Shown here: piece by piece, positions 1 through 22,230 of the stretch
How positions within the stretch are numbered: position 1 is the first letter of the stretch
Layout: each line of letters begins with the position of its first letter
Source: a virus
Length of the DNA stretch: 22,230 nt
IMG/VR virus record: IMGVR_UViG_3300002242_000651
Span: 1-22,230 of that record
Strand: one strand, 5' to 3'
Notes under the pieces: model-generated
Databases searched by the model: none
What the model saw: the letters and a program-made list of their open reading frames with translations, nothing else
What the model was told of the DNA's origin: nothing
Made by a program: the position numbers and the translations under genes

Positions 1-2
1 GG

Positions 3-233
3 GCTGCGCATAGACTACTTACCAGTATAAACGTGGGCAGAGAAGTAGCAGCGGGTCACGCCTTTCCTCATTTCTCAGAGTGGATTGATGAGAGGTGGGA
101 CGATGAAAAAAAATTGCTAAAATTAAAGGTGAGAGCCAAATCAAACAGGGTTAAGAAAGAATCTGTGTTTAATATTCTCGTCTCAAGTCCAGATCACAGT
201 TACCTACTGGCTAACGGTGCAAACAATTACAAC
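3..233 (+). mobile_element. Intein 1 in terminase, C-terminal end only
   Basis: The segment ends in a typical intein block F/G: FNILVSSPDHSYLLANG followed by ANNYN, then Ser as the first extein residue (234-236). Asn plus a downstream Ser is the expected splice chemistry. The penultimate residue is Tyr rather than the usual His. The extein resumes with SFETMSGRVYYPF, a conserved terminase stretch just before the first nuclease motif, so excision restores a continuous terminase. The N-terminal splicing blocks lie outside the window. Codons 3-150, rich in Lys, Arg and Glu, are not recognisable and could be linker or the end of an endonuclease domain. Confidence 0.78.
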
Positions 234-686
234 TCATTTGAGACGATGAGTGGCCGAGTTTACTACCCTTTTGATAGAAACATTCATGTTGGCGAATACC
301 CAATCAATCCCACATTACCAGTGTGGGTGGGGCAGGATTTCAACATCGACCCCATGAGTGCGGTAATCATGCAGCCTCAACCCAACGGTTGTGTTCACAT
401 CGTTGGTGAGGTGGTCTTGTTTGGCTCGAACACCGAAGAGAGTGTGGACGAGATAGAGCGAAGATATTACAAATACACAAAAGCAATGACCATATATCCA
501 GACCCTGCAGGAAAGCAAAGACAGCATGCCAGAGGCGAGACTGATTTGGATATATTTAGAGAGCGTGGTTTCAAACGTATAAAACACAGAGCAAAACACC
601 CAGCTATTGCGGACAGGGTGAACTGCGTAAATAGAATGTTAAGAACTGCGGATGGTCAGGTTAGATTGTTTGTTGATAAGAGTTGA
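3..686 (+). CDS. terL: Terminase large subunit, nuclease domain (5' partial, with the end of an intein)
   Basis: The frame is open from the window edge to a TGA at 684-686, so the gene starts upstream; the GTG at 33 is probably not a true start. Codons 3-233 are the tail of an intein. From Ser at 234 the protein reads as the RNase H-like nuclease of a phage large terminase, the enzyme that cuts concatemeric DNA during packaging. Visible motifs are SGRVYYPFDR, then VGQDFN with the first catalytic Asp at 336-338, then GEVVLFGSNTEES with a likely second acidic residue near 408, then RVNCVNRMLRTADGQVRLFVDKS. The same frame continues past the TGA with terminase-like sequence (687-770) and resumes after the second intein (1512-1586). 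The gene is therefore one terminase interrupted by a stop, not a natural C-terminus. The portal gene follows directly, as is usual. Confidence 0.85.
   Translation, partial: AAHRLLTSINVGREVAAGHAFPHFSEWIDERWDDEKKLLKLKVRAKSNRVKKESVFNILVSSPDHSYLLANGANNYNSFETMSGRVYYPFDRNIHVGEYPINPTLPVWVGQDFNIDPMSAVIMQPQPNGCVHIVGEVVLFGSNTEESVDEIERRYYKYTKAMTIYPDPAGKQRQHARGETDLDIFRERGFKRIKHRAKHPAIADRVNCVNRMLRTADGQVRLFVDKS
684..686 (+). other. In-frame TGA inside the terminase coding frame
   Basis: The terminase frame reads FVDKS, TGA, then KAVIESFEQTIYKKG without a frame change. Large terminases of this type, as I remember them, typically have a Cys at this position (pattern VDxxCKxLIxxLEQ), so the stop is one base away from TGC or TGT. 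It is a sequencing error, a recent nonsense mutation, or a codon that is read through. TGA is used as a normal stop by at least five other genes here (6461, 8037, 15091, 20500, 21033), so the code is not globally changed. Confidence 0.8.
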
Positions 687-752
687 AAGGCGGTCATTGA
701 GTCCTTTGAGCAGACTATTTACAAAAAGGGTTCAAGAGATATTGACAAGACT

Positions 753-1586
753 ATGAATTTGGAGCACGCCTGCTTTCATGGTGATCAACTTGTTAATGTA
801 AATGGCAATACGATGGCCTTTAAAGATATACCAAAGACAGGCGTAGTAATGTGTCATGATGGCAAATACAGACCTTACATAAACGGTGGAAAAATAAAAA
901 GCTTTGTTCCAATGCTCTTGGTTACTTTATCGAATGGTGTTGCTATAAGATGCACCCACGATCACAAGTTCTTAACTGTCGATGGTTGGGTTGATGCAAT
1001 CAACATGCAAGATAAAACACTATGCAACCAAGAATTATTAGCGGAACTATTCAAGAATACGACGGTAAAAGATATTACTTGTGCGAAAGCCCAAGAGAGA
1101 TTTCGCAGAAGGCTAGAAAAGCTGCGGCAAAATGGCACGGCAGCGAAGATGGTATTGATTGGCACAAGAGTAAATATGAAAGGACAAAAGACGCTCTCCA
1201 CAGTAGAGAAAACTCTTTTGAGTGCGCTCAGTGCGGTGTCTCCTTTAAAACAAGCAGAGTTGAAAAAGCTATGTTCTGCTCGAAAAAATGCAAGGCCGCT
1301 TACAGAAGAGACTCAGGCGTTGACAATGAGAAGAGAGCTTGCGTTGTCTGTGGAGGCGAGTTTGAAATCAACAAGTATTATGCAACAAAAACGTGTGGAA
1401 GAAATTGCGCCTCACGTCTGTCGTATAGACATAGAGCCGCCAAGTGATTCTTACTGCCTAACTGTTCCCGACTTTGGCATGTTTGAGATTGGAGGTGTTG
1501 TTTCGTCCAACTGCGACGCTCTAGGGTATTGTATTGAGATAGAATTTCCTATGAGAAAGGTCGAAATTGCGGGTATTTCCATCTAA
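753..1586 (+). CDS. terL: Terminase large subunit C-terminus carrying a complete intein
   Basis: This is the same gene and frame as the preceding terminase segment; the open frame extends back to 687 (KAVIESFEQTIYKKGSRDID). The ATG at 753 is simply an internal Met of the extein. The first six codons (MNLEHA) are extein, followed by a 247-residue intein and then CDALGYCIEIEFPMRKVEI to the TAA. The joined extein EHA+CDALGY matches the last nuclease motif of large terminases, where the Asp (1515-1517) is the third catalytic acidic residue. Translated alone from 753 the product would be only an intein with 30 extein residues. A functional terminase therefore needs readthrough of the TGA at 684 or correction of that base. 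It ends 89 bases before the portal gene. Confidence 0.85.
   Translation: MNLEHACFHGDQLVNVNGNTMAFKDIPKTGVVMCHDGKYRPYINGGKIKSFVPMLLVTLSNGVAIRCTHDHKFLTVDGWVDAINMQDKTLCNQELLAELFKNTTVKDITCAKAQERFRRRLEKLRQNGTAAKMVLIGTRVNMKGQKTLSTVEKTLLSALSAVSPLKQAELKKLCSARKNARPLTEETQALTMRRELALSVEASLKSTSIMQQKRVEEIAPHVCRIDIEPPSDSYCLTVPDFGMFEIGGVVSSNCDALGYCIEIEFPMRKVEIAGISI
771..1511 (+). mobile_element. Intein 2 in terminase, complete, 247 residues
   Basis: The intein starts at Cys (771-773) in the block A pattern CFHGDQLVNVNG. It has a clear block B, IRCTHDHKFLTVDGW, with the TxxH motif (THDH). It ends with block F/G, DSYCLTVPDFGMFEIGG then VVSSN, followed by Cys +1 (1512-1514). The residue before Asn is Ser instead of His. 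The splicing core is about 82 residues at the N side (to about 1018) and about 37 at the C side (from about 1400). The frame between them encodes low-information Lys/Arg/Leu-rich sequence, because that DNA codes in another frame for an HNH-family protein. Insertion is one residue before the third catalytic Asp of the nuclease, the sort of invariant site inteins favour. Confidence 0.85.
1022..1447 (+). CDS. HNH-endonuclease-family protein nested out of frame in intein 2, catalytic core missing
   Basis: The 141-residue ORF has its own ATG and TGA and lies entirely inside intein 2, one base behind the intein frame. Its N-terminus (IISGTIQEYDGKRYYLC, residues 5-21) resembles the opening of phage HNH homing endonucleases. 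Residues 35-60 carry the WHGSEDGIDWH segment of that family. Residues 68-129 carry two CxxC...CxxC zinc-ribbon-like pairs (C68, C71, C86, C90 and C107, C110, C125, C129) around YRRDSGVDNE. The HNH catalytic block that should lie between residues 21 and 35 is absent, so the protein is shorter than expected and probably not a nuclease. No convincing ribosome binding site precedes the ATG, and an in-frame TAA at 1013 precludes fusion to the upstream intein. It could be a decaying gene or a nuclease-free DNA-binding remnant. Confidence 0.65.
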   Translation: MQPRIISGTIQEYDGKRYYLCESPREISQKARKAAAKWHGSEDGIDWHKSKYERTKDALHSRENSFECAQCGVSFKTSRVEKAMFCSKKCKAAYRRDSGVDNEKRACVVCGGEFEINKYYATKTCGRNCASRLSYRHRAAK

Positions 1587-1595
1587 TTTAAAAAT

Positions 1596-1610
1596 AAGTC
1601 ATCGGTGACT
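1596..1610. promoter_or_regulatory. Dispersed near-palindrome, copy 1
   Basis: AAGTCATCGGTGACT lies 10 bases after the terminase stop, with six of seven pairs matching around the centre. It is followed by AT-rich DNA (TATAAATAA). It shares the consensus AAGTCAYYGGTGACW with five other intergenic sites in this window. Its function is inferred only from position; an operator or late-activator site is most likely. Confidence 0.6.
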
Positions 1611-1631
1611 ATAAATAACTGTTGCCAAGTT

Positions 1632-1646
1632 AAGTCACTGGTGACA
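1632..1646. promoter_or_regulatory. Dispersed near-palindrome, copy 2
   Basis: AAGTCACTGGTGACA lies 36 bases after copy 1, in the gap before the portal gene, so this gap has a tandem pair. A TAAATT hexamer 8 bases downstream is a weak candidate for a -10 box. The portal ATG at 1676 has no clear Shine-Dalgarno sequence. Confidence 0.6.
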
Positions 1647-1675
1647 TAATACTGTAAATTTTTCAATGGTTTGTA

Positions 1676-3235
1676 ATGACACAAGAAGAACTTAAAAGAT
1701 TAATCGCTAGACGACACCCAGAATATAAGGAGTCTCTCCCTCATTGGATGTTTCTGTATGCCTGCTATAAAGGCGGCAGAGAGTGGTTCGCTAAAAATAT
1801 TCATCGTTACATGAAAGAGGGTGATATTGAATTTAAAGATCGAACTGCAAGAGCATACCGATTTAACCACACCAAGGAGGTAGTTGATCTTGTCGATAAG
1901 TATCTATTTAAGTCGGAGATTGATAGAAACGAAAGCGATGCACCCGACTCTGTTGTGGCGTTTTGGAAGAACTCAACCAAAAGCGGTTTGAGTATTAGCC
2001 AATTCAGCAAACAAATGTCGAGAAAGTCATCCATTTATGGGTCGTTGTGGGTCGTTGTGGATAGCTCAATTAGAGCGGTAGATCAAAACACCAGCGTGAG
2101 AGACGTAAAGCAGGCGAAGGGTAAAGTGTATGCCTACACGGTCAACCCTGATCGTGCTTTGGACTTTGCTGTGGATGACGATGGCGAGCTTATTTGGCTT
2201 CTAATATACGAACAAACCAGAGACTCAAAAGACCCCTTCACCTCTACAGGTGATGTAATTGATAGATACCGATTATGGACTAAAACTGAGTGGCTGTTGT
2301 TGGGGGTTAAAAAGAACGAGGGTGAAAACGATTCAAATGGCACGGTTGTCGTTGTTGACAGAGGGTCCCACAATTTGGGTGAAGTGCCAGCTTTTAGAGT
2401 GGATTGTGCAATCAGTGATGAGCAGTGGAAAGCACCGTCACTAATTGGAGACATAGCTTATCTTGATAAAGCGGTAGCCAATTATCTATCTAACCTAGAT
2501 GCCATCATTCAAGATCAAACCTTTTCTCAACTTGCCATGCCAGCTCAAGGATTGATGCCAGGTGAGAGCGGATACGAGAAGATGCTGGATATGGGCACCA
2601 AGCGCATATTTTTATATGACGGGGAGCGTGGCGGTGAACCTAAGTATTTGGCACCAGACCCCAAACAAGCCAGTGTAATTTTGGGTGTTATCTCAAAAAT
2701 TATTAACGAAATATACCACACCGTCGGTATGGCGGGCGAAAGAACCAAACAAGATAACTCTCAAGGTATAGATAACAGCTCTGGCAAGGCTAAAGCGATG
2801 GATTTTGAGAGAGTTAATTCATTATTGGTGTCCAAGGCTAATTCACTGGAAAAAGCCGAAAGAAAGATGGCTCGTCTTGTTGCCTTATGGCACGGCGAAA
2901 CATTGCCAGAAGATGAGATTGTTAAATATTCAAAATCGTTTGATACACGAGGTCTAAGCGACGAATTTCAGATAGCTACGCAGTTAGCACTCGTAGAAGC
3001 CCCTGACGCTATTAGACGCGAACAGATGACGACAGTTACGGAAAAACTATTCCCCGTAATTAGAAAAGAAATAAAAGCCGAAATAGAAGCGGAGCTAATC
3101 AATTGGCCGCCGAAGGTTGGACAAGTTTTACCTCAAAAGTCGCTAGTAGATTCAAAAACCACGACTGCTGGTCAAGTGACTGCTGGTCAAGTGACTGCTG
3201 GTCAAGTGACTGCTGGTCAAGTTAAGAATCACTAA
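1676..3235 (+). CDS. Portal protein
   Basis: This 519-residue protein has the length, position and sequence features of a phage portal, the dodecameric ring at the head vertex through which DNA is packaged and to which the neck attaches. It opens with MTQEELKRLIARRHPEYKE and a helical N-terminal region (KGGREWFAKNIHRYMKEG). It has a central segment SLIGDIAYLDKAVANYLSNL and a long C-terminal helix around KAKAMDFERVNSLLVSKANSLEKAERKMARLVALW (residues 370-405). These fit the DUF4055-like portal group by eye. The gene sits between terminase and scaffold, the usual place. The C-terminus ends in four TAGQV repeats that look dispensable. No good ribosome binding site precedes the ATG, so initiation may be weak or may depend on a start not obvious from sequence. 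Confidence 0.85.
   Translation: MTQEELKRLIARRHPEYKESLPHWMFLYACYKGGREWFAKNIHRYMKEGDIEFKDRTARAYRFNHTKEVVDLVDKYLFKSEIDRNESDAPDSVVAFWKNSTKSGLSISQFSKQMSRKSSIYGSLWVVVDSSIRAVDQNTSVRDVKQAKGKVYAYTVNPDRALDFAVDDDGELIWLLIYEQTRDSKDPFTSTGDVIDRYRLWTKTEWLLLGVKKNEGENDSNGTVVVVDRGSHNLGEVPAFRVDCAISDEQWKAPSLIGDIAYLDKAVANYLSNLDAIIQDQTFSQLAMPAQGLMPGESGYEKMLDMGTKRIFLYDGERGGEPKYLAPDPKQASVILGVISKIINEIYHTVGMAGERTKQDNSQGIDNSSGKAKAMDFERVNSLLVSKANSLEKAERKMARLVALWHGETLPEDEIVKYSKSFDTRGLSDEFQIATQLALVEAPDAIRREQMTTVTEKLFPVIRKEIKAEIEAELINWPPKVGQVLPQKSLVDSKTTTAGQVTAGQVTAGQVTAGQVKNH
3164..3223 (+). repeat. Four tandem 15-base repeats at the portal 3' end
   Basis: Four adjacent copies of ACTGCTGGTCAAGTG (the last ends in GTT) encode TAGQV four times. 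The copies are identical at DNA level, which suggests recent slippage expansion. The unit is a multiple of three, so the frame is kept. Confidence 0.95.
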
Positions 3236-3260
3236 TGATGATGAGGTGAGAAGTTAAGGC

Positions 3261-3280
3261 GCTGCCGAGAGGTAGCTTTT
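3261..3280 (+). terminator. Possible weak intrinsic terminator after the portal gene
   Basis: GCTGCC and GGTAGC pair (one G-T wobble) around a GAGA tetraloop and are followed by four T. The stem is only six pairs and the T run is short, so partial termination or an mRNA-stabilising hairpin is as likely as true termination. Confidence 0.35.
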
Positions 3281-3327
3281 GTAAATAGAGCCGAGAGACA
3301 GGTTCGAGTTTTGATCGAGAGACAGAT
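3264..3327 (+). repeat. Three spaced CGAGAG repeats in the portal-scaffold gap
   Basis: CGAGAG occurs at 3265, 3292 and 3316. The last two copies share the 10-mer CGAGAGACAG. The last copy is flanked by GATC on both sides. The 102-base gap has no gene and lacks the AAGTCA/GGTGAC element found in other gaps. Confidence 0.6.
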
Positions 3328-3337
3328 CAGGTGAAAT

Positions 3338-4216
3338 ATGTTTAAAAATAAATTACTTTTAAGATTGATGAAGTTGATGATGGGCGTTCAAGTTTTGGGC
3401 GTTGGTGAAGAAGGTGGCGGCGGTGAAACCCCTAAGCCAGCGGAACAGGAATCACCCAAGCCAGCGGAACAGGAAACTCCTAAACCGGCAGATGAAGACC
3501 CTAAACCAGCGGAACAGGAAACTCCTAAAGCAGACCCTTCTAAACCGTCTGACAACGAGGCAAAATTGTTGCGGGAGATGATGGAGAAAAAAGGTGCGCT
3601 AAAAGCTGCAAACGAAGAGTTGGCTCAAGTGAAAGAGCAGCTTGGTAAGTTTGATGGTATCGACTTAGAAGAAGTTAAGACTTTGTTGCAAAGTCGCAAA
3701 GATGCAGAAAATCAGGAGCTTGAGAAGAAGGGCGAATGGGACAGACTGAAGGCTAATTTAATTGAACAGCAAACAGCCGAGAAAACTCAACTACAGACTG
3801 AAATTGATCAGTTGAAGGCAGAGTTACAAGGTAGTGGCCAGATGATTGATAAGCTAACAATTGAATCTGCGTTTGAAGCGTCTAGGTATATCGAAGACGA
3901 ATTAACATTAACACCAAGAAAAGCAAAGATCATCTACGGTAGTCATTTCGACTTCGAGGGTGACAAAATCATTGGGTATGACAAACCTAAAGGTGCTACC
4001 GACAGAACAATGCTGATTGATTCCAGTGGTGAGGCATTATCATTCGATGCAGCAATGACTAACATCATTGCCAACGACGTTGATAAAGATCATCTTATTC
4101 GCGCAAAGGTTAAGCCAGGCGCAAATTCTGGAACACAAGACAACCCAACTCCTGCGGCGAAGCCGGTGATGAAGGGTCGGGATAGAATATCAGCCGCTCT
4201 GAGAGAAAACAGCTAA
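3338..4216 (+). CDS. Capsid scaffolding protein
   Basis: This 292-residue protein lies immediately upstream of the major capsid gene, where scaffolds usually are. After a short Met/Leu-rich start it has a Pro/Glu-rich repeat region (residues 32-66). A long charged coiled coil follows (about 70-175, with NEELAQVKEQLGKFDGIDL and KKGEWDRLKANLIEQQ). A more globular part contains LTPRKAKIIYGSHFDFEGD (about 195-215). The C-terminus is basic and helical (RDRISAALREN), typical of scaffold tails that bind the inner capsid surface. The charged coiled coil and the KKGEWDRLK motif match scaffold proteins of the DUF6651 type as I remember them. AGGTG lies seven bases before the ATG and is a reasonable ribosome binding site. 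Confidence 0.75.
   Translation: MFKNKLLLRLMKLMMGVQVLGVGEEGGGGETPKPAEQESPKPAEQETPKPADEDPKPAEQETPKADPSKPSDNEAKLLREMMEKKGALKAANEELAQVKEQLGKFDGIDLEEVKTLLQSRKDAENQELEKKGEWDRLKANLIEQQTAEKTQLQTEIDQLKAELQGSGQMIDKLTIESAFEASRYIEDELTLTPRKAKIIYGSHFDFEGDKIIGYDKPKGATDRTMLIDSSGEALSFDAAMTNIIANDVDKDHLIRAKVKPGANSGTQDNPTPAAKPVMKGRDRISAALRENS
3431..3535 (+). repeat. PKPAEQET repeat tract in the scaffold
   Basis: Codons encode PKPAEQES, PKPAEQET, a degenerate PKPADED, PKPAEQET and a truncated PKAD. DNA copies are nearly identical (CCAGCGGAACAGGAA appears three times), indicating expansion of a 24-base unit. It probably forms a flexible acidic linker. Confidence 0.9.
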
Positions 4217-4244
4217 GGTTCATGCCAAAAATTCGTGTCTAAGT

Positions 4245-4259
4245 AAGTCACGGGTGACT
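4245..4259. promoter_or_regulatory. Dispersed near-palindrome, copy 3
   Basis: AAGTCACGGGTGACT lies in the gap before the major capsid gene, with all arm pairs matching and a G-G centre. AT-rich DNA follows, with TAATAT 14 bases downstream as a possible -10 box. The capsid gene's strong ribosome binding site begins at 4282. Confidence 0.6.
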
Positions 4260-4294
4260 ATTTATTTAATGGCTAATATCTAAAGGAGATAACA

Positions 4295-5224
4295 ATGCCT
4301 TTACTTTCCATTGCGGAATCTGAAATTTTAAGTAACAACCAGCTAGAAGCTGGTGTGGTTGAAGAGATCATCGACAAGGAAGACCTCTTCGCTGTTTTAC
4401 CATTTACAGGTGTAAACGGTAAGGCTTATGTTTATAACCGTGAGCTAACACTTGCAACGGGCAACTGGGTAGACCCTAATCAGATCATCCAAGAGTCTCA
4501 CTCTACTTTCCAAGAAGTCGTAACAAAGCTACGCATCTTGGCTGGCGACGTTGATGTTGATAAATTTATTGACTCAACGCTATCCGATACAAATGGCCAA
4601 AAAACTTTACAAATTGCTCAAAAAGCAAAAGGTTTGAGTCGTCAATTCAAACAAACATTGATGACTGGCAACACTGCAATAGACGCCAAACAGTTTGATG
4701 GCTTAGCGTCTATTGCCGAAAGTATTACTGTTGGCGACGCCTCAAGAACAATTGATGCGGGGGTTAATGGTGCATCTGTTGACTTGGCGTTGCTTGATCA
4801 GTTGTTGGATGCTGTGCCTAACGGTGCAGACGCAATCTTTATGCACCCCGCTCTTATAAGAGGTTTTAGAGGTGTGTTAAGATCAGTAGGAACAGATGCG
4901 GCAGCAGAGCTAATGATGCCTAACTTTGGCCGACCAATGTTGACACACAACGGTGTGCCAATTTTAGCCAACGATTTCATCCCATTGAATGAAACTCAAG
5001 GCACAACAGTAGGCGCTACAACTTCTGCATACGCAGTTCGTTTAAACGAAGTTGACGGCTTACACGGCATTTACGGCGGTGGTTTACGCGGTGTGGTGGT
5101 TGAAGACATCGGCACTGTTCAAAACAAAGATGCTACACGCACACGTTTAAAGTGGTATGTATCATTAGTATTGAAATCAACTAAATCTTTAGCTCGTCTA
5201 AAAGGTTTAACTAACATCGCTTAA
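4295..5224 (+). CDS. Major capsid protein (HK97-fold type)
   Basis: This 309-residue protein forms the head shell. It starts MPLLSIAESEILSNNQLE and contains LAGDVDVDKFIDSTL, a region typical of capsid proteins of this siphovirus group. It has SFQFDGLAS-like sequence (KQFDGLASIAES), then a middle domain LALLDQLLDAVPNGADAIFMHP. The C-terminal part contains VPILANDFIPLNE and KDATRTRLKWYVSLVL, a hallmark ending. AAAGGAG at 4282-4288 is the strongest ribosome binding site in the window, in keeping with a highly expressed protein. A strong terminator follows within 50 bases. Assignment rests on recognised motifs plus its place after the scaffold; no fused decoration domain is seen. Confidence 0.88.
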   Translation: MPLLSIAESEILSNNQLEAGVVEEIIDKEDLFAVLPFTGVNGKAYVYNRELTLATGNWVDPNQIIQESHSTFQEVVTKLRILAGDVDVDKFIDSTLSDTNGQKTLQIAQKAKGLSRQFKQTLMTGNTAIDAKQFDGLASIAESITVGDASRTIDAGVNGASVDLALLDQLLDAVPNGADAIFMHPALIRGFRGVLRSVGTDAAAELMMPNFGRPMLTHNGVPILANDFIPLNETQGTTVGATTSAYAVRLNEVDGLHGIYGGGLRGVVVEDIGTVQNKDATRTRLKWYVSLVLKSTKSLARLKGLTNIA

Positions 5225-5247
5225 TGGCGTTAGTTTGATGGATGAGG

Positions 5248-5271
5248 AGAGGGGCATAGCCCCTCTTTTTT
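5248..5271 (+). terminator. Intrinsic terminator after the major capsid gene
   Basis: AGAGGGGC, loop ATA and GCCCCTCT form a perfect eight-pair stem, directly followed by six T. This is a textbook rho-independent terminator. It would limit transcription of the connector genes relative to the capsid gene. Confidence 0.9.
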
Positions 5272-5293
5272 CAATTACGAATTTGGTATCGAG

Positions 5294-5692
5294 ATGACAC
5301 AAATAAGAATAACACAACCAGGCATGGAGACATTGACTGGAAATTTGGGCGAAATTGAATTTAAAGATGGCATCAGCGTTGATCGGGTCACACAAAGACA
5401 GGCGCACAAGCTGAGAGGCGCATTCAAAATCGAAACTATTAAAGGTGATGACCCTGGCTTGTTAGCAGAAATCTCAAGAGCTAAAGCTAAACAGGAAAGT
5501 CCAGTGATCTACCACGAGCCTGAACTGAAAGAGCCTGAGCTTGATTTTGATTATGACGAAGATTCGTTGGTAGCTATCGCTGATGAGGGTGGCTTCTCAG
5601 AGTTGAGAGGGTTTGCAGCAAATTACGGCGTCAAAGGCAGCTCTATCGTCGACATAATTGAGAAGCTACTACAGTTAAAGGCAGGAGCTTAG
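5294..5692 (+). CDS. Small head protein with a C-terminal SAP/HeH-like segment
   Basis: This 132-residue protein sits between the major capsid and connector genes. The N-terminal half (ITQPGMETLTGNLGEIEFKDGISVDRV) and the segment QRQAHKLRGAFKIETI resemble small uncharacterised proteins found at this spot in related siphophages. An acidic linker (residues 78-95, DFDYDEDS) follows. The last 35 residues (ELRGFAANYGVKGSSIVDIIEKLLQ) read as a short helix-extended-helix or SAP-like motif, a fold that often binds nucleic acid. A role in head completion or DNA contact is inferred only. The start follows a weak ribosome site (ATCGAG). The stop is two bases before the next gene's ATG, so the two are translationally coupled. 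Confidence 0.6.
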   Translation: MTQIRITQPGMETLTGNLGEIEFKDGISVDRVTQRQAHKLRGAFKIETIKGDDPGLLAEISRAKAKQESPVIYHEPELKEPELDFDYDEDSLVAIADEGGFSELRGFAANYGVKGSSIVDIIEKLLQLKAGA

Positions 5693-5695
5693 ACT

Positions 5696-6463
5696 ATGAA
5701 CGTCTATAGCGGTGGCTCTACTCTGACCTTGACCGTTTCTCTGGTCAATCAAAACGGCATAGCGTTATCACCGCAAGCTAATAATATTACGTTTACGGTT
5801 AAGGATGAGACGGAAGGTGTTGTTGCACAAACCGTTCCCATCACTTTGATTGGCTACGTTAAGGGTGATACTGAAATCACTTTGTCGATTAACAGCCAAA
5901 TAAATGACATTGGCTTGAATAGACGCGGCTTGAGGTCTGTAGAGATCACCACTGTTGAAGACGATGGTTCGTTGGGTTTAATCGTGACTAGATATGCGCT
6001 CAAAAGTGGCGATATGTTAGCCGTGGGCGAAAACTCATATCTTAAATTCAACGAAGCCGCCTTGCTTACAATGGATATGCCGATGTTGTCAGGGTGGGGG
6101 TATGCAAATGACGTAAGCAAAGAGTCGGCCATGATAGAAGCCTACAATCGTATTGGAATGCTTACATTCACGGTTGAGGGTGTTGAAATTTCAAGTCTAA
6201 ATACCATGACCACAAAAGATTTTGACGCACTGTCGGTGGTCTTTAGAAATGCTATAAAGAAAGCTCAAATTTCTGAGGCGGATGTCATATTAGGTGGCGA
6301 CCCAGTAGCGGCAAAAAGAGAAGAAGGGTTGTTGGCCGATTCAGTCGGTGAGTCTTCGGTCATGTTCAGACCAGGAAAGCCATTAATAATGTCGGTTAGT
6401 AGAAGAACGCTTAATTATTTATCAGGATTTGTCTCCTTCAGTAATAGGTTAGCTCGTAGATGA
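5696..6463 (+). CDS. Putative head-tail connector with an Ig-like N-terminus
   Basis: This is a 255-residue protein. Residues 1-115 are beta-rich (SGGSTLTLTVSLVNQNGIAL...NNITFTVKDE) and look like an immunoglobulin-like domain. Residues 116-255 are a separate helical part. They contain DVILGGDPVAAKREEGLLAD, then SVGESSVMFRPGKPL, then SRRTLNYLSGFVSFSNR, resembling head-tail connector proteins of other siphophages as I recall them. The position after the capsid gene and before the head-closure protein fits a connector. AGGAG at 5683-5687 serves the ATG. It ends in TGA that overlaps the next gene's ATG (ATGA). The combination of Ig-like and connector-like halves in one polypeptide is not one I can name to a family. 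Confidence 0.55.
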   Translation: MNVYSGGSTLTLTVSLVNQNGIALSPQANNITFTVKDETEGVVAQTVPITLIGYVKGDTEITLSINSQINDIGLNRRGLRSVEITTVEDDGSLGLIVTRYALKSGDMLAVGENSYLKFNEAALLTMDMPMLSGWGYANDVSKESAMIEAYNRIGMLTFTVEGVEISSLNTMTTKDFDALSVVFRNAIKKAQISEADVILGGDPVAAKREEGLLADSVGESSVMFRPGKPLIMSVSRRTLNYLSGFVSFSNRLARR

Positions 6464-7206
6464 TTAATGAAGTTGACGCCATCGTATCTCAAGTAATGAA
6501 GGCTTATGAGTGGTTTATAGACAATATTAGAGCTAAGTATCTCTCTAGTGTGTCTGGCAAACGCGCAGCCATGCCATCCGAAAGATTAAAATATGAATCC
6601 TCTGCGCTGAAAGTGAAGAAAGAAGCGAGAAAGGTATTCGAGCGTGACCTGAAAAAATTAACAGACGATTTTGTTAATAGCGTCATCACGCACCATTTTA
6701 GTGTTGATGAAATCAGCGCTGTTATGACTAACGAGCTGAAGGTCGAGCTGATGGATTACCTTAATCACAGTGCAGATTACATTAGTCATTTTTTCGCGGC
6801 TGAAGCGATTAAGGATGTCAAAAGAGGTAGCGACAGATTGAAGATGCTCAGTTTCGACGTTTCTACGAATATTGCCACGAGTGATTACGAAAATGCACTA
6901 AAAGGTGCAATGGTTAAAACGCTGGTAGATGGTGACCCTTTCTCACGAAATGGCAAACCGCTACTCTCAGCAAATAGAGTGAGACTAATTATCAGACATC
7001 ACCTTATAAGTGTGGCAAACGAGGTGGTAATGCTCATAGCGTCAAAATTGGGAGAGGATAAATTCGTAATAAAGAACAAACCAGGTCACAGACTAAATGG
7101 CCAGGAATTGTCCCTAAGCGGTAAAGTCGGTATGCGCTATCTGGACGCAAAAGAGTCAATATTTCACCCAAATAGCAACTCTCTGATTCATAGGACAAAT
7201 AAGTAA
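6460..7206 (+). CDS. Unrecognised phage structural-region protein
   Basis: I do not recognise this 248-residue protein. It is mainly helical and basic: residues 1-75 hold a charged helix (ESSALKVKKEARKVFERDLKKL), and 120-200 hold ENALKGAMVKTLVDGDPF and a helix RVRLIIRHHLISVANEVVMLI. The C-terminal part ends MRYLDAKESIFHPNSNSLIHR. The position suits a minor head protein, and the C-terminal His-rich end is faintly like the Mu F/SPP1 gp7 family, but this is not secure. It has no signal peptide or clear membrane segment. Its ATG overlaps the stop of the upstream gene by four bases, so it is translated by coupling. Its own stop lies within a copy of the dispersed palindrome. Confidence 0.6.
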   Translation: MINEVDAIVSQVMKAYEWFIDNIRAKYLSSVSGKRAAMPSERLKYESSALKVKKEARKVFERDLKKLTDDFVNSVITHHFSVDEISAVMTNELKVELMDYLNHSADYISHFFAAEAIKDVKRGSDRLKMLSFDVSTNIATSDYENALKGAMVKTLVDGDPFSRNGKPLLSANRVRLIIRHHLISVANEVVMLIASKLGEDKFVIKNKPGHRLNGQELSLSGKVGMRYLDAKESIFHPNSNSLIHRTNK

Positions 7207-7216
7207 CCGATGACTT
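7201..7216. promoter_or_regulatory. Dispersed near-palindrome, copy 4 (inverted orientation)
   Basis: AAGTAACCGATGACTT is the reverse complement form of copies 1 and 6 with one change (AAGTCATCGGTTACTT on the other strand). It overlaps the TAA stop of the upstream gene. TAGAAT at 7228-7233 is a -10-like hexamer ending seven bases before the next ATG. Confidence 0.55.
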
Positions 7217-7239
7217 ATTTTTTAGTGTAGAATACGCTC

Positions 7240-7587
7240 ATGATATTTCCTAGCGTCGAATGTCAAATAATTCCTTACACAGACAAGGTTGATGAATATG
7301 GTCAGCAGGTCTTCACTCGCCCTAAAAAAGCGTTGTGTTCAGTGGTCAAGCTAACAACATCGACACATAAAACCAGCGTAAGAACAGACAGTTCAGGCTC
7401 AGGCGGTAGCGCTAAAGAGATCAATGCTGCCGCTAGACTACTATTCAAATTGGAAACCAAGCTATCTGAAAATGACCGTATCGACATTGACGGTGTTTCT
7501 TTAAGAGTGATAGAGGTTCAAGTTAGATACGCTGTATTTTCAAGAATCCCTGATCATCTTCAAGTGGATTTAAAAATATGGGCGTAA
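7240..7587 (+). CDS. Putative head closure (head-tail stopper) protein
   Basis: This 115-residue protein has a beta-rich pattern typical of the small head-tail stopper family that seals the portal after packaging. Supporting segments are QIIPYTDKVDEYGQQVF at the N-terminus, a conserved-looking LSENDRIDIDGVSLRVIEV strand pair in the middle (residues 75-95), and a short C-terminal strand. A Gly/Ser-rich loop (SSGSGGSA) lies at 50-57. Neighbours are an unrecognised structural gene upstream and the tail completion gene downstream, whose ATG overlaps this gene by ten bases. No ribosome binding site precedes the ATG; a -10-like TAGAAT lies close enough that the message might be leaderless. Confidence 0.6.
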   Translation: MIFPSVECQIIPYTDKVDEYGQQVFTRPKKALCSVVKLTTSTHKTSVRTDSSGSGGSAKEINAAARLLFKLETKLSENDRIDIDGVSLRVIEVQVRYAVFSRIPDHLQVDLKIWA

Positions 7588-8039
7588 AGTCACCATCTAT
7601 CGAACAAACAAAGGTCAATATAAAGAACGTAGCCGCTAGAGCATCAAGAGGTGCTAGAGAGGCAATGGAGCGCGGCGCTATAAAAATAAAGGACCGCGCG
7701 AAGGAATACGCTCCAAGACTTCACAATCCAGAAGCCAAAAGCGGTTTATCTGGCGAAGGTTTTTTGGAAAAAGCCATCAAATACGAACGTGTTAAAGCAC
7801 TTGGCAGTGGTCGTATGGAGTTCGATGTGTTTGTTGATGAAGATGCTGAGGCTTATGGTGGTAAGAAAGTGGGTGACTACTCGACCATTATGCACGAAAC
7901 AGATTATGAGCCAGGCGAGAAGTCAAAAGCAAAAGGGACTAATGCCGGCCCTAAATATATGGAGAGAGCTTTTTTGGAGCTTAGACGCGAAATTACAAAA
8001 GACGTAGAAGCTAATATAGAAAAAGGTATAGGCCATTGA
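7578..8039 (+). CDS. HK97 gp10-like tail completion protein
   Basis: This 153-residue protein has the layout of the HK97 gp10 family. A helical basic N-terminus (NVAARASRGAREAMERGAIKI) is followed by KDRAKEYAPRLHN, where the alanine-proline step is typical. A Gly-rich beta segment follows, then YSTIMHETDYEPGEKSK, then a Gly-Pro-Lys-Tyr motif (NAGPKYMERAFLELRRE) near the C-terminus that is conserved in the family. Such proteins connect the neck to the tail tube. The ATG overlaps the preceding gene by ten bases and the stop overlaps the next start, so it lies in a tightly coupled run. Confidence 0.75.
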   Translation: MGVKSPSIEQTKVNIKNVAARASRGAREAMERGAIKIKDRAKEYAPRLHNPEAKSGLSGEGFLEKAIKYERVKALGSGRMEFDVFVDEDAEAYGGKKVGDYSTIMHETDYEPGEKSKAKGTNAGPKYMERAFLELRREITKDVEANIEKGIGH

Positions 8040-8407
8040 ACCTTAGACCATTTTACACAATTGTTAAAACCGCCCTGCCTAGTGAGAAAATCACTATGTA
8101 TGAGATGCCAGACAATATTGATCGCGGCGTTTTATTAAAGGTGGGTGCAGGTGGCGCAATGTTAGATCAGGACTTGCCAGGATACAAGAGGGCAAGATTA
8201 CAGGCGGTTATCCGTGAAACAGAATTTCAGAGAGGTTATAGTCTTGCCACGCAAGTCTCGGCTTATTTGAATAAGCGTAGGTTGACCTCTGAGTCGGTTT
8301 ACATTTTAAGGGTGAATCCACTGCACGACCCTATTCCTTACAGGAAGTCTGAGGGTGGGTATATTGAATTTTCCGTCAATTTTGAGACGGTTTATATTGA
8401 AAACTAA
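8036..8407 (+). CDS. Putative tail terminator protein
   Basis: This is a 123-residue protein located between the tail completion protein and the tail tube protein, the standard place for the hexameric cap that stops tube growth. The sequence contains KVGAGGAMLDQDLPGYKRARLQ and a helix FQRGYSLATQVSAYLN, then a strand pair ending EFSVNFETVYI, consistent with small terminator proteins (a minor capsid or DUF3168-like fold). I chose the TTG at 8036 as start because it overlaps the previous TGA and has AAAGG eight bases upstream. The next ATG would remove twenty residues of the fold. Confidence 0.65.
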   Translation: MNLRPFYTIVKTALPSEKITMYEMPDNIDRGVLLKVGAGGAMLDQDLPGYKRARLQAVIRETEFQRGYSLATQVSAYLNKRRLTSESVYILRVNPLHDPIPYRKSEGGYIEFSVNFETVYIEN

Positions 8408-8421
8408 TAGGAGCTATCTTA

Positions 8422-9270
8422 ATGGCAAGTAAAACAGAAAACGTAAAACTAGGCGTATGTAAAATTACGTTTGGCGGTGTCGATCTTGGTTATACAAAAG
8501 GTGGAGTTGAAGTTGATGTAACTACCAACACTCACGCTGTAACTGTAGACCAATTTGGCGAGTCCGTCGTAAATGAATATATCACCAAGCGCGATATTAA
8601 AATTAAAGCACCTCTGGCTGAAACAACGCTGGACAATCTTGTGACTGTAATGCCCGGCGCCACTCTAATAAGTGACGGTGCTAAGGCTTCAGGAACTATC
8701 AACTTTGGTGCGGTCAATGCAGTTGCTAACGACACCATTACCGTAAATGGCGTAGCTTTCACCTTCAAAGTATCACCTACTCTCGAAACAGATATTGGTA
8801 TTGGTGCCAATGTTGCAGCAACTATTGGTTTGGTAACTAAAGCGTTAAACGCTTCAACAAATGTTGCAGTGACAAGCACTTTATTTTCTGACGATGGTGT
8901 CAGCACTGTAACTGGAACATCAAAATCTTATGGCATTGATGGCAACGCTTATAGTTTGGCAGCAAGTGTTGCAACTGTATCAGGTGCAACCATGACAGGC
9001 GGCATTACTCCGACAACTCAGCGTGTTGACGTAACTAATGGTGTTGGGACGAACTTACTAACAACAGCCAAGCCATTGTTGCTACACCCAATTGACTTGG
9101 TCGAAACAGACCAATCAGAAGATTTGTTCGTTCCATTAGCGGCAACAGGCGGCGCCATGAACTTTGCTTATAAACATGACGCAGAACGTGTTTATAACGT
9201 GGACTTTAGTGGATACCCTGACCCAATCACAGAAATTCTATTCAAACTTGGTGACAGAACCGCTGTTTAA
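8422..9270 (+). CDS. Major tail tube protein with inserted domain
   Basis: This 282-residue protein builds the tail tube. The N-terminal part (residues 1-89, VKLGVCKITFGGVDLGYTKG, then FGESVVNEYITKRDI) and the last 85 residues (ending YNVDFSGYPDPITEILFKLG) belong to the same tube fold. Between them, residues about 90-194 form a separate Gly/Thr/Ala-rich domain (TITVNGVAFTFKV, VAATIGLVTKALNAS, VSGATMTGG) of a type often attached to phage tail proteins. The insertion probably decorates the outside of the tube. AGGAG at 8410-8414 serves the ATG. A terminator follows the gene, as for the capsid gene, which fits an abundant product. Confidence 0.8.
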   Translation: MASKTENVKLGVCKITFGGVDLGYTKGGVEVDVTTNTHAVTVDQFGESVVNEYITKRDIKIKAPLAETTLDNLVTVMPGATLISDGAKASGTINFGAVNAVANDTITVNGVAFTFKVSPTLETDIGIGANVAATIGLVTKALNASTNVAVTSTLFSDDGVSTVTGTSKSYGIDGNAYSLAASVATVSGATMTGGITPTTQRVDVTNGVGTNLLTTAKPLLLHPIDLVETDQSEDLFVPLAATGGAMNFAYKHDAERVYNVDFSGYPDPITEILFKLGDRTAV

Positions 9271-9275
9271 GTGGT

Positions 9276-9290
9276 AAGTCACTGGTGACA
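9276..9290. promoter_or_regulatory. Dispersed near-palindrome, copy 5
   Basis: AAGTCACTGGTGACA is identical to copy 2 across 15 bases. It lies six bases after the tail tube stop and just upstream of the terminator hairpin. This is the only copy with a strong terminator between it and the next gene, which weakens a simple promoter role at this site. Confidence 0.6.
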
Positions 9291-9313
9291 ATTTAACGCA
9301 ATAATAACATTTA

Positions 9314-9341
9314 AAACCCTCTTGATTGAGGGTTTGATTTT
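9314..9341 (+). terminator. Intrinsic terminator after the tail tube gene
   Basis: AAACCCTC and GAGGGTTT form an eight-pair stem around a six-base loop (TTGATT), followed by GATTTTA. It is a good rho-independent terminator though the T run is interrupted by GA. It separates the abundant tube gene from the chaperone genes. Confidence 0.72.
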
Positions 9342-9355
9342 AGGAGTTTAGAAAA

Positions 9356-9700
9356 ATGGCCAAAGTTTTAAATGTAGATTCATTAATTAAAGAAAGACAA
9401 GAAATTTCAATAGAGGGTGTCATTTACCCGATGAAGCAGATGTCGGTGGAAGACTTTATCAAATTGACCAAAAAAGCCGAAGCTATCGACAAAAAGAAGA
9501 CAGACACACCATCTGCTCGTATCGAGTTTTTAGTGGACACTATCTTAATCAGCTTCCCGACTTGCAGTGACAAAGTGCTAAAAGCGCAACCAATTGAAGT
9601 GTTAAACGCTATCGTCGAGTTCGCTAAAGATGGCACATTGCCGGAAGATTTGGAAGAAGATTTGGAAGAAGATGAAAAAAAGGACCAAGAGCAAAACTAA
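9356..9700 (+). CDS. Tail assembly chaperone, short form (lambda gpG-like)
   Basis: This 114-residue protein sits between the tube and tape measure genes, as chaperones gpG/gpGT do. It has a beta-rich N-terminus (LIKERQEISIEGVIYPMKQM), a helical middle (VEDFIKLTKKAEAI) and a very acidic C-terminal tail (PEDLEEDLEEDEKKDQEQN). The A_AAA_AAG heptamer near its 3' end (9676-9682) allows some ribosomes to slip back one base and add the downstream frame. The short form is the abundant product. AGGAG at 9342-9346 precedes the ATG at good spacing. Confidence 0.75.
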   Translation: MAKVLNVDSLIKERQEISIEGVIYPMKQMSVEDFIKLTKKAEAIDKKKTDTPSARIEFLVDTILISFPTCSDKVLKAQPIEVLNAIVEFAKDGTLPEDLEEDLEEDEKKDQEQN

Positions 9701-9990
9701 TATCTCTTGATTTTGGGTATTTATTTTGCAGAGTTGCGGCTCATTACGGTATGAGTGATTTGCAGTTATTGGCGATGCCAGTTGAGAGATTTTGGCTTTT
9801 TAATGGCTGCATAGATCGCATGAATGCGGCTGACGATATGAGGCGGCTTAGAATTCACACTTCGCTAAATAATGGTGAGGCGGTTGAGACAGTCGCTAGA
9901 GACTGTGAAGAGGTTACAGGGACGGTCATCGTTAAAGACTTTGAAAGGGATGAAGGGGGTATTAATCGGTTGAAAATGTTAATAAGCTAA
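9356..9990 (+). CDS. Tail assembly chaperone, frameshifted long form (lambda gpGT-like)
   Basis: A -1 shift at A_AAA_AAG (9676-9682) moves ribosomes into a frame that stays open to the TAA at 9988-9990, giving a product of about 211 residues. The added part begins GPRAKLISLDFGYLFCRVAAHYG and carries LLAMPVERFWLFNGCIDRM, resembling the T domain of tail chaperones that contacts the tape measure. In the second frame alone, the first ATG (9751) would drop these residues, so the frameshift is the more plausible way to make it. The product ends 14 bases before the tape measure gene. Confidence 0.75.
9676..9682 (+). promoter_or_regulatory. Programmed -1 frameshift site
   Basis: The codons GAA AAA AAG contain the canonical slippery heptamer A_AAA_AAG in the correct phase for a -1 shift. 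CAAGAG at 9686-9691 can pair with CTCTTG at 9704-9709, a possible downstream stimulatory stem with a 12-base loop, although it begins only three bases after the heptamer. Confidence 0.8.
9751..9990 (+). CDS. C-terminal (T-like) frame of the tail chaperone
   Basis: This open frame of 79 codons from an internal ATG encodes the C-terminal part of the frameshift product (MPVERFWLFNGCIDRMNAADDMRRLR, ending GGINRLKMLIS). The ATG has no ribosome binding site and the reading frame continues 5' of it to the slippery site. I therefore read it as a frameshift extension rather than a separate gene. Confidence 0.6.
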   Translation: MSDLQLLAMPVERFWLFNGCIDRMNAADDMRRLRIHTSLNNGEAVETVARDCEEVTGTVIVKDFERDEGGINRLKMLIS

Positions 9991-10004
9991 ATAGGTGTAG
10001 ATAA

Positions 10005-13000
10005 ATGAGTGTTGGAGATATAGTAGTTAGACTTGAACTTAATGATGGTCAGTTTACTGCGAGAATGAACAAGGCAGGGAAAACAATCTCTACGTTTTCC
10101 AGCACCATTGACCGCCTGGATAAGCGCGTTTCAAAGGTTGAAAAGGGATTGGTTGGGTTTATACCCAAGTTAAGAGATATAGCCATTGTTGCTGCATCAG
10201 CAAGAGTGGTTATTCATGGTTTGAGCGATACCATCGGCGGATTCACTGATGGAATTATTAAGTCGAACGCCGAGATTGAGAGATTGACGGTGTTGCTGCA
10301 GGGTATATCCAAAGCGCCGCTTGAGTCTGGAAAAATAAAGGAAGCGGGCAATAACATCAAGTTCTTGTTTGACATGGCTCAACGTGCGCCATTCTCAATT
10401 AAGGAGCTTTCAAACTCATTTGTAAAAATGAAGGCCGCTGGCATCGAGGGTGTAGACGGCAAAATTCAATCGCTAACCGACTCTATTGCTAGATTTGGCG
10501 GGGACGAGCAAACACTTCACAGAGCTACAATCGCTATTCAGCAAATGGCCTCTAAAGGTGTCGTCTCGATGGAAGAATTGAGACAGCAATTAGGGGAAGC
10601 TGTGCCAAACGCTATGAATTTGATGGCTGATGGTATGGGCATGACAATGGGCGACATGGTTAAAGCTATCTCTAATGGCCGTGTTAAAGCTATTCCAGCC
10701 ATTAACGCTATGATGGAACAGATGAACGCTACCATGAGTGGTTCGTCTGAGCGAATGATGCAGACTTGGAACGGTCTAATGTCTCGCCTTAGCACTAGCT
10801 GGATTCTTCTTCAGAAGCAGATAGGCGATGCGGGGTTCTTTGAGGGAGCTAAGGCAGCTCTGACAGATTTAAACTCATTTTTAAATAGTGATCAAGCCTT
10901 AGCCTATGGTCAGGCAATTGGCGTCGCAATGCGAGATATAACGCTAAACATAGTCTATGCTATCAAGGCCGTTGCAAAATATTCGACGGAAATTGGCAGA
11001 GCGATTAAAGCTACCGTTATCTTGGTCGCATCAATCAAAGCAATTGCAACAGTCACCTCCATTGTTGCGCTGGCAACAACAAAAATTCAAGCATTCTCAA
11101 AGGCTTGGGCGGCAACTGCAACGGTTGCAAGGGTCGCAAGCACCGGTTTTGGTGCCGTGACGACATCGGTAGCCGGAGCATCCACCGCCGCAACGGTAGC
11201 CGGAGCATCCATGAGCAGATTGGGTCTGATACTAAGCACACTTGGCGGCCCTTTGAATATAATAATAGGTATTTTAACTGCCGCCGCCGCCGCTTGGGTA
11301 TTTTTCGGCAATAAAGGCTCCGAAGCTTATGAAAAAATTAAGAAAAGTCGCAAAGGCTTGACTGAGTTTGAGCAGTTCAATATAAAGTTAAAAACCAAAG
11401 TCGAAATTGATAACGCTCAAAGTTCAATTGATTCGGTTATTAAGGATATAAACGCTAAAAAGAAAGAGCTTGAGAGAGAGACACTTAGAATAAAAATATC
11501 TCCATTGGTTACAGGCTTAGATGTAAATATATTTAAAAAATGGAAAGAAAGACAGTTAAAGGATATTGCTGATCTTGAAAAGAGTGTCGCAGAGGCGACT
11601 AAGAATAACGAATCGGATAGATTGGCTATGCTTCAAAGACAAGCCGCTAGAGAAGCCAATCTAATTGAGACTAGAACCAGAAAAGACCTCGCTAGGTATA
11701 ATCAGCGATACACAAGTGAAATAGCTCTAGCTAGAGAGGCTAGAGATAAGATTTTAAGAGATACTACCAAATCTGATGACGATTACTCAAGAGCGAAAAA
11801 AATCTTTGGGGATAAGGTGTCACATCTACTAAGAACGCAATACGAATCCCAACGTATAGACTTGAAGTCTCACATAGCGGATATGAATACCTCTCTTCAG
11901 TCTCTATCTGACAAAAATATAACGATTAAAGCTATTCTATCTACAAAAGACTCCCTAGAAAGTGCGCGAAATATGAGGGAGAAAATAATTCAGAATATGG
12001 CGAAAATAGAGATCGCCATCAACAAGTCAACTGGGGATGATGTGCTAGGGTTGAAATCGAAACTAGCGAAATCTAAGAAACGGCTGATCAAAGTAAACAA
12101 TTCAATTAAAAGAACGGCGGCTTTAATTGACCACTTAAAGGGTGGGGCTAAGGTTGATGGAGAGTCAATCATTAAGCTTGATAAGCTACTAATACAGCTA
12201 CCAAAGGCAAATAAACTTCTATCTGAGATAGAGGGCAACATTGACAATCTAGCTAATGGCCGACCACCTATCGACTCGAAAAAAGTAGGGGAAGGGACAA
12301 CTGCGTTGGAAAAAATGACCACCGTATTAAACTCTATTTCAGATAGAAATGCGGGGTTGAAGGACGCGGTAAATGGCGGTAACTCCTCTATTGGTCGTCA
12401 ACTGGCTAAAATGAAGAGATTATACTTGGCGACAGGTGAAACGGCGGCGGGGTTGAAGGCTCTCAATAAAGCTGAGAATCTGCTGGCTCAAAACAGAGGG
12501 TTTGAGGCGACTCTCGAAGTCGCTAAAGAAATGGAGATACTGGATGGAAAGATAAGCCGTTTAAAAGCCAATCTAAATGAAGGTGACCCGCATGCCTCCC
12601 TAATCTACAAAATAAAGACCTTGTTTGATAAGCAGATCATCACCGATGAGACGATGACCGACTTCACCAACAAGATAAACCAAATTAAAGCGCTAACCGA
12701 AGCCAAAGACTCAGCAAAGCGTGAAAAATGGATAAAACAGCAAACAGCGAAGAGTGCCGTTGAGTTGTTGCGTGTTCAAGCGGAGACAGCTAGTAGCTCT
12801 ATCGCTATGGAGAAGTATGCTGTCGACGCCAGAATAAGACAGTTAAACCGTCTTGCCGACGCCAAACATCTATCCGAGTCTCAAAGAAAGACTTTCGTTG
12901 GCGACAACACAGAACTGTTTAAAAAGACACAACTCATTAAGTTAGAGAAGCAATCTGCTAACGAAATACTCGCCATTCAAAACAGAACAGCCAAAGCTAG

Positions 13001-14693
13001 AATTGGATTGATTGATGACGCCTACAACAGAGAAAGAGCGTCGTTGAAACTTTCAATCGCCGGAGAGAAGAAAAAGTATGATCTTGTTATTAAAAGTGGA
13101 AAAGCCTCTAAAGAGCAATTAAGCAGAGCTAAAAGAGCAATAAAAGCGTTAGATGACTTTAGATTGGCCTCTATCGCTAAGATAGATAAAGCTAATAAGT
13201 CTTCATTTGAGACTATGCTTGACAACTATAAGATCACCATTGACGATATGGATAAATTAGCTGTTAAGTTTACTGACAACTTTGCAAATTCTATAGCCGA
13301 TTTCGTAACTACAGGCAAAAAGACTTTTGGTGATTTTGCGCAGAGTATTATTGCTGATATTGGCAGAATGATGGTAAAGGCGGCAGCAGCCGATCTAATT
13401 AACACATTGATGGGTAGAAAGAAAGGTGATGTAGCTGGTGGTGGCTTTGCTGGTGTGGTCAAGGGGCTACTTAGTGGTCCTAACAAACAGGCGCAAGTTG
13501 CTAAGCAGAAAAAACCCTCAAACACTGAGGCGGCTGTAACCGGTAATACTGAGCAGGAAATCGCCAAACGAAAAGGATTATTTGAGGACTTCTTCAACTT
13601 TAGAAGAGATGGCGATGCAGCAGTTACAGAAAGTAGCAAGGCCAACTTAGCGTCTGTAGCCGATAGCTCTAAAGCCAGCGCCGGTTTAATGAGTGGGGCA
13701 ATGGGTTCATTTGTCGATATGACCATTGGTGGATTTGCGGCGATGGCAATAAATGGCAAACTAAGCATGAAGAGTTTATTAAAGACCGTTTTATCTGCAA
13801 TTGCAGCCATGATAGTGAAGTATCTCGCTTTGGCGGCAGTTAAGGCGATAGCAGGTTTCGCAAGTGGTGGGTCAACAGCTAATGTATCAACGGGTGGAGC
13901 TTCTGGAGCTACCGCCTCATTGCCACTTGGCAACGCAGGGGGTGACATACTAGGCGCTCAAAAAATGTCTACATTTTCAAAAGGATATGCAAAAGGTGGA
14001 GCTGTAAATGTCTCGTCATTTGCGGATGGTGGAGCTATGAAGATTGCAAGCCAGTTAGCTAATGCGCCTTTCATGAGCGAAATGGATATGAAGCGAGGGG
14101 GCGTCAAAAAGTCACCTCACGTTGCGCTATTTGCAGAGTCAACCATGCCAGAAGCGTTTATCCCAATGAAAGATGGCAAGAATATTCCATTAATGTTATC
14201 GCAAGATTCAAGCGGTAAAACCGTTGGTAAAATACCATTGCCAAGTGGAGAGACTTTGCCAGCGAAGGTGATTAGCGATACAACTAGACAAGTTAGCACG
14301 TTTGCGAATGGGGGAGCGATGAACAACATAAAAACCCCATCTTCTCACTCAAATGAGTTAGCTGTCGATATTGCAGGATACGCAAGCATGATTGAAGCCA
14401 TAGACGGCGTTAGAAAGGCAGTTGAGAGTATAAATCCTATCAATACACAAGCTATCACAAAGTCAACAAGATCGAACCCACTTAATAATGGTAAAAATGC
14501 GCCGCTAAGTTCACAGACAAAAGGCGATAGTAATGTATCTATAACTATAAATGTGGCTGATACAGGCAATACGAAATCGAAAGGGGGAAATGGCAATGAT
14601 AGAAAATTTTGGACTGGCATATCTGGCAAAGTTAAAAGCATGATTACGCAAGAAATCGTCAATGAAAAAAGACCTGGAGGCCTGTTGTCCTAA
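10005..14693 (+). CDS. Tape measure protein
   Basis: This is the longest gene (1562 residues), lying after the chaperones as expected. Its length sets tail length and it is ejected with the DNA. Residues 70-270 are the conserved tape measure domain, with the signature MASKGVVSMEELRQQLGEAV (181-200) and MGMTMGDMVKAISNGRVKAI. A hydrophobic, helix-forming stretch (about 404-436, GGPLNIIIGILTAAAAAWVFF) may insert in a membrane. Residues 440-1060 are mostly charged coiled coil. Residues about 1070-1136 form the lambda-type C-terminal block (FANSIADFVTTGKKTFGDFA). Alanine-rich hydrophobic segments and GGA-type repeats follow (FADGGAMK, FANGGAMN). The block ESTMPEAFIPMKDGKNIPL near 1370-1400 is a typical terminal motif. 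AGGTG precedes the ATG by nine bases. Confidence 0.92.
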   Translation: MSVGDIVVRLELNDGQFTARMNKAGKTISTFSSTIDRLDKRVSKVEKGLVGFIPKLRDIAIVAASARVVIHGLSDTIGGFTDGIIKSNAEIERLTVLLQGISKAPLESGKIKEAGNNIKFLFDMAQRAPFSIKELSNSFVKMKAAGIEGVDGKIQSLTDSIARFGGDEQTLHRATIAIQQMASKGVVSMEELRQQLGEAVPNAMNLMADGMGMTMGDMVKAISNGRVKAIPAINAMMEQMNATMSGSSERMMQTWNGLMSRLSTSWILLQKQIGDAGFFEGAKAALTDLNSFLNSDQALAYGQAIGVAMRDITLNIVYAIKAVAKYSTEIGRAIKATVILVASIKAIATVTSIVALATTKIQAFSKAWAATATVARVASTGFGAVTTSVAGASTAATVAGASMSRLGLILSTLGGPLNIIIGILTAAAAAWVFFGNKGSEAYEKIKKSRKGLTEFEQFNIKLKTKVEIDNAQSSIDSVIKDINAKKKELERETLRIKISPLVTGLDVNIFKKWKERQLKDIADLEKSVAEATKNNESDRLAMLQRQAAREANLIETRTRKDLARYNQRYTSEIALAREARDKILRDTTKSDDDYSRAKKIFGDKVSHLLRTQYESQRIDLKSHIADMNTSLQSLSDKNITIKAILSTKDSLESARNMREKIIQNMAKIEIAINKSTGDDVLGLKSKLAKSKKRLIKVNNSIKRTAALIDHLKGGAKVDGESIIKLDKLLIQLPKANKLLSEIEGNIDNLANGRPPIDSKKVGEGTTALEKMTTVLNSISDRNAGLKDAVNGGNSSIGRQLAKMKRLYLATGETAAGLKALNKAENLLAQNRGFEATLEVAKEMEILDGKISRLKANLNEGDPHASLIYKIKTLFDKQIITDETMTDFTNKINQIKALTEAKDSAKREKWIKQQTAKSAVELLRVQAETASSSIAMEKYAVDARIRQLNRLADAKHLSESQRKTFVGDNTELFKKTQLIKLEKQSANEILAIQNRTAKARIGLIDDAYNRERASLKLSIAGEKKKYDLVIKSGKASKEQLSRAKRAIKALDDFRLASIAKIDKANKSSFETMLDNYKITIDDMDKLAVKFTDNFANSIADFVTTGKKTFGDFAQSIIADIGRMMVKAAAADLINTLMGRKKGDVAGGGFAGVVKGLLSGPNKQAQVAKQKKPSNTEAAVTGNTEQEIAKRKGLFEDFFNFRRDGDAAVTESSKANLASVADSSKASAGLMSGAMGSFVDMTIGGFAAMAINGKLSMKSLLKTVLSAIAAMIVKYLALAAVKAIAGFASGGSTANVSTGGASGATASLPLGNAGGDILGAQKMSTFSKGYAKGGAVNVSSFADGGAMKIASQLANAPFMSEMDMKRGGVKKSPHVALFAESTMPEAFIPMKDGKNIPLMLSQDSSGKTVGKIPLPSGETLPAKVISDTTRQVSTFANGGAMNNIKTPSSHSNELAVDIAGYASMIEAIDGVRKAVESINPINTQAITKSTRSNPLNNGKNAPLSSQTKGDSNVSITINVADTGNTKSKGGNGNDRKFWTGISGKVKSMITQEIVNEKRPGGLLS
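11167..11211 (+). repeat. 18-base direct repeat in the tape measure gene
   Basis: CGGTAGCCGGAGCATCCA occurs at 11167-11184 and 11194-11211, a 27-base offset. It encodes VAGAS twice, in an Ala/Thr-rich linker just before the hydrophobic segment. It looks like a small in-frame duplication. Confidence 0.85.
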
Positions 14694-14698
14694 AAAAT

Positions 14699-14713
14699 AA
14701 GTCATCGGTGACA
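14699..14713. promoter_or_regulatory. Dispersed near-palindrome, copy 6, with an extended -10-like box downstream
   Basis: AAGTCATCGGTGACA lies between the tape measure and tail tip genes. Eight bases downstream is TACAAT (14722-14727) preceded by TG at 14719-14720, an extended -10 arrangement (TGnTACAAT). This is the best promoter candidate among the six sites; the palindrome would overlap the -35 region. Confidence 0.6.
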
Positions 14714-14754
14714 TATTATGATACAATTTTCTGACTTTAAGTGAGATAGGTTTT

Positions 14755-15093
14755 ATGGCTAATCAATTATTTACATGGGTTCCCGACGAAGGGTCAACTC
14801 AATCGGTTGAGCCGAGAGTTTTGTTGGCAAAGTTCGGAGATGGCTATGAGCAGAGAACTAACGACGGTATAAATCACATGCCAGAGGTTTGGTCGGTTAG
14901 CTTCTCTGGAAACACTACCGAGATAGGCTCAATTGTTGCTTTTTTGAAGGCGCATGGGGGGTCTGTAAAATTCGATTGGGTAACACCCTTCTCTGATCTT
15001 CTTGTATTTGTCTGTAAAAAGTGGTCTATCAGTCGTCAAGTGACTGGTGTTCACACACTAACAGCGGAATTTAATCAGGTGTTTGAAGCGTGA
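14755..15093 (+). CDS. Minor tail protein, lambda gpM-like
   Basis: This 112-residue protein is the first tip gene after the tape measure. It contains LAKFGDGYEQRTNDGINHMPEVW, the core of the gpM (phage minor tail) family, followed by WSVSFSGNTTEIGSIVAFL and KFDWVTPFSDLLVFVCKKW. In lambda this protein helps start the tip complex around the distal tube end. TAGG eight bases upstream serves the ATG. The gene ends in TGA overlapping the next start (GTGA). Confidence 0.88.
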   Translation: MANQLFTWVPDEGSTQSVEPRVLLAKFGDGYEQRTNDGINHMPEVWSVSFSGNTTEIGSIVAFLKAHGGSVKFDWVTPFSDLLVFVCKKWSISRQVTGVHTLTAEFNQVFEA

Positions 15094-15794
15094 GTATAAA
15101 GGGGGACATTCATAAACTTGAACCAGGCGCACTCATTGATCTACTTGTTCTTGACCTTACTCCTGTAGACGTTAATCAGACTGGGGGAGTTTTAACTTAC
15201 TACCTTTATGCTGGTAGTGATGTTGACTACGGGCCTATTTACTTTCAGGGGCAGAATTACGACCCGTGGCCTGTGACTGTCGAGGGGTTTGAAAAAAGAG
15301 GCAGTGCTGCGGAAAAAAGACCGAAGGTAAGAATTTCAAACTTTAACCGATTCGTCACTAAAAAGACTCAACAATACGATGACTTGGTAGGTGCGATTGT
15401 TAAGCGTAGACGAACCTTTGCTCAGTATTTAGGTGGCTCTGTTGCAGATTCAACCAAATATTCCGAAGAGTTATTTTTTATCGAGCAAAAAACCAATGAA
15501 AATGCGATTTTCCAAGAGTTTGAACTTTCATCGGCAATGGATTTTGTCGATAAGCGACTGCCAGGTAGAACAGCGGTAGCTAACGCCTGTCCCTGGCAGT
15601 ATGCCACCACAGCTAACGGTTCAGGCTGTAGCTGGCCAAGAAATGACCCAGGCAAATACTACAACGCAGCAGGTGTGCAGGTATTTAATCAGCAGCAGGA
15701 TGTATGCGGTAAACGGCTGGCTGATTGTAAGTTGCGTTTTGGTGCTGATCAACCGTTGGACTTTGGTGGTTTTCCATCGCTTGGGAGAAATTAA
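15090..15794 (+). CDS. Minor tail protein, lambda gpL-like (iron-sulfur)
   Basis: This 234-residue tip protein matches lambda gpL in place and content. It opens with GDIHKLEPGALIDLLVLDL and has DYGPIYFQGQNYDPWPVTVEGFE, a family pattern. The C-terminal region carries four cysteines (C167, C180, C206, C213) in ANACPWQ, GSGCSWPR and DVCGKRLADCKLRFG. In lambda gpL the equivalent cysteines bind a 4Fe-4S cluster, so the same is likely here. The start is a GTG overlapping the previous TGA by four bases, supporting translational coupling. The TAA stop shares one base with the next ATG. Confidence 0.88.
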   Translation: MSIKGDIHKLEPGALIDLLVLDLTPVDVNQTGGVLTYYLYAGSDVDYGPIYFQGQNYDPWPVTVEGFEKRGSAAEKRPKVRISNFNRFVTKKTQQYDDLVGAIVKRRRTFAQYLGGSVADSTKYSEELFFIEQKTNENAIFQEFELSSAMDFVDKRLPGRTAVANACPWQYATTANGSGCSWPRNDPGKYYNAAGVQVFNQQQDVCGKRLADCKLRFGADQPLDFGGFPSLGRN

Positions 15795-16504
15795 TGATTG
15801 AAGACAAGATTATAGCCGAGATTACTCATCACGCAGCGCACGTTTTTCCTGAAGAATGCTGTGGGTTAGTGATAGACAATGGTGGCGTATTGCAATATAT
15901 CGAATGCGAAAACAAATCACACCAGCCTGAGAACTCATTTTTGATTGACCCATTGGTTTACGCAAGATGCGCGAATAACGTCAAATTTATCGTGCATTCT
16001 CACCCTAACCGATCACCTCAGCCCAGCGAAGCAGACAAAGCCAGTTCTGAGAGAGCCGGTATTCCTTTCTTGATTATGTCTTATCCCACCTGCGAAGTAA
16101 GCAACTACTACCCCACAGGCTACAAAACGCCACTAGAGGGTCGGCAGTTTGTTTATTCGGTGATGGATTGCTTCACATTAGTTAAAGATTACTACAGTCA
16201 GGTGTTAAATATAGAGATACCTGATAGACAGCGCAAGCCTTATGGCTGGTGGAACGAGAGTGGTGCGGAAAGCTACATTATGTCCGACTATGAAAAATGG
16301 GGCTTTAAAAAAGTTGATTTTTTGAAGTCAGGCGATTTGATCATCATGCAGCTACAAGGTCATGCACCCAATCACGCCGCTGTATATTTGGGGGATGGCA
16401 TTATTTTACATCAGACTTTAAATACCGTCAGCAGACGTGAGCAATACGGCAATTATTGGCGTAAAAACACGGTTTGTTATTTGAGGCACAATGAAAACGA
16501 TTAA
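15794..16504 (+). CDS. Tail tip peptidase, lambda gpK-like (JAMM plus NlpC/P60)
   Basis: This 236-residue tip protein has two peptidase domains. Residues 1-110 are a JAMM/Mov34 domain with Glu20/21 (PEECCGL) and the zinc motif HSHP at 68-71, with Ser78 and Asp81 completing the signature. Residues 115-236 are an NlpC/P60 domain with Cys126 (MDCFTLV), His194 (NHAAVYLG) and a third polar position around His206 (LHQT). Together they match lambda gpK, which is thought to process tip proteins and cleave peptidoglycan peptides during entry. GGGAGA lies just upstream of the ATG. The gene overlaps the next one by 14 bases. All catalytic residues look intact. Confidence 0.9.
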   Translation: MIEDKIIAEITHHAAHVFPEECCGLVIDNGGVLQYIECENKSHQPENSFLIDPLVYARCANNVKFIVHSHPNRSPQPSEADKASSERAGIPFLIMSYPTCEVSNYYPTGYKTPLEGRQFVYSVMDCFTLVKDYYSQVLNIEIPDRQRKPYGWWNESGAESYIMSDYEKWGFKKVDFLKSGDLIIMQLQGHAPNHAAVYLGDGIILHQTLNTVSRREQYGNYWRKNTVCYLRHNEND

Positions 16505-17060
16505 ATTGTTTGGCGAAATAGCTGATAGCTACAAGTCAGAATGGACGCTGGACGTGCAAACACCAGCGGAAGCATTGAGAGCGATCAATGCCAACCGCCC
16601 AGGATTTTTGTCCACCTGCGATCAAGGGGGCTATGTTGCCATTTTGGTCGATGCAGAGAACTCAGAGAAATCGAAACAAATCACAGACTTAAATGGATTA
16701 GACGGCTGGAAGGATGAAGTTTTGTATATCGTCCCAAAAATAGAAGGCGAAGTTGGCGCTGCTATTGTTGGCGCTGTGGTGAGCACAGCATTTGCTGAGA
16801 CGGTTGCTGGGGTGATTATAGCGACTGTTATTGATATAGCCGTAGCTGTGGCTATCAGCGCAGTCGCCCAAATGATCTCAGGGACGCCTGACGGCTTTGG
16901 TGCAAACAATATAGAACGACCAGAAAATAAGCCTTCCTACATCTTCAACGGCGTAGTAAATACAGATAGACAGGGACATAGAGTGCCAATTCTATATGGC
17001 GGACCAATACTGGTCGGTAGCATGGTTTTATCCTCTCGCGTAAACACTAAGGATATTTAA
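16491..17060 (+). CDS. Tail assembly protein, lambda gpI-like
   Basis: This 189-residue protein lies between gpK- and gpJ-like genes as in lambda. Residues 1-80 form a beta-grasp-like domain (IKLFGEIADSYKSEWTLDVQ, PAEALRAINANRPGF). Residues 85-130 are a hydrophobic, Ala/Val-rich stretch (AAIVGAVVSTAFAETVAGVI) that could be a membrane segment or packed helices. The C-terminus ends with a family motif, PSYIFNGVVNTDRQGHRVPILYGGP, followed by VGSMVLSSRV. It helps assemble the J spike at the tail tip. The start lies inside the preceding gene by 14 bases. Confidence 0.87.
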   Translation: MKTIKLFGEIADSYKSEWTLDVQTPAEALRAINANRPGFLSTCDQGGYVAILVDAENSEKSKQITDLNGLDGWKDEVLYIVPKIEGEVGAAIVGAVVSTAFAETVAGVIIATVIDIAVAVAISAVAQMISGTPDGFGANNIERPENKPSYIFNGVVNTDRQGHRVPILYGGPILVGSMVLSSRVNTKDI

Positions 17061-17064
17061 AATT

Positions 17065-20000
17065 ATGAAAGATTTAGTTACGATTGGCGGTAGTTTCGGG
17101 GGTGGCGGAGGCGGCGGTTCAGCCAGAACGCCCGTGACAGCAAGTGACTCGTTACGCTCTGTTTCAATTGTTGAATTTGTCGATGGCATTTCGGAGGGCG
17201 AATTAGAAGGTTTTGCAACCGTCGATCCCTTGCAATCGGCTTATTTAAACGACACACCCGTCAAAACCGGTAACACGTTGAATTTTCAAGGTGTAACCTT
17301 AGACTACAGGCTAGGCACTCAAAATCAAACCTACATCCCCGGCCAAGAGATGTCGTCTGCAGAAAATGCCAGTGCAGCGATTGAGCATATTGTTAATTCT
17401 GATGTCACTTTGGCAACGCCTGTCACGAAAACCATCAGTTCAAATATAGCCGATGCAATCAGAGTGACTGTGCAATTGGCTTCATTGTGGAGCAGAAACC
17501 TAAGCACGGGCGACGTGAATGGCAGTCAAGTTGCGCTACAAATTGAAGTAAAACCTTTTGGTGGTGCGTTTATGATAGTTGATCTAGCTGGACGCGGCAC
17601 AATAACGGGGAAAGCTTCATCACCTTACGAGCGTAGCTATCATATTGAATTAAGCCAATTTGGAGCAGCGCCGTATGATATAAAAGTTTCACGGCTCACC
17701 GCAGAAGTGACGGATGGCACAGTTTCAAACGCAATAAAATGGAAAGCATACACAGAATTGATGTATGCGAAATTACGCTACCCCAACACAGCTCACGCCA
17801 AACTGACATTCGACGCAAGACATTTTAACCAAGTCCCCCGACGCGGCTATTTGATGAAGGGTCTCAAGATTAAAGTGCCTAGCCCAGCATTTTACGACCC
17901 TGTCGCCAGAACCTACAGCGGCTTAGATTGGGATGGCACTTTCGTTACTGCATGGACTCGATGCCCTGCCTGGATTTTTTACGACATCATTACCGACCCT
18001 CGCTATGGTTTAGGCAAAGAAGTGCCTGAGTCCTATGTGGATAAATGGAACTTATGGACCATTGCCCAGCGTTGTGATCAATTAATTGATGATGGTTTTG
18101 GCGGTAAAGAATCACGCTATTCTATGGATTTATTTTTGCAGCAAGATGGAGATGCAAAGAAAGTTGTTCAGGATATGGCTAGCAATTTTGACGCTATGGG
18201 TTTTTGGTATGGGGGTGGTATTTATACAGCCCAAGACTCGCCCAAGACGGCTTCAGCATTATACACACCAGCTAACGTAATAGATGGTCGCTTCAACTAC
18301 GCAGGGTCAGCGCGTCAAGTTAGATACACCGTTGCTTTGGTTCAGTGGAACGACCCTGATGATTTTTACAAAATATCCACTGAGTATGTAGAGGATACCG
18401 ATGGCATTGCCCGATATGGCTACCGCGAAAAGAAAATTGTCGCCGTAGGTTGCACATCAAGAGGTCAGGCGCATAGAGTAGGTAAGCGGATTTTATTAAC
18501 AAGCCGCTTAGAAACTGATACTGTGGGTTTTTCGGTCGGGTTGTCCGGTTTAGTGAACAAACCTGGCGATATTATTCGTATTTCAGACCCACTTAAACAC
18601 GATGGCTTGCGTTTAAGTGGACGTGTTGGCAGTGGCGCAACCACAACGAATATTCCGCTAGATGCCGAGGTTACGCTAGATGCGGGACAGAGTTATACGC
18701 TTTGCCTGATTATGCCAGATGGCTCACTGATAACCACTCCTGTAGTTAGTGTAGCAGGGGTAACGCAAAGCATTGAGACGTTTCCAGCTCTAGCTGCAGT
18801 CCCAGACTCAGATGCAGTTTGGTCGCTGTATTCCGGCTCTGTGCCTAGTATGGAATACCGCATTCTATGGATTAACGAGAATAGCACCGACGGTAAAGGT
18901 GGTTTTTATGAGATTAACGCGGTTAGATATGATCCAACAAAATACACAGAAATAGAGAGTATCTCAAACTTAGAGCCTATTTATAAAAAACCCTACGACA
19001 ATACAAACATAGTTATACAGCCAACCAATGTTCAAGTGACGGATGGCGTTTATATGGCGGTTGAGGGCGTCGTTAGATACATTGATGTATCTTGGTCTGC
19101 ATCGACCGATGGTTTATTATCAACGCATATTGTCAGTTGGTCGGTCGATGGCGGCGAGAAAACAGAGAGAGAAATAACAGGGGCGTCATATCGGATAGAA
19201 AATGTAAAAAAGGGCACATATAAAATAGAAGTCTACGCGGTTAATATGGCGGGCGCTGTTTCCAGATCAGTGTCTTACGACTATGTTGTAGGTGAGCTTT
19301 ATTTGATTAATGCAGTCAGTGTCACTGCTTTAGCTATAAAAGGGCCAGGCGGTAATACTTTTGAGGGTCGCAGTGCTGAGTTTAGCTGGAGCACCGATGC
19401 AGATACTGTATTAAATCTTTCAGATTCATACGGCACTGGCAACGGAGGTCAGAGTCCGTGGTTCAGAGATTTTGAAGTTAAAATTTATCAGGGCACTAAT
19501 CTGCTCAGAATTGAATACACCACTAAGCCTTATTACATTTATACATTTGAGAACAATGTTCAAGACGGTGGCCCATTCAGAAGTATATCAATTACGGTTG
19601 CAGCCAGAGATGTTTATGGTCAGTTGTCTCAATCAGCAACACTGGCAGTCAGCAATCCTGCACCCACCACATTTAGCAATATCAGCATAATAGCGGGTGT
19701 TGGTCAGATTTATGTTAAGTATTTCCCACCAACCGATCCAGATTATCAATACACTCGCGTTTTTGCATCACAAGCAGCTGGCTTTATTCCAGATGCAAAC
19801 TCAGTAACGGGCAACCTGGTTGTTGAGGGTAGTGACCGCCTATTGTCATTTCCTGTCAGTCCTGGAACGTGGTATATCAGACTGCAGGGCGTTGACGAGT
19901 TTGGCGTGGCAGGCGCAACGTATTCGTCACAATTCAGTGCTACCGCGATAGGTGCAGAAACAGACAAATTCGCCTTTACAGGCTTAGCCTTTACCCCCAA

Positions 20001-20502
20001 TAGTCCTACTGTAAATAACGTAAGCTGGGCGGCGGGAACAGTCTCCATCAACGGCGCTTCCCCTGTCGCGATTGCATCGGGTAGCGCAACATGGTCGGCA
20101 GGAACGCTTTATTTGTATTTTGACAAGATCACCACATCAATAGGGTCAACAACCGACATCACTATTGCAGTGCAAAAGGCACAGATTATCGCCACCTATG
20201 AGGGCGGAGAAAATATAAAGGGCGGTGACGGCACAGGGTTTTTTAATGGCTCGCAACTTATCGCGCAAAGCGTCGGGGCAAATCAACTGGTTGCCAATAC
20301 CGCCGTTATTACAAATACCTTACAGGTAGCGTCAGGAATAATAACGGATGCTCATATTACAGATTTGAGTGCCAGTAAAATTTCAGCCACAGACCTTAGC
20401 GTATTAAGCCAAAACGCAGGGACAATAACGGCTGGGGTTTTACAGTCAGCAGATGGGCTATTTGTCATTGATCTAAACAATAAATTTATCACCATATCAT
20501 GA
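17065..20502 (+). CDS. Central tail fibre / host specificity protein, lambda gpJ-like
   Basis: This 1145-residue protein is close to the length of lambda gpJ and forms the trimeric spike that binds the host receptor. It starts with a Gly-rich leader (FGGGGGGGSARTP), then DSLRSVSIVEFVDGISEGE, the conserved opening of J proteins. The body (about 100-470) has RRGYLMKGLKIKVPSP and TAWTRCPAWIFYDIITDPRYG. From about 652 to 955 are beta-sandwich repeats that look like fibronectin type III domains (DVSWSASTDGLLSTHIVSW). The C-terminal 85 residues (SKISATDLSVLSQNAG, then GVLQSADGLFVIDLNNKF) are a fibre-stalk type end. Receptor range should be set near the C-terminus. AAGGA precedes the ATG by about ten bases. 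Confidence 0.92.
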   Translation: MKDLVTIGGSFGGGGGGGSARTPVTASDSLRSVSIVEFVDGISEGELEGFATVDPLQSAYLNDTPVKTGNTLNFQGVTLDYRLGTQNQTYIPGQEMSSAENASAAIEHIVNSDVTLATPVTKTISSNIADAIRVTVQLASLWSRNLSTGDVNGSQVALQIEVKPFGGAFMIVDLAGRGTITGKASSPYERSYHIELSQFGAAPYDIKVSRLTAEVTDGTVSNAIKWKAYTELMYAKLRYPNTAHAKLTFDARHFNQVPRRGYLMKGLKIKVPSPAFYDPVARTYSGLDWDGTFVTAWTRCPAWIFYDIITDPRYGLGKEVPESYVDKWNLWTIAQRCDQLIDDGFGGKESRYSMDLFLQQDGDAKKVVQDMASNFDAMGFWYGGGIYTAQDSPKTASALYTPANVIDGRFNYAGSARQVRYTVALVQWNDPDDFYKISTEYVEDTDGIARYGYREKKIVAVGCTSRGQAHRVGKRILLTSRLETDTVGFSVGLSGLVNKPGDIIRISDPLKHDGLRLSGRVGSGATTTNIPLDAEVTLDAGQSYTLCLIMPDGSLITTPVVSVAGVTQSIETFPALAAVPDSDAVWSLYSGSVPSMEYRILWINENSTDGKGGFYEINAVRYDPTKYTEIESISNLEPIYKKPYDNTNIVIQPTNVQVTDGVYMAVEGVVRYIDVSWSASTDGLLSTHIVSWSVDGGEKTEREITGASYRIENVKKGTYKIEVYAVNMAGAVSRSVSYDYVVGELYLINAVSVTALAIKGPGGNTFEGRSAEFSWSTDADTVLNLSDSYGTGNGGQSPWFRDFEVKIYQGTNLLRIEYTTKPYYIYTFENNVQDGGPFRSISITVAARDVYGQLSQSATLAVSNPAPTTFSNISIIAGVGQIYVKYFPPTDPDYQYTRVFASQAAGFIPDANSVTGNLVVEGSDRLLSFPVSPGTWYIRLQGVDEFGVAGATYSSQFSATAIGAETDKFAFTGLAFTPNSPTVNNVSWAAGTVSINGASPVAIASGSATWSAGTLYLYFDKITTSIGSTTDITIAVQKAQIIATYEGGENIKGGDGTGFFNGSQLIAQSVGANQLVANTAVITNTLQVASGIITDAHITDLSASKISATDLSVLSQNAGTITAGVLQSADGLFVIDLNNKFITIS

Positions 20503-21035
20503 GTTACAAACTATTTGCTGGTCAGATGCCGAATACGAACCAGTCGGTGCTTTCTATAATAAACGGAGGTAATTTTTACAACACTGTGGACATTGCTGGG
20601 GTAGATACAGGAACTAGAGGCGCTGGTTGGAATGCAGACAGACATGCTGCACAGATTATTTTCGACTCCAGACGCGATTATTTGCGAAAATGGTATGAAG
20701 GTAAAAATATCCCTATTACGCTGGCAGCGAAAGGCCGAGGTGCGAGTATGACCACTTACTTAATCGCACAATTCAATGCCGATCTATCCGATTCAATCCC
20801 AATGTGCATGGGTAAACTATCTACTGACAATTCTTACGCCCCCATCATCCCCACTTATGACAATACCCGATTTAGTGCAACGGTAGGTCATGCAAGGTTT
20901 TTAACTTTTGCGGCAAAAGCTCAATTCATTAGCGGAACAACTTTTGGGGTTGCTGTGCAAGCTATAGAGCATTATGCAGGGCAGTCTGCCCCCGCAACCA
21001 CTATCAACCTTGACGTAACGGTGATGGGAAAATGA
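20499..21035 (+). CDS. Unrecognised small protein downstream of the J gene
   Basis: This is a 178-residue protein whose ATG overlaps the J stop (ATGA), so it is co-translated with the spike. I do not recognise the family. It contains NGGNFYNTVDIAGVDTGTRG, RRDYLRKWYEGKNIPITLAAKG and VAVQAIEHYAGQ, and ends with a beta strand (INLDVTVMGK). The beta-rich composition and location suggest a small tip or fibre accessory protein, but that is inference. There is no signal peptide or membrane segment. Its stop overlaps the next start by four bases. Confidence 0.7.
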   Translation: MSYKLFAGQMPNTNQSVLSIINGGNFYNTVDIAGVDTGTRGAGWNADRHAAQIIFDSRRDYLRKWYEGKNIPITLAAKGRGASMTTYLIAQFNADLSDSIPMCMGKLSTDNSYAPIIPTYDNTRFSATVGHARFLTFAAKAQFISGTTFGVAVQAIEHYAGQSAPATTINLDVTVMGK

Positions 21036-22230
21036 GCGTATTACAAGCATCGCCAACAAGTGTATCGGTTGCGGGAAAGATTTACGATACTTCTGCACCT
21101 TTTGTGTATAAGCGAAGTGGATTCTCTCAATATATGATGCCGCTATACAGAGAACGCAGTAAATATTTATTTCAGCTACTCAACGCAGCCAGAGTAGAAG
21201 TTAATACAATCTTCTTTGACCTGCAAAAAAATATAACGTCGAAACTTGTTCTTGCAGGCTCTTACAAGCCCAGCATACAGTCTTTCGTGGCGACGGCAAA
21301 AAGTAACATGACAGTCATAAAAGCAGCCGCTAATTATTACTCAGTGCCCACAACAACCTATGATAATACAGTCGTATATTGGGATACCTCAGTGGTGCCC
21401 AGCTTATCCACACCTTTGAACGATCCAACCACAGATGCCGACATAAGCACGGCAATCCTGGTGTCTGGACTGAGTCAAATGTTGTTTCATAAACTTGAGA
21501 TATTGTCGAAGATTGTAAACACATTGAACGGGACAGATGATGGTATCGGTGTAACCGACTTAACACAGACGTTCAGTCTCACGGGTGTGAAGAATGTGGG
21601 TTGGCAGCTTATTGTGACACTACCTGATACATCACCCTTCCAACCTGATAACGCCTCAAGGTGGTTCGCAGAAGATGTGACGGTTGGCGATTTGACTCTT
21701 ACCGGTTTTGAGACACAGGCTGAGATTGACGCTCTGCTGGCCGCCGCACAACCACCTTTGTTGGTCAGTTATTCCAGTGACATCACCATCAGAATAAACT
21801 TTATTTTGAGCCTTCTCAATTTACCTGCGTTGACGGCACAAGAAATTACGGATTATGAAACTACCCTAACGAGTGTAGATCAGGCGGAAAGCCAGATGCG
21901 GCTGAATGCGCCGCAACTTAGATTTCTTGAAATCGCGAACACAACCCACCCTTTCGATCCTGTTGACCCGAATAAAAATTCAGTTTATGACACTTGGTGG
22001 TATTTTAAAACACTTGATATACAGGCGATGCTAGACTTGAGAAACTCTGTGGCGGGCGCTGCAACAGACATCGCTGTGAAGAACTTTGGTTTGGATGTGA
22101 CGAACACAATGCCTTTTGATAAGTATGGTTCACTGTCCTATGAACTTTTCTTTATGATATATCCAGATGGTATTTTAAAAGCTGCTGACAAACCTAGGGC
22201 ATTGGAAATAATGAACTTAGTGCTTACCAA
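21032..22230 (+). CDS. Unrecognised tail-region protein, 3' partial
   Basis: The frame runs open from ATG 21032 to the window edge, 399 complete codons. It follows the previous gene with an ATGA overlap. Its N-terminus (MSVLQASPTSVSVAGKIYD) is followed by a helical region (QYMMPLYRERSKYLFQLLN) and a repeated alternation of helices and strands. It has no motif I can assign. Recurrent short patterns such as DISTAILVSGLSQMLFHKLE and ITIRINFILSLLNLPAL are amphipathic helices. A tail fibre, baseplate-like or receptor-binding accessory role is plausible by position only. The true length and C-terminus lie beyond the window. Confidence 0.7.
   Translation, partial: MSVLQASPTSVSVAGKIYDTSAPFVYKRSGFSQYMMPLYRERSKYLFQLLNAARVEVNTIFFDLQKNITSKLVLAGSYKPSIQSFVATAKSNMTVIKAAANYYSVPTTTYDNTVVYWDTSVVPSLSTPLNDPTTDADISTAILVSGLSQMLFHKLEILSKIVNTLNGTDDGIGVTDLTQTFSLTGVKNVGWQLIVTLPDTSPFQPDNASRWFAEDVTVGDLTLTGFETQAEIDALLAAAQPPLLVSYSSDITIRINFILSLLNLPALTAQEITDYETTLTSVDQAESQMRLNAPQLRFLEIANTTHPFDPVDPNKNSVYDTWWYFKTLDIQAMLDLRNSVAGAATDIAVKNFGLDVTNTMPFDKYGSLSYELFFMIYPDGILKAADKPRALEIMNLVLT

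What the first reader, a model, noticed from the sequence alone, without database searches (positions are those of the whole stretch)
684..686. In-frame TGA in the terminase where homologs appear to have cysteine
The frame reads VDKS-TGA-KAVIESFEQT with no frame change and clear terminase sequence on both sides. The usual residue appears to be Cys, so one base change explains it. Without readthrough the third catalytic Asp and all of intein 2 would not be attached. Options are sequencing error, an inactivating mutation in a prophage, or deliberate readthrough.
Basis: partly seen in the sequence, partly recalled or inferred. Interest (0 to 1): 0.55.

Follow-up and report, generated by a model that had tools for sequence, protein, structure and literature searches.

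The report
Broken terminase with a frame-hidden endonuclease
A viral DNA-packaging gene in this fragment is cut by one stop codon that looks like an ordinary error or mutation, while the self-splicing insert just after it holds the remains of a second gene written in a shifted reading frame, an arrangement found intact in many other viral records.

Summary
The TGA at 684-686 is real in the given sequence: in frame, with clear terminase large subunit (TerL) sequence on both sides. At this codon, 96 of 99 distinct related TerL sequences have Cys and 3 have Ala; none has TGA, and none of 131 loci with the domain has an in-frame stop in it. Nothing supports recoding: no other in-frame TGA in 19 ORFs, five of which end in TGA, no hairpin after the UGA, no good restart. 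It is best read as a one-base lesion: consensus error, or recent mutation in a phage-plasmid-like genome. Reads would decide. Alone it is ordinary.

The surroundings are more interesting. Intein 2, downstream, contains an HNH-endonuclease remnant in a shifted frame (1022-1447) overlapping the open intein frame. In 71 of 105 loci of this HNH family the HNH gene lies wholly inside one long stop-free ORF, always in the same relative frame; all 36 sampled match an intein family. The shifted HNH frame is the conserved one. The window's copy has lost its catalytic core. I found no paper on this arrangement in splicing inteins (ten searches, listed in the full report).

The parts
3..233 (+). C-terminal part of intein 1 (cut by the record start), ending ...HSYLLANGANNYN before Ser+1
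   Evidence: Frame and block-F/G-like end seen (motif reading recalled); intein-free relatives read ...QEFEA|SFETM across this point
234..683 (+). TerL extein, nuclease domain, first part
   Evidence: phrog_10250 E 3e-28; 131 loci hold the aligned domain
684..686 (+). In-frame TGA where relatives have Cys (96 of 99 distinct) or Ala (3 of 99)
687..770 (+). TerL extein, second part, up to ...NLEHA before intein 2
771..1511 (+). Intein 2 in the TerL frame: N-terminal Hint part about 771-1034, low-confidence spacer about 1035-1397, C-terminal Hint part about 1398-1511
   Evidence: Pfam Intein_splicing E 2e-5, below its curated cut-off; AlphaFold pLDDT mostly 84-97 at both ends and 35-65 in the spacer; Foldseek hits are inteins
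1022..1447 (+). HNH-family ORF in a frame shifted from the intein frame (offset 2); a remnant lacking the HNH catalytic core, with the zinc-ribbon-like half kept
   Evidence: phrog_15471 E 5e-25; alignments A1, A5; no Pfam HNH match; anti-SD energy only -0.7 at ATG 1022
1512..1586 (+). TerL C-extein CDALGYCIEIEFPMRKVEIAGISI and its TAA stop
1676..3235 (+). Portal gene, intact, next downstream
   Evidence: phrog_145 E 8e-103

Best explanation
The TGA is a one-base lesion in an otherwise intact TerL gene, not a recoding signal. It is either a consensus error in a metagenome contig or a recent real nonsense mutation in one copy of a temperate, phage-plasmid-like genome; I hold the two about equally likely. 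If it is real, translation stops before intein 2 and the third catalytic Asp, so no working terminase is made from this copy (inferred). The stop lies upstream of an intein of a recurrent kind: its splicing domains are in the TerL frame, while an HNH homing endonuclease gene lies inside it in a shifted, overlapping frame. In intact members the ribosome reading TerL passes a stop-free spacer and the spliced terminase forms, while the HNH is translated separately from its own start and would copy the intein into intein-free TerL genes (inferred from anatomy and conservation; not tested). In this window the HNH has lost its catalytic core, so the intein here could splice but not home.
For: Codon: 0 TGA among 99 distinct relatives, no stop in the domain of 131 loci. 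Code: TGG 61, TGC+TGT 24 and no other in-frame TGA in 19 ORFs, five of which end in TGA. No hairpin after UGA: -3.7 kcal/mol against a shuffle mean of -7.19, 189 of 200 shuffles as good or better; no Rfam match at E<=1 in 1-3400. Cys not essential: Ala in 3 of 99. The frame stays open for 299 codons beyond the stop. Nested HNH: in 71 of 105 loci inside one long ORF, all 71 in the same relative frame; 36 of 36 sampled host ORFs match Intein_splicing, 25 of 36 Terminase_3; 36 of 37 shifted-frame proteins match HNH_3; in 12 of 12 informative pairs (14 tried) substitutions peak at HNH codon position 3 and HNH-frame identity exceeds TerL-frame identity; the best start has anti-SD energy <= -6 in 39% of 61 against 20% of matched controls.
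Against: The other ORFs look intact, which speaks against a heavily decayed prophage and would also be expected of a phage that tolerates the TGA. The openness of the TerL frame over the window's own HNH remnant is weak evidence by itself (67.9% of synonymous shuffles are also open; 7.8% when recoded with the window's codon usage). Shine-Dalgarno enrichment is moderate, and the window's own ATG has none.
Confidence: 0.85

Rival explanations
1. Deliberate readthrough: a near-cognate or suppressor tRNA reads this UGA often enough to make the few TerL molecules a phage needs.
For: The frame continues intact for 299 codons with a Hint domain and the C-extein.
Against: 0 of 99 distinct relatives have the stop; no other in-frame TGA in 19 ORFs; no stable structure right after the stop.
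Confidence: 0.05
2. Selenocysteine: UGA replaces a conserved Cys through a bacterial SECIS element.
For: Cys in 96 of 99 distinct relatives is the classic pattern (pattern recalled).
Against: The 47 bases from UGA on fold worse than shuffles (z 1.50); nothing in Rfam at E<=1; Ala occurs at the site in 3 of 99, so no redox role is needed. The host and its selenocysteine genes are unknown.
Confidence: 0.02
3. The gene is truly in two pieces: the downstream part restarts at ATG 753 and the two products work together.
For: ATG 753 lies in frame just before intein 2.
Against: Anti-SD energy at ATG 753 is only -2.9, at TTG 759 -0.7; the spliced downstream product would be about 30 residues (from the sequence); no relative has a stop here.
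Confidence: 0.03
4. For the nested HNH: the shifted-frame ORF is a chance or relic by-product, for instance of frameshifts in a formerly in-frame endonuclease domain.
For: The window's own copy is a relic, and openness of one frame over this one gene is not improbable.
Against: HNH_3 is matched by 36 of 37 scanned; conservation follows the shifted frame in 12 of 12 informative pairs; none of 105 HNH ORFs is fused in frame to a TerL-length ORF (longest 368 aa).
Confidence: 0.05

Closest known systems
SSU5-type phage and phage-plasmid terminase large subunit
   Same: 65.5% identity to Salmonella phage SSU5 TerL and 73.8% to a TerL on Acinetobacter plasmid pA1296_1; portal follows TerL there too.
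   Different: The A. baumannii copy has a Cys codon (TGT) and reads as one 414-aa protein; the window has two inteins and the stop.
[quoted passage not shown] abstract, passages and sections 17-19 read)
   Same: An HNH gene in a shifted frame inside an insertion that stays open in the host gene's frame.
   Different: The paper reports no detectable splicing domain there; here the host frame encodes intein splicing (Hint) domains on both sides of the HNH, in a terminase.
TerL inteins of mycobacteriophages (PMC5050341; passages read)
   Same: Inteins in phage TerL, splicing-competent, some with an active endonuclease.
   Different: Those lie in the ATPase domain; here the site is at the nuclease-domain Asp, and the endonuclease is in another frame.
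Split inteins with a free-standing endonuclease gene between the halves ('fractured genes', Dassa et al. 2009, recalled; not held)
   Same: The endonuclease is a separate ORF between intein halves. Brochothrix phage BL3 and nine other loci here have the intein C-half downstream of the HNH in a frame that is stopped in between.
   Different: In the nested class the intein frame is unbroken, so no trans-splicing is needed.

Membership tests
Terminase large subunit (SSU5-like) | Sequence match to TerL families across the domain | tested here: met
   phrog_10250 E 3e-28; 789 phage records match
Terminase large subunit (SSU5-like) | Uninterrupted reading frame to the third catalytic Asp | tested here: not met
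   TGA at 684-686
Intein (splicing element), intein 2 | Cys1, TxxH block, C-terminal Asn followed by Cys; Hint fold (features recalled) | tested here: met
   Cys codon at 771, CTHDH...SSN|C; Hint model and Foldseek intein hits; penultimate residue is Ser, as in several nested relatives
Intein (splicing element), intein 2 | Protein splicing activity | not testable with these tools
   needs expression
HNH homing endonuclease | HNH catalytic core | tested here: not met
   about 60 residues with the core are missing in the window copy (A5); no Pfam HNH match, while 36 of 37 in A3 match HNH_3
HNH homing endonuclease | Paired Cys motifs (zinc-ribbon-like) of this family | tested here: met
   invariant Cys columns in A1, A3, A5
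Inteins with a shifted-frame nested HNH gene (class described here) | HNH-family ORF inside the intein in the same relative frame, intein frame open | tested here: met
   offset 2 to the TerL frame, as in the 71 loci
ShiLan-type out-of-frame HNH insertion | No splicing domain in the host frame | tested here: not met
   Hint domains present
Selenoprotein | Hairpin (SECIS) just after UGA | tested here: not met
   z 1.50, weaker than shuffles
Selenoprotein | Host selenocysteine machinery | not testable with these tools
   host unknown; the record is a virus fragment
UGA-reassigned genetic code | UGA used as sense in many genes | tested here: not met
   none in 19 ORFs; five ORFs end in TGA

The most novel reading that the evidence does not exclude
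Phage terminase inteins at the nuclease-domain Asp site form a widespread class whose homing endonuclease is not a domain of the intein but a separate HNH gene written in a shifted frame over the intein's spacer and translated from its own start; the intein frame there is only kept free of stops. The window is a decayed member, in a terminase that also carries a stop.
Probability: 0.8. Interest if true: 0.7.

Novelty: new variant of a known kind. Interest (0 to 1): 0.5.

Why it matters
The stop codon alone matters only for annotation. The nested arrangement, if expressed, separates splicing and homing into two frames of the same DNA: the endonuclease can be made without splicing, could move in and out of inteins as a cassette, and is overlooked when the intein frame alone is annotated, as in Tetrasphaera phage TJE1, Acinetobacter phage Highwayman and a Halobacterium plasmid, where only TerL or a Hint protein is listed there. 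It gives a testable link between free-standing endonuclease genes, split inteins and fused inteins.

Tried and rejected
Alternative code, selenocysteine, readthrough and restart were tested and rejected. A search for other records of the same local sequence with any codon at the site found none. Searching intein 2 as one protein in viral contigs found nothing, probably because the spacer is not conserved. A major-capsid search for near-identical phages found at best 79% identity, so no close sister was available to test the stop. The shuffle test on single nested genes was informative for Highwayman only (0.0002). The pooled test (0 stops against 105.8 expected in 60 distinct nested loci) is circular, because 'nested' is defined by openness; the 27 non-spanning loci have 141 against 135.3. 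The Foldseek search with the HNH model gave no significant hit; the top one was I-HmuI at E 0.97. Tree: the nested label needs 8 changes on the tree of 86 HNH proteins and starred branches force at least 2, so a single origin of nesting is not supported; the labels in that tree were mine. Rows dropped: L086, L187 and L090 from the tree; loci with stops, N or duplicate DNA from the shuffle test; two spanning loci (L118, L155) failed my C-end regex but show intein ends by eye. The family survey was seeded by A1, whose first row is a nested HNH, and only the best 80 of 202 viral loci were kept, so 71 of 105 is not an unbiased frequency. The host-ORF Pfam scan used 36 of the 71 loci.

Full report
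Observation. The window is a whole IMG/VR record, 22,230 bases, given as a virus record that may be a fragment. Frame 3..1586 encodes the C-terminal part of a terminase large subunit: the tail of intein 1 (3-233), an extein with TGA at 684-686, intein 2 (771-1511) and a C-extein to TAA 1584-1586. The part before the stop matches phrog_10250 at 3e-28.

Is Cys usual? In the first 80 related loci the codon was TGC 67, TGT 10, GCA 2, GCG 1. With further loci, 156 were examined, 131 hold the domain and 99 are distinct in DNA: TGC 77, TGT 19, GCA 2, GCG 1, TGA 0, and no in-frame stop in any of the 131. The stop is therefore exceptional, and Cys is common but not required.

Recoding tests. Nineteen other ORFs in the record have no in-frame TGA; five end in TGA; Trp is TGG 61 times. 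The bases right after UGA fold worse than shuffles (z 1.50); a longer 141-base stretch has z -1.76 with 11 of 200 shuffles as good, which I do not count as a signal. No Rfam family at E<=1 in 1-3400. Restart codons in the frame after the stop are poor: ATG 753 at -2.9 and TTG 759 at -0.7 kcal/mol to the anti-SD. No other viral record has this local sequence with any codon at the site. A lesion is left. Relatives are SSU5-type phages (TerL 65.5%, portal 53.8%), and 940 plasmid records carry a related TerL, so a temperate phage-plasmid with a damaged packaging gene is plausible; so is an error 684 bases from the end of a contig. I cannot separate them.

What lies downstream. In the TerL frame intein 2 has Cys1, a TxxH block and an Asn|Cys end. 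Its AlphaFold model is confident at both ends and low in most of the middle (residues 89-106, 122-186 and 206-209 below 50); its best structural matches are inteins. Pfam Intein_splicing matches at 2e-5, below the curated cut-off. The middle overlaps an ORF in another frame, 1022-1447, that matches HNH endonuclease phrog_15471 at 5e-25.

A class. The same overlap, in the same relative frame, is in TerL of Tetrasphaera phage TJE1 and Acinetobacter phage Highwayman and in a Hint protein of a Halobacterium plasmid, with complete HNH ORFs. Of 105 loci with this HNH family, 71 have the HNH wholly inside one long ORF, each time in the frame +1 to the HNH; none in the other frame, and none of the 105 is fused in frame to a TerL-length ORF. 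Some of the 71 are near-copies: 60 differ in their last 60 residues. The ends of these ORFs around the HNH read as intein ends before C-(I)DA-RY by eye, and 69 of the 71 pass a regex for the C end. Of 36 sampled, 36 match Intein_splicing, 25 Terminase_3, 21 Terminase_6N. Of 37 shifted-frame proteins (window included) 36 match HNH_3; the window's alone had none.

Which frame is constrained? Of 14 pairs of nested loci, two had at most one difference; in the other 12 of 12 the differences peak at HNH codon position 3 and HNH-frame amino-acid identity exceeds TerL-frame identity. The pairs were chosen by me and aligned by HNH protein, which leans to that frame only at gaps. So the HNH is the gene under selection in the overlap and the TerL frame is a stop-free spacer. 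The +1 frame of these genes is poor in stops by composition (shuffle means 0.3-4.7 in the four nested genes, against 6.8-24.5 in the +2 frame), which may explain why only one frame is used (inference).

Expression. Among 62 distinct nested loci, 61 have a start near the HNH; the best start pairs with the anti-SD at <= -6 kcal/mol in 39%, against 20% for matched control positions. This supports separate translation for part of the set.

The window's copy. A near relative by intein sequence is L186, in a Methyloceanibacter MAG (32% and 31% identity in two blocks), whose HNH is intact; the window lacks about 60 residues including the HNH core, a loss that keeps both frames, and its ATG has no SD (-0.7). 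In the tree of 86 HNH proteins it sits with L186 and free-standing Yuavirus HNH genes, weakly (87/83). The intein can probably splice but not home. None of the 80 TerL relatives listed shows an insertion at the intein 2 site, so this intein is sporadic in its clade.

Related arrangement. Eleven loci have the intein C-half in the +1 frame without a spanning ORF; ten of these frames are stopped between the halves (L114 is merely cut by the contig end), and two more loci have a C-half motif in the +2 frame. Brochothrix phage BL3, with gp3 as the C-half, is one of the ten. This resembles split inteins with a free endonuclease gene.

Literature. Ten searches found the ShiLan paper (PMC11855218; abstract, passages, sections 17-19), a genome note that reports one out-of-frame HNH in a methylase (PMC12613952, passages) and mycobacteriophage TerL inteins in the ATPase domain (PMC5050341, passages), but no out-of-frame endonuclease inside a splicing intein. 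PMC10448857 (passages) describes phage endonuclease genes with in-frame deletions and frameshifts. The library holds open-licence papers only, so this is not proof of novelty.

Verdict. The stop codon is real in the sequence and most likely an ordinary lesion or error: interest about 0.1 alone. The shifted-frame endonuclease in terminase inteins lifts the overall interest to 0.5.

Noticed in passing
window 1022-1447; L091, L092, L093 and most of L095-L178, L186: HNH endonuclease gene nested in a shifted frame inside TerL inteins; 71 of 105 loci.
   Followed up: yes
L090, L135, L161, L172, L173, L180-L184: Same HNH family between intein halves whose frame is stopped, as in split inteins.
   Followed up: partly
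window 1596, 1632, 4245, 7201, 9276, 14699: Repeated, partly palindromic AAGTCAYYGGTGAC-like sites, mostly between genes: 11 strand matches against 0.42 expected; operator-like.
   Followed up: no
window 9674-9990: A run of A near the end of the ORF 9356-9700 and an open frame 9676-9990 before the tape measure gene: looks like a programmed frameshift of tail assembly chaperones (reading recalled).
   Followed up: no
window 3163-3222: Four exact 15-base repeats at the 3' end of the portal gene.
   Followed up: no
window 1590-1609 and 14693-14712: Exact 20-base repeat, containing one of the operator-like sites.
   Followed up: partly
L121, L131: HNH ORFs of 313 aa, longer than most; a second weak match of the window HNH to L121 suggests a repeated zinc-ribbon part.
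   Followed up: no

What the first reader, a model, noticed from the sequence alone, without database searches (positions are those of the whole stretch)
1022..1447. HNH-family ORF nested out of frame inside a terminase intein, with both frames open
The intein 2 frame runs without a stop from 771 to 1511. Within it a second + strand frame, one base behind, encodes a 141-residue protein with clear HNH-endonuclease-family features and its own ATG and TGA. Intein splicing blocks are in frame 3 on both sides, so the intein frame crosses the ORF and stays open for about 140 codons of low-information sequence. Homing endonucleases in inteins are normally fused in frame. An out-of-frame nested gene, with the intein frame kept open through it, would be an unusual arrangement in which one DNA stretch serves as linker in one frame and as a homing protein in the other. 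The last 45 bases overlap the start of intein block F, where both frames should matter.
Basis: partly seen in the sequence, partly recalled or inferred. Interest (0 to 1): 0.8.

Follow-up and report, generated by a model that had tools for sequence, protein, structure and literature searches.

The report
Homing nuclease gene hidden inside intein
In many viruses of bacteria (and at least one archaeal plasmid) a DNA-cutting 'homing' gene is written in a shifted reading frame through the middle of a self-splicing protein insert of the DNA-packaging enzyme; the copy in this window is real but has lost its cutting domain.

Summary
ORF 1022-1447 (141 codons, ATG, TGA) lies in the -1 frame of a TerL intein (771-1511) whose own frame stays open. 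By itself the window is weak evidence: about 2.2 stops would be expected and P(0) is 0.08. The class is not weak. Among 133 distinct HNH homologues, 102 (window included) sit out of frame in one continuous ORF carrying both intein splicing blocks, always in the same phase. None is fused in frame. Over 22,729 HNH codons the intein frame has no stops, against 267-430 expected; non-nested homologues have 250, with 241 expected. Substitutions follow the HNH frame; the intein-frame linker is constrained mainly to be stop-free. The inteins sit at TerL's nuclease motif (DH^C-DA or nearby), from phages to a Halobacterium plasmid.

Correction: the window's ORF is not a working HNH nuclease. About 65-70 residues holding the HNH core are deleted, while its zinc-finger half is intact. 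TerL also carries a TGA at 684 where relatives have Cys. The closest published case is the ShiLan domain (2025), an out-of-frame HNH without an intein. The intein version appears undescribed in the library searched.

The parts
771..1511 (+). Intein 2 of the terminase large subunit (247 aa, Cys1 to Asn247, +1 Cys at 1512), inserted at the TerL nuclease motif LEHA^CDALGY
   Evidence: Frame open; Pfam Intein_splicing 1.3e-5; splicing-block HMMs built without the window 1.2e-15 and 3.2e-10; predicted structure matches inteins in the PDB
771..1010 (+). N-terminal splicing half of intein 2 (Cys1, block B CTHDH)
   Evidence: Model residues 1-80 with pLDDT about 80-95; N-block HMM
1022..1447 (+). HNH-family ORF in the -1 frame of the intein: 141 aa, ATG start, TGA stop, HNH core deleted, two zinc ribbons kept
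   Evidence: PHROG 15471 4.9e-25; no HNH_3 against intact relatives; alignments
1082..1087 (+). Approximate junction of the core deletion (RYYLC | ESPREIS), about 65-70 residues missing relative to intact homologues
   Evidence: Alignments A1 and A5
1223..1408 (+). Two CxxC...CxxxC zinc ribbons in the HNH frame; 24 of 25 family-conserved C-terminal positions kept
1446..1511 (+). C-terminal splicing half of intein 2 (SYCLTVPDFGMFEIGGVVSSN)
   Evidence: C-block HMM; model residues 213-247 mostly confident
231..683 (+). TerL extein between intein 1 and the TGA
   Evidence: PHROG terminase large subunit 3.3e-28; 63-77% identical to 80 TerL relatives
684..686 (+). In-frame TGA in the TerL extein where most relatives have Cys
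   Evidence: TGA is a stop for other genes of the window and no tRNA was found
687..770 (+). TerL extein just before intein 2 (KAVIESFEQ...NLEHA)
   Evidence: Matches the uninterrupted TerL tail of relatives
1512..1586 (+). C-terminal TerL extein (CDALGYCIEIEFPMRK...) with TAA stop
   Evidence: Matches the TerL tail of relatives

Best explanation
The window holds a decayed member of a widespread class of TerL inteins. In this class the homing endonuclease is not a domain of the intein but a separate gene, lying in the -1 frame across the stretch between the two splicing halves. The intein frame reads straight through it, so the precursor can splice and TerL is restored. The HNH product is made from its own internal start codon and should cut intein-free terL at the DH..DA motif, so that repair copies intein and HNH together. 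Shown here: the arrangement, its conservation, stop avoidance in the intein frame, selection on the HNH frame, and patchy presence at a fixed TerL site. Inferred: splicing, internal initiation, cleavage and homing. In this copy an in-phase deletion removed the HNH core, so homing from it is lost; what remains is an intein with a disordered linker and an intact zinc-finger half-protein in the other frame.
For: Frame tally: 102 of 133 distinct loci have both splicing blocks in one ORF at +1 to the HNH; 0 in frame. Stops: 0 in 22,729 codons against 267 expected by synonymous shuffle, or 430 by terL codon usage on 93 loci; third frame 1955; non-nested 250 against 241 expected. HNH-frame substitution pattern, with linker identity near its null. 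ATG in 81 of 105; Shine-Dalgarno matches of 5 or more in 29% against 10.5% of controls, p 4.9e-6. HNH frame closed a median of 4 codons upstream. All sites at the TerL DH..DA motif. Window-type relatives with intact cores L219, L195, L202, L192, L256. 80 of 80 TerL relatives at 63-77% identity lack intein 2. Free HNH homologues next to intein-free terL. Core loss in the window and independently in L263; these are the shortest of the intact-looking inteins, 247 and 255 aa against a median of 320.
Against: No expression, splicing or cleavage data. The window alone does not exceed chance convincingly (P=0.076) and has no recognisable Shine-Dalgarno. Many nested loci have weak Shine-Dalgarno sites. 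The TGA at 684 means this genome's TerL and intein 2 may not be made at all. The deep branches of the HNH tree are poorly resolved.
Confidence: 0.85

Rival explanations
1. Two frameshifts (sequencing errors or mutations) moved an ordinary in-frame HNH intein domain out of frame.
For: In-frame endonuclease domains are the textbook form. L218 shows how a frameshifted assembly looks: its HNH runs into the C-splicing block.
Against: 0 of 133 loci are fused in frame and 102 share one out-of-frame phase, including finished phage genomes (TJE1, Highwayman, LS06-2018-MD07) and a complete plasmid. Splicing blocks are in one frame on both sides.
Confidence: 0.02
2. The intein frame is open by chance or base composition.
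For: For the window alone P(0 stops) is 0.076, and 0.69 if its own codon choice is kept. This phase has intrinsically fewer stops than the other (0.042 against 0.093 per codon in non-nested homologues).
Against: 0 stops in 22,729 codons against at least 267 expected; 24 nested loci under 40% GC with 719 stops in the third frame; true splicing blocks on both sides in the same ORF.
Confidence: 0.02
3. The window's continuous intein arose directly from a split (fractured) intein: a deletion inside the HNH gene between IntN and IntC joined the two halves through the other frame of the remnant.
For: About a dozen homologues are split TerL inteins with the HNH gene between the halves (L001, L132, L174, L180, L186, L194, L215, L220, L250, L252, L254). 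The window groups loosely with split and free forms.
Against: Window-type inteins (YCLTVP block) with the nested frame open through an intact HNH core exist (L195, L202, L219, L256), so deletion was not needed to open the frame.
Confidence: 0.12
4. The HNH frame is reached by -1 ribosomal frameshifting from the terL frame rather than by internal initiation.
For: The HNH is always in the -1 frame; 10 of 102 loci carry a slippery heptamer near the frame opening.
Against: Controls show 28 of 510, so there is little enrichment. The HNH frame is closed a median of 4 codons before its first start codon, starts are mostly ATG, and Shine-Dalgarno sites are enriched. L187 uses the other phase.
Confidence: 0.07
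5. In this copy the core-deleted HNH product is kept for a function of its own, as a DNA-binding protein at the terL site without cutting.
For: Zinc-finger half unbroken: 24 of 25 conserved positions, HMM score 112.5 against a family median of 113.75; L263 shows the same kind of loss with the rest kept.
Against: A recent deletion explains the same facts; only two such loci; no Shine-Dalgarno; TGA upstream in TerL.
Confidence: 0.15

Closest known systems
ShiLan domain (Arsenault, Gosselin and Gogarten 2025, Genes 16:178, PMC11855218) and the similar Pacc40 insertion
   Same: An HNH endonuclease with zinc fingers encoded in the third frame (-1) of an insertion that keeps the host gene's frame open; mobile, patchy distribution.
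   Different: Host is a non-essential DNA methylase; the authors find no intein or intron, so the insertion stays in the protein. Here the host is TerL and the outer frame is a true intein with both splicing blocks. Sequence homology between the two HNH proteins was not tested here.
Fractured genes with split inteins and a homing endonuclease gene between them (Dassa et al. 2009; cited in papers read, itself not held in the library)
   Same: Homing endonuclease encoded separately from the intein, between the splicing halves; the same HNH family is found in split TerL inteins here.
   Different: In the window and 101 other loci the intein is one continuous ORF that reads through the HNH gene in another frame.
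LAGLIDADG inteins of mycobacteriophage TerL (Kelley et al. 2016, PMC5050341)
   Same: TerL inteins with homing endonucleases.
   Different: Those sit in the ATPase domain with the endonuclease fused in frame between blocks B and F; here the site is the nuclease motif and the endonuclease is HNH, out of frame.
I-HmuI-type HNH homing endonucleases (PDB 1u3e)
   Same: Intact relatives have Pfam HNH_3; a profile matches 1u3e weakly (0.0058) and it is the top fold hit though not significant.
   Different: I-HmuI is intron-encoded; here the gene overlaps an intein. The window's ORF lacks the HNH core.

Membership tests
Intein (Hint splicing domain) | Cys/Ser at position 1, block B TxxH, C-terminal Asn, Cys/Ser/Thr at +1 | tested here: met
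   C1, CTHDH, SSN^C
Intein (Hint splicing domain) | Hint fold | tested here: met
   Both halves modelled with confidence; top PDB matches are inteins, E 3.9e-4. Mean pLDDT is only 61 because the linker is disordered.
Intein (Hint splicing domain) | Self-splicing activity | not testable with these tools
   Needs expression; the upstream TGA also stands in the way in this genome
HNH homing endonuclease | HNH catalytic core | tested here: not met
   Window ORF: no HNH_3 and about 65-70 residues deleted. Met in relatives L219, L202, L006, L007.
HNH homing endonuclease | Homology to the family outside the core, including zinc fingers | tested here: met
   PHROG 15471 4.9e-25; 24 of 25 conserved positions
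HNH homing endonuclease | Cleaves the empty target site | not testable with these tools
   Only indirect support: fixed TerL site and 80 of 80 relatives without intein 2
ShiLan-type out-of-frame HNH insertion | HNH ORF in the -1 frame with host frame open | tested here: met
ShiLan-type out-of-frame HNH insertion | No intein splicing domain in the host frame | tested here: not met
   Splicing blocks present; so it works alike for the HNH part but is not the same kind of element
Fractured gene / split intein | IntN and IntC in separate ORFs | tested here: not met
   One ORF 771-1511 in the window
Bifunctional intein with in-frame endonuclease | Endonuclease fused in the intein frame | tested here: not met
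   0 of 133 loci

The most novel reading that the evidence does not exclude
A distinct and ancient class of dual-coding mobile elements: TerL inteins whose homing endonuclease is always an overlapping gene in one fixed phase, spread through viruses of bacteria and haloarchaea, with the essential terL frame policing every mutation of the endonuclease gene. Split inteins with the same HNH would be the intermediate that allowed the overlap to arise, and core-deleted copies such as the window's its decay stage.
Probability: 0.6. Interest if true: 0.85.

Novelty: new variant of a known kind. Interest (0 to 1): 0.72.

Why it matters
Inteins that home are thought of as one protein with two fused activities. 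Here the two are separate genes on the same DNA, so endonuclease expression need not depend on splicing, and homing and splicing can be mutated apart. It gives a testable account of how endonucleases enter and leave inteins: free-standing next to terL, between split halves, overlapping, core-deleted. Standard annotation hides these genes: in the annotated records seen here (TJE1, Highwayman, LS06-2018-MD07, pGSL19_54.9) only the terminase or Hint protein is annotated over the HNH. It also gives over 100 natural examples of long same-strand overlaps in which one frame is selected for its protein and the other mainly for being stop-free.

Tried and rejected
In-frame HNH fusion followed by frameshifts: rejected, 0 of 133. 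Chance openness: rejected for the class, not excluded for the window alone. TGA recoding in this virus: not supported, since five of 19 other genes checked stop at TGA and no tRNA was found. -1 frameshift expression: little enrichment of slippery sites. Amino-acid selection on the intein-frame linker: only a small excess over the null (0.298 against 0.263 at 50-70% HNH identity; 0.225 against 0.216 at 40-50%). PDB sequence search with one HNH protein found nothing useful, and fold search of the HNH model gave I-HmuI first but at E 0.24. The first genome-contig query had no stretch conserved enough. Two scans for close kin of the window or Highwayman HNH found only 4 and 1 loci. L173 and L243 pass the stop criterion but lack intein blocks and are not counted among the 102; L119 lacks a recognised N block and is also left out. 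Ten literature searches found no description of an out-of-frame HNH inside a splicing intein; subscription papers and preprints are mostly not held.

Full report
WHAT IS IN THE WINDOW. The window is a whole 22,230-base IMG/VR virus record. Its left end encodes a terminase large subunit (TerL) with two inteins; portal and other structural genes follow. The second intein runs from Cys at 771 to Asn ending at 1511, with Cys as the next residue. Pfam finds an intein splicing domain (1.3e-5). HMMs that I built from related inteins without the window match both splicing halves (1.2e-15 and 3.2e-10). The structure model has two confident halves, about residues 1-80 and 213-247, and a linker with pLDDT mostly under 50; its best PDB matches are inteins. 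Within it lies the ORF 1022-1447, in the -1 frame. It matches PHROG 15471, annotated as HNH endonuclease, at 4.9e-25.

THE WINDOW'S COPY HAS NO HNH CORE. The match to PHROG 15471 begins at profile position 76, and Pfam finds no HNH_3 domain. Aligned with relatives, the ORF keeps the N-terminal strands (MQPRIISGTIQEYDGKRYYLC), then lacks about 65-70 residues that hold the HNH residues, and resumes at ESPREISQKARKAAAKWHGSEDG. Intact relatives score 1e-11 to 2e-17 for HNH_3. The remaining zinc-finger half is in good order: 24 of 25 conserved positions are kept and its score is at the family median. The deletion is therefore recent, or the remainder has a use. A second nested copy, L263, has lost the core on its own.

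IS THE NESTING REAL? For the window alone the evidence is thin: with the virus's own codon usage 2.2 stops are expected in the intein frame and none occurs with probability 0.076. I therefore collected homologues of the HNH protein from viral contigs, annotated phages and bacterial genomes. Of 133 distinct HNH sequences, 105 have no stop in the +1 frame along the whole ORF. In 102, window included, both splicing blocks are found in one continuous ORF in that frame. None has the HNH in the intein's own frame. One further locus, L187, has both blocks in one ORF in the other phase, in a gene not recognised as TerL. About a dozen are split inteins with the HNH gene between the halves, and about fifteen are free-standing, several beside an intein-free terL.

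STOP AVOIDANCE. Over 22,729 codons of the 105 loci the intein frame has no stop. Synonymous shuffling within each HNH gene, which keeps its codon make-up, predicts 267; terL codon usage predicts 430 on the 93 loci where it could be applied. The third frame has 1955. In the 28 non-nested homologues 250 stops occur against 241 expected, so the family as such does not avoid them. Choosing nested loci by absence of stops is circular taken alone; the independent check is that splicing blocks lie on both sides in the same ORF. Twenty-four nested loci have under 40% GC. The phase used is the easier one: non-nested homologues carry 0.042 stops per codon in it against 0.093 in the other. That may explain, together with common descent, why one phase dominates.

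WHICH FRAME IS SELECTED FOR ITS PROTEIN? Between nested copies, differences fall mostly on the third position of HNH codons (at 50-70% identity: 0.365, 0.325, 0.572 for positions 1-3), as in free-standing copies (0.377, 0.327, 0.591). Amino-acid identity in the intein frame is barely above what is obtained when synonymous HNH codons are redrawn: 0.298 against 0.263, and 0.225 against 0.216 for more distant pairs. So the DNA is conserved as an HNH gene, and the intein frame is constrained mainly to stay open and in phase.

HOW THE HNH IS PROBABLY MADE. The first start codon is ATG in 81 of the 105 loci. The HNH frame is closed a median of 4 codons upstream. Shine-Dalgarno matches of five or more bases occur in 29% against 10.5% of control starts in the same relation in terL (p 4.9e-6). 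Slippery heptamers are not clearly enriched (10 of 102 against 28 of 510). Internal initiation is the likelier route, but it is inferred. The window itself has no recognisable Shine-Dalgarno.

WHERE THE INTEINS SIT. Where both ends could be read, the inteins lie at the TerL nuclease motif: after DH, one residue later, or after the following DA. The window's site, LEHA^CDALGY, is one of these. Eighty TerL relatives, 63-77% identical over the extein searched, all lack this intein, as expected of a mobile element. The median intein is 320 aa, of which the HNH gene covers about 213 codons; the window's is 247 and L263's 255.

RANGE. Annotated records with the arrangement include Tetrasphaera phage TJE1, Acinetobacter phage Highwayman, Rhodobacteraceae phage LS06-2018-MD07 and plasmid pGSL19_54.9 of Halobacterium sp. 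GSL-19. In these the HNH gene is not annotated. Five of five hits in bacterial genomes are nested too.

EVOLUTION. The HNH tree is poorly resolved at depth; a single origin of nesting is neither shown nor excluded, and the window lies near PAE1-type free, split and nested forms without firm support. Window-type inteins with an open nested frame and an intact HNH core exist (L192, L195, L202, L219, L256), so the window most simply descends from such a form by an in-phase deletion. Split forms offer a route by which an overlap could arise without ever killing TerL; this is inference.

STATE OF THIS COPY. An in-frame TGA at 684-686 stands where most TerL relatives have Cys. Other genes of the window end in TGA and no tRNA was found, so recoding is not supported. 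Either this genome is defective, or the base is an error or a rare variant. It does not affect the conclusions about the class.

NOVELTY. The closest published case is the ShiLan domain: an out-of-frame HNH in a phage methylase, in the same relative frame, for which the authors found no splicing element (PMC11855218). Split inteins with separate endonuclease genes are known, as are TerL inteins with in-frame LAGLIDADG domains (PMC5050341). I found no report of an out-of-frame HNH inside a splicing intein, with the limits of the library noted. I rate it a new variant of a known kind.

Noticed in passing
window 684-686: In-frame TGA in the TerL extein between the two inteins, where most relatives have Cys; possible nonsense mutation, defective genome or sequencing error.
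   Followed up: partly
window 3-230: C-terminal part of another intein in the same TerL, ending ...LANGANNYN^S; its start is cut off by the record's end.
   Followed up: no
L187 and L188, HNH 3189-3836, outer ORF from 788: HNH gene nested in the opposite phase in an intein of a gene that Pfam does not recognise as terminase; an apparently independent overlap.
   Followed up: partly
L263 2920-3396: A second nested HNH with an independent deletion of the HNH core, outer frame still open.
   Followed up: partly
L001, L132, L174, L180, L186, L194, L215, L220, L250, L252, L254, L272: Split TerL inteins with an HNH gene between the halves, including Vibrio phage 1.245.O; probable fractured genes with trans-splicing.
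   Followed up: partly
L219 200-3535: One TerL ORF with a LAGLIDADG homing domain match upstream and an intein with an out-of-frame HNH downstream: both arrangements in one gene.
   Followed up: no
L271 909-3269 (Halobacterium sp. GSL-19 plasmid pGSL19_54.9): The same nested arrangement on an archaeal plasmid that carries phage portal and terminase genes, suggesting a provirus.
   Followed up: partly
L218: Near-copy of L195 with apparent frameshifts that join the HNH frame to the C-splicing block and also break terL; probably assembly or sequencing errors.
   Followed up: partly
L009, L190, L203, L243 and other free-standing loci: HNH homologues just downstream of an intein-free terL, consistent with endonucleases aimed at terL that are not inside an intein.
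   Followed up: partly
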